NCBI GenBank assembly: GCA_009773395.1
Contig: WRPI01000002.1
Coordinates: forward strand, 420,413-484,412
Origin: Hyphomonadaceae bacterium
Lineage (GTDB): Bacteria > Pseudomonadota > Alphaproteobacteria > Caulobacterales > Aquidulcibacteraceae
Direction: 5' to 3'
Length of the DNA: 64,000 nt
Shown one piece after another: positions 1 through 64,000 of this stretch. The notes below the pieces were generated by a model that searched no databases, was not told the DNA's origin, and was given only the letters and a program-made list of their open reading frames with translations. Position 1 is the stretch's first letter. The number at the start of each line of letters is the position of its first letter. The translations under genes and the position numbers were made by a program.

Positions 1-2
1 CC

Positions 3-107
3 TTTCGCCGCATTTTGGGTGAACAAACCGTCCCGCGCGAAACTGGGATTGAGGTTTATGATAGGGCGATGGAAGCGATTGAGGCGGAGATGGGTGTGGG
101 GGTTTAG
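3..107 (+). CDS. 3' end of an unidentified gene (partial)
   Basis: An open frame enters from the left window edge and ends at a TAG at 105-107. The 34 visible residues (FRRILGEQTVPRETGIEVYD, then RAMEAIEAEMGVGV) are amphipathic and acidic like a genuine helical C-terminus. The other two forward frames here give either an early stop or an Arg/Trp-rich peptide. The last codons run into the left arm of the inverted repeat that frames the next gene, so the repeat may supply the stop codon. I do not recognise the family from this short tail. Confidence 0.45.
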   Translation, partial: FRRILGEQTVPRETGIEVYDRAMEAIEAEMGVGV

Positions 108-169
108 GAGTCTACCCCCCAGTCTCGCTTTGCTCGACAGCCCCCCTATAAATAGGGAGGCGGCTTGGC
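97..169. repeat. Left arm of inverted repeat framing a DUF559 gene
   Basis: About 73 bp running from GGGGGTTTAGG through TCTACCCCCCAGTCTCGC to GGCGGCTTGGC. It is the near-perfect reverse complement of 552-627. Inside it lies a small hairpin, CCCTAT-AA-ATAGGG (about 144-157). Confidence 0.85.
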
Positions 170-198
170 AGTGGTCGCGTATCGTTGGTATGGGCTTT

Positions 199-570
199 AT
201 GCATCGAAACTACCTTTATCCCGTTGCTCGTAAACTCAGGAAGACTATGACGCTTCCAGAAAGACTGCTTTGGAATTTGCTTAAGCAGCGCGGTGAAGGC
301 GGAATTGTATTTCGGCGGCAATATCCGTTCGAAAATTATATTTTTGATTTCTATTGTGCCAAAGCCAAACTTATTATTGAAATTGATGGCCTTGTTCACT
401 CAATCGGAAATAATCCGCAAAGGGACGCGGCACGCGATGAATATCTGACATCATTGGGGTTTAAAGTTTGGCGAATTGAAGCGAAAGAAGTACTCAAGAA
501 TCCAATAGAAATAGCAAGCAACATTAGGTATTTTTGCTATCAAATCGTGTGGGCAAAGCCGCCCCCCTAA
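199..570 (+). CDS. DUF559 (PD-(D/E)XK-like) endonuclease-domain protein
   Basis: About 123 residues from ATG 199; ATG 190 is also possible. The frame stays open further upstream, but that part is translated repeat and is Arg/Trp-rich. The body matches the DUF559 family, small proteins related to very-short-patch-repair and other restriction-like nucleases. It shows ERLLWNLLKQR, then FDFYCAKAKLIIEIDG, where the spaced D and E-x-D acids resemble PD-(D/E)XK motifs II and III, then GFKVWRIEAKEV near the C-terminus. Such proteins are often solitary and their cellular role is not established. The gene lies exactly between two arms of a 73-76 bp inverted repeat, which suggests that gene and repeats move as one unit. 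The start is uncertain because no clear ribosome binding site is seen. Confidence 0.7.
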   Translation: MHRNYLYPVARKLRKTMTLPERLLWNLLKQRGEGGIVFRRQYPFENYIFDFYCAKAKLIIEIDGLVHSIGNNPQRDAARDEYLTSLGFKVWRIEAKEVLKNPIEIASNIRYFCYQIVWAKPPP

Positions 571-627
571 TTTTAGGGGGCAGTCGAGCGACGCGAGACT
601 GGGGGGTAGACTCCCTAAACCCCCAAA
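552..627. repeat. Right arm of inverted repeat framing a DUF559 gene
   Basis: Reverse complement of 97-169 with few differences. The internal hairpin is CCCCTAA-TT-TTAGGGG here against CCCTAT-AA-ATAGGG in the left arm, so the stem changed on both sides. The arm overlaps the last codons of the DUF559 gene and touches the 3' end of the carbonic anhydrase gene. Confidence 0.85.
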
Positions 628-1250
628 AACTCGCCGCTAGTTTCATTAAGAACCGAGAGTTGCCCGTGTTCAATGTCAAAAATCGCGCCATGGAGGCGCA
701 ATTTGCCGCGTTTTTCTAAGAGGCGCACAAATGGAAAGGTGCGTAGGTTTTTTATCGAGTGTTTTATGCCTTCAAGCCCTAATTCATGGCATTGGTGGTC
801 GTGGGTTTGTGCAGTGTTTTCCATGATTTTGGCTTTTGGCTCATCGAGAATGGACATCCATTTGGAAATGAAATTGGCTTCGGTTTGAATGGCGTTGTCA
901 CTATCCAAAGCCACACTTATTCCGCCGCAACCGGAATGGCCAAGGATAATGAGGTGGTTGATTTGCAAGTTCAAAACCGCAAATTCAATTGCCGCCGAAA
1001 CTCCATGATAGCTGCCTTGGGTTTCATAGGGCGGCACGAGATTGGCGACATTGCGCACAACGAATAAATCGCCGGGGCGGGCGCTGAAAATGGTTTCGGG
1101 GTCAACGCGGCTATCGCAGCACGAAATAATCATGATTTCGGGGCTTTGGCCGCCAATTGCGAGGCCCGAATAATGTTCTGAATGGCGTTCAAACACCGAT
1201 GATTTGAAATTGCGATAGCGTTCAATCAATTGGTTTGGAAAACCACCCAT
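615..1250 (-). CDS. Beta-class carbonic anhydrase
   Basis: Reversible hydration of CO2 to bicarbonate in the cytoplasm, supplying bicarbonate to carboxylases such as acetyl-CoA carboxylase. 211 residues from ATG 1250, a usual length for the beta class. Zinc ligands are visible: Cys45 in CDSR (with the Asp46/Arg48 dyad) and His105/Cys108 in HSGCGG. An upstream in-frame extension exists but lies inside ygfZ. The chosen ATG overlaps the ygfZ stop by one base (TAATG), which implies translational coupling. It is the last gene of a five-gene minus-strand run, and its 3' end abuts the DUF559 inverted repeat. Confidence 0.93.
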   Translation of the reverse strand: MGGFPNQLIERYRNFKSSVFERHSEHYSGLAIGGQSPEIMIISCCDSRVDPETIFSARPGDLFVVRNVANLVPPYETQGSYHGVSAAIEFAVLNLQINHLIILGHSGCGGISVALDSDNAIQTEANFISKWMSILDEPKAKIMENTAQTHDHQCHELGLEGIKHSIKNLRTFPFVRLLEKRGKLRLHGAIFDIEHGQLSVLNETSGEFLGV

Positions 1251-2095
1251 TATGCATTTGCCCCACTTAGCCACTCGGGAGGGTCTATAATTATCTCCAC
1301 GCCATTTGCCAAGAGGTTTTGCTTGGCGTCCATGGCATGTTGCCATCGGTCAAAGCGGATTAATGCCATGCCGAGAGTGCTGTTGTTGGAGCGAATGCGG
1401 CCAATTTCGGTTTCGCCGGCCATAATTGGTGTGTCAAATGGGATTTGAGAACTGGCGATTTTAATGCGGCACAGCTTTTGTTTTAAGGTGCCACGGCGTT
1501 TCATGCGGCTGGTCATTTCTTGGCCGACATAGCAACCTTTGTGGAAGTCTATGGCGTGAAGTTCGTCCATGAGACCCTCGAGCGCAAAGTCTTTGTCGCG
1601 GATTAAATCTTGGGCGAGATCAGGAATGCCGAGTTGTAATCTGTGGCTTTCATATCGCGAAAAACTGGCGGTTTCGGGCGTGTTTTGCGGCGCGAAAATT
1701 CGCAAACCCATGGCGCTATCCCTAGGGTCGGTGAATGAGATATAGTCATTTGCGGCATAAGATCCCGCATCGAGTGCGGGATGACAGGGGGCGGGGAAAG
1801 CAGCAAAAACTGCCAAATCATGGCGGGGCATTATTTCGATTGCCGCGCGCATTTTATAGATTTTTAGTTTTTGCACCAATTCTTCGGAATGATTGCTATC
1901 AAGGAGGAAGGTTTTATCGTCATGTCGATATGCAAAAATATCAAATAAATATTTGCCTTGCGGCGTCAAAAGCCCGCAAAACCGCGCAGTTTTATTGGCC
2001 ATTTTTGCGATTTCATTGGTCACAAGATTGTTCATAAATGCCGCCGCATCGGGACCCAATATTTCGACAATACCGCGATTGGGGAGTTTAATCAT
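1250..2095 (-). CDS. ygfZ: YgfZ/GcvT-type folate-binding protein (Fe-S enzyme maintenance)
   Basis: 281 residues. YgfZ proteins bind tetrahydrofolate and support the assembly or repair of some Fe-S enzymes. The diagnostic motif KGCYVGQE, with the conserved Cys, is present about two thirds along, followed by SRMKRRG. The N-terminus (LPNRGIVEILGPDAAAFMNN) is the usual GcvT-like beginning. Residues about 103-112 (APCHPALDAGSY) are not family sequence: they are the translation of a palindromic repeat (1757-1795) inserted in frame just before the conserved FTDPR segment. The gene overlaps DUF423 upstream by 8 bp and carbonic anhydrase downstream by 1 bp. Whether the insertion is tolerated as a surface loop cannot be seen, but the frame is intact at both ends. 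Confidence 0.88.
   Translation of the reverse strand: MIKLPNRGIVEILGPDAAAFMNNLVTNEIAKMANKTARFCGLLTPQGKYLFDIFAYRHDDKTFLLDSNHSEELVQKLKIYKMRAAIEIMPRHDLAVFAAFPAPCHPALDAGSYAANDYISFTDPRDSAMGLRIFAPQNTPETASFSRYESHRLQLGIPDLAQDLIRDKDFALEGLMDELHAIDFHKGCYVGQEMTSRMKRRGTLKQKLCRIKIASSQIPFDTPIMAGETEIGRIRSNNSTLGMALIRFDRWQHAMDAKQNLLANGVEIIIDPPEWLSGANA
1757..1795. repeat. Palindromic dispersed repeat inside ygfZ
   Basis: Core ATCCCGCA-TCGAG-TGCGGGAT at 1762-1782, followed by GACAGGGGGCG. Translated one way it gives CHPALDAGS and in another minus frame VIPHSMRDL, peptides familiar from this kind of intergenic palindrome in proteobacterial genomes. Here it lies wholly within a conserved coding gene and keeps its frame. 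Confidence 0.75.
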
Positions 2096-2477
2096 TTTGC
2101 TTTTTCAATTGTTGTGTCGCCAACGCAAAGCCAATGATGACCCAAACCAAAATATAAGTTATGCCTCCGAAGGGGGCACTAGGTGTGCTTTTGATAATTC
2201 CAAAGCCTAACAAACAAATTGGAATAAAGAACGTGATGGCCGAAAACCCAACTCCGGCCAACACAATATTCGATAGGAATTTTGAACTTTGCGGCGATGA
2301 GATAATCGCAACAGCCAATGAGGAGCCAAATAACTGCATTAAGGCAGCAGTATTAAGCGTATCAATTGACTCGGTTGGAACCCCGCCATGGTGCGTCATC
2401 GCCAAAAGTGCAATGGAAAAGCCCCCGCAAATACAAATCAAAAAAATTCCGAAAGCGCGAAGATATTTATCCATCAA
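2088..2477 (-). CDS. DUF423-like small membrane protein
   Basis: 129 residues with four hydrophobic segments: about 8-27, 47-60, 70-92 and 104-122. Length, four-helix layout and the PFGG segment followed by a final Trp-containing helix match the DUF423 (YgdD) family, whose function is unknown. The usual GAFGAHG stretch after helix 1 is replaced by a diverged loop, so the assignment is tentative. It overlaps AIM24 upstream (ATGA, 4 bp) and ygfZ downstream (8 bp), so it is translated within the same operon. Confidence 0.6.
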   Translation of the reverse strand: MMDKYLRAFGIFLICICGGFSIALLAMTHHGGVPTESIDTLNTAALMQLFGSSLAVAIISSPQSSKFLSNIVLAGVGFSAITFFIPICLLGFGIIKSTPSAPFGGITYILVWVIIGFALATQQLKKQND

Positions 2478-3265
2478 TTGCCGTCCAATAAATTGCCCAA
2501 TTGCCCCAATACCGAACCTTCACCTTTCGCCCCCATCGTCCCCGGCATTGATGCCATCATTCGTCCCGCAAGGCGAGAGAAGGGCAGGGATTGCATCCAC
2601 ACCGTCCCTGGGCCAGTTAAATTGGCGAAAAATACGCCTTCGCCGCCGAAAATCATGCTTTTGATGGAACCGGCACGGATAACATCAAAACCGACACTAT
2701 CGGTAAAAGCCGCAACGCAACCAGTATCAACATGAATGCTTTCGCCAGCCACCAAATCTTTGCGGATTAAACACCCACCCATATGGACAAATACAATGCC
2801 GTCACCTTCGAGTTTTTGCATAATAAAGCCTTCACCGCCGAAAAGCCCAGTCATAATGCGTTTTTGGAAGAGTATGCCCAGTGAAACCCCTTTGGCGGCG
2901 GCCAAAAAACTGTCTTTTTGGCAAATTAAGCGCCCGCCAAAATCTGACAATTTCAATGCCAAAATATGGCCAGGGTATGGCGCGGCGAAAGCAAGTTTGG
3001 CTTTGTTGAAACCTTTGTGGGTGAAGACAGTAGTGAAAAGGCTCTCGCCAGTTATCAGGCGTTTGCCAGCGCCCAATAATGAGCCCCAAACGTCTTGTTG
3101 TTTGCCAGAACCGTCGCCAAACACCGCGTCCATGGTAATATTGGGGTCTTTATACATCATCATACCAGCTTCAGCGATTGCGCTTTCGCCAGGGTCAAGT
3201 TCGACCTCCACAAATTGCATTTCTTCGCCAAAAATTTGATAGTCAATAATGTCTGATGTGCTCAC
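2474..3265 (-). CDS. AIM24 / TIGR00266 family protein
   Basis: 263 residues made of repeated short beta-strand segments typical of the AIM24 family: EAGMMMYKDPNI near the N-terminus, GGEGFIMQKLEGDG in the middle, and GGEGVFFANLTGPG and MQSLPFSRLAGRM at the end. The bacterial proteins have a beta-rich TRAP-like fold and unclear function; the yeast homologue is a mitochondrial inner-membrane protein. There is no signal peptide. It lies 18 bp downstream of a methyltransferase gene and overlaps DUF423 by 4 bp. The family assignment is firm, the role is not. Confidence 0.87.
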   Translation of the reverse strand: MSTSDIIDYQIFGEEMQFVEVELDPGESAIAEAGMMMYKDPNITMDAVFGDGSGKQQDVWGSLLGAGKRLITGESLFTTVFTHKGFNKAKLAFAAPYPGHILALKLSDFGGRLICQKDSFLAAAKGVSLGILFQKRIMTGLFGGEGFIMQKLEGDGIVFVHMGGCLIRKDLVAGESIHVDTGCVAAFTDSVGFDVIRAGSIKSMIFGGEGVFFANLTGPGTVWMQSLPFSRLAGRMMASMPGTMGAKGEGSVLGQLGNLLDGN

Positions 3266-3283
3266 GATATGCTCCTTTAAAAA

Positions 3284-3937
3284 CTAGTTTTTAACGAAAA
3301 TTGTGACGATGTGATCATCACTAATATACATTTTTTTGACTGTCGCATTATTGCGTTTGGCAGTTTCATAAAACCAATCAGGAAAAAAACGCATACAATC
3401 AACGGGGTGGCGATGATAATGAAAATTTGGCATGACTGTATATACCGCCAAAATCGCTTTTGGTTTTAAAAGCCCGAATAAGTCACAGGCGTGGCGATAA
3501 GGGTCAAGCAAATGCTCCAAAATCGCGTATGAAACTATCAAATCAAATTTCCCTAATGTTTTGGGTGGCGCTCGTTCAAAGTTCCAGTCAAAATCGGAAG
3601 TTTCGTCTAGGCCAGCGATAGCGATTTGATCGATGTTGAGATTGAGAATTTTTTGATAAATATTTTTCGCGCAGATATTTTCGCCAGCTAGCAAAATCCT
3701 GCTGTTATCGTCGAGAGGTAAATTGGAAATAGCGCGGACAAAAGTCCCGATTATTGCACCACTTTCATTGCCTTCAAGTGTTTGCGAATTTTTTCGCCAG
3801 TCAGCATCGACAATTATGTCAGGGTATTGGGCAATGAAGCCCTTGTAATATTGAGCACGAAGTTTGCTTCGAGCCGCGCCGTTGCTGACCAAATTCGCAA
3901 AGAAATTGCCAATTGTTTTCTTAAATCGCCTAATCAT
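3284..3937 (-). CDS. Class I SAM-dependent methyltransferase-like protein
   Basis: 217 residues. The C-terminal half has the layout of a type 11 methyltransferase: FDLIVSYAILEHLLDPYRHACD (post-motif acidic strand plus the His of an EHL motif), then a LKPKAILAVYTVMP strand. The SAM-binding GxGxG loop is weak (RILLAGENIC at about 81-90), so binding residues have diverged. The N-terminus is basic and hydrophobic (MIRRFKKTIGNFFANLV). First gene of the minus-strand run continuing through AIM24, DUF423, ygfZ and carbonic anhydrase. Substrate unknown. Confidence 0.65.
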   Translation of the reverse strand: MIRRFKKTIGNFFANLVSNGAARSKLRAQYYKGFIAQYPDIIVDADWRKNSQTLEGNESGAIIGTFVRAISNLPLDDNSRILLAGENICAKNIYQKILNLNIDQIAIAGLDETSDFDWNFERAPPKTLGKFDLIVSYAILEHLLDPYRHACDLFGLLKPKAILAVYTVMPNFHYHRHPVDCMRFFPDWFYETAKRNNATVKKMYISDDHIVTIFVKN

Positions 3938-4102
3938 TTTCGACCTTATGTTTCGCCAATTTTAGTTTCTAGCTATCCCATCTAACTATCCCAAAGCCGT
4001 CGTGCAAGTAAATCCTTGAACTTGCCAATTATCATGTCCAATAGACTTGTGTAATTCAAATTTGAGCAATAGTCTTTGAAAAAACATAGTCAGGGGTAAT
4101 GT

Positions 4103-5389
4103 ATGGAGTGGGGAATAGATAATGCGCGCAGCATTTTGGGCGCGATTTTGATAATTGTTTTTTGCTGGGCGATTTCTGAGAATAGAAAACAATTCCCGTG
4201 GCGATTGGCAATTGGTGCAACTCTCGTGCAAGGCGCTTTGGTTTTACTATTATTTGCCGTACCGCAATCGCAAGTGGTTTTGAACGGTGTAAACGGCGCG
4301 ATTGATGGCCTGGGCAAGGCAACGGCCGAAGGCACTAAGTTTTTGTTTGGTTATTTGGGCGGTGGTGATTTGCCATACCAGCCAGCCTCGAAAGACGCAC
4401 CGCCGCCGTTTTTGTTTGCATTTCAAGTCTTGCCTTTGATTTTGGTGATTTCGACTTTATCGGCAGTTTTGTGGCATTGGAAAATCTTGCAATGGATAAC
4501 TCGTGGATTTGGCTTTATTTTTGAAAAAAGCATGGGTTTGGGCGGTGCGTCGGCTTTGGCAACTGCTGCTAATATCTTTATGGGTATGGTCGAAAGCCCG
4601 ATAGTTATCAAGGGGTATCTCGACAAACTCTCGCGCTCTGAATTGTTTATGATGATGGTTGTCGGTCTTTCAACGGTTGCTGGGGCGACTATGGTTGCTT
4701 ATGCATCAATTCTTGGCCCAACTTTGCCTAACGCTGGTGCGCATGTTTTGGTGGCATCAATAATAACTGCCCCCGCGGGGATTTTGGTGGCGCGGATTAT
4801 AATTCCCGAACAAATTGGCATGATAGGCGAGGGGCTTTCCTATCATTCGTCGGTCAAATACCAATCAACCATGGATGCGATTTCCAAAGGTGTGCATGAC
4901 GGCATGATGGTAATCGTCAATGTCGCAGCATTTTTGTTAGTATTCGTATCATTTGTTTATATTGCAAATGGCATTTTGGGCATGTTTGGCAATGTTGGCG
5001 ACGGGCCTTTAACTATGCAACGGATTTTCGGCTATTTATTTGCGCCTTTGGCATGGCTTATGGGTATTCCTTGGAACGAAGCGCAAATGACTGGCGGTTT
5101 GCTCGGCACCAAATTATTCTTAACTGAATTTGTCGCTTTCATTGATTTGGGGGCAATCCCCAAAGAAGCCATGACCGAGCGCACCCGTATGATTATGACT
5201 TATGCCCTATGCGGCTTTGCCAATGTCGGCTCAATCGGGATTATGACTGGCGGAATGACGGCTCTAATGCCAGAGCGGCGCAACGAAATAATGTCACTTG
5301 CGTGGAAATCACTTGCCCCCGGATTTTTGGCGACCATGCTTTCAGCGACAGTAGTTGCGGCTTTGCCAATGGGGCTGTTTGCGGGTTGA
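4103..5389 (+). CDS. Concentrative nucleoside transporter (NupC/CNT family)
   Basis: 428 residues, inner membrane, symport of nucleosides with protons or sodium. Family signatures are clear: the QVLPLILVISTLSAVLWHW helix, the MGLGGASALATAANIFMGMVESP core followed by KGYLDKLSRSELF, the TVAGATMVAYA helix, and ATSxG-like re-entrant segments near the C-terminus (CGFANVGSIGIMTGG). Length matches bacterial CNTs. ATG 4103 is preceded by AGGGG-like sequence. The next gene starts 19 bp downstream on the same strand, which suggests cotranscription although that product is unrelated. No PurR-like operator was recognised upstream. Confidence 0.9.
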   Translation: MEWGIDNARSILGAILIIVFCWAISENRKQFPWRLAIGATLVQGALVLLLFAVPQSQVVLNGVNGAIDGLGKATAEGTKFLFGYLGGGDLPYQPASKDAPPPFLFAFQVLPLILVISTLSAVLWHWKILQWITRGFGFIFEKSMGLGGASALATAANIFMGMVESPIVIKGYLDKLSRSELFMMMVVGLSTVAGATMVAYASILGPTLPNAGAHVLVASIITAPAGILVARIIIPEQIGMIGEGLSYHSSVKYQSTMDAISKGVHDGMMVIVNVAAFLLVFVSFVYIANGILGMFGNVGDGPLTMQRIFGYLFAPLAWLMGIPWNEAQMTGGLLGTKLFLTEFVAFIDLGAIPKEAMTERTRMIMTYALCGFANVGSIGIMTGGMTALMPERRNEIMSLAWKSLAPGFLATMLSATVVAALPMGLFAG

Positions 5390-5408
5390 TTTGTAAAGGG
5401 GTGCGGTA

Positions 5409-6995
5409 ATGGTTGGCAAAGCAAAACAAACTGCCCTTAAGCTAAAACCAGCGATTTTCGCGCTAGTTTTTGCGCTATTTGGTTTTGCGGTTTCGCCCGC
5501 TTTTGCCGATAATTGGATTAAAGCCGAAACTGACCATTTCATAGTCTATAGCAATAATCGCGCGAACTTAACCGAGGAATATTCCAAAAACCTTGAACAA
5601 TTTCGTTATGTTTTAAGCGCATTTCATATGAATGCGGCGCAACGGGCGATTCCAGTGCCCAAATTCGAAATTTATTTGGTTTCGCGTCAACGCGACCTCA
5701 AAGAAGTTTGGCCAGAGGCAAGCGAAGTTTCAGGTTTCGTGACCCAATGCACAAATGGCCTTTTCGCCTATTCACTTTATAGCGGGCCAACCCAAGGCGA
5801 TCAAATGAGCAGTTTGAACGTGCTTTTTCACGAATATGCCCATATATTCATGTTTCAAAACTCGCGTGTTGCGTATCCACGGTGGTATATTGAAGGTTTT
5901 GCCGAATTTTATGGCTCGACAAAAATTCGCGGTGACCAAGTTGTAATTGGCACTGTTCCACGCAGTCGCTATTTGACATTGGCGCAAAGCAACTTCCGCA
6001 TAAAATATGAAGATATGTTGATTGATGGTGAAGCAGTTCAGCGTGGCAATGACGAAGAAGATAATTTCTATGCCCAATCAACAATATTGACGCATTATCT
6101 CATGTCGGATCCTGAAAGGCGCGCGGCTTTGGCGGCCTATATTAGCGCGAGGAACCAAGGCGAAGATCCTTTGGTTGCTTTTGAACGGACTATTGGCATT
6201 AAAGCCAGTGAATTATCCGCGACCATGAATCGCTATATGAACGGCAATATTAGTGCAACATTATATCGTTTGCGTAATATGCCTACTCCAACGCCAGTTA
6301 TTACTCCGCTTCCTGCGTCTGCTGATAAACTCATGCTGTGGGACGCATCTGCAAAAGGATGCGCCGATGCAGAATATCGGCCCGCGCTTTTGGCAAAAAT
6401 CCGAACTGAAGCCGCGAAATTTCCGCAAGATGCCTTTGCCAATGCGGTTTTGGCGCGCGCGGAAATTGTGATTGGCGAGGAAGAAAAGGCGCTGCCGTTT
6501 TATACCAATTTGATCGCCACCGAACCCAATAATTCCGAAGCGCATTTTCGGCTGGGTCAAACACTCTATCTAATGGCAACCCACGATAAATTGGCTGCAA
6601 ATGAGACCAATAATTCACAAATAGCTAAAGCGAGAAACGCGTTCCTCAGAGCCTACCAATTGGATCCATTAAACTTTGTGAATTTGTATTATTTATCCAA
6701 AACCGCCACTCGCAATGCCAACTTCCCCGATGAATCCTCCCTAAATGCGGCATTGGAAGCGTATTTATTAGCGCCGTCAAATAGAACTTATGCCCACAAT
6801 GCTGCCATTTTGGCGATTTACGCAGACCTATTAACCGAAGCCCGTGACATACTCCAAACTATTGCAAATAATCCGCACGGTGGGCGGCTGGAGCAAAAAT
6901 ATCGTGACGCCATTTCCGCGATAAATGCCGGAAAAACAAAAAGCGAAGTGCTGAGGATTATCTCGACACCGAGGCCTAGCAGTCAAGCAAAATGA
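5409..6995 (+). CDS. Secreted HExxH metallopeptidase-like protein with TPR region
   Basis: 528 residues. Residues 1-34 form a Sec signal peptide (basic start, LFGFAV core, cleavage near AFA-DNW). Then comes a segment typical of DUF1570-like proteins (KAETDHFIVYSNN). LNVLFHEYAHIFMF carries HEYAH, a zinc HExxH motif, followed by RWYIEGFAEFYG, where the Glu could be the third ligand as in gluzincins. The C-terminal third is helical with TPR-like repeats (PFYTNLIATEPNNSEAHFRL). It is likely periplasmic or surface-exposed; substrate unknown. It ends 3 bp from the convergent HAD gene. Confidence 0.72.
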   Translation: MVGKAKQTALKLKPAIFALVFALFGFAVSPAFADNWIKAETDHFIVYSNNRANLTEEYSKNLEQFRYVLSAFHMNAAQRAIPVPKFEIYLVSRQRDLKEVWPEASEVSGFVTQCTNGLFAYSLYSGPTQGDQMSSLNVLFHEYAHIFMFQNSRVAYPRWYIEGFAEFYGSTKIRGDQVVIGTVPRSRYLTLAQSNFRIKYEDMLIDGEAVQRGNDEEDNFYAQSTILTHYLMSDPERRAALAAYISARNQGEDPLVAFERTIGIKASELSATMNRYMNGNISATLYRLRNMPTPTPVITPLPASADKLMLWDASAKGCADAEYRPALLAKIRTEAAKFPQDAFANAVLARAEIVIGEEEKALPFYTNLIATEPNNSEAHFRLGQTLYLMATHDKLAANETNNSQIAKARNAFLRAYQLDPLNFVNLYYLSKTATRNANFPDESSLNAALEAYLLAPSNRTYAHNAAILAIYADLLTEARDILQTIANNPHGGRLEQKYRDAISAINAGKTKSEVLRIISTPRPSSQAK

Positions 6996-6998
6996 TGC

Positions 6999-7673
6999 TC
7001 AAACCAATAAGTTTCCCCAATATAGTGCGCGTTTAATTCTGTTTGCTTCGGCAGGTTCATCGACCAATTTGCGGTAATATGGGGTATGGCTTGCTGCCAA
7101 CATTTCTTTGTCGCCACGGCTGTCGCCATAGGCGGCAACGATTTCGGCATCGCCAAAGATTGCGCGAATGCGGTTGACTTTTTCTTGTGCGCGGCAATTT
7201 GCGCCGGCCATTTTGCCAGTTAATTTGCCGTTTTTTACTTCCATTTTTGTAGCAATTACATGTTTAACGCCGAGCGAATGCGCCCAAGGAATAAGGTAAT
7301 CCTCCAATGATGCCGAGACAAACACAACAACATCACCAATTCCTTGGTGGGATTTAAGGCATGAAAGACCGTCCGCGCGGGCAATTATTGGGTAGGCAAT
7401 TTGTGCGAATTCTTGGCATTTTCGCAAATATTTTTCTTGCGGCATATTTTTCAAAAACACGCTCAAAATGCGGTTCTTCGCTTCATCCCGAGAAATCAAC
7501 CGAACCCCATAAACCAAAAACACTGGCAATAATTTAATCATATTAAGGAGAAAAAACCACCGCCCAGAAACAAAGCGTAGAAATAGTAAAAATGAATCGG
7601 TGAAGGTCAATGTTCCGTCAACATCAAACGCGGCAATTTTTGGCTTTTCAGTTTGCATAGTGCTCTGTATCAA
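6999..7673 (-). CDS. HAD-superfamily IB phosphatase
   Basis: 224 residues with the complete HAD signature: motif I FDVDGTLT with the nucleophile Asp, motif II VFVSASLEDYL, and motif IV AAYGDSRGDKEML. The subclass IB cap lies between motifs I and II and contains a hydrophobic stretch (WFFLLNMIKLLPVFLVYGV) common in SerB-like and acyl-phosphatase-like IB members. The substrate cannot be inferred; phosphoserine or a lysophospholipid-type phosphate are typical. Convergent with the HEYAH/TPR gene. Confidence 0.85.
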   Translation of the reverse strand: MIQSTMQTEKPKIAAFDVDGTLTFTDSFLLFLRFVSGRWFFLLNMIKLLPVFLVYGVRLISRDEAKNRILSVFLKNMPQEKYLRKCQEFAQIAYPIIARADGLSCLKSHQGIGDVVVFVSASLEDYLIPWAHSLGVKHVIATKMEVKNGKLTGKMAGANCRAQEKVNRIRAIFGDAEIVAAYGDSRGDKEMLAASHTPYYRKLVDEPAEANRIKRALYWGNLLV

Positions 7674-7803
7674 CTTGCGTTAAAATATGGAAGATGAGTT
7701 GTAGCTTAACAGCAATTGAAACTTGCAAAGTTTCGAGTTCAAATATAAATGCGGCGGACAATTAATAATGCGCTTTCGACCATAGACCAGTCGATAGTTA
7801 TGC

Positions 7804-7893
7804 GGATAGGTGGCTGAGTGGTCGAAAGCACCGCACTCGAAATGCGGCATACGGGCAACTGTATCGTGGGTTCGACTCCCACCCTGTCCGCCA
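7804..7893 (+). tRNA. tRNA-Ser(CGA)
   Basis: A 7-bp acceptor stem GGATAGG/CCTGTCC closes the molecule, with discriminator G and encoded CCA. The anticodon stem CCGCA/TGCGG holds loop CTCGAAA, giving anticodon CGA, which reads UCG. A long class II variable arm (ACGGGCAACTGT) and the T-loop TTCGACT are present. The length of 90 nt fits tRNA-Ser. Confidence 0.97.
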
Positions 7894-7909
7894 TAGCGCG
7901 CAGCGCGAC

Positions 7910-7925
7910 GGCGGACCTGTCCGCC
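7910..7925 (+). terminator. Probable terminator or repeat hairpin after tRNA-Ser
   Basis: Perfect stem GGCGGAC-CT-GTCCGCC followed by ATTCTATT, 16 bp after the tRNA. Its right half repeats the tRNA 3' end (CCTGTCCGCCAT occurs in both), so it may have arisen by duplication of the tRNA end. Confidence 0.5.
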
Positions 7926-7990
7926 ATTCTATTCAAATTGCCACCCTCGGCCTTCGGCCTCACTCAGCAACTTGGAATCATAACGAGGAA

Positions 7991-8020
7991 AATTTTTGAA
8001 AAGCGTCGTTTTCAAAAATT
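7991..8020. repeat. Perfect 12-bp stem hairpin upstream of gor
   Basis: AATTTTTGAAAA - GCGTCG - TTTTCAAAAATT. A second short hairpin, GCTCGC-TAT-GCGAGC, follows at 8038-8052, about 50 bp before the gor start. Role unknown: terminator, leader structure or relic of a repeat. Confidence 0.55.
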
Positions 8021-8103
8021 GTCCACTTTTATTATTGGCTCGCTATGCGAGCATTTGTCGGCATATGATTGTCTGTATTTCCTAACCAACAAAGGCCTAT
8101 ACC

Positions 8104-9477
8104 ATGTATGAATATGATCTTTTTGTGATTGGTGCTGGTTCTGGCGGGGTGCGGGCTTCGCGTATGGCGGCTTCTTATGGTGCCAAAGTGGCGATTGCTG
8201 AAGAATATCGGATTGGCGGGACTTGCGTTATTCGTGGTTGTGTGCCGAAGAAGTTTTTGGTCTATGCCAGCCACTTTGCCCATGAAATTGCGGTTATAGC
8301 ACCATCCTATGGTTGGAATATTGGCGAAATATCGCTTGATTGGCCAAAATTACGCAATAATATTGAAGCCGAAGTTTCAAGGCTTTCCGCCATTTATTCG
8401 CGCAATCTCAATAATTCGGGGGTCGCGATTTTTGAAGAGCGTGCTGAAATTGCTGGCCCTCATTTGGTTCGTCTGGCTTCGGGCCGCGAAATATGTGCCA
8501 AATATATTCTAGTGGCTAGCGGCGGAGCGCCATTCATTCCGTCTGATATTGAAGGCGCAGAATTAGCCATTACCTCAAATGAAATTTTCCATTTGGAAAA
8601 TTTGCCAAAGTCCATAGTCATAAATGGTGGCGGCTTTATTGCGGTTGAATTTGCCTTTCTTCTCAAAGGTTTGGGGGTTGATGTTACGCTTGTCTATCGC
8701 GGTGATACCGTGCTTCGTGGCTTCGATGATGACATTCGGATTGATGTCCATAATGAATTGAAACGCAAACATATTCGCGTGATAACCCATGCAACAATCA
8801 AAAAAATCAGCAAACTGGAAGATACGCTCGAAATCTCGCTTGCAAATGGTGAAAAATTGCACACGGGGCAAATAATGATGGCGTTAGGGCGCAATCCACT
8901 TACCACGGGTTTGGGTCTCGAAAAAGCCGCTGTGGAAACCGCGCAAAATGGCGCGATCAAAGTCGATAAATATTCCAAAACCAATATTGACAGTATTTAT
9001 GCGGTTGGCGATGTAACCAATCGCGTGAATTTGACTCCCGTGGCAATTCGTGAAGGCGCGGCTTTCGCGTCAACGGTTTTCAATAATACGCCAATTGCGA
9101 TGGATCATACTAATATAGCGAGCGCAGTATTTTCCGACCCGCCAGTTGGCACTGTAGGGCTGTCTGAGCATGATGCGCGCGAAATGTTTGGTGAAATTGA
9201 TATTTACAAAACTCGTTTTCGGCCAATGCGACTTGCGTTTTCTGATGATGAAACCCGCGTGATGATGAAACTCGTGGTTCGCGCCGCAGACCAAATTGTG
9301 GTTGGTGTGCATATTGTTGGCCCTGATGCCCCCGAAATCATCCAAGCCGTTGGGATTGCAGTCAAACACGGCCTTACGAAGCAACAATTTGACGAAACTT
9401 GCGCGGTGCACCCGACAATGGCGGAAGAATTGGTAACTTTGAAAGACAAGTTTGTTTTCAAAGAATCACTGCCATAA
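8104..9477 (+). CDS. gor: Glutathione-disulfide reductase
   Basis: 457 residues. Flavoenzyme reducing GSSG with NADPH in the cytosol. The FAD-binding N-terminus (FVIGAGSGGVRASRMAA) is followed by the redox-active CVIRGC (Cys41 and Cys46). NADPH binding is shown by INGGGFIAVEFA, and the following VYRGDTVLRGFD has the two Arg that select NADPH in this enzyme. The C-terminal interface holds HPTMAEE with the catalytic His-Glu pair. ATG 8104 lies 211 bp after tRNA-Ser. Dihydrolipoamide dehydrogenase is excluded by the arginines and the redox motif. Confidence 0.95.
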   Translation: MYEYDLFVIGAGSGGVRASRMAASYGAKVAIAEEYRIGGTCVIRGCVPKKFLVYASHFAHEIAVIAPSYGWNIGEISLDWPKLRNNIEAEVSRLSAIYSRNLNNSGVAIFEERAEIAGPHLVRLASGREICAKYILVASGGAPFIPSDIEGAELAITSNEIFHLENLPKSIVINGGGFIAVEFAFLLKGLGVDVTLVYRGDTVLRGFDDDIRIDVHNELKRKHIRVITHATIKKISKLEDTLEISLANGEKLHTGQIMMALGRNPLTTGLGLEKAAVETAQNGAIKVDKYSKTNIDSIYAVGDVTNRVNLTPVAIREGAAFASTVFNNTPIAMDHTNIASAVFSDPPVGTVGLSEHDAREMFGEIDIYKTRFRPMRLAFSDDETRVMMKLVVRAADQIVVGVHIVGPDAPEIIQAVGIAVKHGLTKQQFDETCAVHPTMAEELVTLKDKFVFKESLP

Positions 9478-9670
9478 TAAGCGCCAATTCAAACTGATTC
9501 TTAGCGAGAATTTACAGTTTTTTCGCTCGCTATTCGGATAACTGCGTTAAACTTGACAAGCAAATGGCAATTTCCGCATTTTGTCCTTGAAATTAACGAT
9601 TTTTACAGGCACGAGGCTGGAATCGCTGTGGCTGTCGCGGCGCGCTCAAAATTTAATGGAATTGCGATAA

Positions 9671-10723
<1,053 letters not shown>

Positions 10724-10759
10724 GCAAGCCGCTGACAAGTAAGAGAAGGAAATTATTGC

Positions 10760-11926
10760 GTGGCACGAAGAAATTCAATGCGCCGTGGCGGTGCTGGAAC
10801 TGGAACTGTGGTGAGCCTAATCGGTATTACCGCTTTGGCTTCTATCGCATTGACTTTGGCACTAACGAGCCCGCGCGGCGCAGTAAACGCCGCGATGAAT
10901 GACGCGCTCGCTTGGGGCAGCAAAATAGTGTCAACGCCCGTAAAATGGGCGCAAGGCGGCGGAGATTGGTTTAGCTCGTTTTTCACCAATTCGGATGAAG
11001 TTCAGCGCCTAAGAAGCGAAAATTTAGCTCTTTTAGAATGGCGTGACCAAGCCAAAGCAATGGCCGAGAGGTTAGACGCCTATGAAGTCCTGCATTCCGT
11101 GCAAAATGAAACCACTAAAGGTGAAATCACGGCGCGAATGGTATCTGAAAATCATGGCCCATTTTCGGACTCTGGCATAGTCAATGCCGGCAAGAACCAG
11201 GGCGTTGGCGCTGATTGGGTTGTCGTGAACCAATATGGCTTATTGGGCCGCGTAATATCTTTGGGCAATAATAGTTCGCGAATTTTGCTGCTAACCGATG
11301 GCGAAAGCCGTATTCCGATTATGGGCGAAGTTTCGCGCGGTCGTGCGATTTTGACAGGTGACAAAACCGAAGCGCCGCATTTGGCACATTTGAACACACC
11401 GCCAATAATAGGCGAGGGTGAACGAATTTTGACGTCGGGCGATGATGGAGTGGTTCCACGCGGTATCGCAATTGGCGTTGCCGGGCGCGGCCCTGACGGC
11501 AAATGGCGTGTGAGGCTTAATAGCCGACAAGGTGCAGTCGATTTTGTGCGCCTTGTGCCGCCAAACAATTTCCCACCGCCGGTCTTGCGCGCTGTTGCAC
11601 CAACTATCGCGCCAAATGCCGCTGCTGTTCCAGTGGTAAACGGCGTGGCAGTGCCAGCATCTAGCGCGGCTGGGGGTGCTGTCTTGCCGCTAGATGCCAA
11701 TGCAGCTTCTATCCCAACTGCCGCTTCACCAAGCGCAATTTCACAGGCGCAAAATAACCGCGCGGGCAATCGGCCAACACAAGCTCCGCCATCAAAAGCA
11801 AAGCCCAAGTTCAAAGTTGTGGTAAAGGACGGTGGCTTCACGCCGCCAGCAGCAGAAAAAGCACCAAATGACCCAGCGCCCGAACCGCCAAAAACCCAAG
11901 AAGCGCCTGAGGCGCCAAACCCATAA
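10760..11926 (+). CDS. mreC: Rod-shape determining protein MreC
   Basis: 388 residues from GTG 10760; ATG 10778 is an alternative. Bitopic inner-membrane protein linking MreB to the periplasmic elongation enzymes. It shows one N-terminal membrane helix (VVSLIGITALASIALTLALT), a coiled coil (EVQRLRSENLALLEWRDQAKA) and the periplasmic beta core (NAGKNQGVGADWVVVNQYGLLGRV, LLTDGESRIPI). A Pro/Ala-rich tail of about 110 residues runs to the end, longer than in many MreC but common in alphaproteobacteria. It starts 36 bp after mreB and is followed 70 bp later by mreD. Confidence 0.95.
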   Translation: MARRNSMRRGGAGTGTVVSLIGITALASIALTLALTSPRGAVNAAMNDALAWGSKIVSTPVKWAQGGGDWFSSFFTNSDEVQRLRSENLALLEWRDQAKAMAERLDAYEVLHSVQNETTKGEITARMVSENHGPFSDSGIVNAGKNQGVGADWVVVNQYGLLGRVISLGNNSSRILLLTDGESRIPIMGEVSRGRAILTGDKTEAPHLAHLNTPPIIGEGERILTSGDDGVVPRGIAIGVAGRGPDGKWRVRLNSRQGAVDFVRLVPPNNFPPPVLRAVAPTIAPNAAAVPVVNGVAVPASSAAGGAVLPLDANAASIPTAASPSAISQAQNNRAGNRPTQAPPSKAKPKFKVVVKDGGFTPPAAEKAPNDPAPEPPKTQEAPEAPNP

Positions 11927-11996
11927 GTGATGCAGTTTTGGTATAACCCTACAGATATTTACAAACTGGGTGCGAATCGCAAAGAGACAAAATGAA

Positions 11997-12494
11997 ATGC
12001 CCGCCTTAATTGTTCCGCGCCCCACTACAATTGGCCATTTCTTAATTGGCGCGACAATTGTGATTGCGGTGCAAGTTCTGGTTCTCATGCCGCTTAATTT
12101 GGGGTTTTTGGGTTCACCTTGGCCATATGCGATTATTTGGGCAATCGCTGGCTGGTCGGTATTGGGCCCCGATTGGCGGATTGGTGGACTTATATTTTTG
12201 CTTGGGCTTCTTAGCGATGCTATTTGCGGAACATACATTGGCACTAATGCTTTGATTTATTTGCTTAGCTACGGCGCGACTTTGCTGATATCGAAAACTT
12301 TGGGCTTTAGTGCAAAAGGGGAATTGTCGGAAAGCGTAGTAATTATTGGTTTTTATATTGTAAGCGCTCTGCTTACTGGCTTGATAATTGGCACAATACC
12401 CAATTTGCTGCGAATGTTGGTGCCAGCCCTTCTCACCATCGCCCTTTATCCGCTAATCGCACGTTTCTTCGTTGTTACGAGGGACGTGAAGTGA
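11997..12494 (+). CDS. mreD: Rod-shape determining membrane protein MreD
   Basis: 165 residues from ATG 11997; GTG 11970 is possible. Five or six hydrophobic helices, with the family segments WAIAGWSVLGPDWRIGGLIFLLGLLSDAICG and GTNALIYLLSYGATLLI. MreD is the least conserved component of the elongasome, and position between mreC and mrdA supports the call. Its end overlaps the GTG start of mrdA by 4 bp (GTGA), so the two are translationally coupled. Confidence 0.9.
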   Translation: MPALIVPRPTTIGHFLIGATIVIAVQVLVLMPLNLGFLGSPWPYAIIWAIAGWSVLGPDWRIGGLIFLLGLLSDAICGTYIGTNALIYLLSYGATLLISKTLGFSAKGELSESVVIIGFYIVSALLTGLIIGTIPNLLRMLVPALLTIALYPLIARFFVVTRDVK

Positions 12495-14380
12495 GCGATA
12501 AAGAAGTCCTTTTTGATAGACGCGCGATTTTGCTTTCGGGTTTTGGAGGTTTAGCTTTTAGCGCTTTGGGCCTGAGAATGGCGCAATTGCAGATTTTTCA
12601 AAATTCGCAATATCGCACCGAGGCATCAGAAAATCAGTTTAATTTGGTGGTTTTGCCAGCTTCACGCGGACCAGTTTATGACAGATTCGGGATACCATTA
12701 GCGGTTAATCGCCGTGATTTTCGGGTTACAATTATTAAAGACGAAGTGGGCCGCCGCCAAGATGTTGAAAATACCATTGACGCAGTGGGTGCAATTATTG
12801 GTATGGATGTAGTTTCGATTGCCAAAGTCAAAGAGCAATCAAAAACATCGCTGCGTTTTGTCCCGACCCAAATTGCGGGTCAATTAAGCTGGGAGCAATA
12901 TTCCAAAATCAGTCTTTATTCGGCTAATTTTGTCGGCGTGCACCCTGAAATGGGCGAGGCAAGGCACTATCCATTGGGCGAAGCATTTGCACATGTAATA
13001 GGCTATGTTGCCAAAGCAACTTCTGAAGAAGTGAAATTGGATCCCGCCACTAATAATCCGGGTATAAGGGTTGGCAAAGAAGGCTTGGAAAAATCGCAAG
13101 AAATCCCACTCAAAGGTCGCCATGGTGCAACTAAATATGAAGTCAATGCCCATGGCAAAATCGCGCGCGAAGTTTATGATCCCAGTTTGACACCAGTGCC
13201 TGGTGAGCCAATTGTCTTAACAATTGATGCCGAATTGCAGCAATTGGCATATGATCAGTTTGTAGGTGAAAGCGGTTCGGCGGTTGTGATGGATATTCAA
13301 ACTGGCGATATTTTGGTATTGGCGTCAGCCCCAGCTTTCGACCCTAATAAGTTCATTGATGGCATCGGTTCCGCCGATTATTCGGCATACCTCAATAATG
13401 AATACCGACCACTGTATCACAAAGCCATACGCGGAACTTACCCACCAGGTTCAACTTTCAAGACCATTATGTCGATTGCTGCCCTCGAAAACCAAGTGGT
13501 GACGCCCGAGGAGACGGTTTTCTGCCCGGGTTCATACCGCGTTGGCAACGCGCTTTTCCATTGCGGTGGGCGGCACGGCAATATTGCAATGCATAATGCG
13601 ATTAAAGCCTCGTGCGATGTCTATTTTTACGAAATGGGCAAGCGCTTAGGCGGCGAAAAAATGGCCGAAACCGCGAGAAAATACGGCTTAGGCGCTGCTT
13701 ATGATTTGGGTATTCCCGGCGTTGCCAAGGGCGTTATTCCAGACGCTGCATGGAAACTAAACCGAGTGAAAACTGGTTGGGAAATTTATGATTCCATCAA
13801 TATGGTGATTGGCCAAGGTTATGTTGCGGCTTCGCCATTGCAATTGGCAGTAATGGCGGCGCGAATTGCATCATTTGGCAAAGCAGTTGTGCCGCGTTTG
13901 ATTAAGTCAGGTGCTGGTGCTGTGCCGGCCGTGCCATTTGCAAATATTGGCAGCAAATTGGAGAATTTGCAGGTGGTGCATGGCGGCATGTTTGGGGTTA
14001 CCAATGAAGGCGGCGGAACTGCGCGTGCGGATTTGGGGATTGAGGGCGTGCAAATTGCCGGTAAAACCGGCACTTCGCAAGTTCGCCGTATCACGATGGC
14101 AGAGCGGCGTGGCGGCGTAAGGTCTAATGCTTCATTGCCATGGAAATTTCGTGATAATGGTTTGTTCGTTTGTTTTGGCCCGTTTGACAGCCCGCGATAT
14201 TGCTGCGCAGTTGTGGTCGAACATGGCGGCGGCGGCGGTCGGGCAGCAGCGCCGCGTGCACGCGCAATTATGAAGGCAACGCTTTTGAAAAACCCAGGCA
14301 ATATGCCAATATTTGAACCAAATCGGGCTGCGGCTGCGGCATCAACGGACGATTCCAAAACCAAGAAAGCAGGGCGGTAA
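12491..14380 (+). CDS. mrdA: Penicillin-binding protein 2 (elongation transpeptidase)
   Basis: 629 residues from GTG 12491. Class B PBP that crosslinks peptidoglycan during elongation, partner of RodA. One N-terminal membrane anchor (LLSGFGGLAFSALGLRMAQL), the pedestal region beginning at LVVLPASRGPVYDRFG, then the transpeptidase domain. The active-site S321-T-F-K motif, an SCD motif (KASCDVYFYEM, as SxN equivalent) and KTGTSQ are all present. The C-terminal tail is Ala/Asp/Lys-rich. It overlaps mreD by 4 bp and is followed directly by rodA. Confidence 0.97.
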   Translation: MSDKEVLFDRRAILLSGFGGLAFSALGLRMAQLQIFQNSQYRTEASENQFNLVVLPASRGPVYDRFGIPLAVNRRDFRVTIIKDEVGRRQDVENTIDAVGAIIGMDVVSIAKVKEQSKTSLRFVPTQIAGQLSWEQYSKISLYSANFVGVHPEMGEARHYPLGEAFAHVIGYVAKATSEEVKLDPATNNPGIRVGKEGLEKSQEIPLKGRHGATKYEVNAHGKIAREVYDPSLTPVPGEPIVLTIDAELQQLAYDQFVGESGSAVVMDIQTGDILVLASAPAFDPNKFIDGIGSADYSAYLNNEYRPLYHKAIRGTYPPGSTFKTIMSIAALENQVVTPEETVFCPGSYRVGNALFHCGGRHGNIAMHNAIKASCDVYFYEMGKRLGGEKMAETARKYGLGAAYDLGIPGVAKGVIPDAAWKLNRVKTGWEIYDSINMVIGQGYVAASPLQLAVMAARIASFGKAVVPRLIKSGAGAVPAVPFANIGSKLENLQVVHGGMFGVTNEGGGTARADLGIEGVQIAGKTGTSQVRRITMAERRGGVRSNASLPWKFRDNGLFVCFGPFDSPRYCCAVVVEHGGGGGRAAAPRARAIMKATLLKNPGNMPIFEPNRAAAAASTDDSKTKKAGR

Positions 14381-14381
14381 A

Positions 14382-15539
14382 ATGCCATTTTCAAACTTTG
14401 GACAGGATAATAATAGCCTTTTCGGCAAAATTAAGCGCCTCGAATGGGGTCTGGTTTTATTGCTAACTTTGCTAACTTGTTATGGAACGGTTCTGCTTTA
14501 TGGCGCAGCCGAAGGCAATTGGCAGCCTTGGGCTTTGGATCATATCACAAGATTTGCGGCCATGTTGTGTTTAATGGTCATTGTCGCACTTATTGACATC
14601 AGGTTTTGGTATTATGTCGCTTACCCCGCCTACGCCATTAGTTTGTTATTGATAATTGGTGTCGATTTATTTGGTGAAATAAGCATGGGCGCGCAAAGAT
14701 GGTTGCGGCTCGGGCCAGTAAGGTTGCAGCCTTCTGAATTCATGAAAATTACCATTATTTTGGCCTTGGCACGCTATTATCAAGATTTGAATGTCAGAAA
14801 TATTGCCGCGATAAAACACCATATTATTCCGATATTATTGGCACTTTTCCCGGCTGCGATGATTATGAAACAACCTGATTTGGGAACTGGGACTGTTATC
14901 GCATTAGTTGGGGCGGTATTGGTTTTATTGGCAGGAGTTTCATGGCGCTGGGTAGCGGCAGCGATGGGGTCAGCAATAATTGGTGGCTTTGTCGGCTTCA
15001 CTTATTTCATGCATGACTTTCAACGAAAACGAATTTTGACTTTTCTAAACCCTGAGCGTGATCCATTAGGTGAGGGTTATCAAATCACCCAATCAAAAAT
15101 TGCCATTGGTTCAGGCGGTGTTTTTGGGGTTGGCTATATGCGTGGAACCCAAAGCCAATTGGACTTTTTGCCAGAACGCCATACTGACTTTGTTTTTGCC
15201 ATGCTTTTAGAGGAATTTGGCATGATTGGCGGCTTATTGGCCTTGGGGCTTTATCTTGGGGTAATTGGCTTTGGAATATTTGTTGCGATTTCGTCGCGCA
15301 ATTATTTCGGGAAATTATTGGCAGCAGGCATTTCGGTGCTGATTTTCATTTATGTCAGCATCAATGCCGCAATGATTATGGGCCTAATGCCAGTCGTAGG
15401 AATGCCAATGCCGCTCTTGAGTTATGGCGGCTCGGTCATGCTTTCAATAATGTTCGCTATTGGCTTGGTGCAAAATGTGAAAGTTCACCGCAACAAAACA
15501 ATTGGCACGAATTTTGGCTCAAGACAGAATGTGAAATGA
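14382..15539 (+). CDS. rodA: Rod-shape determining SEDS glycosyltransferase RodA
   Basis: 385 residues from ATG 14382, with AGGGCGG just upstream; an in-frame extension back to 14313 lies inside mrdA. SEDS-family peptidoglycan polymerase with about ten membrane helices. Signatures: MGAQRWLRLGPVRLQPSEFMKI, KQPDLGTGTV, TFLNPERDPLGEGYQITQSKIAIGSGGVFGVGY, and LPERHTDFVFAMLLEEFGM containing the Asp of the SEDS active centre. The C-terminus has MPVVGMPMPLLSYGGS. Distinguished from FtsW by its place after mrdA. Confidence 0.97.
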   Translation: MPFSNFGQDNNSLFGKIKRLEWGLVLLLTLLTCYGTVLLYGAAEGNWQPWALDHITRFAAMLCLMVIVALIDIRFWYYVAYPAYAISLLLIIGVDLFGEISMGAQRWLRLGPVRLQPSEFMKITIILALARYYQDLNVRNIAAIKHHIIPILLALFPAAMIMKQPDLGTGTVIALVGAVLVLLAGVSWRWVAAAMGSAIIGGFVGFTYFMHDFQRKRILTFLNPERDPLGEGYQITQSKIAIGSGGVFGVGYMRGTQSQLDFLPERHTDFVFAMLLEEFGMIGGLLALGLYLGVIGFGIFVAISSRNYFGKLLAAGISVLIFIYVSINAAMIMGLMPVVGMPMPLLSYGGSVMLSIMFAIGLVQNVKVHRNKTIGTNFGSRQNVK

Positions 15540-15571
15540 GCCAAAATGTTAAATAGAGCTTAGATACAAGC

Positions 15572-16138
15572 CTATTTTTCGCTTTCGATTTTCAAATATG
15601 CAATCACGTCACGGCGATTATTGGCCACTGGCATTCCTGCGTAGGCCATGCGGCTATCGGCAATGACGGCTTTAGGATTAGTCAAATATGCGTCAAGTTT
15701 GGCATAATCCCAACTGAAACCAGCGGATTTTAGGCCATCTGAATATGCAAAACTTGGGATTGAACCCGAATGGCGACCAACTACTTTATGCAAGTTTGGC
15801 CCAACCATATTCGGCCCACCACTTGGTAGAGTGTGGCACGCTTTGCAGACCGCGAATTGCCTTTTGCCATTTGCAAGATCCGCCTGGTTATAAGGCGCTG
15901 GCAGGCTTGCCAATTTTGCAGTGTCTTCAGCTGTCGGAAAGGTAGCGGCGGGCGCTGCTGGCGCCACAGGCGCGGCCGGTGCTGTGGTTTCCACCGCATT
16001 AGTCGCGGTTTGGGTCGCGCTAGAAGTTGATGCCACTTCATTCGTTGCAGCAGGTTTTGGCGAACAAGCGCCGAGCGCCAATAATGAAGTAAGCGAAATG
16101 AGGCAAACTGCGGCACTTTTTCCAATAATTTGTGATAT
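15572..16138 (-). CDS. Class I cytochrome c lipoprotein with apparent ATA start
   Basis: One-heme cytochrome c, electron carrier anchored on the periplasmic side. The heme motif CKACH, a GPNLHKVVGR stretch and AYAGMPV with the Met axial ligand match the short cytochrome c/c552 type. The N-terminus is a lipoprotein signal (LISLTSLLALGAC) followed by an Ala/Pro/Thr linker. No ATG, GTG or TTG gives the full signal peptide: a TTG at 16081 would start inside it. An AAGGA ribosome binding site at about 16146-16150 stands 7 nt before ATA 16136-16138, which would give MSQIIGKSAAVCLISLT, a good signal peptide. Either ATA is the start or the sequence has a mutation or error at this codon. Confidence 0.8.
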   Translation of the reverse strand: MSQIIGKSAAVCLISLTSLLALGACSPKPAATNEVASTSSATQTATNAVETTAPAAPVAPAAPAATFPTAEDTAKLASLPAPYNQADLANGKRQFAVCKACHTLPSGGPNMVGPNLHKVVGRHSGSIPSFAYSDGLKSAGFSWDYAKLDAYLTNPKAVIADSRMAYAGMPVANNRRDVIAYLKIESEK

Positions 16139-16320
16139 CCAAAAATCCTTAAATAAAATCCAAAAATAGCGACCCCAATCGGGGTAAATTAGATAACGCT
16201 AATATTGACATATTGCAACAGGAAAAATAACAAAACACAATGCGGCACTTTCGCGCATTTGGCAAAGTTGCAAAAAGGTGCAATAGTTGGAGCTCCTGAA
16301 AATTTAAGAAAGCATCATAC

Positions 16321-17118
16321 ATGTCCATTGTTCGGCTTGAAATTACTGGTTCGATTGCAACACTCACTCTTTGCCGGCCACAATCGCTAAATGCACTCGG
16401 TCAAGACGGCGATGGGCAGGCATTTCGAGCGGCATGTGAAAAAATAAATGCCGATAAATCGGTTAGAGCCGTGGTTTTTGCAGCCGAAGGTCGCGCTTTT
16501 TCTGCGGGTGGCGACCTCAAAGCTATGCAAGCCAAACACGGCAATTTTGCTGGCAGTCCTTCTGATATTGCTGATGCCTATAAATCCAATATTCATTTGA
16601 TAATCCGCTCACTTTGGGGCCTTGAAGTGCCTGTCATTTCGGCCATTAACGGCCCCGCTATTGGCTTGGGTTGCGATGTTGCCTGTATGGGCGACATTCG
16701 AATTGCTTCGAAAGACGCCAAATTTGGCCTAACATTTCTAAAAATTGGCCTTATTCCAGGCGATGGCGGTGCATGGCTTAGCCCGCGAATTATGGGCATG
16801 GCGCGTGCGGCCGAATTATTATTTACGGGCGATGTGATTGATGCTTCCAAAGCGCTTGAATGGGGCATTGTCTCCGATGTTGTTGAAGCAGATGAGCTGA
16901 TGGACGCAGCCTATGCCATGGCAACGCGGGTCGCGAAGCAACCGCCTTTGGCGCTACGCGCGACCAAAGCGCTGTTGCGCCAAGGCCAGAACACGAATTT
17001 TGACACTATTTTGGAACTTTCCGCCGCTACTCAAGGACTAATGCATAATACCGAAGACCATATTGAAGGTGTCGCCGCGATTCTTGAAAAGCGCGCGCCA
17101 CATTTTACGGGGCGCTGA
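16321..17118 (+). CDS. Enoyl-CoA hydratase/isomerase family protein
   Basis: 265 residues, crotonase fold. AFSAGGDLKAMQ forms the first oxyanion-hole strand with an Asp common in isomerase-type members. AINGPAIGLGCDVACMGDIRIAS is the second conserved block, and FLKIGLIPGDGGAWLSPRIMG has a Gly-Asp-Gly at the place of the second hydratase Glu. The C-terminal trimerisation helices are complete. A role in fatty acid or aromatic acyl-CoA breakdown is probable but the substrate is open. Start ATG 16321. A structured repeat lies immediately downstream. Confidence 0.88.
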   Translation: MSIVRLEITGSIATLTLCRPQSLNALGQDGDGQAFRAACEKINADKSVRAVVFAAEGRAFSAGGDLKAMQAKHGNFAGSPSDIADAYKSNIHLIIRSLWGLEVPVISAINGPAIGLGCDVACMGDIRIASKDAKFGLTFLKIGLIPGDGGAWLSPRIMGMARAAELLFTGDVIDASKALEWGIVSDVVEADELMDAAYAMATRVAKQPPLALRATKALLRQGQNTNFDTILELSAATQGLMHNTEDHIEGVAAILEKRAPHFTGR

Positions 17119-17136
17119 TTTGCGGCAAAAGCTCGA

Positions 17137-17242
17137 CTAGCGCGGTGGTTTTTCAAGTGGAACTTGAAAACCGCGCTAGATTCTTTACTTGGTCGCGCAA
17201 TTTATCCCCTCAAGCGATTCCACTTGAGGGGATTGCGCTCTA
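17137..17242 (+). repeat. Structured two-hairpin repeat, copy A
   Basis: About 106 bp after the crotonase stop codon. Hairpin 1: CTAGCGCGG (17137-17145) pairs with CCGCGCTAG (17171-17179), and inside it TTTTCAAGT (17150-17158) pairs with ACTTGAAAA (17162-17170). Hairpin 2: CCCCTCAAG (17206-17214) pairs with CTTGAGGGG (17223-17231). It ends in ATTGCGCTCTAA. Similarity extends upstream to GCGGCAAA at 17122. Related copies lie at 49970-50075 and, on the minus strand, 57323-57426. One frame through it (KTALDSLLGRAIYPLKRFHL) is open, as in the aroQ copy. Confidence 0.85.
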
Positions 17243-17284
17243 ATATGCGACTAATTGTCGCTATTTTGGGCAAATATTACCGTA

Positions 17285-17304
17285 TTGTGACTATGTTATC
17301 ACAA
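17285..17304. promoter_or_regulatory. Candidate operator upstream of the TonB receptor
   Basis: Perfect inverted repeat TTGTGA-N8-TCACAA, about 150 bp before the receptor ATG. It resembles CRP/FNR-type half-sites, but the spacer is 8 rather than 6. The rest of the interval between crotonase and receptor (17119-17455) holds the structured repeat and no other gene. Confidence 0.35.
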
Positions 17305-17455
17305 AAGCGACATGAAACCCGCAAAATCGGGCAAAATATTGTCGCCAGCCTTGCAAAAAATTAACAAAAAGCGCATATCCAATTTCGCGTGTTGGCTGTT
17401 GCTTTGCCTTTTTGCAAACAAAAAGCCAAACGAAGTTTTTGATAAGGGGAAAATT

Positions 17456-19969
17456 ATGAATATATCTTCTAGGGCCTTGATGATTGGCCTTGGTCTTGCA
17501 ACTATTTCAACCGTTGCATTTTCGTCAACCGCATTTGCGCAAGCGGCGAGTGACGAAATCGTTGTTGTCACAGGCACGCGGGTTGCTGCGCGTTCAGCGC
17601 TTAATACCGCCGCGCCGATTGACGTTGTGTCGGCTGCTCAATTAAGCCAAAGCGGCACATCCGAGCTTAACCAAGCATTGGCACAAGCATTGCCGTCCTT
17701 GAACTTCCCGCGCCCTTCATTGGCAGACGGTTCGGACACAATTCGCCCGGCAACTTTGCGCGGTTTGGCGCCTGACCAGACTTTGGTTTTGGTTAATTCC
17801 AAGCGCCGCCATTCGGCTTCATTGGTAAACATCAATGGCACAGTCGGTCGTGGTTCGGCTGCGGTTGATATGAATACTATCCCAAGCGGCATCATTAAAG
17901 CTGTTGAAGTGTTGCGCGATGGCGCTTCTGCTCAATATGGTTCGGACGCAATTGCCGGCGTTATTAACGTTCGCTTGAAAGAAGAGAATTCAGGCGGTGG
18001 CGTTACATTTAGCTTTGGCGAAAATGCAACGACTGTAAGCACTTTGGTAGGTGCTACTCCTACCAACGCAACTTGGACGGTTGATGATAAAGCGAAATAT
18101 GATCGCAATGATGGCCAAAGAACAACTATTTCCGCTTGGGCTGGTATTCCTCTTGGTTCGGCTGGTTTCTTGACTGTAGCAGGTGAATACCTCAAGCAAG
18201 ACCACGGTGTTCGCACCGCGCCAGATTGGCGTCAACAATATGCTTTGCTTCAAAATGGCGCGTTCGACCCGCGCGAAGTCACTTTCAATCGTTATGATGC
18301 TTGGTATGGTGAGCCTGAAGTTCTTCAATTAACTTTGTTCGCTAATGCTGGCTACACATTGTCAGAATCGGCTGAACTTTATGGTTGGGCATCCGCGCAA
18401 AACCGCCAATCAGTTTCCCCAGGCTTCTTCCGCCGCGCATCGGATGCAAGAAACACCACGGCGATTTATCCTGATGGCTTCTTGCCAAAAATTGCACCTG
18501 AAGTTGATGATGTTTCTGGCGGTCTGGGCATGAAATGGAAAGCTGGTACTTGGGACATGGATCTGTCTTTAGTTGGTGGCTTTAACGCGATGGATTTCGT
18601 AATTCGTGACACCTTGAACCGCACTTATGGTGCTGCATCAAGAACTCAGTTTGATGCTGGTGGTTTTGATTATACTCAATTCGTAGCCAATCTTTCAGGT
18701 GTTCGCACCTATGAAATGGGCTTGGCCTCACCTTTGAACGTAGCAGTGGGTATCGAAGCTCGCCGAGAGAATTATTCAATTCACGCTGGTGATGTTGATA
18801 GTTGGGCAGACGGCGGTCAAGTTGCAGGCGGAGCACCAGGCGCGCAAGTGTTCCCAGGGTTCCGCCCAGCGAACGAAGTTAGCCCAAGCCGCACTTCATT
18901 TGCGGGTTATCTAGATTTAGAAGCCAATTTGTCGGACAATTTCTTGGTATCAGGCGCTATTCGCGCAGAAAGCTATGAAGATTTTGGCGAAACTGTAACT
19001 GGTAAATTATCGGCCCGTTGGGACATAAGCGATAATTTTGCACTTCGCGGTTCAGTTCAAAATGGCTTCCGTGCACCTTCACTACAACAAATTGGTTTTA
19101 CAACTACTTCGACCAATTTCATTGGTGGTGTGCCGTTTGATATTACAACTTTCACACCAAACAGTGCGGTTGCTCGTGCTTTGGGCGCAAAACCTCTTGA
19201 GCCGGAAGAATCAGTGAACTTTGCATTGGGTTCAGTAATTCGCATGGGTGCATTTAATGTGACCATCGATGGCTATCAGATTAACATTGATAACCGCATT
19301 GTTTTGTCGGAAAATCTAACGCAATCGCAAGTTCGCAGATTCCTAACTAACTCTGGCTTCCCGTCAATTGGTGGAGGTCGTTTCTTCATCAATGGTGTTG
19401 ATACAGAAACTAGGGGTGTGGACATTATTGCAAACTGGCGCACAGTTACTGACAATATTGGTCGCTTTAACTTCACATTTGGTGCCAATTTCAACGATAC
19501 CAAAGTTACACGCATTCCAGTTGTTGCAGCATTAAGCACTTTGCCGTTGGTAACAGGTGAAACCGCAATCGCAACTGATGGTTTGTTTGCTCGCGTAAAC
19601 AAATTGACTTTCGAACGTGGTCAGCCAAAAGATAAATTCAATTTCTCAACTGAATGGTCATTTAACCGGGTTGGTGCGACTTTCCGAGCCACTCGTTATG
19701 GCGAAGTTTTGGCACCCGGTACAACTGGTGTTGCTGGCACTACTGGTGCGGACTTGATTTTGGACCCTCGTATCTTACTTGATATTGAAGGTCGTTTCAA
19801 AGTAACTGAACGTATCAAAGTGGCAGTTGGCGCCGATAATTTCACCGACGAATATCCAACTCAAACACCAGCATTACTAAACGGCACTTCAAACACACCA
19901 TTCTCGAACTTGTCACCATTTGGTCGTTCGGGGCGGTATGTTTATGGCCGTGTAACTTATGAGTGGTAG
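17456..19969 (+). CDS. TonB-dependent outer-membrane receptor
   Basis: 837 residues from ATG 17456, preceded by AAGGGGA; upstream in-frame codons are leader sequence. Signal peptide to about residue 27 (VAFSSTAFAQA), then a TonB box DEIVVVTGTR. Plug domain follows: TAAPIDVVSAAQL, LRGLAPDQTLVLVNSKRR, VEVLRDGASAQYGSDAIAGVINV. The rest is a 22-strand barrel ending in an aromatic C-terminus (YVYGRVTYEW). The plug style matches receptors for siderophores, vitamins or plant-polymer oligosaccharides; no ligand can be named. It is likely transcribed alone, ending at a strong terminator (20087-20119). Confidence 0.92.
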   Translation: MNISSRALMIGLGLATISTVAFSSTAFAQAASDEIVVVTGTRVAARSALNTAAPIDVVSAAQLSQSGTSELNQALAQALPSLNFPRPSLADGSDTIRPATLRGLAPDQTLVLVNSKRRHSASLVNINGTVGRGSAAVDMNTIPSGIIKAVEVLRDGASAQYGSDAIAGVINVRLKEENSGGGVTFSFGENATTVSTLVGATPTNATWTVDDKAKYDRNDGQRTTISAWAGIPLGSAGFLTVAGEYLKQDHGVRTAPDWRQQYALLQNGAFDPREVTFNRYDAWYGEPEVLQLTLFANAGYTLSESAELYGWASAQNRQSVSPGFFRRASDARNTTAIYPDGFLPKIAPEVDDVSGGLGMKWKAGTWDMDLSLVGGFNAMDFVIRDTLNRTYGAASRTQFDAGGFDYTQFVANLSGVRTYEMGLASPLNVAVGIEARRENYSIHAGDVDSWADGGQVAGGAPGAQVFPGFRPANEVSPSRTSFAGYLDLEANLSDNFLVSGAIRAESYEDFGETVTGKLSARWDISDNFALRGSVQNGFRAPSLQQIGFTTTSTNFIGGVPFDITTFTPNSAVARALGAKPLEPEESVNFALGSVIRMGAFNVTIDGYQINIDNRIVLSENLTQSQVRRFLTNSGFPSIGGGRFFINGVDTETRGVDIIANWRTVTDNIGRFNFTFGANFNDTKVTRIPVVAALSTLPLVTGETAIATDGLFARVNKLTFERGQPKDKFNFSTEWSFNRVGATFRATRYGEVLAPGTTGVAGTTGADLILDPRILLDIEGRFKVTERIKVAVGADNFTDEYPTQTPALLNGTSNTPFSNLSPFGRSGRYVYGRVTYEW

Positions 19970-19987
19970 TTCGTACTAGGTTGGTTG

Positions 19988-20073
19988 TCATCCCCGAAAA
20001 TCCAAAGGATTTGTCGGGGATCTCCTTACCGACGAGACTCCCCGATATTTTTCATTGAAAAATTCGGGGATGG
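19988..20073. repeat. Tandem-hairpin repeat between convergent genes
   Basis: Two consecutive hairpins share the ends CCCCGA...TCGGGG. Stem 1 is ATCCCCGA..AATCC / GGATT..TCGGGGAT (19990-20021). Stem 2 is CCCCGA.ATTTTTC / GAAAAAT.TCGGGG (about 20040-20070). The CATCCCCG...GGGGATGGCAGG frame is typical of dispersed intergenic palindromes. Confidence 0.6.
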
Positions 20074-20086
20074 CAGGAAAACAAAA

Positions 20087-20119
20087 AAGGGCGGCATCAT
20101 TGGTGCCGCCCTTATTTCA
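20087..20119. terminator. Bidirectional rho-independent terminator
   Basis: AAGGGCGGCA (20087-20096), a 7-nt loop and TGCCGCCCTT (20104-20113), with an A-run on the left and ATTTCATT on the right. It serves the TonB receptor on plus and the crystallin-like gene on minus. Confidence 0.85.
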
Positions 20120-20137
20120 TTATATGTTCTTTGCTGG

Positions 20138-20749
20138 TTAGCGGCAAAGCACGTCTTCTAAACGTCCACCATAACTATTATTTCCGCCGAAATATAAAAC
20201 CCCACTGTGGCCTTGGCGACGACAGAAGTCATTGGCGCCATTTCGGTCATTGCGATAGCCATTGATTGTGCCGGGGTAAAATGTGCTGGCATTACCGCGT
20301 GAAGGCTGGCCAACATATTGCCCGCCGCCATAGCCACCGCCGCCATAACCACCACCGTAACCGCCGCCATAGCCGCCACCACCGCGCCCAACATAACGGA
20401 CTGCCGAAATTCTGCCACGGAAAGATTCTAAATTGGGAATTTGGGTGCTATATGTCCGGCAACGCACCGCATAATTATAATCAAGGCAAACTTCCCACTC
20501 TCCATTCGCAACTAATGAATGTGCCGCATCGTCAAAATTGATGCTCCGTAAATCGGGGTTGTCTTGGTTTATTATCCGACGCTCGCCAGTATAATTAAAA
20601 CCAGAATAAAGTTCCAAACTTGGGCCGCGACGCGAGCCGTGGCTTTCGGGTTGATAAACTTGGGCGCTAGACGGCGCCGCAGATATGGTTAGACTCGCCG
20701 CAAGCGCACCGATTGCCAATATGCTGCGGCCTTTTATTAAATTTTTCAT
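20138..20749 (-). CDS. Secreted beta/gamma-crystallin-like protein with Gly-rich linker
   Basis: 203 residues. Signal peptide to about residue 29 (SAAPSSAQ). Residues about 45-120 (LELYSGFNYTGERRIINQDN through GEWEVCLDYNYAVRCRTY to ISAVRYV) have the layout of a beta/gamma-crystallin or peptidase-inhibitor I36 domain, with strand pairs, the W-x-V-C core and conserved cysteines. A low-complexity GGGYGG repeat of about 25 residues follows, then a Cys-containing C-terminal segment (NDFCRRQGHSGVLYFGG ... LEDVLCR) that may form a second small domain. Probably periplasmic or secreted; calcium binding is possible but not shown. Transcribed alone, convergent with the TonB receptor. Confidence 0.7.
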   Translation of the reverse strand: MKNLIKGRSILAIGALAASLTISAAPSSAQVYQPESHGSRRGPSLELYSGFNYTGERRIINQDNPDLRSINFDDAAHSLVANGEWEVCLDYNYAVRCRTYSTQIPNLESFRGRISAVRYVGRGGGGYGGGYGGGYGGGGYGGGQYVGQPSRGNASTFYPGTINGYRNDRNGANDFCRRQGHSGVLYFGGNNSYGGRLEDVLCR

Positions 20750-20917
20750 AGCTAATGCTCCTGTGGTTGATTATGCCAAGTCTTGCACACGCATTATGAA
20801 CCATAAATGAGCAAAAAAGCAAATATTCGTTCATCGCTTAATTATTTTGGCTCTAGTTTGTGAATCCTTTGCTTGTGTCATTGGAACTTATGGGTTAATC
20901 GCCAATCCCTTGAATGT

Positions 20918-20994
20918 GCAGTGGTAGTTCAGTAGGTTAGAGCGCCAGTTTGTGGAGCTGGATGTCGGTGGTTCGAGCCCACCCCACTGTACCA
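20918..20994 (+). tRNA. tRNA-His(GTG), alphaproteobacterial type without G-1
   Basis: The anticodon stem CCAGT/GCTGG holds loop TTGTGGA, giving anticodon GTG. The acceptor stem is GCAGTGG/CCACTGT with a G1-U72 pair, discriminator A73 and encoded CCA. The base before position 1 is T, so the extra G-1 usual in tRNA-His cannot be templated, and C73 is absent. This matches the unusual tRNA-His of an alphaproteobacterial clade. D-arm TAGTTCAGTAGGTTAGAGC and T-loop TTCGAGC are normal. Confidence 0.97.
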
Positions 20995-21021
20995 TTCAAT
21001 TATCGCCTGAAAGGCCGCGTT

Positions 21022-22074
21022 TTGAGCCGCCAAAAAATTTCTATAATCGGCGCGGGTCCAATTGGCCTTTGTTGCGCATATTTTGCGCTTCTGGCCGATT
21101 ATGAAGTCGAAATCATTACGCTTCCATTCAATGACAACCCGAGATGCGCGGGCCTAAACGCGGGCGGGATGCTTGCACCAGCCTATGAATTTTTCGGCAA
21201 AGAAAGCGATGAATTTACAGATTTTGCACTAAGTTCGCGTGGCTTATGGGACGATTTGTCCGAGGCAATTGGCATTTCAATCAATCCTCTAAGCTACGCA
21301 GTAGCTAATAGTGCCGCGCAAACCCTACGCATCGAAGAAGTCTATTCAGTAGCGCGAAAACGAGGCTTTGAATGGTCTAGGCAAAAACCAACAGGGCTAG
21401 GGGAAGGCAAGAGCTGGCTTCACCTTGAAAGCGACGGCCTAATCGACCCAATATTGGCGCATCAAAAAGTCATGGAATATTTGGTGCAAAATAGCGTTAA
21501 AATCATTGAAGCCGAAGTGTTTGAAATTAATAATAGTACTTTGAAGACAAATATTGGCGAGTTAAATTGTGACGCGATAATAATTGCCGCTGGCATTGGC
21601 TCCATAGCATTTTGTGCTTCGATGCCTGAACTGGCGGCACTAATTGCGGTGCGCGGGCAATTGGTAGAATTAGATGCACCTAGCCCGGTTTCTGGCGCTT
21701 TGCGAATGGGATCGGCCTATATTTTGGCGCGTGGTGACAAGACAATTATTGGCGCAACAATGGGACGCGGCGATGAAGATTGGCGTGCGCGTCTAAACGA
21801 CAACAAAACGCTGCTTAGTTCACCGCACGAGCTTCCAATGGGTCTTAAAGACGCCCAAATTTCCAATGTTTATTGCGGGATAAGGCCAGGGTCTTTGGAC
21901 GATATACCAATAGTTGGCATGAGTTCTATAAAGGGGGTTTTTCTTGCTTGTGGTGCATATCGCAATGGTTGGTTATTGGCGCCAAAAATCGCTGAAGATT
22001 TGATTCATTTGATAAAAACTGGTGAAAACAAATTTCCGAAATCCTTCGCACCGGACCGCTTTGGAAAACGCTAA
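21022..22074 (+). CDS. thiO: FAD-dependent oxidoreductase, probable glycine oxidase ThiO
   Basis: 350 residues from TTG 21022, with GAAAGG 8 nt upstream; an ATG further upstream would lie inside tRNA-His. Member of the D-amino-acid oxidase family. The Rossmann motif IIGAGPIGLCCAYFALL opens the protein, LNAGGMLAPAYE is the ThiO-type substrate-side loop, and CGIRPGSLDDIPIVG plus GAYRNGWLLAPKIAE close the FAD site. ThiO oxidises glycine to dehydroglycine for the thiazole of thiamine. thiS and thiG are in this window but 36 kb away, so the assignment rests on sequence alone; another DAO-type oxidase remains possible. Confidence 0.7.
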   Translation: MSRQKISIIGAGPIGLCCAYFALLADYEVEIITLPFNDNPRCAGLNAGGMLAPAYEFFGKESDEFTDFALSSRGLWDDLSEAIGISINPLSYAVANSAAQTLRIEEVYSVARKRGFEWSRQKPTGLGEGKSWLHLESDGLIDPILAHQKVMEYLVQNSVKIIEAEVFEINNSTLKTNIGELNCDAIIIAAGIGSIAFCASMPELAALIAVRGQLVELDAPSPVSGALRMGSAYILARGDKTIIGATMGRGDEDWRARLNDNKTLLSSPHELPMGLKDAQISNVYCGIRPGSLDDIPIVGMSSIKGVFLACGAYRNGWLLAPKIAEDLIHLIKTGENKFPKSFAPDRFGKR

Positions 22075-22118
22075 CCCCAAATTAACCATAAAAATAGTAA
22101 AACCGCCACTCATTCAGA

Positions 22119-23081
22119 ATGTTTGGCGATAATATGACACCAGAAGCAATCGGCGCATCACCAGTTCGGCAGGCAATTGCCAATGCTTCAAGCGCCACTG
22201 GAGCGGATTTTAATTTTTTATTGGCAACTGCGGTTCGCGAAAGCTCGCTTAACCCGCGCGCTGAAGCAAGGACTTCATCGGCTACTGGGCTATTCCAATT
22301 TCTGGACGCGACTTGGTTAAATACCCTCAAACGGCATGGCGCGAAGCATGGTCTTGCCGCCGAAGCCAATATGATAAGCACTTCGTCGGACGGCATTGCA
22401 TATGTCGAAAATCCGGCCCTAAGGCGCAGGCTTTTAGATTTGCGCTATGACCCTGAAGTTTCCGCGCGAATGGCGGCGGAATTTTCCAATGATAACGCTG
22501 AATTTATTCGCGCAAGAACTGGCCAAGAACCGCAATCTGGCGATTTATATGCGGCACATTTTTTGGGGGCAGGCGGGGCATCGGAGTTGATTAATGCTGC
22601 GCGCAATCAACCATGGGCACGCGCGGCGGATTTATTCCCAGCCGCAGCTTCGGCAAATCGCAATGTGTTTTATGAAAGAGGACGGGCAAAATCTGTCATC
22701 GAAGTGCTTGAAGGGCTTCGTGCTACCACAGGGCGCGAGCCGCCACAAATAAGTGACCGCGAATTGGCATTTGCCAATAATACCATGCCCAATAATATGG
22801 GAATGCCGCAAATATGGCTGTCGAGCATGAACCAATCCATGAATATGCAGACGCTTGGCCTCCTAAATAATGGCGCACAAAATGGCCCGCAAGGCCTGAT
22901 GCAAGACTCCAATTTCTTGGCGCAAATTTACCAGCAGGCCGATGATGCCAACCAAGCCCAAGCCATGGAAGCCGCGACCAGCGCATTTAGCACAGGATCA
23001 ATTGCCCAAGCACTATCGCCCAATGAGGATAACCAATCGAGTTTCAATGGTGGCGTAGGGCAGTTGCGCGGATTACGTTAG
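22119..23081 (+). CDS. Lytic transglycosylase (SLT) domain protein
   Basis: 320 residues. The N-terminal half is a soluble lytic transglycosylase domain: FLLATAVRESSLNPRAEA holds the catalytic Glu in the ES motif, followed by SSATGLFQFLDATW and later GDLYAAHFLGAGGASELI. No clear signal peptide is present, as in alphaproteobacterial SLT proteins exported by flagellar or other secretion systems. The C-terminal 130 residues are Asn/Gln/Met-rich and probably disordered. Start ATG 22119. Its 3' end overlaps the convergent gene at 23073 by 9 bp. A role in making gaps in peptidoglycan is likely. Confidence 0.82.
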   Translation: MFGDNMTPEAIGASPVRQAIANASSATGADFNFLLATAVRESSLNPRAEARTSSATGLFQFLDATWLNTLKRHGAKHGLAAEANMISTSSDGIAYVENPALRRRLLDLRYDPEVSARMAAEFSNDNAEFIRARTGQEPQSGDLYAAHFLGAGGASELINAARNQPWARAADLFPAAASANRNVFYERGRAKSVIEVLEGLRATTGREPPQISDRELAFANNTMPNNMGMPQIWLSSMNQSMNMQTLGLLNNGAQNGPQGLMQDSNFLAQIYQQADDANQAQAMEAATSAFSTGSIAQALSPNEDNQSSFNGGVGQLRGLR

Positions 23082-23966
23082 GCTAAGAATCCAGCCTTCC
23101 TCGGATTGGATGATTTCCAATTCTTCGCTGCTGCGAGTTTTATCAATCGCAAAACACGCGCCTAATTTTCGATTTTCATCGAGTTTTGCAAAATGCTCGG
23201 CAATGGCTCGCACCTGTGCCAAATCCTTGGTTTCGCCATTTGCGGGTTTGGCCTTTTGCAAAGAAGGATAGATTTCGACGATTACAATATTGGTATTGTC
23301 AAAATTTTCCTCAGGAGTTTTCGCAAAATCATATTGAAACGGCCAAATTTTGGCATTCTCGAAACCCACGAGTATTTTTGCGACATAAGGAATCCCCATG
23401 AGGCTTTGCGAACCGACTGAACCCGGAGCATATAATTTCCAAATCGAGCTGGCAGTTTTGGCAGCGATTTCAGTCAAGCGGTGTTCGGGCAGGCCGCCTT
23501 CAACATGGGCAATGGTCTTTTTTGGTTGCAAGTTTTTTTGCACGAATTTTGGCGGACACGACCAAAATGGAAATGGCCCGCCCGAGATTTTGAAATTGAT
23601 ATTGCCCGCAACTTGGAAGCGGTTATTGTCATTGTCAGGCTTATCGTGGATTTCCTTCGACAAATAAGCGTGCATTGCTTGCCAAGGCGCACCTTGCAGT
23701 TTCAAAGCTGCTGCGGTGCCATGCGGAAATCCCAAACAAAAATCGAAACCAATTAGGGTTTTGTCGCCGCGCTTATTAAATGATGCCAAAAGCTCATGGA
23801 TTTGCTGATAGGCAAGCAGGCGGGTTGGCGGATTATAACTTTCAAAACGCAATTGCAGGCGAACGTCACGCCGCAAAACGCCAATCCAAATAGAATCGCT
23901 GCCAGTGTTGCGCTTTGACGACGCCGACCAGTCAACCATAATATAATTGTCAAAAAACCTGCTCAT
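23073..23966 (-). CDS. Uncharacterised protein, DUF429-like RNase H fold suspected
   Basis: 297 residues, cytoplasmic, no signal or membrane segment. The start FFDNYIMVDWSASSKRNTGSDSIWIG has an Asp-bearing first strand; TLIGFDFCLGFPHGTAAAL and NIVIVEIYPSL carry further acidic strand ends. This spacing of acids (VDWSA, GFDF, EIYP) recalls DUF429-type RNase H-like proteins. The C-terminal part (FAIDKTRSSEELEIIQSEEGWILSL) also has acids typical of the last motif. I do not know a function. It overlaps the transglycosylase end by 9 bp and starts 3 bp before the MDR stop, so it probably follows that gene in one transcript. Confidence 0.5.
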   Translation of the reverse strand: MSRFFDNYIMVDWSASSKRNTGSDSIWIGVLRRDVRLQLRFESYNPPTRLLAYQQIHELLASFNKRGDKTLIGFDFCLGFPHGTAAALKLQGAPWQAMHAYLSKEIHDKPDNDNNRFQVAGNINFKISGGPFPFWSCPPKFVQKNLQPKKTIAHVEGGLPEHRLTEIAAKTASSIWKLYAPGSVGSQSLMGIPYVAKILVGFENAKIWPFQYDFAKTPEENFDNTNIVIVEIYPSLQKAKPANGETKDLAQVRAIAEHFAKLDENRKLGACFAIDKTRSSEELEIIQSEEGWILSLT

Positions 23967-23969
23967 AAA

Positions 23970-24977
23970 CTATCCCAATTTCACCAGCATTTTACCCATA
24001 TTCGCGCCAGTGAAAAGACCAAGGAATGCATCGGGAGCATTTTCAATGCCCTCTTTTACGGTTTCTTCCCACTTGATTTTGCCTTCTCTAATCCAGCCGC
24101 CAACGTCGGCAATAAATTGGTTTTGCATATGTTGATATTGAACAACAATGAAGCCCTTCAAAGTCAAGCTTTTACCAACAATATAAATCAAATTCTTAGG
24201 GCCATCGGATTGTCCAGTTTCATTATAGCGGCTTATCATCCCGCATTCGGCGAACCGCGCGCCGCCATTTGCAACTTCGAGCGCCGCTTCGAGGTGGCTA
24301 CCCCCGACATTATCAAAATAAATATCAATGCCTTTTGGCGCGGCATCTTTTAGGCTTTGGGTCAAATCCTTTGTGGTTTTGTAATTGATATAGGCATCAA
24401 CACCAAGCGATTTTAGCCATTCGCCTTTTTCATCACTGCCAACCGAGCCAACCACTGCGCAGCCCTTAATTTTGGCGATTTGGCATACCATTGAACCAAC
24501 TGCGCCCGCCGCGCCCGAAACAAAAACCGTTTCGCCTGCTTTGGGCTTGCCAATGTCCAAAAATCCGCCATATGCGGTGAGGCCGGGCATTCCAAGCGGT
24601 CCAAGAAATGCGGTCAACGGCAAGCCATGCGCGTCAATTTTCGTGAACATGGCGGCGGGGCCAGTTATGGCTTCGCGCCAGCCCATCATATGCAGCACAA
24701 TATCGCCAGCCTTAAAGCCATCATCGCCGCTTGAGACCACCTCCCCAACCGCGTGGCCTTGTAGTGCTTCGCCGAGCGCAAATGGCGGAACATATGATTT
24801 AACGTCATTCATTCGTCCGCGCATATAGGGATCGACACTCATATAAAGGTTTTTTACTTGCACCATGCCTTTTGTCGCCTCGGCGGCAATTGCGGTGCCA
24901 AGTTCAAAATTATCATGAGTTGGCATTCCGCTTGGACGCGATTTAAGGCGGATTTCTTTTGAGACAATATCTGGCAT
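23970..24977 (-). CDS. Zinc-independent medium-chain NADP-dependent oxidoreductase
   Basis: 335 residues from ATG 24977, chosen because AGAGGAAG precedes it. Member of the leukotriene B4 dehydrogenase/CurA/YncB group of MDR enzymes, which reduce enones and 2-alkenals with NADPH. Signatures: YMSVDPYMRGRMND at the N-terminus, VFVSGAAGAVGSMVCQIAKIKG as nucleotide-binding loop, IDIYFDNVGGSHLEAAL, and MISRYNETGQSDGPKNL. The catalytic zinc ligands of alcohol dehydrogenases are absent, as usual here. Divergent from nadE, with a 69 bp shared promoter region. Confidence 0.9.
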   Translation of the reverse strand: MPDIVSKEIRLKSRPSGMPTHDNFELGTAIAAEATKGMVQVKNLYMSVDPYMRGRMNDVKSYVPPFALGEALQGHAVGEVVSSGDDGFKAGDIVLHMMGWREAITGPAAMFTKIDAHGLPLTAFLGPLGMPGLTAYGGFLDIGKPKAGETVFVSGAAGAVGSMVCQIAKIKGCAVVGSVGSDEKGEWLKSLGVDAYINYKTTKDLTQSLKDAAPKGIDIYFDNVGGSHLEAALEVANGGARFAECGMISRYNETGQSDGPKNLIYIVGKSLTLKGFIVVQYQHMQNQFIADVGGWIREGKIKWEETVKEGIENAPDAFLGLFTGANMGKMLVKLG

Positions 24978-25046
24978 TTCTTCCTCTTTCATGTTTTGAT
25001 TAATCGTGGCATTGTCGGTGATTATGAGATTGGAAACAAGTAAAAT

Positions 25047-26711
25047 ATGAGTTCTGCTGTCAATAAAATAAGAATAATGTCGGTTGCTGAAAATCCAATT
25101 GTTGGCGACATTGATGGTAATCTGGAATTGGCGCGGGCACGCATTCGCGAGGCCGAGGCGCAATCGGTTGATATTATTTTGTTTTCCGAGCTGTTTATTA
25201 TTGGCTATCCGCCCGAAGATTTGGTGTTGAAACCAGCCGCAGTTTTGGATTGCCGCTGTGCAATTGAAGCATTGGCAAAAGAGTTCAAAGGTGGGCCATT
25301 GATTTTGATTGGAACGCCGTGGCGTGAAAATGATAAATTATACAATGCAATGGCAGCACTTCTTAATGGCAAAATTGAACTTAGATTCAAGCATGAGCTA
25401 CCCAATTATGACGTGTTTGATGAAAAACGGGTTTTTCAATCGGGCGAAAATGCGCTGCCATTTGAATTTCGCGGGACAAAAATTGGCCTTCCGATTTGCG
25501 AAGACATTTGGCTTGAACCAACTTGCCGCAAATTATGCGAAAATGGCGCGCAAATATTATTGGTTGCCAATGGCTCACCCTATCGGCGCGGTGCAGCAGC
25601 CAAACGGCGAGAACTTGCGAAATGGCGGGTCGGGGACAATAAAGTCCCGCTTTTATACCTGAATCAATTTGGCGGCCAAGATGAGCTTTGTTTTGACGGC
25701 GGAGCATTTGTTGCGACAAATGATGGCATGATTCATGAACATATTGCGCATTTTGAAGCAGGAATAGGCATAAGCGATTGGAAAATTGCGGCCGGCAAAT
25801 GGCAGTTGCAAAATGCATCGAGCGCTAATCTTCTGTCGCCACTTGAGCAAGACTATAGCGCAGCAGTAATTGCGCTTCGAGACTATGTGAACAAAAACAA
25901 ATTCCCCGGGGTTTTATTGGGGCTATCGGGCGGCATTGATAGTGCGATTTCGACGGCAATGGCGGTTGATGCGTTGGGGGCAGAGCGCGTAATTTGCGTC
26001 ATGATGCCATCGAAATTTACAGGCAGCGAAAGCCTCACTGACGCCAAAAATTGCGCCGAAGCGCTTGGTGTGCGTTATGAAATTATCTCAATCGAAGGCG
26101 CTGTTGCGGCGTTTGAAAGCGTGCTTGCGCCGCAGTTTGCAGGCCGCGCGCGTGACACTACCGAAGAAAATATCCAAAGCCGTGCCCGTGCCGTTATCCT
26201 TATGGCATTATCAAACAAACTCGGCCATATGGTGCTAACCACTGGCAATAAAAGCGAAATGGCAGTGGGTTATGCCACGCTTTATGGCGATATGTGCGGT
26301 GGTTATAATTGCCTAAAGGACTTTTACAAAACCGACGTTTTCGCGCTAACCAAATGGCGCAATGAAAATAAACCGCGCATTGGCCTTGGGCCAAGCGGCG
26401 TGGTTGTGCCGCAAAATATTATCACAAAACCACCCAGCGCCGAACTGCGCGAAAACCAAAAAGACCAAGATAGCTTGCCGCCCTATGATGCCCTCGATGA
26501 TATGCTTTATGCTTTGGTCGAATTGGAAGAAGAAATTGAGGACGTTATCGCGCGCGGTCATGCGCCCGAAACTGTGCGCCGCATCCAACATTTACTTTAT
26601 TTAGCCGAATACAAACGCCGCCAAGCCCCACCTGGCGTAAAAATCGGCCCTAAGAATTTTGGTCGGGATCGACGCTATCCGATTACGAATCGGTATCTGG
26701 ATAGGGAATAA
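25047..26711 (+). CDS. nadE: Glutamine-dependent NAD+ synthetase
   Basis: 554 residues. Final step of NAD synthesis, amidation of deamido-NAD. The N-terminal nitrilase-fold glutaminase has the triad Glu48 (FSELF), Lys115 (FKHELPNY) and Cys151 (LPICEDIW). The C-terminal synthetase domain carries the PP-loop LGLSGGIDSAIS near residue 293, TTGNKSEMAVGYATLYGDMCGG, and the terminal KIGPKNFGRDRRYPITNRY. Length is normal for the glutamine-dependent form. A signal peptidase homologue begins 5 bp downstream and is probably cotranscribed. Confidence 0.96.
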   Translation: MSSAVNKIRIMSVAENPIVGDIDGNLELARARIREAEAQSVDIILFSELFIIGYPPEDLVLKPAAVLDCRCAIEALAKEFKGGPLILIGTPWRENDKLYNAMAALLNGKIELRFKHELPNYDVFDEKRVFQSGENALPFEFRGTKIGLPICEDIWLEPTCRKLCENGAQILLVANGSPYRRGAAAKRRELAKWRVGDNKVPLLYLNQFGGQDELCFDGGAFVATNDGMIHEHIAHFEAGIGISDWKIAAGKWQLQNASSANLLSPLEQDYSAAVIALRDYVNKNKFPGVLLGLSGGIDSAISTAMAVDALGAERVICVMMPSKFTGSESLTDAKNCAEALGVRYEIISIEGAVAAFESVLAPQFAGRARDTTEENIQSRARAVILMALSNKLGHMVLTTGNKSEMAVGYATLYGDMCGGYNCLKDFYKTDVFALTKWRNENKPRIGLGPSGVVVPQNIITKPPSAELRENQKDQDSLPPYDALDDMLYALVELEEEIEDVIARGHAPETVRRIQHLLYLAEYKRRQAPPGVKIGPKNFGRDRRYPITNRYLDRE

Positions 26712-26716
26712 GGGAA

Positions 26717-27400
26717 ATGCTTTGTTTGGCAGCTAATATTGCAAAAAACTCAACATTTATGTTCGCCTTTGCACTGGCAATGATAGGCTATCGGCCGTTC
26801 AATATTCCGTCCGAGGCGATGAGACCGACGCTCGAGCCAGGTAATTATTTGATGATAAAGCCGCCGATTTATAACGAGCAGGGAAATATCAGGATTAAGA
26901 GAGGTGATGTAATCGTCTTCCGCAAAATGAACGATGAGACCAGTTATATCAAGCGTGTCATTGGGTTGCCAAATGACACGGTGCAAATGGTAAATGGCCA
27001 AGTTAAGTTAAATGGCGTAATCTTAAATCAGCAAATAACAGCTCAAGAAACCTTGACCGATGTATTGCGCCAACAATATCCAGTCACGCGCCTTCGTGAG
27101 ACCATTGCGCCAAACAAATCATATGAAGTTTACAATATTTATGATAATGGCCCGTTCGACAATACGCCCGAGCTAATTGTTCCACCTGATATGTATTTTG
27201 TTTTGGGTGACAACAGAGATAATTCGACTGACAGCCGCATGGATGAAATCCTTCATGCAGGAATTGGACTGGTTCGGGAAACTAATATTGTTGGCGTAAA
27301 TGGTTATAAAATGGCAGAATTTGATGATTCTGAAACTTCCTCGCCTCAAGAAAAATTATCCCACATACATTGGTATGCAATGGCGAAGAAAATCGAATAG
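26717..27400 (+). CDS. Signal peptidase I (S26) homologue lacking the catalytic serine
   Basis: 227 residues, one N-terminal membrane helix (about 12-28), periplasmic domain. All S26 boxes are recognisable: box B IPSEAMRPTL (30-39), box C RGDVIVF, box D YIKRVIGLPND with general-base Lys79, and box E GDNRDNSTDSR (164-174). In active enzymes the residue before Met in box B is the nucleophile Ser (PSGSM); here it is Ala34, codon GCG at 26816-26818, one base from TCG. The protein is therefore probably not a functional leader peptidase. It follows nadE by 5 bp. A separate active LepB must be encoded elsewhere. Alternatives are a sequencing error or a regulatory or substrate-binding role. Confidence 0.85.
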   Translation: MLCLAANIAKNSTFMFAFALAMIGYRPFNIPSEAMRPTLEPGNYLMIKPPIYNEQGNIRIKRGDVIVFRKMNDETSYIKRVIGLPNDTVQMVNGQVKLNGVILNQQITAQETLTDVLRQQYPVTRLRETIAPNKSYEVYNIYDNGPFDNTPELIVPPDMYFVLGDNRDNSTDSRMDEILHAGIGLVRETNIVGVNGYKMAEFDDSETSSPQEKLSHIHWYAMAKKIE

Positions 27401-27554
27401 GCAATTGCATGGTTTATTGTGCCATTCCTAATTGAAATTCACTCAATGGCATGATTTTTTCAATGCTTTGGAATTTTACCAATTCTTTCGAAACAGGCTA
27501 GTCCAAGGCAAAACTACTGGCGCAACATTTTTGTTCGTATGAAGGAGACTAAGC

Positions 27555-28262
27555 ATGATTGAAAAATATCAAGATTATCAAAGCGATGTGACTTGCGAAG
27601 CCTTTGTGGTAGCGCCAAACGGCGACAAGCGTCCAGCAGTCTTAATCGCACACACTTGGTCGGGGCAGTTGGATTTTGAACGGCAAATTGCGCGCGATAT
27701 TGTTGATTTGGGCTATGTCGGCATCGCAATTGACACGTTTGGTAAAGGGATGCGCGGCGAACCCGGTGCCGACAACACCCATTTAATTGCGCCGTTGATG
27801 TCAGACCGAAAACTTCTGAAATCGCGGGTTTTGGCAGCTTTGGATTTTGCCAAAAACTGTGAAAACGTCGATGCTTCAAAAATTGCAATAATTGGTTTCT
27901 GTTTTGGTGGCCTTTGTGCGCTCGATTTGGCAAGGACTGGAACAGTAGATTTAAGGGCCGCAATAAGTTTTCACGGCCTATTCATGCCCCCAAATATTGG
28001 TGAACAGGCGAAAGTAAATGCCAAAGTGCTTATTTTACATGGCTATGATGATCCATTGGCAAAGCCTGACGCAATGATTGGCATAGCAGATGAAATGACC
28101 AAAGCAGGCGCAGATTGGCAATTATTGGCGTTTGGGAATACCAGCCACGCATTCACCAATCCAATGGCAAATAACCCAGCGGCAGGCATGGTCTATAGTA
28201 AGCAGACCGCAGATCGCGCGTTCGCTGCAATGCGCTCGCACTTGAAAGAGGCTTTCGAATAA
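27555..28262 (+). CDS. Dienelactone hydrolase family protein
   Basis: 235 residues, alpha/beta hydrolase, cytosolic. The nucleophile elbow is GFCFGG with Cys, as in dienelactone hydrolases. The acid follows in LILHGYDDPLAKP, and the catalytic His is in NTSHAFTNP. PAVLIAHTWSGQLDFERQIARDI is the usual start of the fold. These enzymes open dienelactones or related esters; the exact substrate is unknown here. ATG 27555 has GAAGGAG upstream. No catechol-pathway genes are adjacent apart from the dioxygenase-like gene that follows. Confidence 0.87.
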   Translation: MIEKYQDYQSDVTCEAFVVAPNGDKRPAVLIAHTWSGQLDFERQIARDIVDLGYVGIAIDTFGKGMRGEPGADNTHLIAPLMSDRKLLKSRVLAALDFAKNCENVDASKIAIIGFCFGGLCALDLARTGTVDLRAAISFHGLFMPPNIGEQAKVNAKVLILHGYDDPLAKPDAMIGIADEMTKAGADWQLLAFGNTSHAFTNPMANNPAAGMVYSKQTADRAFAAMRSHLKEAFE

Positions 28263-28317
28263 ATATTGCAATTTGCCTTTTGCGTTCCTAATTATGTAAG
28301 GGCGCTTTTGCTAATCA

Positions 28318-29106
28318 TTGGATTTTATTTTGCCAGTTCAAAAAACCTATTTCATTTCCCATGGTTCGCCGACACTTGTCTTCGACGACGTGCCGGCTCA
28401 TCATTTTTTGCGCTCATTGGGTACAATTATCCCGAAGCCCGATGCTATATTGATGGTTTCTGCGCATTGGGAGACGAGTGTGCCGATGGTAAATGCGGTG
28501 ACCCTTAACCAAACAATCCATGATTTTGGTGGGTTTGCGCGAGAATTATTTGAAGTGCAATATCGCGCAAAAGGTAGCCCCGAAGTCGCAAAACTTACGG
28601 CCAAGCTATTAGAGGAAGGTGGTTTTTCCACGGTGATTGATAATGTTCGCGGCCTCGATCATGGTGCATGGGTGCCTTTGAAACTCATGTATCCCGACGC
28701 AGATATTCCTGTTTTACAATTATCCGTTCAAAGCCACCTTGGGCCTAAGCATCATTTTGATTTGGGTCGTGCGATTGCACCACTTCGTAAGAAAAACATC
28801 GCAATAATCGCTTCTGGTAGTTTCACCCATAATTTGCGCGAGATTGCTTGGGGCGGCGGAGAGGAAGAAACTTGGTCGAAGGAATTTTCGGCTTGGTTTG
28901 ACAATGCGCTAAAAGCACATGCCGTTGATGACCTGTTAAATTACCGCCGACTGGCGCCATTTGCCGAAAAAAACCACCCAAGCGATGAGCATTTATTGCC
29001 AATTTTCGTAGCACTGGGTGCAGCAGGTGAAAGTTATGAATTAGAGCGGCTTCATTCGAGTGCAACTTTCGGCTCACTACGAATGGATGCATATTCCTTT
29101 TCTTGA
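28318..29106 (+). CDS. Extradiol ring-cleavage dioxygenase, DODA/YgiD type
   Basis: 262 residues from TTG 28318; TTG 28330 is equally possible, and no ATG precedes the first conserved motif. LigB-type class III dioxygenase family including 4,5-DOPA dioxygenase. Metal ligands are visible: His of YFISHGSPT near the N-terminus, His of LMVSAHWET, and His later in ASGSFTHN. RGLDHGAWVPLKLMYPDADIPVLQLS and HPSDEHLLPIFVALGAAG are family blocks. The natural substrate of bacterial YgiD-like enzymes is poorly known. Located 55 bp after the dienelactone hydrolase gene; the pair could act in sequence on an aromatic compound. Confidence 0.85.
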   Translation: MDFILPVQKTYFISHGSPTLVFDDVPAHHFLRSLGTIIPKPDAILMVSAHWETSVPMVNAVTLNQTIHDFGGFARELFEVQYRAKGSPEVAKLTAKLLEEGGFSTVIDNVRGLDHGAWVPLKLMYPDADIPVLQLSVQSHLGPKHHFDLGRAIAPLRKKNIAIIASGSFTHNLREIAWGGGEEETWSKEFSAWFDNALKAHAVDDLLNYRRLAPFAEKNHPSDEHLLPIFVALGAAGESYELERLHSSATFGSLRMDAYSFS

Positions 29107-29180
29107 ATTGACAATGGGATTTTATTAGGTGATTTTGGTATCTCTAACCTAATTTGCCAATATAAGAAAACCAAAAACCC

Positions 29181-29675
29181 TTGCCAAGAACGAACCTAAT
29201 ATTTTCGCTTATCTGCGCATTACTTATTGCGTCTTTGGCATTTGTAATTGGCGTTGTTCTTAGTTTCAAATTCGTATCAGCACCCTCGATATCCATCAAA
29301 GGCTGGCGCATTTCGCCTTTAGTCGGCACAATTGCTGCGGATCCCTATACGCGGGCAACAATTGCGAAATCTGGCCTTTTGGCATTGACCCGCAAGGAGG
29401 CAATATATTTAAGTGCGGATAGCGAAACTGAAACAGGCGCAAAATTAAGTGAAAATTGCGATTATTTGGTTGAGGGGATAGAGCTTCCCGCGCGTTGGTG
29501 GTCAATAACACTTTATGCCGAGGACGATTATTTGGCGCAGAATGACGATGGACATCCTTCATTTGACGCAACGGCGTCAAAAGGTGCCGCCAATTATCGA
29601 ATAATTATTAGCCCTAAAAAACCCGTTAGCGGCGCATGGATTTCAAGCAAAAATGGTGGCAATTTTCGCGCTTGA
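29181..29675 (+). CDS. DUF1214 membrane-anchored protein
   Basis: 164 residues from TTG 29181. One N-terminal membrane helix (LIFSLICALLIASLAFVIGVVLSF), then a beta-rich domain matching DUF1214: DPYTRATIAKSGLLALTRKEAIYL, LVEGIELPARWWSITLYAEDDYL, ANYRIIISPKKP. In other bacteria DUF1214 is usually fused after DUF1254 in one secreted protein. Here it is a separate short gene directly followed by a DUF1254-only gene, so the pair probably forms a split version. The last predicted strand of the domain looks short. Function unknown. Confidence 0.75.
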   Translation: MPRTNLIFSLICALLIASLAFVIGVVLSFKFVSAPSISIKGWRISPLVGTIAADPYTRATIAKSGLLALTRKEAIYLSADSETETGAKLSENCDYLVEGIELPARWWSITLYAEDDYLAQNDDGHPSFDATASKGAANYRIIISPKKPVSGAWISSKNGGNFRA

Positions 29676-29717
29676 CAATACTACTTCACTTAATTTGCCC
29701 AAAATAACCAAAATAAA

Positions 29718-30260
29718 ATGTCGGGGGCAAAATTGAAAAAATCTCACTATTTGATTATTGCTATTGTTGCGCTCGCAATCGGCCATTTCGCATATATTTT
29801 CCTTAGCCCCTATGTTTTCATGGGCGTGGCAATGAAGCGGCTTAGCAATGGTTGGACGATGACAAATCAATTCATACAAGGGCCGCAAACCACAATGCAC
29901 TCGCGGCAAATTGTAAGGCCATCGCCCGATATGGCATATTCCGTCTGTGTTTATGATTTGCGAAATAGCTCAATCCACATCCGTGCCGCGCCTTGGGACG
30001 ATTATATGAGCATTTCAGTTTTCGCCGCGAACGGCGACAATATTTATTCAGTAAATGACCGCGAAGCGCCAAATGGCGTGGATTTTGTTTTGGAAGGACC
30101 CACTTACGCCACTATAGCCGCCACCGACGTCGAGACCGTGTATTCACCGTCAATGCATGGCATCATATTGGATCGCCGCCTTGCGCCCACCAAACAGCGT
30201 TTTGAATTGGCAAAGGTGGCGCGGCAAAATAATATTTGCGCGCCGAATACGTTGAAGTAA
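29718..30260 (+). CDS. DUF1254 membrane-anchored protein
   Basis: 180 residues. N-terminal membrane helix (YLIIAIVALAIGHFAYIFL), then a DUF1254-like domain: VRPSPDMAYSVCVYDLRNSSIHIRAAPWDDYMSISVFAANGDNIYSVND. The C-terminal part includes DVETVYSPSMHGIILDRRLAP. It starts 43 bp after the DUF1214 gene and probably shares its transcript; its end meets the S46 peptidase stop codon head-on. Function unknown; both proteins should face the periplasm. Confidence 0.75.
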   Translation: MSGAKLKKSHYLIIAIVALAIGHFAYIFLSPYVFMGVAMKRLSNGWTMTNQFIQGPQTTMHSRQIVRPSPDMAYSVCVYDLRNSSIHIRAAPWDDYMSISVFAANGDNIYSVNDREAPNGVDFVLEGPTYATIAATDVETVYSPSMHGIILDRRLAPTKQRFELAKVARQNNICAPNTLK

Positions 30261-32363
30261 CTACCTAGCGTTCAACTCATTCACCAACCAATCCAAACCA
30301 TAAATCTTAGTCAGCGCCTCTTGCACCGCAGCTGTCGTTACACTTACCGTGCGGTTATAACGCCCATCATAAGCAAAATCGCCACCCAAAGAATGGATAT
30401 TGCCGTCAAATGCTGCGCCAACAACGCGGCCTTGTCTGTCAATCAAAGGCGAGCCCGAATTGCCGCCGATAATGTCATTGGTTGATGAAATATCAAAAGC
30501 AATATTTGGGTCAATGCGGGATCTTGCGCTCACCCAAGAGGGCGCAAGCTCAAACGGGAAAGCACCAGTGGCGCGGTCAAATGCGCCGCCCATTTTAGTG
30601 GTTGATGGCACGGCAACGCCATTATAGGTCCAACCTTGGACTTTGCCGTAAGATAGACGCAAAGTGAAAGTCGCGTCAGGGTATAAATTCGCGCCATAAA
30701 CCGCAAAACGTGCTTGGGCGATTTTCTCGGCGGCTTGGCTCATTGGGCCGTCAACTTCGGCGACATATCGCGCGCGAATTGCCCGTGCATTGGCATCTGT
30801 TCGCAAAACAAATTGAATCATTGGGTCAGTCGAAGCGTCAATCGCCGCGCGGCCACCACGCAACAAAGCCGCCCTTGCTGCTGGGTCTGCCAATGTAGTG
30901 CCATTAACAAGCCGCCTTGCCAATGCTTCCGGGCTTTCGCGGCCCAACATATTTTGGACATTGGCATCATCGACGGTTAAATATTCGCGGGTTTTGGAAA
31001 GCCAAGTTTCAAGACCAATAATTTCTTGGTCATTATGGGTTGGAGTTTCGGCCAACATTCGGCGTTCCAACTGTGCCAAGCCAGATTGGCTGTAGCCGGG
31101 AAGGCGCTCGCCTGCTGGCTTTTCACGCTCATAGGCGGCGCGCACTAATTGCTTGGCATAGCCATAAAGGCCAGAAATTGAACCCGCTCGGGCCTCCAAA
31201 AACTCATAGGGTAAAAACAAATCGCGCTGTTTTGCGGTGGCGGTGCGAATGGTCGCCCAAGGGTCGCCAATTTGCCGCAAAAGAGCAGGGTTTCCCCGGA
31301 CGCGGCGTTTCAAATCCGCTTCTTCACGTTGTTTAATGCCGAAAAACTCGGGATCCATAAGCGCGCGCATTTGCCCATATTGCGCTTTGAAGCTGTTTTC
31401 GAGCGAAAATAAAACTTCGCCAGCTTCGCGCCTTTGGGTTTCGCCGCCATTGACATATTCTGTCAAGCGACCACGCACTTCTGAGCGCACTAATTGACGT
31501 GTCGGTAACACCCAATCGCGTTGAAAAGCTAATTGATCTGTGGTGCGAAGGCGTTGGGTGGAACCAGGGTTGCCAGCGACAAACACCAAATCGCCATTTT
31601 GCGGAACTTCATTGGTCCATTGCAAATATTCGACATTTCGAACAGGTGCGCCGTTTTCATAGGCGCGCAAGAACGAAGCGTCTAAATTATAGCGCGGGAA
31701 ATTGAAATTATCAGGGTCGCCGCCAAAAAATCCAACCGCATATTCAGGCTCGAACACCAAGCGGACATCATTGTATGTGCGGTATTTATAGACTTTATAC
31801 TGCCCACCGCGATAAAGATTCACAACATCACATCGATATTTTTGCGCATCAAGCCCTTGGCAAGCACGCTCCTCGGCGGCGGAAATTGCGGCTTCACGTG
31901 CAGTCGAAATATCACCGCCAGTTTTGCCACGGGTTGATGCCAAAATTTGCGCGGTTACGTCGGTTATGGAGGTCAAAACTTCGGCACTAAGCCCAGGGCA
32001 GACTTTTTCATCTTCCTGCCGACGCGCAAAAAAGCCATCACGGCCATAATCATGTTCGGCAGTGGTAAGATTCGCAGTGCAATCGGACGAGCAATGCCAA
32101 TTGGTCAAAATTAAACCATTTGGTGAAACAAAACTGGCGGAGCAGCCAACGCTAAGGCGCACGGCGGAGTTTTGCACATGGTTGAGCCATTGCCGAGTGG
32201 GCGTAAAACCATATGCGGATTGCACTTTAGCCGAAGGGAAGGCGTCAAAAGTCCACATCCCCTCATCGGCATGTGCGACCAATGGCAGCGATAATGCGCC
32301 AAAAATGGCAAAAATTGTGCCGCCGATTAGATTGTTCTTGAATGATTTATTTCGAGTTTGCAT
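30261..32363 (-). CDS. S46 family dipeptidyl-peptidase (DPP7/DPP11 type)
   Basis: 700 residues, the usual S46 length. Signal peptide to about residue 32 (LSLPLVAHADEG). S46 enzymes are periplasmic serine exopeptidases that release dipeptides, found mainly in Bacteroidetes and some proteobacteria. Trypsin-like elements are split by a helical insert: GCSASFVSPNGLILTNWHC with His90, then the helical domain, then IIGGNSGSPLIDRQGRVVG with the nucleophile Ser near residue 636. AVGFFGGDPDNFNFPRYNLDASFLRAYENG is a strongly conserved S46 block. Substrate preference cannot be read with confidence. Transcribed alone. Confidence 0.92.
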   Translation of the reverse strand: MQTRNKSFKNNLIGGTIFAIFGALSLPLVAHADEGMWTFDAFPSAKVQSAYGFTPTRQWLNHVQNSAVRLSVGCSASFVSPNGLILTNWHCSSDCTANLTTAEHDYGRDGFFARRQEDEKVCPGLSAEVLTSITDVTAQILASTRGKTGGDISTAREAAISAAEERACQGLDAQKYRCDVVNLYRGGQYKVYKYRTYNDVRLVFEPEYAVGFFGGDPDNFNFPRYNLDASFLRAYENGAPVRNVEYLQWTNEVPQNGDLVFVAGNPGSTQRLRTTDQLAFQRDWVLPTRQLVRSEVRGRLTEYVNGGETQRREAGEVLFSLENSFKAQYGQMRALMDPEFFGIKQREEADLKRRVRGNPALLRQIGDPWATIRTATAKQRDLFLPYEFLEARAGSISGLYGYAKQLVRAAYEREKPAGERLPGYSQSGLAQLERRMLAETPTHNDQEIIGLETWLSKTREYLTVDDANVQNMLGRESPEALARRLVNGTTLADPAARAALLRGGRAAIDASTDPMIQFVLRTDANARAIRARYVAEVDGPMSQAAEKIAQARFAVYGANLYPDATFTLRLSYGKVQGWTYNGVAVPSTTKMGGAFDRATGAFPFELAPSWVSARSRIDPNIAFDISSTNDIIGGNSGSPLIDRQGRVVGAAFDGNIHSLGGDFAYDGRYNRTVSVTTAAVQEALTKIYGLDWLVNELNAR

Positions 32364-32476
32364 GGTAAGTTACTCATTCTTTCATGTTATCTTATTGAAT
32401 TGAATGTTATAGAGATTTATGAATTTGGCAAGCAATGGAATCGGCAAGTGATTCTGATTATTTTAGTGAGTTAGCT

Positions 32477-33364
32477 ATGATTAGGTTTGATGGAAAAGTT
32501 GTTATTGTAACTGGTGCTGGCGGTGGGTTGGGACGTTGTCACTCCTTATATTTTGCGTCTTTGGGTGCCAAAGTTGTCGTCAATGATATTGGCGGGCCAG
32601 ATGGCATTTCGGTTAACGCGCAAAATGTTGCCGCTGAAATAACGGCGGCTGGGGGTGAAGCAATTGCGGTCGCGGCCTCGGTCAGCGATGAAGCGTCGGT
32701 TGCGGCCATGGTCGCCACAGTCATGGAAAAATGGGGCAGGGTGGACGTATTGGTCGCCAATGCTGGCATTTTGCGAGACAAAAGCTTTGGCAAAATGGAG
32801 ACGCGGGAATTTAATGATGTTGTAAATGTGCATTTATTCGGTTCCTATGTTTGCATCAAAGCAGTGTGGGATATTATGAAAGCCCAAAATTACGGCCGTA
32901 TTGTTGTCACCACTTCCTCAACTGGCCTTTATGGCAATTTTGGCCAGGCCAATTATGGCGCGGCGAAATTGGCGCTTGTGGGCTTGATGAATACGCTTAA
33001 AATTGAGGGCGCGAAAAACAACATCAAAGTCAATGCCATCGCGCCAGTTGCCGCCACGCAAATGACAAAAGATTTGATGCCGCAAGCAGTTCTCGACAAA
33101 TTCGACCCCGAACTTGTTTCCCCCGCCGTTGCCTATATGAGCGCTGATGATGCACCAACTGGCGTAATAATGGCCGCAGGCGCAGGCACATTTGCCGTTG
33201 CACAAATTATTGAAACCCAAGGCCATTTCATCAATAGCGAGAGCGTCAGCGTTGATGACATCGCAGCCAATTGGGATAAAATCAGCGACCGCACCGGCGC
33301 CAAACCCTACCAACAAGGCGGCGAACAAGGCCAAAACTTCATCATGAAGGGCATGGGTGGGTAG
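32477..33364 (+). CDS. Short-chain dehydrogenase (3-hydroxyacyl-CoA dehydrogenase-like)
   Basis: 295 residues from ATG 32477; an in-frame ATG at 32435 gives an atypical extension. Classical SDR fold: IVTGAGGGLGRCHSLYFASLGAKVVVNDIGG for NAD(P) binding, VLVANAGILRDKSFGKM, and the active-site Ser and YGAAK after TTSSTGLYGNFGQAN. The ILRDKSFGKM and AKNNIKVNAIAP blocks resemble the dehydrogenase domain of peroxisomal multifunctional enzyme type 2, suggesting action on 3-hydroxyacyl-CoA in beta-oxidation. Length and C-terminal tail also fit. A repeat-containing intergenic region follows. Confidence 0.87.
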   Translation: MIRFDGKVVIVTGAGGGLGRCHSLYFASLGAKVVVNDIGGPDGISVNAQNVAAEITAAGGEAIAVAASVSDEASVAAMVATVMEKWGRVDVLVANAGILRDKSFGKMETREFNDVVNVHLFGSYVCIKAVWDIMKAQNYGRIVVTTSSTGLYGNFGQANYGAAKLALVGLMNTLKIEGAKNNIKVNAIAPVAATQMTKDLMPQAVLDKFDPELVSPAVAYMSADDAPTGVIMAAGAGTFAVAQIIETQGHFINSESVSVDDIAANWDKISDRTGAKPYQQGGEQGQNFIMKGMGG

Positions 33365-33396
33365 CGCAGATATACCTTTCAGGCTCTTGAATCGAA

Positions 33397-33546
33397 GTAA
33401 GTCCTTCCCTTGAGGGAAGGTGGGTTTTTTGCTCGGCAAAAAAGTCGGAAGGGTGGACGGCAGTGACGCAATATCAAAGTTCGTTATTCGCCCAACCGCT
33501 TTCACCCTTCACCGCTTCGCGGAGCTTCCCTCAAGGGAAGCACTTA
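33397..33546. repeat. Palindromic element with 22-24 bp inverted ends
   Basis: GTAAGT-x-CTTCCCTTGAGGGAAG at the left (33397-33419) is inverted at the right (33525-33546). Each arm is itself a palindrome (CCTTCCCT-TG-AGGGAAGG, CTTCCCT-CA-AGGGAAG). Inside, GAAGGGTG (33448-33455) pairs with CACCCTTC (33503-33510). The whole could fold into one branched structure. Confidence 0.75.
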
Positions 33547-33862
33547 CCCGACCCCAAAACCATATCAAACCATATCATTTTGAGAGTAGATAACCGCGCC
33601 AAAGTACTATCATTTGCTATCATTTTCCATTTGTCAATTTTGAACGCGAAGCCGCGTATGCAATTATTTTACTTGAAAATAATTGGGGGTGGATAGGGGA
33701 GGGTTTTGGCAATTGTTCGCATTGGCAAAATTGCAAAAATGCGCTCTCCTCGTGACGTAATGTATGCGACCATTCATCGCTTGAATAAGGCGTCAATTTC
33801 GACCATTGTATGCAGCGAGTCCATTTTGACGAAAATCAATATTATGCGCTGGAGAGTTGGTC
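33547..33862. other. Gene-poor interval between SDR and lipoprotein genes
   Basis: About 316 bp of AT-rich sequence after the palindromic element. Short open frames exist (for example 33706-33969), but their composition is unlike the neighbouring genes and they overlap the lipoprotein start. The promoter of the lipoprotein gene should lie here; no clear -35/-10 pair was recognised. Confidence 0.5.
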
Positions 33863-34627
33863 TTGAAATATTTAATGCAATTTGTTTGTTTTGCCGCTCT
33901 GTGTTCATGTGCAACGCCCTATGTCCCGCCGCCAGCAAATTTGAAGCCGCCACTACTTTGGAGTGGTGAAGCGCGGCGATTTGCGCTTCCAGATTCACCT
34001 GGATTTCAAAGCGGAATTCGCAGACAGGGTGAAGCTTTCCTAGAAGAGCGAACCGACGTGACCCGCACAGGTATCATTTTGGATGAAATAAAATACAAAG
34101 ACCCGTTTGGCAAAGAAGTTGTTATACCTAGCAATACGCCAGTTCACGGCAAGCAATTGAGTGTTATGCAGACTTGGACTGGTGGTTATGGTGGTTCACG
34201 CCAAACAAATCTCAATGCACAAAATGACCCCATTGAATGGTGTTTTAGCATTCCCGCCGAAACCGCATGTATTTTTTGGGAGGGTGAAAATGCCGCCCGA
34301 TACATAAGCATGTATGCCATTTCCCGAAGAAATTTGCTCGGGTTTAGTGCGTCAGGAATGCGCGGCCCAATGCCAAACATTGTAGAATCGTCTGGTGCCT
34401 ACGGTGGCCCAATCATTGTCAGAATGAGACTGACCCAAATAAACAATGTTGGAATTGAAATTACGCGCACTATCCAAGACGGCGACGAGGTCGAACACGA
34501 TTTGGGTGCAAGGCAATCCTTACCGTGGGCAGGAAAGGATTTCGTGGATCATGATAATTTTCGTATGAAAGCGATTCATAATAATGAAGGGGTTGTGGAT
34601 GCCGTAGAGGTTACCAGCATAAAGTAA
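33863..34627 (+). CDS. Uncharacterised putative lipoprotein
   Basis: 254 residues from TTG 33863, chosen because GGAGAG stands 6-7 nt upstream. MKYLMQFVCFAALCSCATP is a lipoprotein-like signal with Cys near residue 16, although Cys rather than Ala/Gly at -2 is unusual. The mature part is beta-rich (MQTWTGGYGGSRQTNLNAQN, CFSIPAETACIFWEGENAARY, SSGAYGGPIIVRMRLTQINN) with one likely Cys pair. I recognise no family. It stands alone, flanked by repeats upstream and a convergent transporter gene downstream. Confidence 0.65.
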   Translation: MKYLMQFVCFAALCSCATPYVPPPANLKPPLLWSGEARRFALPDSPGFQSGIRRQGEAFLEERTDVTRTGIILDEIKYKDPFGKEVVIPSNTPVHGKQLSVMQTWTGGYGGSRQTNLNAQNDPIEWCFSIPAETACIFWEGENAARYISMYAISRRNLLGFSASGMRGPMPNIVESSGAYGGPIIVRMRLTQINNVGIEITRTIQDGDEVEHDLGARQSLPWAGKDFVDHDNFRMKAIHNNEGVVDAVEVTSIK

Positions 34628-34648
34628 TTTATGTCTTTTTTCACAATT

Positions 34649-35203
34649 TCACAAATCCCCCACCGTATCCTCACCCGCCGCCTCACGGCGTTTCAATATC
34701 AAATAAACCACATATGCCCCCAATAATTTGCTCACTATTGCCGTCGCAATGGTATATGGGCGGAACACTCCCTCTTGGCTCAATGATGCCAAATACCAAA
34801 ATGCAGTGGTGTCAATTGGTGCCGAAATCAGTGATGAGAGCATCACGCGGTAGGACAATGGCTTTTTGGAAAATGTGAACAAAGCCCAATCAATGGTTTC
34901 GGAAATAATGAAAGCGACTGTGCTGGCAATGGCAATGACCGCGGGGGAGGTGACAAAGGATAAAGCGGCGGCAATTGCGAGTGCCACCCAAATATAGTGT
35001 TTTATTTCCCGCTGGGCGAAATCGCGCACAACCAACACTAAGCCTGCGACAATTGACATAGGCGGCCAAGCCCCGCCATCGGGCATTGGCAAAGTCGGCA
35101 CTGCGCCATAAGACCAATTAATAAATGGGATAAGCGCCACATAAAGCAAGGCAAATGGCGCGCCGCCACGAATAATTTTCTTCAAAAGTTCACTTAAAGT
35201 CAT
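34649..35203 (-). CDS. VUT family membrane protein (YhhQ-like, queuosine-precursor type)
   Basis: 184 residues with about five membrane helices. The central motif MSIVAGLVLVVRDFAQREIKHYIW is the VUT signature (the RD segment after helix 2), and SETIDWALFTF plus SSLISAPIDTTAFWYLA complete the family pattern. YhhQ in E. coli imports the queuosine precursors preQ0/preQ1; shorter alphaproteobacterial relatives are annotated only as VUT proteins, so the substrate is an inference. No preQ1 riboswitch was recognised upstream. It lies 14 bp downstream of the DUF2817 gene on the same strand. Confidence 0.82.
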   Translation of the reverse strand: MTLSELLKKIIRGGAPFALLYVALIPFINWSYGAVPTLPMPDGGAWPPMSIVAGLVLVVRDFAQREIKHYIWVALAIAAALSFVTSPAVIAIASTVAFIISETIDWALFTFSKKPLSYRVMLSSLISAPIDTTAFWYLASLSQEGVFRPYTIATAIVSKLLGAYVVYLILKRREAAGEDTVGDL

Positions 35204-35217
35204 AAATTAAATATCGC

Positions 35218-36294
35218 TTATAAATTGTTGACTGCTTTGGTAATTACTTCAAGGCTTCTGGTCCAAACTTTGCCCGACCATTCTTCCCTTTGGGGGTAGA
35301 ACGCATCACGCGAAAATTGCCGCAATTTGTCGGCATAAGGCGCGTTTTTGTCACCACGGCGATGCAGCCATGAGCCAATTTGCGTGGATTTAAACACCGA
35401 AAGTGGGTCAATTGTGCCAAATTCAAGTGCCATAATAGCGTTTTTTATGGCGCCGTATTTGTGCGCCAAAAACTCATCAAGAGTTCCTGATAAATCAGCA
35501 GATACTGATGCAACTTTGGTCGAATGAACTTCATCACCCCATATTTCTTCGCAAAATGCGGTTTCCTTGCTTCCAGTGGGCAAGGAAATCAAGATTTCGC
35601 CATCTCCAAATGAACCAAGGCCAGTGTGCATATCGACCACCACCATTTTCTCAACGCCGACGGTAATTTCATCGAACATTGAAATTAAAGTGTTTCGTGA
35701 CCAACTTGGTCCACTGCCGCCATAATATACGCCTTCGGGAAATTGATATTGGCCACTAGACAGTGCCGCCTGCAAAGCTGGGAAGCCATTCTTATTGGCG
35801 TATTCAAGCAAATTAGACTGCACATCGGCCATGGTTTCATCATCAAGTGATTGCGGTGCGGCCCATTTGTGCAAAGCGGCATAGGCGGGGTTTTGCGGTA
35901 ATGGCGCTTCAAAACTCGCCAGATAATTGCGATTTAGATCAATATTGTCCTCATTAAAACGTGTATCCCAGGCAAAGCCATAGGGGTTATGGGCATGAAT
36001 AAGCGCGATTCTTATGCGTTCGCTCCATTGCGAAATTAGCCCTTCGCGCAGCAAGCCAGTTTGCACTCCAGATCCACAATATCCTTCGGGGCCATGAGTG
36101 CCAGAGATTATTACCAGCAGCGATTTCGAATTTGGGTCGCCGAATGTTGCAAGGTCCATGTGCAAATCACGTCCTTCGGGGCCTTTTGCGCTGGGGTGGA
36201 CGATTGATTTCATGGTTCCATCGTTTCGCGCGGCTTCTTCAAGAAATTTGTTCCGTGCTTCAAAATAATCACTGGAAAAATAGTTTGCACTCAT
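35218..36294 (-). CDS. DUF2817 (M14-like zinc carboxypeptidase fold) protein
   Basis: 358 residues from ATG 36294; an in-frame start 18 bp upstream is possible. DUF2817 proteins share the fold of M14 carboxypeptidases and succinylglutamate desuccinylases. IISGTHGPEGYCGSGVQTGLL contains the H-x-x-E zinc pair, MVVVDMHTGLGSFGDGEIL the third His ligand, and MALEFGTIDPLSVFKS the catalytic Glu near the C-terminus. IALIHAHNPYGFAWDTRFNEDNIDLNRNYL contains the substrate-carboxylate Arg/Asn pair. No signal peptide, so probably cytosolic. Substrate unknown. First gene of a two-gene unit with the VUT protein. Confidence 0.87.
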   Translation of the reverse strand: MSANYFSSDYFEARNKFLEEAARNDGTMKSIVHPSAKGPEGRDLHMDLATFGDPNSKSLLVIISGTHGPEGYCGSGVQTGLLREGLISQWSERIRIALIHAHNPYGFAWDTRFNEDNIDLNRNYLASFEAPLPQNPAYAALHKWAAPQSLDDETMADVQSNLLEYANKNGFPALQAALSSGQYQFPEGVYYGGSGPSWSRNTLISMFDEITVGVEKMVVVDMHTGLGSFGDGEILISLPTGSKETAFCEEIWGDEVHSTKVASVSADLSGTLDEFLAHKYGAIKNAIMALEFGTIDPLSVFKSTQIGSWLHRRGDKNAPYADKLRQFSRDAFYPQREEWSGKVWTRSLEVITKAVNNL

Positions 36295-36500
36295 TGTTAA
36301 TTCGCCACTCAAAAAAAACTAAATTGTTTCAAATATAGTCAAGCGGTTTTCGACTTGATTTGCAATATGCTGATGCAATTCGATAAAATTAATTCCCGAA
36401 TCAATTGAAATTACTTGTTTTTTATTGGTCATGGCGGTTGCATGTAACTCACAATCAGTTAAACTCGAAAAAAAACTAAGGGTGTGGCAAAACAAAAATA

Positions 36501-37697
36501 ATGAATGAGGCCGTCAAAACCAATCTTGTTCCGATGGTTGCGCAAGAATTTGCGCCGCAGCTGCGGGTGCGCGAACTTGAAGGCCAACTTGAAGTTGGGG
36601 TCAAAGGCGATTGGACGGTTCACACAATTCATTTGATTGAAAATGATTTGAATGGCTTGCTTGAGGTAATCAAAACCAAAAACATTGCGCCTGAAGATGT
36701 GTCAATCCACATTAACCATTTGAATGATTTGGATAGTGCCGGCGCTTATATGTTGTGTGAAATTATCAAAGCCGGCCAAGACGACCTTGTGGTAAATGAA
36801 GAAACCGTATTTGGCGAACACCCATTTGCGCGCGATTTTCTAAAACAAATGGAAAGATTCGTCGAAGGCGGAATTGAAATCCCCAAACCAGTCGATGCGG
36901 TCGCAAAATTCAAACAACATGTTGTTGATGGCATAGACGATTTTTTCCGTGAGTCGGTTGAGACCTTGTCTTTCGTCGGTCAAACAGTTTCAAGTTTGGT
37001 TTTGGCATTTACCAACCCCAAGCGGGTTAGATGGTTACCGACAATTTCGGTAGCCGAAAGCGCAGGGCTTGATGCGATTCCCATTGTTATGATGCTCACA
37101 TTTTTTATCGGCGCAGTGGTGGCGTTTATGGGCGCGCAAACACTTGAAGCGTTTGGGGGGACAGTTTTTACTGTTGATTTGGTCGGCATCTCGGTGTTGC
37201 GCGAATTTGCGGTTATAATAACGGCAATTATTTTGGCAGGCCGTTCGGATTCAGCTTTTACTGCGCAAATTGGCTCAATGAAAATGACGCAAGAAATCGA
37301 CGCAATGTCAATAATTGGCCTTGACCCAATGGAAATGCTGGTTATCCCAAGGGTGCTGGCGCTTCTGATTATGACGCCAATTATGGTGTTTTTTGCGATG
37401 ATAGCTGGCTTAGTGGGTGGTGCCTTTGTTTCGGTATTGACGCTCGATATTAGTTTCACCTTGTATTTAAATCGGCTACAAGAATACGTTGGCGATAAGC
37501 ATTTTTGGGTTGGCATGTCAAAAGCACCGGTTTTTGCCTTCATCATCGCCATTATTGGCTGCCGCCAAGGGCTCGAAGTCGAAAATGACGTTATCTCCCT
37601 CGGTAAACATACAACTGCTGCGGTTGTGCAGGCGATTTTTATGGTAATTCTTGTCGATGCGATTTTCGCGCTTATCTACAATGAGCTTGAAATATGA
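36501..37697 (+). CDS. mlaE: MlaE-type lipid ABC transporter permease with STAS domain
   Basis: 398 residues. The N-terminal 120 residues are a STAS-like domain (HLIENDLNGLLEVIKTKN, IHINHLNDLDSAGAYMLCEI), equivalent to a MlaB fused to the permease. The MlaE permease domain follows (SVAESAGLDAIPIVMMLTFFIGAVVAFMGAQTLEAFG, LREFAVIITAIILAGRSDSAFTAQIGSMKMTQEIDAM). The system moves phospholipids between the two membranes to keep outer-membrane asymmetry. The fused STAS domain is common in alphaproteobacteria. Its end overlaps the ATP-binding gene by 4 bp (ATGA). Confidence 0.92.
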   Translation: MNEAVKTNLVPMVAQEFAPQLRVRELEGQLEVGVKGDWTVHTIHLIENDLNGLLEVIKTKNIAPEDVSIHINHLNDLDSAGAYMLCEIIKAGQDDLVVNEETVFGEHPFARDFLKQMERFVEGGIEIPKPVDAVAKFKQHVVDGIDDFFRESVETLSFVGQTVSSLVLAFTNPKRVRWLPTISVAESAGLDAIPIVMMLTFFIGAVVAFMGAQTLEAFGGTVFTVDLVGISVLREFAVIITAIILAGRSDSAFTAQIGSMKMTQEIDAMSIIGLDPMEMLVIPRVLALLIMTPIMVFFAMIAGLVGGAFVSVLTLDISFTLYLNRLQEYVGDKHFWVGMSKAPVFAFIIAIIGCRQGLEVENDVISLGKHTTAAVVQAIFMVILVDAIFALIYNELEI

Positions 37698-38494
37698 ACT
37701 ATGTAGATGCCGTAACACCAATATTGGACTGCACAGCGGATCAAGTTGCGATTCGATTGCGCAATATTACCAATAAATTTGGCGATTTTATAATCCATAA
37801 AGACCTTGACTTGGACGTTTTACGCGGTGAGACCATTGGCTTTGTCGGCGGTTCGGGGGCTGGTAAATCCGTGCTTTTGCGCACAATTATTGGCCTAAAT
37901 CGCCCTTTTGCCGGCAAAGTTGATGTTTTGGGTATTGATGTTTGGGGTGAAAACGAAGCCGAACAAGAAAAACTTGCGTCGAAATGGGGCGTGATGTTCC
38001 AAGACGGCGCTTTGTTTTCATCATTGACAGTGCTTGAAAACGTAATGGTTCCGTTGAAAGAACATACCAATTTATCGCCAAAACTAATGGGTGAAATTGC
38101 TGCTCTCAAAGTGCTTATGGCTGGCCTTCCCAAAGAAGCGGGTGATAAATTGCCATCGGAACTTTCTGGCGGCATGCGCAAACGCGCGGCCCTGGCGCGA
38201 GCTTTGGCGCTCGATCCCGACATTTTATTTCTTGATGAGCCAACAGCGGGCCTTGACCCCATCACTGCCGGGCGATTTGATGATTTGATTAATGATTTGA
38301 AGCAAGCGCTTGGGCTTACTGTATTCATAATAACCCATGACCTTGATACGTTGCGCGACGCATGTGACCGCGTAGCGGCTCTGGCAAACCAACGAGTTTC
38401 GGCAATTGGGCCTTTGGATTATGTGCGAGAGCAAGCGACTGGCTGGCTCGAAGAATATTTTTCGGGCCCACGAGGGCGGGCGGCGCTTGGTTAA
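37694..38494 (+). CDS. mlaF: MlaF-type ABC transporter ATP-binding protein
   Basis: 266 residues. Walker A GGSGAGKSVLLRTI, Q-loop MFQDGALFSSLTVLENVMVPL, signature LSGGMRKRAALARALALDPD, Walker B ILFLDEPTAGLDP and H-loop FIITHDLDTL are all complete. The GALFSSLTV stretch after the Q-loop and the MRKRAALARAL segment are typical of MlaF/Mkl importers. Translationally coupled to the permease upstream; mlaD follows after a 161 bp gap that could hold a hairpin or weak promoter. Confidence 0.95.
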   Translation: MNYVDAVTPILDCTADQVAIRLRNITNKFGDFIIHKDLDLDVLRGETIGFVGGSGAGKSVLLRTIIGLNRPFAGKVDVLGIDVWGENEAEQEKLASKWGVMFQDGALFSSLTVLENVMVPLKEHTNLSPKLMGEIAALKVLMAGLPKEAGDKLPSELSGGMRKRAALARALALDPDILFLDEPTAGLDPITAGRFDDLINDLKQALGLTVFIITHDLDTLRDACDRVAALANQRVSAIGPLDYVREQATGWLEEYFSGPRGRAALG

Positions 38495-38655
38495 GTGGCT
38501 AAAATGGGATAGTTTTTGCAGATTAAATATTTGCAATTGAAAATTTGAAGGAAACGGTTAGAAATGGAGCGAAATAGTCACTTTTTGGATAATTTTGTTG
38601 CTTTGCTATAATAAACTTTGATAAATAATATTTTTGTAGAAGAAATCTAAAAAAA

Positions 38656-39747
38656 ATGGAAACACGGGCTAATTTCATACTCATTGGTGCATTCACTATC
38701 TTGTCATTATTGGTGGCGGCAGTGTTTACCGTTTGGATTGCAAACACTGGTTTTGACAAAAATTATGTTAGTTATGACGTGGTTTTTCAAGGGCCAGTGC
38801 GCGGCCTTGAATTGGGCGGCGAGGTTAAGTTTAACGGCATTAAAGTCGGCGAAATAAGCGACCTCAGCCTCGATAAAAATAATCCCGAAAATGTCATTGC
38901 GCGCATCAAAGTGGAATCTTCGACACCGGTTAATTCAGGCTCGTTAGCGCAACTTGAGCCGGCTGGGCTCACTGGTCTTAGCTATATTCAGATATTAACA
39001 GGAGACCCAAAAACGCAGCCAGCGAACCAAAAAATCGGGCCACTATTGCGCAAAAAAGGTGAAGACAGGCCCAGAATTCCTACGCAGCGCAGCCAAATGG
39101 ATAGATTATTGCAGGGCGGGGAAGGCGTAGTTGCCACGACTTATGAAACTTTGACGCGAGTTAATCAAGTTTTGTCGGACACAAATATTCGTTCTTTCAC
39201 CTCCATCATGGACAATATTCAACGCGCATCGGCGCAAATCACCCAACAAGGCCAGTTGCTTGACCGCGCAAATTTGGCAGCATTGACAGTTGGACAAGCG
39301 GGCACTGAAGTTGCGAAACTTGCCCAAGGCGCAAATGCGGCTGCATCAACCTATAATGAACTGGGTCAAAACTTATTGGTACAGACGCGGGACATTAGCC
39401 AAAGAACCAATAATGTGCTTGATGCTTCAAACACTTTGGTGCGGGATCTTAATACGACTGCGCGCACTGCCAATACCACTCTTGCAAGTATTGATGGTGC
39501 TGCCACTGCTTTGCAGGCAGCGTCAGGCGATTTTAGGCAAGCGGCAGTTAGTGTTTCGGGCGCGGCAACTTCGGTCGATGTGTTCTTCGCGCAAGGCACT
39601 TATGAGACTTTACCAAAACTCAATAATGCGGTGCAGAATATTGCCGATGTAAGCGATAGCGCCAATAGGTTTATGCAAGACGCAAGTGCAAGCCCGGTTG
39701 GCTTATTATCAAGACCAACCGCAGCGACTGTTAAATGGAAGAAATAG
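38656..39747 (+). CDS. mlaD: MCE-domain substrate-binding protein MlaD
   Basis: 363 residues. N-terminal membrane anchor (FILIGAFTILSLLVAAVFTVWIA), then one MCE domain: YDVVFQGPVRGLELGGEVKFNGIKVGEISDLSLD and LEPAGLTGLSYIQILTG. The C-terminal two thirds are a long helical region rich in Gln, Ala and Thr, which in MCE proteins forms a hexameric tunnel across the periplasm. At 363 residues it is about twice the length of E. coli MlaD, as usual for this group. AGAAG upstream of ATG. The auxiliary lipoprotein gene starts 14 bp after it. Confidence 0.93.
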   Translation: METRANFILIGAFTILSLLVAAVFTVWIANTGFDKNYVSYDVVFQGPVRGLELGGEVKFNGIKVGEISDLSLDKNNPENVIARIKVESSTPVNSGSLAQLEPAGLTGLSYIQILTGDPKTQPANQKIGPLLRKKGEDRPRIPTQRSQMDRLLQGGEGVVATTYETLTRVNQVLSDTNIRSFTSIMDNIQRASAQITQQGQLLDRANLAALTVGQAGTEVAKLAQGANAAASTYNELGQNLLVQTRDISQRTNNVLDASNTLVRDLNTTARTANTTLASIDGAATALQAASGDFRQAAVSVSGAATSVDVFFAQGTYETLPKLNNAVQNIADVSDSANRFMQDASASPVGLLSRPTAATVKWKK

Positions 39748-39761
39748 GTGGTAATTTGGGC

Positions 39762-40415
39762 ATGAAGTTAATTAGAACTAGCGCAATTTTTGCATTATTG
39801 CTGGGCACGGTTCCATTGGTATCTGGATGCGTTTCGGTTCTGCCAAAACCCGGTAATTCGCCAATTGTCGTTCCTTTGCGCGCGCCAAACGTGGTTGCCC
39901 GCGCGCAAACCCAAGCGCCGTTTTCGATTTCGGTCGGCTTGCCAGTGATGCCACATGCGCTTGCAGGGGTTGAAGTAACCGCCTTGCAAGATGATGGCTC
40001 AATAGCTTATGTTGAAGGCGTGAAGTTTGCTTCACCCGCGCCAATTGGCATTCAAAGCATTATTTTGGGCACTTTCGACAAAGCCGTTGCTTTTCGCGCC
40101 TCGGTGCGCACTGGTTCGACCGCAAAAGCAGACTTTGAATTGGCGTTGGACGTTAATGTGTTTGAAGTGACAATGCCACAAAGACGCGAAGCAGGCACTG
40201 CAAAAATTGAAGCTACTGCTCGCTTGATTGACATTGCAACCCATCGACCCTTGGCGACAAGGATTTTCACTTCCACCGTTCCAGCACCCTCGGGCGATGC
40301 CAATCAACCCGCGCTTGCGCTCGAATTGGCGACCCAAAATATGGCAGTCGAAATTATGACATGGGCGCAAAGCACTGGTCGGGCATTTTCGGAAACTAGG
40401 CTGCAAGCACAATAA
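39762..40415 (+). CDS. ABC-type transport auxiliary lipoprotein (PqiC-like)
   Basis: 217 residues from ATG 39762. Lipoprotein signal ending in PLVSGC. The mature domain matches the ABC_trans_aux/PqiC type of outer-membrane lipoprotein that partners MCE systems: VVPLRAPNVVARAQTQAPFSISVGLPVMPHALAGVEVTAL and a C-terminal helix before the end. Placed directly after mlaD, it is the probable outer-membrane end of this lipid pathway in the absence of an MlaA or MlaC gene here. The family match is moderate and context supports it strongly. Confidence 0.85.
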   Translation: MKLIRTSAIFALLLGTVPLVSGCVSVLPKPGNSPIVVPLRAPNVVARAQTQAPFSISVGLPVMPHALAGVEVTALQDDGSIAYVEGVKFASPAPIGIQSIILGTFDKAVAFRASVRTGSTAKADFELALDVNVFEVTMPQRREAGTAKIEATARLIDIATHRPLATRIFTSTVPAPSGDANQPALALELATQNMAVEIMTWAQSTGRAFSETRLQAQ

Positions 40416-40421
40416 ATAATC

Positions 40422-42983
40422 TCAGTTTTTTCGCAACACACTAAGCGCGCAATCGGCAACCAAATAGAGGCGAAGTTCCAAACTCGATAGCTGGCCTCGC
40501 CGAGCGCGCATTGCATTGGTCGAGACAAATTCAATAAGCGAATTCCTAACCCCAAAGTCTTGCGCTATGCGGTTTTCTAAAGCATTCACTTGGAGTGACA
40601 ATGAATTTCTCACTTGTTGTCGGGCCGATTGTGGGTTGTGAAGTTGAAACTCTATTAATCTGTCAATTATTTGTTGCGGGACGCTCTGCAAACCAAGTTC
40701 AACTACCATTTCATGAATAAAATTATCATGTTTGTGCGGGTCGTTTTTGTCGATTTCAGATAAGACATCGCGCCAAGACCAATCCGAAGGGCGTTCGGTG
40801 TCATTTTTGGAGCTTGGCTGAAACGACACTCCGCCAAATGGGTTGTAGCTTCTCTCAGTCTGGGTTTTCGCAGGCATTTCTGGCGCAGGTGTGACCGACT
40901 TCATTTCCAAATCTCGGCTGAGGGAATTTTCTTCGCTCAAAATCCGACCGCGTAATCCGCTTGGACTATTTTGCGGGTACGGCGATTCTTCTATCGGCGG
41001 TGGCGCATTTTGTTCGCCCTGCGCTGGAGTTGAACGAATTTGCGTTTTTGGCTGCAAAACCGAAGTGAATTTCATTTCGGACTTTGGCTCAATTTCAGCG
41101 CTATTCTGATTGCCGTCGTCAAGTGGGATCGGTGCCGCGCTTGGTCTTTCGTGTAATGGCAAATGCGGCAATTCGACATTTTGCGCGACTTCATCGCGGC
41201 TCTGCCTTAATTCGCGCGGGCTAGGCGGCGTATAGGCGCTCGAAAAACCGCCTAAGCGTTGCACAACTTCGTTCAAGGCCGAATAAGATTGGCGCAGCCT
41301 TTCTTGGAAGGATTCATCGAGTGCCCTAGTTTCATCGGCGGCCTTACGCCCTGTCTCGCTCAGTTTTTTCAAAGTTTCTTCAAGTGCAGTTTCGACTTGG
41401 ACCGCACGTTCGACGGCTTCTGCCGGCAAGGCGTCTAATTTGCGGTTAAGGCTTTCAATAACGTCTTCCACTGCGCGCGCTTGATCCGAGCAAGATTTCA
41501 CAACATCATTAAAACGGTGTTCAATCCGCATCCCAGCGTCGTTAAGTAGGGACGTGGATTGGGCAATCAAGTCCTTAGCACTCACAATGCGATTCTCGAC
41601 AAATTCGCCTGCTGCTTGATTGATTTCGTAATTTTGTTGTCTAATGCTTTCGAGGTGAATCCGATTTTCACCAACTTGCTTAGTCACATATTGATTTGCT
41701 TCGGCGGCTAAACGCTTAATGGAGTTTGAAGTTGCGTCCAATGTTGCAAGATTATCCTCGGCAATCAATTTTGCTTTGTCAGTTTCCGCGCGCAGCGCCG
41801 TAACAATTTGGATTGCGCTTTGCTCGGCAATTTTTCGCACATCATCAATGGTTTTGATGCTCAGACCTCTTGTGCCTTCGGTCTCGCGCGCAATAATTTG
41901 CGACACTTCTTTGGCAGTTTCGCTCGCCCGATTTGCCGCATCTTGCAGCGATTGGGTCGCGCCACTAACACCACTGACTGCATCATTAGCGCTAATTCGC
42001 GCTTGCACCATTAAATCATGAGCACTCGTAAGCGCGACTTCGCCGCGCGCGGAAGCCTGATCCAGACCCGAAATCGCCTCCAGTGTTTTGCCAAGCGCTT
42101 CGTCTAAACGGTTGGCGGCAAGGCCAGCCGAATTAATGGCTTCGATTGATTTGGCATTCAAGCCTTCGGCGGCCTTGCTTAATAAAGCCGCACTGGTTTC
42201 AATGCCTTGAGCCCCAGTTTTGGTGGATATTTGGGCAGATTTTGTCAATTCTGCGAGCGCTTCAAGCAATGCAGACAGCCGCACCCGCTCAGATTCCATT
42301 GTGTTAACCAGAGCATCAGCGCCCGATTTCGCTTCTTCTGATGCTTTTCTCAGACCAACGGTTCGGATTTCAATTGTATTTTCTAAATTCCCAAGTTGCG
42401 AAGCCGCAGATTGGATAGCGTTTTCAAGCCTTTCGACTTCGCCCCTAACTGCCGATAGTGTCGATTTGGCTGCTTCTTCGGCGGCTTTGCTAGGTTCAAC
42501 AAGTTTTCGCGCGGCTCTTACTAATGCTTTGGCTTCGCGGTTTGATGAAACAATGCTCTCGCCCATCGCCCCTGCCAAAACCGAGAGCCCAGCGGGCCCC
42601 AAAAGTGCAATTACCATTGTGAATAATTCAAGTTGACTAATGCCTTGGGTATTGCTGTTTAGATAAAGCAGCGCCGCTATTATCCAAATTGTTGCTGTCA
42701 AAAGCGAGAACATGAATAAATAAGGCGGATGATTTGGCTTTTTTATTTTGCGCGCTTTTAGCCCATTGGTTTCTTCTTCAATTGCGTCAAAAGTAATCGC
42801 GCCAAAATCTTCATCTTGAATGACAATTTCAGATTGGCTCGCGACTGGGAAATTAGAATTTTCACTTACGGAAAACTCTATTGCAACATCGGGGGCAATA
42901 TCGGCGATTTCAGCTTCTTTTTGTTGGTTGGTCGGGTCTTTTTTACGCAAAATACTGTTCTCGCCACTAAATAAACTATCCAA
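40422..42983 (-). CDS. Membrane-anchored giant coiled-coil protein, TipN-like candidate
   Basis: 853 residues. An acidic cytoplasmic head (1-80) leads to two adjacent membrane helices (LFMFSLLTATIWIIAALLYL and LFTMVIALLGPAGLSVLAGAM). About 430 residues of Ala/Glu/Lys-rich coiled coil follow, then a Pro-rich linker (570-740) and a folded C-terminal helical segment (WSWRDVLSEIDKNDP to SSLELRLYLVADCALSVLRKN). TipN of Caulobacter, a new-pole landmark, has the same size, two N-terminal helices and long coiled coil. I infer homology from architecture only; sequence comparison is needed. It is convergent with the Mla operon, 6 bp from its end. Confidence 0.5.
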   Translation of the reverse strand: MDSLFSGENSILRKKDPTNQQKEAEIADIAPDVAIEFSVSENSNFPVASQSEIVIQDEDFGAITFDAIEEETNGLKARKIKKPNHPPYLFMFSLLTATIWIIAALLYLNSNTQGISQLELFTMVIALLGPAGLSVLAGAMGESIVSSNREAKALVRAARKLVEPSKAAEEAAKSTLSAVRGEVERLENAIQSAASQLGNLENTIEIRTVGLRKASEEAKSGADALVNTMESERVRLSALLEALAELTKSAQISTKTGAQGIETSAALLSKAAEGLNAKSIEAINSAGLAANRLDEALGKTLEAISGLDQASARGEVALTSAHDLMVQARISANDAVSGVSGATQSLQDAANRASETAKEVSQIIARETEGTRGLSIKTIDDVRKIAEQSAIQIVTALRAETDKAKLIAEDNLATLDATSNSIKRLAAEANQYVTKQVGENRIHLESIRQQNYEINQAAGEFVENRIVSAKDLIAQSTSLLNDAGMRIEHRFNDVVKSCSDQARAVEDVIESLNRKLDALPAEAVERAVQVETALEETLKKLSETGRKAADETRALDESFQERLRQSYSALNEVVQRLGGFSSAYTPPSPRELRQSRDEVAQNVELPHLPLHERPSAAPIPLDDGNQNSAEIEPKSEMKFTSVLQPKTQIRSTPAQGEQNAPPPIEESPYPQNSPSGLRGRILSEENSLSRDLEMKSVTPAPEMPAKTQTERSYNPFGGVSFQPSSKNDTERPSDWSWRDVLSEIDKNDPHKHDNFIHEMVVELGLQSVPQQIIDRLIEFQLHNPQSARQQVRNSLSLQVNALENRIAQDFGVRNSLIEFVSTNAMRARRGQLSSLELRLYLVADCALSVLRKN

Positions 42984-43065
42984 TTTGCATTCTGCAAGAA
43001 TTAAAGAAAAGCGCCCAATTCATTTAACGATTGAATGCGCGTTGCTCGCTCAAAGCCGTCAATAC

Positions 43066-43326
43066 TTAGGAAGCCGAATTAAAAAACCTAATTTGAAATT
43101 TTGCCCGACTTTTGACCTTGCGACAAGTTTCAATCGGATTCCTGTCCGCCGAAACGCTTGCCGAAAAACTGCTTCGCGCGGTTTCAATATTTAATTGCAC
43201 CATAGCCACGTTTTCGTTGCTTGCCTTACTATCGGCACTCGCGTTTTCGCGCACAAGCCCAACACCGCTCAGCGCTAAACCGACGGAAATAACAAAACCA
43301 ACCAAGGCTTGCAAAAATTCTATCAT
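43066..43326 (-). CDS. Small membrane protein, possible
   Basis: 86 residues from ATG 43326. One hydrophobic helix (LQALVGFVISVGLALSGVGLV) near the start, then a polar Ser/Ala/Asn-rich tail. A competing plus-strand frame exists over the same bases. No ribosome binding site stands out and I know no family, so this may be non-coding. The interval 42984-43512 otherwise holds only the start regions of the divergent TipN-like and receiver genes. Confidence 0.3.
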   Translation of the reverse strand: MIEFLQALVGFVISVGLALSGVGLVRENASADSKASNENVAMVQLNIETARSSFSASVSADRNPIETCRKVKSRAKFQIRFFNSAS

Positions 43327-43512
43327 ACCCAACCGCAATCGCGTGGTTTTGAACCACAAAAACCATTTTCACCAATTTTTAGCGAAATAAACGCCAAAGT
43401 CAATCAATTCATATTGCGGCGCTCTTTCCATTAAGGCTGTTTACTGCGTTGATGTTAACCAAATAAAGATGAAAGTAACAATTTGTTGCTATCGTGAAAC
43501 CACGAGGCAAAA

Positions 43513-44424
43513 ATGAAGAAAATACTTTACGCAGAAGACAATAGCGGTATGCGCAAAATGGTCAGCCATTATTTAGGCGCGGTTGGTTTTGAAGTAGTAG
43601 TTACAACTGATGGCGATGAGGTCATTGAATTAGCCAAAACCGAGAATTTTGACGTTATTTTGCTTGACGTGACTATGGAGCGGGTTGATGGCATAACTGC
43701 CGCGATTGCTATACGGCAAATGAATAATTCTAACAAAGATGCACCTATTGTCGGTCTCACTGGTCGCACTGAAATGAGCGAAGTTGCCGCTTGCATTGAC
43801 GCGGGCATGGACAAAGTATTGGCAAAACCCGTCGATTTGGACTTGCTTGCCGAAGTTATACTTAATGTCTGCCGTGGCGATGCCGAAATTGATGACGATG
43901 TGGCGCAACCGAATTTGCAACCCCAAGACGCAGTATATTTGACGCCTAAGATTATCGATCTTGCGGTCTTGTCCAATTATCAAAAAACCGCTGGCGCTGG
44001 TTCGGTTGAAGGCATTTTGCGTGATTTTTCAGATTCTTGGCCGCGAAAAATCGGCCAATTATATTCTTGTGTGGTTTCGAGGAAATCGATAGGTTTTGCT
44101 CGTGCGCTCGAGGAATTAGGTGCAATTGCCGCTGGCATTGGCGCAGGTAAAGTTGCTGAATTTGCGGCGATTGCTGGCAATACTGAAGACGAAGCAAATT
44201 GTTTAGAAGCGCTTTCTCAATTAGTTAAAAGTTGCGATGAAGTGCAAAGCATTATTAACGCTCTGTCCGAGCCCGCAACAGCTCAAATTGAAAGACTGAA
44301 CTCGCCTAACATTACGAAGCCAGACGGATTGCCAACTCAAAATCATATGAGCTTAGTGCCAAGTGAAGATAGCATCATTCAGCCAGATTTTGACTTCGCC
44401 AAAATTGACCGAATTGCAAGCTAA
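43513..44424 (+). CDS. Response regulator with degenerate Hpt-like domain
   Basis: 303 residues. Residues 1-120 are a receiver domain: acidic pair E8/D9, phospho-acceptor Asp52 (ILLDVTMERVDG), Thr83 and Lys105 (LAKPVD). After a linker, residues about 155-250 resemble a histidine phosphotransfer bundle (FARALEELGAIAAGIGAGKVAEFAA), but aligning on the conserved IGA places Glu where Hpt domains have the phospho-His. The tail of 55 residues is polar. Probably a receiver with a pseudo-Hpt adaptor. Ribosome binding site GAGG upstream. A DUF2336 gene and an Hpt gene follow within 2.5 kb. Confidence 0.82.
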   Translation: MKKILYAEDNSGMRKMVSHYLGAVGFEVVVTTDGDEVIELAKTENFDVILLDVTMERVDGITAAIAIRQMNNSNKDAPIVGLTGRTEMSEVAACIDAGMDKVLAKPVDLDLLAEVILNVCRGDAEIDDDVAQPNLQPQDAVYLTPKIIDLAVLSNYQKTAGAGSVEGILRDFSDSWPRKIGQLYSCVVSRKSIGFARALEELGAIAAGIGAGKVAEFAAIAGNTEDEANCLEALSQLVKSCDEVQSIINALSEPATAQIERLNSPNITKPDGLPTQNHMSLVPSEDSIIQPDFDFAKIDRIAS

Positions 44425-44554
44425 TTTAACGCAGTCCCAATAATTCTACATATTTTGTAAATAATGCATTAACTCTATTGGCGCAATTTAAGCCATTATG
44501 TCGAATCATGCATATTGCGATGAATTGACAAAATTTGGCATTTAGGTGGTAATA

Positions 44555-45709
44555 ATGGGCGTAAGCACACTGCGAGCAAGTCTTAGTGAAGCTGACATAA
44601 GGTCACTTATCAAAGGCGATACTGACGAAGATAGGGCATTGGCGTGTTATCGGTTGTGCCGCCGCATTGATGCTGCGGAAATTTCCGATGATGAACGGCA
44701 TTTCGCCGAAGAAATATTGCGGCTTGTAGTCGATGGCGCAGCCGAACGGGTGAGGCGCGCCTTATCAGTTACCTTGAAAGCGTCCCCAAATTTGCCAGCA
44801 GATGTCGCGGGTAAATTGGCGCGCGATATTGAGGCGATTGCACTACCAATTCTCGAAAACTCGCCAAACTTGAGCGATGAGGATTTGATTGAAATCCTTG
44901 AAGCCGCCGAACCAATTCGGCAAATGGCAATTGCCAAGCGCGCCAGTCTTTCGACAGACGTTACTGACGCGATTTGCGAATTTGGCATTGCGCCGGCCAT
45001 TGATGTGGCTTTGTCAAATCTAAAAAACCAATTCTCAGAGCTCGGGCTTAATCGGGCAATTGACAGATTCCCGACAAATGCTGAAATTGCTGAAGCAATG
45101 ATAGACAGGCCAATATTGCCAATTGGCGTGGCCGAGAAAATTGCTGGTCGCTTTACTGGTCAAATATTCGATAAATTGGTCGAAAATCACGCATTGCCGC
45201 CGCAAATGGCAATTGATATTGCCAATACAACACGCGAACGTGCAGGCATTGATCTTGTGTCGCAAGCAGGTATGCAGGCCGATCTTAAACGCTTTGTGCA
45301 GCAATTGGCGCTCAATGGCAAACTTACGCCTTCGTTCGTTTTGCGGGCTTTATGTCAGGGCGAAGTGCGCTTGGTAGAGTTTTCAATGGCCGAACTTGCC
45401 AATATTCCGCACGAAAAAGCCTGGTTATTGGTGCATGATGGTGGTCATTTAGGGCTTAGGGCGATATTTGACCGCGCAGGAATGCCGCCAAATATTTATC
45501 CTGCCTTCCGCGCTGCAATTGATGTGCTGCACGAGACCGAATTCGATGGCTCGGATGAGGATAAAGCGCATTTCAAAAAGCGCATGATTGAGCGAGTATT
45601 GACGCGCTTCCAATCAATTCCCGAAGATGATTTGAACTATCTTTTGGAAAAACTTGATATAGAAACCCATATTTCGATTTTGGGAGATAATTTAGCCGAA
45701 GCGAGCTAG
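44555..45709 (+). CDS. DUF2336 protein (helical-repeat)
   Basis: 384 residues from ATG 44555 with AGGTGG 4-5 nt upstream. All-helical with repeated leucine-rich segments. DUF2336 hallmarks are LCRRIDAAEISDDERHFAEEILRLVVDGAAERVRRALSVTLKASPNLPADVAGKLARDIEAIALPILENSP, and the C-terminal block WLLVHDGGHLGLRAIFDRAGMPPNIYPAFRAAIDVL. The family is almost confined to alphaproteobacteria and its function is unknown. A second member lies at 47203-48231. Position between a receiver gene and a stand-alone Hpt gene suggests a link to phosphorelay signalling. Confidence 0.87.
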   Translation: MGVSTLRASLSEADIRSLIKGDTDEDRALACYRLCRRIDAAEISDDERHFAEEILRLVVDGAAERVRRALSVTLKASPNLPADVAGKLARDIEAIALPILENSPNLSDEDLIEILEAAEPIRQMAIAKRASLSTDVTDAICEFGIAPAIDVALSNLKNQFSELGLNRAIDRFPTNAEIAEAMIDRPILPIGVAEKIAGRFTGQIFDKLVENHALPPQMAIDIANTTRERAGIDLVSQAGMQADLKRFVQQLALNGKLTPSFVLRALCQGEVRLVEFSMAELANIPHEKAWLLVHDGGHLGLRAIFDRAGMPPNIYPAFRAAIDVLHETEFDGSDEDKAHFKKRMIERVLTRFQSIPEDDLNYLLEKLDIETHISILGDNLAEAS

Positions 45710-45721
45710 CCCTTTATCTAA

Positions 45722-46213
45722 TTAGACTGGCGCACCATATTTGGCGACTTGAGCGGTTAATTCGCGCAAAAGTGCATTGCCAATCGGATGGCTAGCGTCT
45801 TTAACATTTTGATGTACTGCGGCCACAATTGAGCTAACATGCGCACTTAATAGCGATTTTGGCGCTTTTGAGCGTCCATCGGGGCTATCAATAAGGCGGC
45901 AAAGTGACCCAGCAAATTGTGAAATAATTGGAAAGCCATATGTAGCGCCAAGCCCTTTAAGGTCATGGGCGTGGCGATAAAAACTCTCAAGTTCCTTCTC
46001 GCCGCTGGTTGGCTCCAGGATTATTTTGTGGGCTGCTTCGAGTTTCGCAATTTCTTCGTCCATCCAAGCACTAAACTGGCCCGACATACCCGCCAAGGCT
46101 TCTTCGGCTCTTGCGACAGCTTCGGCGTTAAATGACTTGAAATGGCCTCCGAGCTTGGCTTTTAACCGATTGGGAGCGTTTATTATTTGTGCAGTTTCGG
46201 TGTCAGTAGTCAA
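45722..46213 (-). CDS. Stand-alone Hpt (histidine phosphotransfer) protein
   Basis: 163 residues, cytosolic and helical. SFYRHAHDLKGLGATYGFPIISQFAGSLCRLID is the Hpt signature with phospho-acceptor His83 in HDLKG, followed by a second helix (SAHVSSIVAAVHQNVKD). A phosphotransfer protein passes phosphate between response regulators and hybrid kinases; no histidine kinase is in the window. Convergent with the DUF2336 gene, 12 bp apart. The nearby receiver/pseudo-Hpt gene is a candidate partner. Confidence 0.87.
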   Translation of the reverse strand: MTTDTETAQIINAPNRLKAKLGGHFKSFNAEAVARAEEALAGMSGQFSAWMDEEIAKLEAAHKIILEPTSGEKELESFYRHAHDLKGLGATYGFPIISQFAGSLCRLIDSPDGRSKAPKSLLSAHVSSIVAAVHQNVKDASHPIGNALLRELTAQVAKYGAPV

Positions 46214-46323
46214 TTTTTTTCTCCTGCAACTTCATTTTTAGTGCAAATTTCGGCAAATATCGCACAAGCAAGCTAAATAAAGGTTACTTTTTGGAAAAAA
46301 ATTGGTATCGCAGCAAATTCACT

Positions 46324-47118
46324 TCAATGTGCGAATTGTTCGGCTAATACCCGCTCATCGAGCGAGCGATCTTTGTCAAAAAGGATAATCATCGATTTGC
46401 TTCGGTCCAAGTTTATCGTGACTTTTTTCACGTCTCGAATTTCCTGATTATCCGCCGACGCAGCAACTGGTCTATGATGGGGCTCCAATATCTCAATGGT
46501 AACTGTGGAATTGTCGCGCAAAATTGCGCCACGCCATCGTCTGGGCCGAAAAACCGAAATCGGCGTCAGCGCCAATAATTCCGCGCCAATTGGCAAAATT
46601 GGCCCATAGGCAGACAGATTATAAGCAGTCGAGCCCGCCGCAGTTGCCAAAATAATGCCGTCACAAATTATCTCGGGCATACGCTCGGTATTATCAACTC
46701 TGATGCCAAAACGCGCGGTTTGATGGGTTTGGCGCAAAAGCGAAACTTCATTTATCGCAAATTCGACGTGGCTTTTGCCATCAGTTGTTTCGGCGACCAT
46801 TTTCAATGGATGGATAATATTTGCTTTGGCTTCATTTAAGCGCTCCAATAAATTATCAGGCGAATAGTCATTCATCAAGAAGCCGATAGTTCCATAATTT
46901 AGGCCAAAAACTGGCACACCGTCCTCGATATGCGCACGCAAAACCTCAAGCATCAGGCCGTCCCCACCCAAAGCAACAATTAAATTTGCATCTTCGACCG
47001 GGCAATCGCCATAAGTTTTGCGCAATTGCTCAAGCGCTTCTTGCGCTTCTGGCCGCGCGCTTGCCACAAAAGCAATTTTTATTTTTTTACGCTGTGTGTT
47101 GCTTGTATCTGCCACCAT
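46324..47118 (-). CDS. nadK: NAD kinase
   Basis: 264 residues. Phosphorylates NAD to NADP. The GGDG motif (LIVALGGDGLMLEVLRAH) with the catalytic Asp is followed by FGLNYGTIGFLMNDY, the NE-type motif FAINEVSLLR, and the Gly-rich ICDGIILATAAGSTAYNLSAYGPILP. Length is typical for an alphaproteobacterial NAD kinase. ATG 47118 is taken; the first 13 residues are polar and a slightly later start is possible. It lies between the Hpt gene and the second DUF2336 gene, each oriented minus, but gaps of about 85-110 bp leave cotranscription open. Confidence 0.95.
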   Translation of the reverse strand: MVADTSNTQRKKIKIAFVASARPEAQEALEQLRKTYGDCPVEDANLIVALGGDGLMLEVLRAHIEDGVPVFGLNYGTIGFLMNDYSPDNLLERLNEAKANIIHPLKMVAETTDGKSHVEFAINEVSLLRQTHQTARFGIRVDNTERMPEIICDGIILATAAGSTAYNLSAYGPILPIGAELLALTPISVFRPRRWRGAILRDNSTVTIEILEPHHRPVAASADNQEIRDVKKVTINLDRSKSMIILFDKDRSLDERVLAEQFAH

Positions 47119-47202
47119 ATTACATCCATTTGACTATTTTTATCTTTAGTCGATTTGGCGGATTTAGCAAAAAATATTATCTACGTCGCTGCACAGATTT
47201 TG

Positions 47203-48231
47203 CTACATATTAGCGGTAATGGTCTGAATGTGGATTTTTGCACTCGCAGGCACATATTTCATCCACATCAAAGCAATTGTTTTCTCATTTTCCGGCGATA
47301 TTTCATGATTGCGCGAGCTGAAAATGCTAGCCATTGGAGCCACAGCATTACGTTCTAAGCCAAGCGCTCGAATAATAAACCCATAATTTTGGAACAAGTC
47401 TGTCGAAATTAAATTCATTAATTTATCCGCATCCACGCCAATAATAAGCGCCGCATTCTTAATGAAAGCGGATTTGTTATTGCTAACCAGCAAAGCCAAT
47501 ATCTGACTAGCACTTAATCCACTTGTTTGGCCTGGACTATGGCTTTCCACTGTTTCGACTTTCTTGTCCGAACTCACATTGGTTGCAGTTTTTTGTGCAT
47601 TATCAATTTTTTCGCGCCTTGAATGCAATATGGCTTTTGCTTTTGGGCTCGCAAGATCAAAGACTTTGGCGACAAGGTCAGCCGGCAAGTCAGTGCGGGC
47701 GGCAAAATTATCAATTGCATTTGGGTTGTTTTTTACAATTTCAATTGCATGTTGGAAGTCTGCGGCGCTAATTGAGGCGGTTTTATTATTGCTTAAAGCA
47801 CTAACCACCCCAGCAGTATTTGTGGCAATCAAAGCACTGGTTATTTCTTCGCCGATATTGCTGCGTCCGGCGATGCAAGATTGGTGTTTCTCGCCCTTTG
47901 AGTTGATTATTTGAACCAGAGTTTCATCATCAATCACAGGCGAAAAAGAAATTACTGGCCCAGCCACATCGAAATCATCATTAGCAAGTTCTTTTAAGAT
48001 GTTTTGTGGTGCCCAATCCGCCAATGCTAAAGTGCTTGAAAGCTCTTGCTTTATTTTTATGGGCGCAAATTGGTATAAATGTTTGAAAACATCATCAAAA
48101 AGCTTCAGCTCATTATCGCTGAACTCGTCGGTTCTATTAAGCAATTGATTGGCAGTCTTACTTGCCAGTTCCGCTCTCGCGTCGTGCGAAGGGTCTTTTG
48201 CGAGTTGAATGAGGCTTTGTGAATTATCCAT
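47203..48231 (-). CDS. Second DUF2336 protein
   Basis: 342 residues. SLIQLAKDPSHDARAELASKTANQLLNRTDEFSDNELKLFDDVFKHLYQFAPIKIKQELSSTLALADWAPQNILKELANDDFDVAGPVISFSPVIDDETLVQII is a full DUF2336 N-terminal block, clearer than in the first copy. The middle (about 210-240) is a polar linker and the C-terminal half is helical with MKYVPASAKIHIQTI at the end. Paralogue of 44555-45709, not a tandem duplicate: overall similarity is low. Role unknown. Confidence 0.87.
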   Translation of the reverse strand: MDNSQSLIQLAKDPSHDARAELASKTANQLLNRTDEFSDNELKLFDDVFKHLYQFAPIKIKQELSSTLALADWAPQNILKELANDDFDVAGPVISFSPVIDDETLVQIINSKGEKHQSCIAGRSNIGEEITSALIATNTAGVVSALSNNKTASISAADFQHAIEIVKNNPNAIDNFAARTDLPADLVAKVFDLASPKAKAILHSRREKIDNAQKTATNVSSDKKVETVESHSPGQTSGLSASQILALLVSNNKSAFIKNAALIIGVDADKLMNLISTDLFQNYGFIIRALGLERNAVAPMASIFSSRNHEISPENEKTIALMWMKYVPASAKIHIQTITANM

Positions 48232-48418
48232 TGCTTCATTATTTCAAATATCTGTGAAGATGGCGTAAATAATTTTTGTTTGATTGTTTGCATTGATTAG
48301 GGGCTGCTGGCAAACCAAATTTCGCCAAATAATTGATATGTGTGGACAAATTCTTATTGGCAATTGAATGTTGCGCTAGGCTGAGTGTTACTGCTCGATA
48401 TTTGGATAAATTACTACT

Positions 48419-49126
48419 TTGGCAACAAGAACCCTATCCACAAGAATCCCGATTTGCGCGATTTATATTGCGTGCATGCTCGTGCTATGCCCAAATTTTG
48501 CCATTGCGGGTGCTTGGCTGCCTAAAGCTGGATCTACCCAAATTATTGCTAATTCTTACGTGACAACGAAATCTGATGCGCCATTAAATGGGGATTTGGA
48601 GATTTATGCCGAACATGGCGTTTCGAATAATACGGCATTTGTTTTGCAGGCGACGGTTTCTGATTTCTATTCAGGAAACCTTGGCGGCAATATTGTGGGT
48701 TCGATTAGAATTCCGGTCCGAACAATAAGGAACTGGCAGAGTTCACTTCAATTCGGCGTAATTGGCGCCAAAAGCGATAGATTTCGTGATTTCGATTCAG
48801 GTGTAGAGGCGAGGCTTTCGTTGGGACGCAGTTTTGAAAATGGTATTTGGGTGGACGGCGAATTTGGGCTGCGCAATTTTCGTAATATAAACCTAAGTTT
48901 TTGGGAAGCGGCAATTGGCAAGCGATTAGACAATAATGATATGGTAATCCTTAAAGGATTTGGCGATAATTATTTGACATCAGTTTTCAAAACCAAAACC
49001 CAATTATCCTATGTTCATAATTTCAACTCTGAATGGGCGTTTGAGTTAGGATGGCGCTTGGATTTCAAATCTTATCATGACGCACCAGCACAAGGCGTGG
49101 TTATCGGCATATGGCACCAGTTCTAA
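48419..49126 (+). CDS. Secreted beta-barrel-like protein, uncharacterised
   Basis: 235 residues from TTG 48419. Signal peptide to about residue 30 (CMLVLCPNFAIAGAW). The mature protein alternates polar and aromatic residues in strands of 8-12 (LEIYAEHGVSNNTAFVLQATVSDF, LQFGVIGAKSD, GIWVDGEFGLRNF, WAFELGWRLDFKSY) and ends in a Phe (GIWHQF), all typical of a small outer-membrane barrel. I recognise no named family. Its stop codon directly adjoins the end of the convergent pentapeptide gene. Confidence 0.65.
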   Translation: MATRTLSTRIPICAIYIACMLVLCPNFAIAGAWLPKAGSTQIIANSYVTTKSDAPLNGDLEIYAEHGVSNNTAFVLQATVSDFYSGNLGGNIVGSIRIPVRTIRNWQSSLQFGVIGAKSDRFRDFDSGVEARLSLGRSFENGIWVDGEFGLRNFRNINLSFWEAAIGKRLDNNDMVILKGFGDNYLTSVFKTKTQLSYVHNFNSEWAFELGWRLDFKSYHDAPAQGVVIGIWHQF

Positions 49127-49891
49127 CTATCTCCGCCCACGGCAAGCTGCGAGTGTCAAACCATCTGGCAATTTCGTATTTTCATCGCCACATGCGCCTT
49201 CAAGTGCGGCGCGAGTTATGCCAATGGCCCCTGAAAAATCGGCACCCGACAAATTTGCGAGCCGAAAATCCGCCCCTGTAAAATTTGCACGATTTGCCCG
49301 TGCGCCGCGCAAATTCGCAGAAGAAAAATCGGCATCTGTCATTTGCGCGGAATCAAATCTGCTGCCCGTAAGATTGGCATTGGTCATAGTTATTTCGCGG
49401 CCCCTAACGCCAGTAAAATTGCACCCTGCCAAATTCGCGCCATCAAGCCCAGCACGCGCCATCGAAGCGCCCGTAAAATTAGCACGGCTTATATTGGCGC
49501 CAGTCGCGTTGATACCCGCCAAAGCTGCGCCCACGAAACTTGCACCACTGAAAATCCCAGAGCTTAAATCTGCATTGTCTAAATCGCTACGATCAAATTC
49601 CGCTCTTATGAAATTGCCACCAGAGAGATCCGCGCGGCGCATAATCGCACCAGAAAAATGGGAACCGCCGAAATTACCACCCGCCAACCGAGCACCATTT
49701 AAGTTTCGTCCAGTTAAGTCACAACCGATGCACGAACCCGAAAATCCACGGCTATAAGTAACGGCACTGGGTCGCCCTTTAGATGCCCACGCACCAAGTT
49801 CGTCCATTTGCCAAGCAAATGCCGGAGCGGCATACATCAAGCCAAACAAAGCAATTGCGTATAATGATGGAAAACGGTGCACAGAAATCAT
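49127..49891 (-). CDS. Secreted pentapeptide-repeat protein 1
   Basis: 254 residues. Signal peptide ending near PAFAWQ. About 25 tandem pentapeptides A(D/N)LxG-type run from about residue 60 to 225 (NLNGARLAGGNFGGSHFSGA and onwards), forming a right-handed quadrilateral helix. Before them stands GSCIGCDL (CxxC), and the tail is EGACGDENTKLPDGLTLAACRGRR. The same CxxC head and GACGD..T.LP.GL..A.CR tail occur in the second pentapeptide gene, so both belong to one subfamily with four conserved cysteines. Function unknown; cytosolic DNA-mimic roles do not fit a secreted protein. Confidence 0.85.
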   Translation of the reverse strand: MISVHRFPSLYAIALFGLMYAAPAFAWQMDELGAWASKGRPSAVTYSRGFSGSCIGCDLTGRNLNGARLAGGNFGGSHFSGAIMRRADLSGGNFIRAEFDRSDLDNADLSSGIFSGASFVGAALAGINATGANISRANFTGASMARAGLDGANLAGCNFTGVRGREITMTNANLTGSRFDSAQMTDADFSSANLRGARANRANFTGADFRLANLSGADFSGAIGITRAALEGACGDENTKLPDGLTLAACRGRR

Positions 49892-49969
49892 GATGACGTT
49901 ATAGTTATATTTCGCCGAGATAAAAATTAAATGGTTGTAAGTTTAGGTCAATAACTGCTTTAATTTTTA

Positions 49970-50075
49970 CTAGCGCAAAGGATGTTCAAGAAGACTTGAA
50001 CATTTGCACTAGTTTTTTGTTTTGCCGCTCCTTTTTACCCTTCAAGTCATGCAAATTGAAGGGGCGTCGCTCTAT
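49970..50075 (+). repeat. Structured two-hairpin repeat, copy C
   Basis: 106 bp between the two pentapeptide genes, ending 2 bp from the stop of the second. Hairpin 1: CTAGCGCAAA (49970-49979) with TTTGCACTAG (50003-50012, one mismatch), then ATGTTCAAG (49982-49990) with CTTGAACAT (49995-50003). Hairpin 2: CCCTTCAA (50038-50045) with TTGAAGGG (50056-50063), then GTCGCTCTA. Same size and layout as copy A, but many stem bases differ on both sides. Confidence 0.75.
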
Positions 50076-50077
50076 TC

Positions 50078-50566
50078 TTAACGACAAGGCGCAATATGCA
50101 AACCGCGTGGTAATTCAGTGGTGGCATCGCCGCACGCACCATTCAATTGGCGCTGGGTCAAACCACGCGCACCAGCAGCTTCCGCGCCTGATAAATTAGC
50201 GCCGGTCAGAACTGCACCCGCAAAATTGGCGCCACTAAAATAACCGCCAACCATTGATGCTTGGCTTAAATTTGCGCGCGCAAAATTGGCGCCAGTGGCA
50301 CGAATGCCATACATATTGGCAATTGATAAATCGGCGCGTGAAAAATTTGTATATTCGGCAGTCGAAAGCGACAAATCCGATTGACGCAAACGCGAACCAG
50401 CCAGATTGCGCCTCGAAATATCTTCATAATCGAAATCAGCTTGAAAAAGATTGCAATTCGGACAAGAACGTCCCGCTTTAACTCCTGCAATTTGCGAAGC
50501 ATTTTGGGCCAATGCTGGCATTGAGACAAGGCAAGTTGCCAATAATGTAAAAGCCAATTGTTTCAT
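50078..50566 (-). CDS. Secreted pentapeptide-repeat protein 2
   Basis: 162 residues. Signal peptide to about residue 20 (LLATCLVSMPALAQ). CPNCNLFQADFDYEDI begins the repeat region with a CxxC, followed by about 14 pentapeptides (NLAGSRLRQSDLSLSTAEYT and so on). The C-terminal tail LTQRQLNGACGDATTELPRG followed by LHIAPCR matches the tail of the first pentapeptide protein. Length suggests a shorter paralogue. The stop codon lies 2 bp from the structured repeat copy C. Probably periplasmic, disulfide-stabilised; function unknown. Confidence 0.85.
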   Translation of the reverse strand: MKQLAFTLLATCLVSMPALAQNASQIAGVKAGRSCPNCNLFQADFDYEDISRRNLAGSRLRQSDLSLSTAEYTNFSRADLSIANMYGIRATGANFARANLSQASMVGGYFSGANFAGAVLTGANLSGAEAAGARGLTQRQLNGACGDATTELPRGLHIAPCR

Positions 50567-50686
50567 TTTCAGACACTCCGAGACGAATTATTTTAACTAA
50601 GCAATCAATTGCACATTTGATGCCAGTTCTAATGTGATTTTATTCTAACCAGAATAAGATAAGTGATTATGAACAAATTCTAATTA

Positions 50687-53251
50687 CTAATCCCGTTTCT
50701 TGGTTTCCTTTTGCAGGTCAATTTTTGGCGATTTTTGAACAAGATGTAGGAAACCACAGGCATCGCAAATAGTGCCATTTTGAGTTGGCCTTACGGTGAA
50801 ATGGCCGCATTTTTCGCACGGGTCGCCTTGATAATCAGGGCTTTCACCAGATTTGGCAACGTAAATCGCTTCGGGGCTTAAAGCCTCAACATTGGGTTGT
50901 GTGGTTTCTTTTTTGTCTTTGAAGTTTGAAAGGCTGAAAATATTATCGGGCAAACTACCGCGCGAAAAGCCTTTGGACATGTATTGAGATGCATCAATTG
51001 GATTTTCACTGTCCGAAATATCGGCGTTTGTGTTGTTTGGTTGCTGTGTCCTTAATTCGTCGCGGCCCAAATATGAAACAGCCAATTCGCGGAATAAATA
51101 GTCCAAAATAGACGATGCATTGCCGATGGAATCATTGCCATCAACTTTGCCAGAAGGTTCAAATTTGGTGCCAATAAAAGCGTCGGCATATTCCTCAAGC
51201 GGCACGCCATATTGCAAACCAATTGAAGTGGCGATTGCGAAATTATTCATTAAACTGCGAAAAGCCGCGCCTTCTTTGTGCATATCAATAAAAATTTCGC
51301 CCAATTCGCCGTTTTCAAATTCGCCAGTATGCAAATAAACTTTATGGCCGCCAACTTTGGCTTTTTGAATATAACCTTTGCGGCGATGGGGCAGGCGGCG
51401 GCGCGAAGCGGGCTTGGTAATCGTTTTTTCAATCACTTTTTCAATTTGCACTTCAACGCGCTCAATCACCGGTTCTTCTTGCCAAGTTTCATATGAAGCC
51501 AAATCAATCGCATGGTCGATTAAATCAATGGTCTGACTTTTTATTGCAATTCCTGGCCAAGCGTGATGCAGTGCCACTGAAATTATTTGCTGCAATGCTT
51601 TGCTGCCATCTTTATCAGAGCTTAATTTGAACTCCCACAATATTCCCTGCAGGTTCAACTTATTACCAGCCGCGGCGATGAGGTTGGCAATTTCTATTTG
51701 CTGTTCAAGCTCGATCGGGCGCATGCAATTTGGAATATTGTCCAAATTCTTGCTGCCAAAGGCCCAGATTTCAGTTTTTTCAATTTCGGTCCTCTCGAAA
51801 CCAAGCGCTTCTAGCAAATCAAATTCGGGCGAAGTAACTGTCGCAATATCGGTTCCCAAAATAGCGATTGTATGATCAACCCCGACTACCCATGGCGATA
51901 TTGCATCCGCCAAAGTTCGCGCCGAAAGCAATGCTTGCTGGACTGCCAATATTGCATCATCGTCTAAACCGCATTTTGCCAAGCTATCGAACGAAATGGC
52001 TGGCGATTTGTGCAATGTGCGTGTCCCCAACAGTGATTGCGTGAATGCTTTGCCTTTGGTTTTATCCATTGCAAGCGCCTGTTTCGCGCATTGTTTGAGG
52101 CCGAATTTGGTTTCGCTTGAACTGGTTGAAAACTCGACAATGAGTTCGCCAACCGGCATGAAACCGACAGATTCCGCGTCGAGAATTGCCAATATATCCT
52201 CATCATATTCGGCTTGAATTGCCAATGGGTAGTCAATATCGCCCGCACTCAAAACGCCAAATATTTGTTTGATTATTTGCGCCGCCACTTCGCCATCATA
52301 TTCAAGGCCCAAAGCCATAATTGCCGCGCCAAGACCGCAAAGGCCAATATTGAAACAAGGCATTGGGCTTCCCAATAATGCGCGCCAAGCTTTAATATCG
52401 CTTTGCAAATCACCAAAATTGAATTGACCCAATTCCACATATTTAGCGAGATTTATTATTAAATCAGAGTGTGCTTGATTGTTGGATTGCAAAATCTGTG
52501 GCGACAGCGCGATAATGGCTGGCATAAAGTCGGTTGGTTTAGCTTGGCTAGGCATAGCGGCAAACGAAATTTGAATAATTTCGTCTGTGTTTTCAAACTT
52601 GCTATCAAGAGCCATGGAAGCCGTAAAATCTTGATTCAAAAGGTGGGCGTCAATCATAGATTTTATCGCGCCAGCAGGCACACCACGCTCAAACGCCCGC
52701 CCAATTGCCCGCGCCAAAAGTGGGTTTGAGCTGTGATCTTCTCTTGATGAACCTTGTGCCCTATCCAAAGCGTCTTGGATTTCAAGCCAAGATTTGCTTA
52801 TTGCGGCTCGGCCTGCGATTTGCGCTGCATGTTCAATTTTTGCATTTTGATTGCTTTTGATAAGCGCGTTTAATTCTTCACTTGTATTTGCAAACTCAAT
52901 TATTTGCCTGTGGTCAATCGCGCGAACCCACGGCGCATGAATTGCTTTTTGCGACAAAATACTGGCTTTGACTTGTGCTTCCACGTCCGCCTTTTCAACA
53001 TTGGCGTTAGCAGTATTTAAGGCGGAAATTCGCTGGTCCAATTCAATTTCTAAATCGGCGCCATTTGATAGGGCTAATTTATGGAATGCGCATTTAACTG
53101 CATCAAGAGACCACCCAATTGGCGCAGTCACAGAGATGGGGATACCAAAATCATCAATCGCAACTTCACGGCGCGCAAAGACACGGCGGTTATTGTGGCT
53201 TTGTCCATAGTCTTTCGACCAATTTTGGGCCGAGAAATTGTCACTTGTCAT
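50687..53251 (-). CDS. Degenerate B12-dependent ribonucleotide reductase homologue with TSCPD domain
   Basis: 854 residues against about 1,200 for alphaproteobacterial NrdJ. The C-terminal third is a well conserved TSCPD region: [79 protein letters not shown], then a zinc pair [15 protein letters not shown]. The N-terminus ([20 protein letters not shown]) and middle ([43 protein letters not shown]) also align by eye with NrdJ. The core with the NPCSE active-site motif and the terminal thiol shuttle cysteines are missing. It is probably a non-reducing paralogue retaining the TSCPD/zinc module; function unknown. Transcribed alone. Confidence 0.78.
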
Positions 53252-53438
53252 ATTATTTCCGCGAATCGCTGCGCTTTATTGAAGGTCGAGCTTAGTTTGG
53301 GCGAAAATATGCAATCCGCAAGCATTTTAGATTTTGAGGCGGCGCAATTCAAAAAATGGTTCAGCAATTGTCGCTTGTTTTTTGGTCAAAACGCTTATAG
53401 GTTCAGGACAGCTTTTTCTCATTTGCGTGGTAAATTCG

Positions 53439-53825
53439 GTGCTTAAAAAAATTTTTACATGGTGGAATGGTGCGACTTTAGGGGCGTTGTTTGATGTTAA
53501 TCGGCGCGCAAAACAAATTGGCGAGGACGATATTGGAAATCGCTATTTTGAAGAACCGCACCCAAGCATTGAAGGCCGCAAACGCCGCTATGTTCTCTAT
53601 AATGGTTATGCCGAACCTTCACGAATTCCTGCTGATTGGCATGGTTGGTTACATCACACTTTCGATGAACCGCCAAGCATCGCGCCATTCCTATTGAAGT
53701 CATGGGAAAAGCCGCATCGTCCGAATTTGACGGGAACGGTTTTCGCTTGGCGGCCAAAAAATAGTATTGCCAATTCCAAAACTTTGGCGCCAAAAAATTA
53801 TGTTTCATGGTCGCCAAATGACTAG
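53439..53825 (+). CDS. NDUFA12-family NADH:ubiquinone oxidoreductase subunit
   Basis: 128 residues from GTG 53439; GTG 53427 is also possible, and the longer upstream frame is not family sequence. Supernumerary complex I subunit of alphaproteobacteria and mitochondria. Signature blocks: LKKIFTWWNGATLGALFDV, IGNRYFEE, KRRYVLYNGYAEPSRIPADWHGWLHHTFDEPP, and WEKPHRPNLTGT. The end overlaps the DUF2155 start by 8 bp, the common alphaproteobacterial pairing. Confidence 0.93.
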   Translation: MLKKIFTWWNGATLGALFDVNRRAKQIGEDDIGNRYFEEPHPSIEGRKRRYVLYNGYAEPSRIPADWHGWLHHTFDEPPSIAPFLLKSWEKPHRPNLTGTVFAWRPKNSIANSKTLAPKNYVSWSPND

Positions 53826-54789
53826 CTTGAAGGCAATTAAATTACCTTTTAGAATTGTGGCATTGACGGCAATCGGCTTATTCTTGTGGGGCGTAAACGG
53901 CTTGACCGCGCAACCTTCATCTGATCCTACCGGTGCTGAAGGTGTTTCCACGCCAGCGCCGACACCAAACCCAGTCAAAGATGCGGTATCTGCGCCCAAA
54001 GCGGATGAAGGCATGGATCCCGAATTAGGGTCAATCCAAGACGGGAACAATCAAGGCATAGACCCGGCTTTGCGCACCGATAAAGACGGCAATTGGGTTG
54101 ATGGCAGCACTAAAGCAAAAGATGCTAGCGCCGACACAAACGGCCGCAGCAATATGCCGATGCCGGCAATGCCAGTCATACCAACGATTTTGATTGAAGC
54201 GCTTTTCCCAAAAGACGAAGTCAATCCCGAAACTGGCGCTAGGCCGATAAATGAAAATCTTGGCACATCGGTTGTAATATTGGGATTAAATCGTGACACT
54301 GGGCAATCATTGCGATTTAGAGTCAGTCAAAACCAAAAAGTCAATTTTGGTAATCTTACAGTTCAATTGCATGCTTGTTACCGTGCTGCCCCGCAAGACG
54401 CCGACGAATCTTGGGCACATGTGGAAATTATTGATAATGGTCGGCCAATGGTGACGCAATTGGCAGTTTTGCCAAAACGCAATCGCGCGCGCCGCAGAGC
54501 GCAAAATGCCGCGAGAACCATAAAAAACGGCTGGATAATTGCCTCAAGCCCAACAGTTACACCAATTGATCACCCTATTTATGATATTGCACTGATTGCT
54601 TGTGAAGGCGGCGCGACCACGCGCACATTGGTGGTTCAAAACCCAGCCAGTCTGAGCGGCGCTAAACCCAAATCCCCATCGGTAATTAGTGCTGCGCCTG
54701 CGGATTTGGCGGTCATCACCGCGGCACCCGCGCCTGTGCAATCAGTGCCAAGCAATGCGCCCCCTGCGATAGCGGGAACGCGGAATTAG
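53818..54789 (+). CDS. DUF2155 secreted protein
   Basis: 323 residues from ATG 53818. Signal peptide or anchor to about residue 30 (IVALTAIGLFLWGVNGLTAQ). A long Pro/Asp/Lys-rich low-complexity part precedes the DUF2155 domain (about 175-275): VNFGNLTVQLHACYRAAPQDADESWAHVEI, then IKNGWIIASSPTVTPIDHPIYDIALIACE with two Cys. The tail is Pro/Ala-rich. In alphaproteobacteria this gene regularly follows NDUFA12. Function unknown, periplasmic. The last 74 bp overlap the convergent aat gene, so both genes share sequence at their 3' ends. Confidence 0.85.
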   Translation: MTSLKAIKLPFRIVALTAIGLFLWGVNGLTAQPSSDPTGAEGVSTPAPTPNPVKDAVSAPKADEGMDPELGSIQDGNNQGIDPALRTDKDGNWVDGSTKAKDASADTNGRSNMPMPAMPVIPTILIEALFPKDEVNPETGARPINENLGTSVVILGLNRDTGQSLRFRVSQNQKVNFGNLTVQLHACYRAAPQDADESWAHVEIIDNGRPMVTQLAVLPKRNRARRRAQNAARTIKNGWIIASSPTVTPIDHPIYDIALIACEGGATTRTLVVQNPASLSGAKPKSPSVISAAPADLAVITAAPAPVQSVPSNAPPAIAGTRN

Positions 54790-55438
54790 AAGATTGGATT
54801 TGCGCATATTGTGCCGCTGGAAATTGGCAATTCGCTTTTATTGCTATTTTCAATTTGGCTTGAAATTCGCTTTTTGAGATTTCAATAATCCCAAACTGCA
54901 CCAAATGTTGATTGACAAACTGCGCATCCAGCAATTGAAAACCTGCTGAAATTAGACCCGCGACCAAATGAACCAGCGCGATTTTGCTGGCGTTGCTTTT
55001 GCGGCTAAACATGCTTTCTCCAAAAAAAGTACCACCAATCGCAACTCCATATAACCCACCAACCAGCGAATCATCGTCCCAAACTTCAATCGAATGGGCA
55101 TAACCGTCGCGGTGCAGCGCGTCATAAAGCTGAATGATTGGGCGATTTATCCAAGTTTCACAGCGCTCCTCCGATTGCGCAGCGCATTCTTCTATGACAT
55201 GCCGAAACGCCCGATTGGCGGTAATTTGAAAAGGGTTTTGCCTTATTTGCCGTCGCAAACGGCTGGGAATATGGAAATTGTCTAAAGGCAGAATGCCGCG
55301 TTTCTCAGGTTCAATAATCAAAAGTCGCGGGTCGTCGCGGCCATCTGCCATCGGAAAAAGGCCACGGCGATATAAATCCAAAAGATTAGCTGAGCCAAAT
55401 CCTTCGATTGTTTTGCCCCTATTTTTCGGCTTGTTCAA
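54716..55438 (-). CDS. aat: Leucyl/phenylalanyl-tRNA-protein transferase
   Basis: About 240 residues if started at TTG 55438; the frame opens earlier but within accC. Transfers Leu or Phe to N-terminal Arg/Lys of proteins, marking them for ClpSAP. Family core: [24 protein letters not shown]-like [71 protein letters not shown], and [11 protein letters not shown]. The start overlaps the end of accC by about 20 bp, so coupling to the fatty acid genes is likely. The tail overlaps DUF2155 by 74 bp antisense. Confidence 0.92.
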
Positions 55439-56765
55439 TCCAATGTTCGAGCCAATGGATATTGTAATTGCCGTCAATGATGTCTCTATCCTGAATGAGT
55501 TTCAGAAATAATGGCACAGTGGTCGAAATTCCACTTATCACGATTTCGCCCAAAGCGCGGCGCAGGCGCATCAAACAATCGGTGCGGTTCTTGCCATGAA
55601 CAATCAATTTGCCAATCAAACTGTCATAATAAGGCGGAATACGATAACCCGCATAAATTGCAGAATCCAGCCTAACGCCCAAACCACCGGGTGCGTGAAA
55701 ATCATTGATAGTGCCGGGTGACGGCGCAAAAGTAGCGGGGTCTTCGGCATTGATACGGCATTCAATCGCGTGGCCAGAAAAAGTTACTTCGTCTTGGGTG
55801 AACGATAAAGGCATGCCCGCCGCCACCCGTATTTGTTCGCGCACTAAGTCGATGCCAGTAATGGCCTCAGTTACTGGATGCTCGACTTGCAAGCGAGTGT
55901 TCATTTCGATGAAATAAAAATGTCCATCTTCATAAAGAAACTCAATCGTGCCAACGCCCAAATAACCTAACGCTTTGATGGCTTTGACCACGATTTCGCA
56001 AATTTCATCACGCTCGGCACTGCTCAAAGCTGGGGAAGGGGCTTCTTCCAATATTTTTTGATTGCGCCGTTGCAAAGAACAATCGCGCTCACCCAAATGC
56101 ACAACATTACCATGAGAATCGGCAATAACTTGGATTTCAATATGCCTTGGCACGGTCAAATATTTCTCAAGATACACTGTATCATCACCAAATGCGCCTT
56201 TGGCTTCTTGCCGTGCATGGGCCAAAGCCTGCGATAAATCAGCTTCAGTTGCAGCGATTTTCATGCCGCGTCCGCCGCCACCCGCCGATGCTTTCACCAA
56301 TACTGGAAAGCCGATGGTTTTTGCCACTTTCAACGCTTCTTCGTCCGAACCAATAGCACCATCGGAACCCGGTACCACAGGAATGCCAACGCTGGAGACC
56401 GCAGCTTTCGCCGCAATTTTGTCGCCCATCATGCGGATATGGTCGGGTTTTGGGCCAATGAATGTAAGTCCATGGGCTTCAACAATTTGCGCAAAACGGG
56501 CATTTTCAGATAGGAAACCATAGCCTGGGTGAACTGCTTGTGCGCCCGTAATTTCACATGCACTTATGATTGCTGGGATATTCAAATAGGATGCGGCACT
56601 TGATGGTGGGCCAATACATACGCTTTCATCGGCAAGCCTTACATGCATGGCTTCTTCATCGGCAGTTGAATGAACCGCAACAGTCGAGATGCCCATTTCC
56701 TTGCACGCGCGGTGAATCCGAAGCGCAATTTCGCCGCGATTTGCTATGAGAACTTTATCGAACAC
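55419..56765 (-). CDS. accC: Acetyl-CoA carboxylase, biotin carboxylase subunit
   Basis: 448 residues from GTG 56765, giving the standard N-terminus [21 protein letters not shown]; the longer frame runs through the accB gap. ATP-grasp enzyme carboxylating biotin on AccB. Blocks: [47 protein letters not shown] as the Gly-rich loop, [68 protein letters not shown]. It follows accB by 13 bp and precedes aat by overlap. Confidence 0.97.
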
Positions 56766-56778
56766 TATGGCTATCCTA

Positions 56779-57258
56779 TTATTCGATGATGCAAAGTCGT
56801 TCACCAAATTCAACTGGTTGGGCATCTTTGACAAGAATTGCTTTGATGACGCCGCCGCAATGTGCATTTACCGCATTAAGGGTTTTCATGGCCTCGACCA
56901 CAAAAAGCTGTTGTCCTTCGCTCACTGTATCGCCAATATTTACGAACGGCGTAGCACCCGGTTCTTGCGCCAAATAAATTGTGCCAACCATAGGTGAAGT
57001 GACAAAATTTGCTGCCACTTCGTTTTTAATTGGTGGAATTTGGGCTGGGTCGCTCGGCATTGCGATGGGCGCTGCTATTGGCGCAGTAATTGAATGTTGA
57101 ACTGTTTGCGGCGCCGCGATTTGGCTGATTACATTGCTTTGTTTAGCGACCCTAATTTTGGTTCCAGCATGATCGACTTCAATTTCGCTCAAGTCACTGT
57201 CTCGAAGAATCTTCGCAAGCTCTTTAACAAGTTTAGTGTCAAAGCCATTTGTTGTCAT
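56779..57258 (-). CDS. accB: Acetyl-CoA carboxylase biotin carboxyl carrier protein
   Basis: 159 residues. Biotinyl domain at the C-terminus with [40 protein letters not shown]; the Lys of EAMKT carries biotin. The N-terminal helical part ([31 protein letters not shown]) is the usual AccB head, joined by an Ala/Pro-rich linker. Together with accC it forms the first half of acetyl-CoA carboxylase. aroQ lies upstream on the same strand, separated by 57 bp, the common order aroQ-accB-accC. Confidence 0.97.
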
Positions 57259-57315
57259 ATTTTTTCTCCAAGCCCGAATTGGTTTCTAACGCCAAATGCA
57301 AATTAAACCAAGCCT

Positions 57316-57852
57316 TTAGAACATAGAGCGCAATCCATTCAAGTGGAATCGCTTGAATGGATAAATTGCGCGACCAAGAAAGGAATCTAGCGCGGTTTTC
57401 AAGTTCCACTTGAAAAGCCACCGTTTGCCGCGAAGCCCATCAATCGCAAGGCGATAAGATTGAATGCCAAAACCCGCGACAACGCCAAATGCCACGGGCG
57501 ACACATAGCTTTTATGGCGGAAATCTTCGCGGGCATGGGGGTTGGATAAATGCACTTCGATTATTGGAATATCGAGTGCTTTCAGCGCGTCATATATGCC
57601 AATTGAGCTATGGGTTAGGGAAGCAGCATTGATAATTAGAGCGCAGGCCGCAGTTCGGGCTTCTTGAATCCAATTGATTAACTCGCCCTCTACATTGGAT
57701 TGGTGAAAAACAACTTCCGCACCCAATGCTTTGGCGGTTAATTCGCATAAATCTTGCACATCTTGCAATGTATTATGACCATAAATATGTGGCTCTCTTA
57801 TGCCTAGCATATTGAGATTAGGGCCATTTATTACATAAATTTGCTTTGTCAT
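57316..57852 (-). CDS. aroQ: Type II 3-dehydroquinate dehydratase with repeat-derived C-terminal tail
   Basis: 178 residues; type II dehydroquinases are normally about 145-150. Third step of the shikimate pathway. Core motifs: YVINGPNLNMLGIREPHIYG with Arg19 and Tyr24, NVEGELINWIQEAR, LIINAASLTHSSIGIYDAL, IPIIEVHLSNPHAREDFRHKSYVSPVAFGVVAGFG. The family sequence ends at about residue 141 (YRLAIDGL). The last ~36 residues (KTALDSFLGRAIYPFKRFHL and flanks) are encoded by copy B of the structured repeat, whose copy A has the same frame open. The repeat appears to have replaced the native stop. accB follows by 57 bp. Confidence 0.9.
   Translation of the reverse strand: MTKQIYVINGPNLNMLGIREPHIYGHNTLQDVQDLCELTAKALGAEVVFHQSNVEGELINWIQEARTAACALIINAASLTHSSIGIYDALKALDIPIIEVHLSNPHAREDFRHKSYVSPVAFGVVAGFGIQSYRLAIDGLRGKRWLFKWNLKTALDSFLGRAIYPFKRFHLNGLRSMF
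57323..57426 (-). repeat. Structured two-hairpin repeat, copy B (inside aroQ 3' end)
   Basis: Minus-strand copy. Hairpin 1 inner stem TTTTCAAGT/ACTTGAAAA at 57396-57404 and 57408-57416 is identical to copy A; its outer CTAG stem is partly lost. Hairpin 2 is TCCATTCAAG (57334-57343) with CTTGAATGGA (57352-57361), whereas copy A has CCCCTCAAG with CTTGAGGGG: both strands changed together. The aroQ stop lies just past the repeat. Confidence 0.85.
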
Positions 57853-57915
57853 ATTTTGTTTTTAGCCTATGAAACAATGTTTTGAAAGCTGGAACTTAAC
57901 TAAGTGGCGAAAACT

Positions 57916-58116
57916 ATGGAAATTATGTTAAATGGTCAGGCACATAACTGCGAAAAAGACATTAATATAATGGCTTTGGTCGGCGAACTTGAACTTGATC
58001 CGCGTTCAATCGCAGTTGAATTAAATCGGCAAATTGTTTCCAAATCGCTGTGGCAAGTTACCATATTGAAATCGGGTGACAAAATGGAAATAGTGCAGTT
58101 TGTTGGCGGTGGATAA
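57916..58116 (+). CDS. thiS: Sulfur carrier protein ThiS
   Basis: 66 residues from ATG 57916; GTG 57904 is an alternative. Ubiquitin-like sulfur carrier for thiazole synthesis. [25 protein letters not shown] is the family start, [10 protein letters not shown]-like [16 protein letters not shown] follows, and the protein ends in FVGGG with the Gly-Gly needed for adenylation and thiocarboxylation. It precedes thiG by 11 bp. No TPP riboswitch (no CTGAGA-type core) is visible in the 60 bp between aroQ and thiS. Confidence 0.93.
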
Positions 58117-58127
58117 AGGATAGGAAA

Positions 58128-58910
58128 TTGGGAAACAGCATTAATGACAATTGGCGCGTTGGCGGCTTTGAGCTGAAATCACGCTTAATTATTGGCACTG
58201 GAAAATATAAATCATTCGAGGAAAATGCCCTTGCCGCCGAAGCTGCGGGCGCGGAAATTGTTACTGTTGCGGTACGCCGTGTGAATGTGACCGATCCAAA
58301 TCAGCCAAAATTGACGGATTTTATCGATCCTAAAAAATACATATATTTGCCAAATACAGCGGGCTGTTTCACCGCAGATGATGCCCTGCGCACCTTACGA
58401 TTGGCACGTGAAGCTGGCGGCTGGAAGCTTGTGAAATTGGAAGTATTGGCAGATCAAAAGACCCTTTTCCCCGATATGATGGAAACTTTGGAAGCCACTA
58501 AAATCTTGGTCAAAGAGGGTTTTGATGTAATGGTTTATTGTTCTGACGACCCAGTTTTTGCGCGCAAAATCGAAGACGCTGGCGCTTGTGCGATAATGCC
58601 ACTGGGCGCGCCAATTGGTTCGGGCCTTGGCATTCAAAACCGCATCAATATTCGTTTGATTATTGAGCAATCACGAGTGCCAGTCTTGGTGGACGCAGGC
58701 GTTGGCACGGCATCTGACGCGGCAATTGCTATGGAGCTTGGTTGCGATGGCGTCTTGATGAATACTGCGATCAGCGATGCCAAAAACCCAATATTGATGG
58801 CAAGCGCAATGAAACACGCAATTATCGCTGGCCGTGAAGCCTATCTTGCAGGGCGAATGGCGAAGAAACTATATGCCGATCCCTCAAGCCCGCTCGGTGG
58901 CTTAATTTGA
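58128..58910 (+). CDS. thiG: Thiazole synthase ThiG
   Basis: 260 residues from TTG 58128. TIM-barrel enzyme joining deoxyxylulose phosphate, dehydroglycine and ThiS thiocarboxylate into the thiazole ring of thiamine. Blocks: [47 protein letters not shown], and [18 protein letters not shown] with the Schiff-base Lys near 103. [15 protein letters not shown] and [32 protein letters not shown] hold the phosphate site. Overlaps the convergent DsbA-like gene by 9 bp. thiO at 21 kb would supply its dehydroglycine. Confidence 0.96.
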
Positions 58911-59723
58911 AGTTGCCGCCGCCGAAGCCGAAGCCGAAGCCGGATTACTTTCGGCGCCAATCATTGCTTCTAACTGATCCTTGGCAAAGCCCGAAATCAA
59001 ATTGCCATTGATGAGGAAACCCGGAGTTCCATTAATCCCAACTTCTGTGGCTTGGTTGCGAATTTTTTCAAGCCTTTGGGCATATTCAGGCTTATTCATG
59101 TCGGCCCGCAACCTTGTGGTATTTAAGCCGACTGATTGGGCAATCGACATAATTTGCTCCAACCCTAAATCACCTGTTGCGGACATCAATGCGCGGTGGA
59201 ACTCCAAATATTTGCCTTGAGCATGCGCCGCCATTGCAGCTTTTGCGGCCAAAGTGGAATTTGGGCTGAGGATTGGCAGTTCTTTGAAAATATATCTTAT
59301 ATCGCGGCGCTTATTCATGGTTTCGGTCAACCATGAATTTGCCGCATGGCAGAAACCGCATTTGTAATCAAAATACTCAATAATTGTGACTTTGGCATTG
59401 GCTGGGCCAAACGCAATTTGTGATTCTTCATTTTTAATTTTGCCGTATTTGGTTGCAACTTGTTCGTTTTGTTCCCTAATCATGATCGCTTGATAGGCAT
59501 CTTGCGCTTCGACAAGAATGTTGGGGTCGCTGACCAATGTGTCACGCACCAACAGCCTTACTGCCGCTTGTTGCTCCTTGGTTAGCGTAGCAAGAACATT
59601 GTCATTTTTGGCTTTGGCTTCTGCACTCGCTTTCGCGGCTTCTGGCGCTTTTGTTGTCGCGTCAGTTTTGCTGCAAGCGGTTAAAGCCAAACAAAGACAA
59701 CCAATTATAGTAAGTACTCGCAT
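58902..59723 (-). CDS. DsbA-family thiol-disulfide oxidoreductase lipoprotein
   Basis: 273 residues. Lipoprotein signal [17 protein letters not shown], then an Ala/Lys-rich linker. The thioredoxin fold has [21 protein letters not shown] with active-site [30 protein letters not shown] holds the cis-Pro (GTPGF). It resembles the DsbA/DsbG-like family of alphaproteobacteria with an N-terminal extension ([22 protein letters not shown]) and should catalyse disulfide formation or isomerisation in the periplasm. The Ser/Ala tail is encoded by a GCCGAA repeat. It overlaps thiG by 9 bp. Confidence 0.9.
58915..58942. repeat. GCCGAA tandem hexanucleotide repeat
   Basis: GCCGAAGCCGAAGCCGAAGCC encodes the alternating Ser/Ala tail of the DsbA-like protein. 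Length changes of one unit would keep the frame. Confidence 0.8.
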
Positions 59724-59802
59724 TATTTACCCCAGAATCACATGAATATTTGAATTATGATATCGGCAAATCATTGGCTAAATATTAACAAAAGATTGCA
59801 TT

Positions 59803-61152
59803 TTACCGAGGACTCGCGTCGCCGCGCCGTATCATGCGCGCCACTAATGGATCCGTAATTGTGACAATATCGCTTGCGCGTTGCCATTGCGGCGCGCTGC
59901 GTTCAAAATTACGGCGAGCAACTTGGGCGAAGCGATTGGCGCGTTGCATGTCTCCCAAGGCGAATGCTTCTTCCGCAGTCGCAAGGCGCGCGAGGCCAGT
60001 TTTACCAGTGCGGTCAGCTACCACGGCCAATTGATTCCACGCAAAAGCATTGTCTTCTTCAAGGCGAAGCGCGGTCAGTAATTCCGCCTCTGCAAGTTCA
60101 TAATTAGCAGCGCCCGCAATATTTATTAATGTGCGAGCATACCCAATTCGCAAAAGTGCCGAATCGGGAGCCAATTCGACAGATTTTTGATAATATGGCA
60201 ACGCGAGTGTGGACTGATCATTTTCAAAATATATTTGCCCCATAAGTTCTTGAAAATAGGGGTTATTCGGTTCATCGTCGATAAGGCCACGAACCAAGCC
60301 AGTTGCCATTTCAATGTCTGGTGCACGGTAGAAGGCAATGGCACGAGCATAGCGCGCAATAATCGACCTATCACTCGGCGGGTATTTGAAAAAAGTCTGT
60401 TCCGAGGTGTATAAAAATCCTTGGATTTTTGCCTGTATCAATTGCAGATTTCGAATGTCCTCGGCACTATCCGCTGCGGCTTTATATTGGCTGCGAGAAA
60501 TGCGGCTTTCGAGCGCACTAATTCGACTTGACGATAAAGGGTGAGAGCGAAAATAAGGCTCGCGGCGGGCTTCGGCCATGACTTCCATATAACGGAATTT
60601 TTCAAAGAATGTGACCAATCCTTGACCCGATTGGTGCGTGGTTTCAAGATATGTCAGGGCGGCTTGATCGGCGCTGGCTTCTTGCACCCTAGTATAGGTG
60701 AAAAAACTCAAGAGTGCGAATTGTTGTGAACTGGCCAAAAGCGCTGCGCCAGCATCACTTGCGCCCGAGGCAATTGCCAAAAGCCCCAAAGCAATCGTTA
60801 CATATGCTGGCACCATTGCATTGCGCTGGGCCTCGGACGAGCGTGCCAAATGCCCACCCGCAATATGACCAGTTTCATGGGCAATAACTCCTTTAAGCTG
60901 ATTTGGCGTTCTGGCTTCAAGTATAAGGCCAGTATTTAAGTACATTTTTTGGCCGTCAGTAACAAATGCGTTGAGACTTCTATCGCTCACCAATCCGAGT
61001 TTTACGTCTTTTGGACTGAGGCCTGCTGCGACAAATAAAGGGTCACTATATGATCTGATGACGGTTTCGATTTCGGCATCGCGAATCAAAGACTGGGCAA
61101 AAACCAAATTAGGAATGCATGTAAGAATTAAGCCGGACGCAAAGTTTCTCAT
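59803..61152 (-). CDS. M48 family metalloprotease with TPR repeats (BepA-like)
   Basis: About 449 residues from ATG 61152, giving the signal peptide MRNFASGLILTCIPNLVFAQ; earlier ATGs up to 61254 add an unlikely leader. Periplasmic zinc protease: VIAHETGHIAGGHLARSSEAQR with HETGH, and ASADQAALTYL with the third ligand Glu in a QEASAD context. The C-terminal half has TPR-like helices (ARYARAIAFYRAPD, IYFENDQSTLALPYYQKSVELAPDSALLRIGYARTL). BepA in E. coli degrades stalled LptD and BAM substrates and this protein is likely its counterpart. AAAAGG precedes the chosen ATG closely. Confidence 0.88.
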   Translation of the reverse strand: MRNFASGLILTCIPNLVFAQSLIRDAEIETVIRSYSDPLFVAAGLSPKDVKLGLVSDRSLNAFVTDGQKMYLNTGLILEARTPNQLKGVIAHETGHIAGGHLARSSEAQRNAMVPAYVTIALGLLAIASGASDAGAALLASSQQFALLSFFTYTRVQEASADQAALTYLETTHQSGQGLVTFFEKFRYMEVMAEARREPYFRSHPLSSSRISALESRISRSQYKAAADSAEDIRNLQLIQAKIQGFLYTSEQTFFKYPPSDRSIIARYARAIAFYRAPDIEMATGLVRGLIDDEPNNPYFQELMGQIYFENDQSTLALPYYQKSVELAPDSALLRIGYARTLINIAGAANYELAEAELLTALRLEEDNAFAWNQLAVVADRTGKTGLARLATAEEAFALGDMQRANRFAQVARRNFERSAPQWQRASDIVTITDPLVARMIRRGDASPR

Positions 61153-61346
61153 AAGCCTTTTGGAAAAGCCAATTTTTGTTTTTGTTTCCAAGTCGCGCGA
61201 TTCTTGCATTTTTGTCCGAATATCTGTTGTTCGTATCATAGCCATTGCACACAATTTGCAAAGTGAAATTTAGGCAATCAATCAACGAACCACAATCATA
61301 GAAGTGAATTCGGGCAATTTGTGGGCAGAGAAACTGCAGAAGATTC

Positions 61347-61367
61347 TCCGCCCCTTGTGGGCGGGGC
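61347..61367 (-). terminator. Possible terminator hairpin after rne
   Basis: GC-rich stem CCGCCC/GGGCGG around a CTTGT loop, followed on the minus strand only after some distance by T-rich sequence. A direct repeat TACGGGCGGG occurs twice next to it (61369-61378, 61392-61400). Confidence 0.35.
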
Positions 61368-61411
61368 TACGGGCGGGGAAAAACAAAAATACGGGCGGGC
61401 AAGAACACCAA

Positions 61412-63751
61412 TTATTCTTCAGTGGGGCCAAATAATTTGGACGCGTTTCTTGTCCACCAGCCAGTTTTTCGCGGCTGCTTTGGCTCAGTTTCTTGAGTTT
61501 GAGCTATTGGTTCTGTGGTTAGGGCTATTGCTTCCACGATTAAGGCATCACCATCAGGCTTTATTTTTTTTGTAGCTCGTGGTTTCTTCTTGGCAACAAC
61601 TTCAGATTTCGCTACCTCGACCTCAACAGCACTTGTATCAGCATCTTCCACGGCTTCAATTGCGTCTGCACCTGGCTTGGCTTTGCGTGAACGGGATTTT
61701 GCAGCAGGTTTGGCTGGTTCGGCAATTGTGGCATCGGCAATAATCGCGTCACTTTGCATCGCGTTTTCAGTCGCTCCAGTTTCAATTTGCTCCGAGTTGA
61801 CAGTTCGTATATTGCCCTCAGCATTTTCACGGCGATTTCGACCGCCTCGACGGCCACGCCGCCTGCGCCTTGACGAGCTTTCATTTCGTTCTTCACTATT
61901 TACGCTTGGCTTAACATCCGCTGACACTTCTTCAGAGGTTTCAGCTTCACCATTTTCCGAACTCAGTTCGGTATTATCTTGGTCTTCCATTTGTTCAGTT
62001 TTGCGACCGCGTCGCCGTGGGCGACGGCGTTTGCCGCGCTGAATAGAAATTGAATCAGCATCGGTTTTTTCTTCGCCTTCACTTTCGTCATCAAGATATT
62101 CTTCGCCTTCGGCGTGAATTTCTTCATCCGATTGCTCAATGTCTTTGAGATAGGCGAAATTAAATTCTGGCTCATCAATTTCTTCACCTTGGCGAGTGAT
62201 TTCAAACTCATAACTCGAAAGGCTCATTTCGGAAACTGCAGTTATTTTGACCACAATTCCGCGCGCCGCTTCCATTGTTGCCAAATGCCGCCTTTTTTCG
62301 TTCAAGAGATATAAAGCAGTTTCGGTATCGGCGCGAACTTCGACTTCACAATCGCGGCGACCGCCGACGGCGGCTTCAACTTCGCGCAATATTTGGGTTG
62401 CAGTTGATGAAACCGACCTTATTCGGCCAAATCCACTGCAAGTCGGACAGACATGGCTTGAGCCTTCCAAAACCCCAGTTCTGCGGCGTTGACGCGAGAT
62501 TTCGAGCAGGCCAAAAGTTGAAATCTTGCTCATTTGCACCCGTGCGCGGTCCAAGCGCAAAGCGTCTTTCATGCGTTTTTCGACCGCCCTATCGTTACGC
62601 TGTTCTTCCATGTCGATGAAGTCAATCACCAACAAGCCAGCGAGATCGCGAAGTCGCATTTGACGGGCAACTTCATCGGCGGCTTCTAAATTAGTTTTGA
62701 GCGCGGTTTGTTCGATGGAGCGTTCTCTAGTTGATTTCCCTGAATTTACGTCAATTGCAACCAGTGCTTCGGTTTGATTTATGACGATATATCCGCCCGA
62801 TTTGAGTTGAACCACGCCATCGTGAATGCCAGATAGCTTGCTATCGACCGCCATACGCGAAAATAAAGGCGTGGAGTTTTTGTAAAGATGCACTTTGCGG
62901 GCATGGCTTGGGATAAGCATTTTCACAAAGTCTTTGGCTTCACGATAGGCGCCTTCGCCTTCGATGACGATTGAACCAATGTCTTTATTGTAAAGATCGC
63001 GAATGGCGCGTTTTACAAGGCTCTCTTCTTCGTGAATTAAGCTTGGAGCAACCGATTCGAGTGTGCGCGCCCTAATATCGTCCCAAAGCCTGATTAAATA
63101 TTCATAGTCGCGCTTGATTTCAGTTTTATTGGCTTTTGCTCCAGCAGTTCTAATAATTAGACCCATGCCTTTTGGCACTAATAAATCCGAAACAATTGTC
63201 TTTAGGCGTTTTCTGTCTGCAACATTCGCTATTTTGCGCGATATTCCGCCACCGCGCGGCGTGTTTGGCATAAGAACACAATATCTGCCAGCCAATGAAA
63301 GATAAGTGGTCAGCGCCGCGCCTTTATTGCCGCGTTCCTCTTTAACCGCTTGAACCAACATTATTTGTCGGCGTTTCAATACGTCTTGAATTTTGTAACG
63401 GCGATTTTGGGCACGGCGAGCGCGGCCATTATCATCCTCATCATCAACTGCATCTTCGGCGGCCATTGCAGCTTCTTCAGCAAGCAGCGCTTCGCGATCC
63501 GCAATTGGGATTTGGTAATAATCGGGGTGGACTTCGGAAAAAGCCAAAAAGCCGTGGCGTATATTGCCGAAGTCAACAAAACCCGCTTGTAATGAAGGTT
63601 CAACCCTCGTTACTTTGGCTAAATAAATATTACCACGAATTTGCTGTCTGGCTTTGGTTTCTACATCGAATTCTTCTAGTTCATTCCCTGCAAGTACCAC
63701 CACCCGAGTTTCCTCGGAATGCGCTGCGTCGATTAACATTGTTTTTGACAT
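61412..63751 (-). CDS. rne: Ribonuclease E/G family endoribonuclease
   Basis: 779 residues from ATG 63751, with GGGAG upstream; a 12-codon extension is unlikely. Central RNA-decay and rRNA-processing nuclease. Start MSKTMLIDAAHSEETRVVVL; S1 domain about 35-125 with an acidic insert (EDAVDDEDDNGRAR). Catalytic DNase I-like part: IVINQTEALVAIDVNSG (first Asp), LVIDFIDMEEQRND (second Asp), MSKISTFGLLEISRQR. The Zn-link is CPTCSGFG. From about residue 560 the tail is disordered, Glu-rich then Arg-rich (KRRRPRRRGRKTE, SRRRRRGRRGGRNRRE), the usual degradosome scaffold with RNA-binding patches. The 249 bp upstream to the window end contain no convincing gene. Confidence 0.95.
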   Translation of the reverse strand: MSKTMLIDAAHSEETRVVVLAGNELEEFDVETKARQQIRGNIYLAKVTRVEPSLQAGFVDFGNIRHGFLAFSEVHPDYYQIPIADREALLAEEAAMAAEDAVDDEDDNGRARRAQNRRYKIQDVLKRRQIMLVQAVKEERGNKGAALTTYLSLAGRYCVLMPNTPRGGGISRKIANVADRKRLKTIVSDLLVPKGMGLIIRTAGAKANKTEIKRDYEYLIRLWDDIRARTLESVAPSLIHEEESLVKRAIRDLYNKDIGSIVIEGEGAYREAKDFVKMLIPSHARKVHLYKNSTPLFSRMAVDSKLSGIHDGVVQLKSGGYIVINQTEALVAIDVNSGKSTRERSIEQTALKTNLEAADEVARQMRLRDLAGLLVIDFIDMEEQRNDRAVEKRMKDALRLDRARVQMSKISTFGLLEISRQRRRTGVLEGSSHVCPTCSGFGRIRSVSSTATQILREVEAAVGGRRDCEVEVRADTETALYLLNEKRRHLATMEAARGIVVKITAVSEMSLSSYEFEITRQGEEIDEPEFNFAYLKDIEQSDEEIHAEGEEYLDDESEGEEKTDADSISIQRGKRRRPRRRGRKTEQMEDQDNTELSSENGEAETSEEVSADVKPSVNSEERNESSSRRRRRGRRGGRNRRENAEGNIRTVNSEQIETGATENAMQSDAIIADATIAEPAKPAAKSRSRKAKPGADAIEAVEDADTSAVEVEVAKSEVVAKKKPRATKKIKPDGDALIVEAIALTTEPIAQTQETEPKQPRKTGWWTRNASKLFGPTEE

Positions 63752-64000
63752 TATTATAAACTCCCGCGTCAAGCAGCAGCCGTCCAAAATTTACTATTTT
63801 TGATTGATTCTTAAGTAAGATTTTGAATTTATGCGTGCTGGACGCCAAAAATGAAACTGGGTTTGTTGAAAAGCCCGCCCGCCAAAAAGGACGGTAAAAG
63901 CGCATAATATCAAAATCACAAGCAATCCTATACGGCGGCGAAGGCGAACCTTGCGCTTTAATATTGCTGTGAATGTATTCCATGCGCACCATGAAGCGTG

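Follow-up and report, generated by a model that had tools for sequence, protein, structure and literature searches.

We have found that three repeats in a 64,000-nucleotide stretch of an alphaproteobacterial genome (the window) are probably, at a rough probability of 0.72, short non-autonomous mobile DNA repeats of the kind described as CcrM-associated intergenic repeats (CIRs), moved in trans. Each consists of two imperfect palindromes joined through a short conserved linker, and CTAG and TCTA predominate at the ends. A putative enzyme that recognizes DNA hairpins, on a single strand or in a cruciform, would move or copy the element in trans. The hairpins would serve as its recognition signal, and palindromy would be kept for that reason; one arm may also template repair of the other, helping palindromy further. 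The TAG and CTA in the ends often give a neighboring gene its stop codon, which would make insertion at gene ends cheap. Mobility is supported by the many copies, their unrelated sites, exchanged arms, and the lack of an element between aroQ and accB in two congeners. Copy number and pairing controls reject chance or artefact as the origin of the three repeats.

Copy A (positions 17137 to 17242 of the window, plus strand) is a complete element of 106 bp, as judged from sequence, BLAST and folding. On the plus strand it runs from hairpin 1 (17137 to 17179), which folds into an outer stem CTAGCGCGGT/ACCGCGCTAG, an inner stem and a GGA loop, through a T-rich linker of 15 nt with CTTGGTC at its end (17180 to 17194), to hairpin 2 (17195 to 17238), which folds into an outer stem GCGCAA/TTGCGC and an inner stem TCCCCTCAAG/CTTGAGGGGA, and to the right end TCTA (17239 to 17242). 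The 5′ arm of each hairpin has a 4-nt one-sided bulge in the fold, and the loop of hairpin 2 holds GATTC, a GANTC site. Copy C (49970 to 50075, plus strand) is diverged, with 67% identity to A, and in its fold stem 1 contains a single C-A mismatch while the outer part of stem 2 pairs poorly. Copy B (57324 to 57427, minus strand) is missing its outer 5′ arm, the outermost 5′ bases of stem 1 having been lost. A layout of hairpin, linker of about 15 nt, hairpin and TCTA is common to all three. An initial annotation of the window had located these copies, B with slightly shifted coordinates, and had recognized two hairpins in each; its spacer of 27-34 nt was too long, because in the folds hairpin 2 has its outer stem beyond CCCCTCAAG, which leaves a linker of 15 nt in A.

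Folded as DNA, copy A reaches -34.9 kcal/mol with a z-score of -9.27 (C, -3.74; B, -5.30), and 0 of 200 shuffles were as stable as the real copy for each of the three. Paired differences occur in both stems: stem 1 has GG/CC in A versus AA/TT in C, and stem 2 has CCCC/GGGG in A versus CCAT/ATGG in B. The paired stem changes noticed earlier are therefore real, and pairing controls on larger alignments, described below, bear them out. The three copies also lie at or near gene 3′ ends, as had been noted. Copy A starts 19 bases beyond the last base of an enoyl-CoA hydratase/isomerase gene (16321 to 17118, plus strand), copy C is flanked by two pentapeptide-repeat genes and finishes no more than 4 bases from the 3′ end of the one that abuts it (50078 to 50566, minus strand), and copy B lies within the 3′-terminal part of the aroQ frame. 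Such proximity is not a rule, since 7 of 36 copies in the genome face no gene 3′ end. As a separate feature, short tandem CCGCCATAG-like repeats lie within a reading frame at 20310 to 20387 of the window.

The genome assembly of the window (G000; 2,633,741 bases, 2.63 Mb) contains many further copies. BLAST with copy A and some flank as query returned 36 matches at E ≤ 1, eleven of which span most of A (A and B included). Ten other places, B among them, match most of A at 82-96% identity, and nine copies are 88-96% identical to it. Covariance models, whose E-values are rough, were built from 12 copies (R1) and 55 copies (R2) and, with up to 150 candidates scored per genome, gave at least 39 matches at E ≤ 0.05 and at least 41 at E ≤ 0.001, respectively; the search of the genome and its relatives that had been proposed with the initial annotation thus produced many more copies, with matches in many relatives. 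The linker motif TTGGTCGCGC has 47 exact places in G000 versus 20 for the reversed motif. All 47 were inspected, and 20 are inside copies while 27 are chance-like; this survey yielded one further copy (L128) and the missing parts of two for which BLAST had given partial matches (L120). The genome's own copies among the 55 fitted to the model are 101-108 bp long. Each hairpin comes in several arm types, found in several combinations, and at L023 hairpin 1 is 95% like that of A and hairpin 2 is 63% like it, which corresponds to exchanged arms. The two copies of L120 (1495-1599 and 2976-3081) are inverted and lie 1.4 kb apart around an NtrZ-domain gene and an unassigned reading frame; no transposase was recognized among the frames scanned in the stretch between them.

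Copy B is read within aroQ (57316 to 57852, minus strand), which encodes a class II dehydroquinase of 178 aa. In this protein the dehydroquinase domain extends to residue 139, alignments of AroQ to 13 other genomes stop at residue 139-146, and four further copies of the element in G000 match within residues 135-176. Copy B thus encodes about 34 of the last residues of AroQ. In two congeners, G002 and G004, aroQ terminates at a stop of its own, and no element separates it from the accB-like start that comes next. AroQ identity among congeners is 59-64%, and they are too distant for exact empty sites. Judged from these comparisons, copy B at aroQ appears to be a lineage-specific insertion, and the AroQ tail is a clear case of repeat sequence turned protein sequence. 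Rickettsia palindromic elements (RPE) are palindromic repeats that may be read in frame within proteins. Copy B resembles them in being a palindromic repeat readable in frame within a protein; the likeness is one of description, and in-gene copies are exceptional here.

The ends and flanks were analyzed in 30 of the genome's own copies, a set from which B, fragments and the weakest matches were excluded. Of these 30, 21 begin precisely with CTAG and 20 finish precisely with TCTA; TA occupies bases 2-3 in 27 of 30, and a final TA is present in 25 of 30. No motif is clear in the flanks, apart from the rarity of C directly after the right end (1 of 30). No target-site duplication stood clearly above shuffled pairings in the flanks of the 30 copies, so that the ends carry no transposase-class signature; a TA duplication may be concealed in the constant ends. 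Predicted reading frames are overlapped by 14 of 37 own copies. At seven loci (L014, L020, L120, L169, L172, L179 and L180) a neighboring frame has its stop in the 4 bases at the very edge of the element; of these loci, L179 and L180 hold weak copies with less certain edges. Six of these seven edge-stopping genes have Pfam domains, PurK, iron alcohol dehydrogenase, NtrZ and histidine kinase domains among them, and the L180 frame has none. In Asticcacaulis (L312), the stop codon of iolG is likewise supplied by the element. Gene 3′ ends facing copies, counted over 36 own copies with L015 left out, are split between 15 on the same strand and 16 on the opposite strand.

The RAYT (Y1 tyrosine) transposases that move REP/BIME elements would be one source of mobility, and the repeats share with REPs their paired, imperfect, bulged hairpins, intergenic location and variable copy number. 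The transposase family searched was Y1_Tnp (PF01797), which had zero matches in five genomes of the genus (G000-G004) and was matched in 8 of 26 genomes overall. The repeat is present in 7 of 8 genomes with Y1_Tnp versus 12 of 18 without it (Fisher p 0.37), and 6 of 7 repeat-free genomes are without Y1_Tnp, so the transposase may be weakly associated with the repeat. It is not needed for the present copies, however, since eight genomes in which Y1_Tnp was not found carry repeats: with R2, G000-G004 have at least 41, 18, 4, 11 and 4 matches, respectively, and G027, G049 and G100 have at least 42, 55 and 28. The ends are also mostly CTAG and TCTA, with no GTAG tag beside a hairpin. According to the relevant passages of PMC3733652, REPs are tagged with GTAG or CGTC, tags that differ from the present ends, and CGTC repeats are missing in Brucellaceae. 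Movement as REP/BIME elements by a RAYT transposase is therefore very improbable in our judgment.

Kept complementarity was evaluated in three alignments: A6 (30 chosen copies) and A1 (22 own copies), which were made from sequence only, and A4, in which 55 copies were fitted to the model. A4 omits L018, L024, L155, L158, L163, L167, L177, L179-L181, L184, L187 and L194, together with everything above E 0.00003, and rows from Sinorhizobium meliloti pSymB are in neither A4 nor A6. In A6, 83.0% of cells pair, versus 28.8-44.4% with the partners slid; both-side changes occur in 18 of 24 pairs, and 116 cells are changed on both sides versus 40.8 in shuffles. The corresponding values are 87.4% (slid, 23.2-44.8%) with both-side changes in 11 of 24 pairs for A1, and 90.3% (slid, 28.5-42.2%) with both-side changes in 30 of 34 pairs for A4. 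The arms are kept complementary through double changes.

Under selection on a one-strand RNA, G-U is tolerated and A-C is not. The two kinds of mispair are nearly equal in number here: G-T 46 and A-C 47 among 1774 cells in A4, 20 and 25 among 698 in A6, and 21 and 16 among 525 in A1. This symmetry suggests that palindromy is maintained at the DNA level rather than as an RNA fold, although decaying copies could also be a source of equal counts. A control of 22 tRNA genes went in the direction that RNA should show, with G-T 35 and A-C 0, a zero that is partly by construction, as the pairs counted are those accepted under ARAGORN's own pairing rules; the acceptor stems, with the same finder bias, gave G-T 8 and A-C 0 in 154 cells. 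The selection on structure proposed in the initial annotation accordingly stands as kept complementarity, while the structured RNA that it implied is weakened by G-T being no commoner than A-C. A covariance model combined with the mispair symmetry test is transferable to other palindromic repeats and can help to tell DNA-level from RNA-level selection.

A structured RNA family, acting through its hairpins in the transcript of a neighboring gene as a 3′ UTR stabilizer, RNase III substrate or sRNA, would agree with the good folding of both hairpins as RNA and with the position of copies beside genes. S. meliloti REP elements are reported as transcriptionally active in the part of PMC2873474 that concerns them, and Rfam gave sub-threshold matches to the Brucella sRNAs BASRCI408 and BASRCI27 (E 0.00012 and 0.027-0.97); at the gathering score just two tRNAs were matched in the window. 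The symmetric mispairs (46 versus 47 in A4) are unexpected for selection on a one-strand RNA, and the facing gene 3′ ends show the same indifference to strand, 15 versus 16, which leaves this explanation quite unlikely.

The even split of orientations bears in the same way on the proposal that the elements are intrinsic terminators, in which hairpin 1 and the T-rich linker would have been spread or kept for ending transcripts. The linker is 57% T, 49 of 55 copies (28 of the 31 own ones) have at least 5 T in 8 bases beginning 0-2 bases past hairpin 1, and A and B are sense-oriented at a gene 3′ end. However, 39 of 55 copies have no linker T run longer than 3, there is no preferred orientation to gene 3′ ends, and hairpin 2 and both ends are conserved although a terminator has no need of them. 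A terminator scan, which does not allow bulged stems and may therefore miss hairpin 1, gave no site within any of the three copies. The two that it did give are elsewhere, a count not above shuffles. Termination in one direction is possible, but it does not explain the whole element, and we assign a low probability to terminators as the reason for its existence.

The family had been called new-looking, a description that has to be given up: its architecture, size and ends are as reported for CIRs (PMC2229807, in the section on these repeats), and the GANTC in a hairpin loop of many copies may be a further likeness. CIRs have been reported in Caulobacter and Brucella (Chen and Shapiro 2003, cited through Delihas 2007, PMC2229807) and are described there as about 110 bp long, with a pair of arms joined by a linker, TA termini and a GANTC site that a terminal loop exposes. 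The same account gives them stop codons in all frames, a mostly intergenic position and no intragenic copies, and calls for further data on how they move. The present repeats are similar by description in length, in their two inverted-repeat arms and linker and in TA near the termini; they too are mostly intergenic and alphaproteobacterial. GANTC overlaps a hairpin loop in 28 of 55 copies, is found somewhere in 37 and is absent from 18, the last being a difference from CIRs. There are 55 GANTC sites in the 55 copies versus 21.2 in mononucleotide shuffles, a comparison in which related copies are not independent. A further difference is that at least one open frame runs through the element in 33 of 55 copies and that copy B is read within aroQ, whereas CIRs are reported, in the text cited, as frame-closed and never intragenic. 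By its described architecture, the repeat is of a kind already known, the CIR type, and the family is not new in kind.

Two other groups of repeats invite comparison. Bru-RS elements are 103-105 bp long (PMC2267715, as excerpted), Bru-RS1 and Bru-RS2 are palindromic, are described as related and have copies of 103 and 106 bp (PMC10800456, likewise), and insertions of IS711 into Bru-RS are reported (passages of PMC3163539 and PMC2266754). Size and palindromic nature make them similar to the present repeats by description, the link in sequence being the sub-threshold Rfam matches to Brucella sRNAs. The second group, the Rhizobium-specific intergenic mosaic elements (RIMEs), is mentioned in passages of PMC2245857 and PMC2573895. 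Our R2 model has at least 19 matches on S. meliloti pSymB, a possible likeness to these intergenic mosaic repeats of rhizobia. RIME1 has two palindromes and about the same length as the present repeats. Seven of the pSymB matches were inspected, in a record without repeat annotation; five have the AAAAC-loop arm of the family, and the other two, in difference from it, are a two-hairpin repeat of other sequence. These two (L210 and L212) have other arms, another linker and other ends (TACTGCATG...CTGTAG) and are perhaps a separate repeat of the same design. Given L210 and L212, the reach of R2 extends somewhat past the family.

With R2 at E ≤ 0.001, matches were obtained in 19 of 26 genomes, a set made up of G000, 20 relatives searched with R1 whether matched or not, and 5 genomes added because of R1 or R2 matches. 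Among 28 further genomes, 12 were matched by R2 at E ≤ 0.0001, and under strict filters R1 matched 3 of 58 genomes sampled from the class, G000 among them. Eight named records or genomes were searched at E ≤ 0.01 and five matched: Sphingobium estronivorans (at least 38), S. meliloti pSymB (at least 19), Sphingomonas jatrophae (2), an alphaproteobacterial MAG (2) and Novosphingobium (1). One Rhizobiaceae, one Rhizobiales and one Rhodobacteraceae MAG had zero matches at this threshold. BLAST of copy A against plasmids and phages gave zero matches at E 0.01. The covariance search of Asticcacaulis excentricus pASEM-1 gave 6 matches of 62-75 bits in the 46 kb searched, and four of these six copies are clustered within 7 kb (L312, 1778-8543). 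In G013 some matches lie on both strands of one place (C8:89300-89416, for example), which inflates the count for this genome and suggests a fully palindromic variant or another repeat.

The chromosome of G049, a genome of the same class (G049:C1, a single contig of 3,741,076 bases; loci L252-L291), has its matches almost wholly on one strand. Among the R2 matches listed at E ≤ 0.01, from 150 scored candidates of 851, 64 of 65 are on the minus strand. A cmsearch of both strands in 40 pieces of 20 kb, 20 of them roughly evenly spaced and 20 near known matches (including the whole run from 460 to 820 kb), placed 26 of 26 matches on the minus strand, 16 at E ≤ 0.001 and 10 at E ≤ 0.05; the evenly spaced pieces account for 10, all minus. 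In the sampled pieces GC skew lies above zero between 3.66 and 1.52 Mb, across position 0, and below zero between 1.71 and 3.54 Mb, and since minus-strand matches occur in both parts, the two replication arms share the same strand. Around the own copies of G000, local GC skew was too weak a signal for use as a test of replication-coupled insertion.

It is conceivable that CIR, RIME, Bru-RS and the present copies form one alphaproteobacterial family of hairpin DNA, mobilized as ssDNA by a putative non-Y1 enzyme, and that they entered G049 on one strand over both replication arms, for which a simple replication-coupled mechanism would not account. We consider this broader proposal doubtful. A literature search that took in few subscription journals found no report joining the three named groups as one family. 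The strand bias of G049 provides a sharp clue on which ideas of the mechanism can be tested. In the G049 pieces, a strict hairpin-2 pattern occurs at 7 places on the minus strand and 0 on the plus strand, and the 3 plus places of a loose pattern are chance-like. Unlike those of G049, the copies of G000 and of pSymB lie on both strands.
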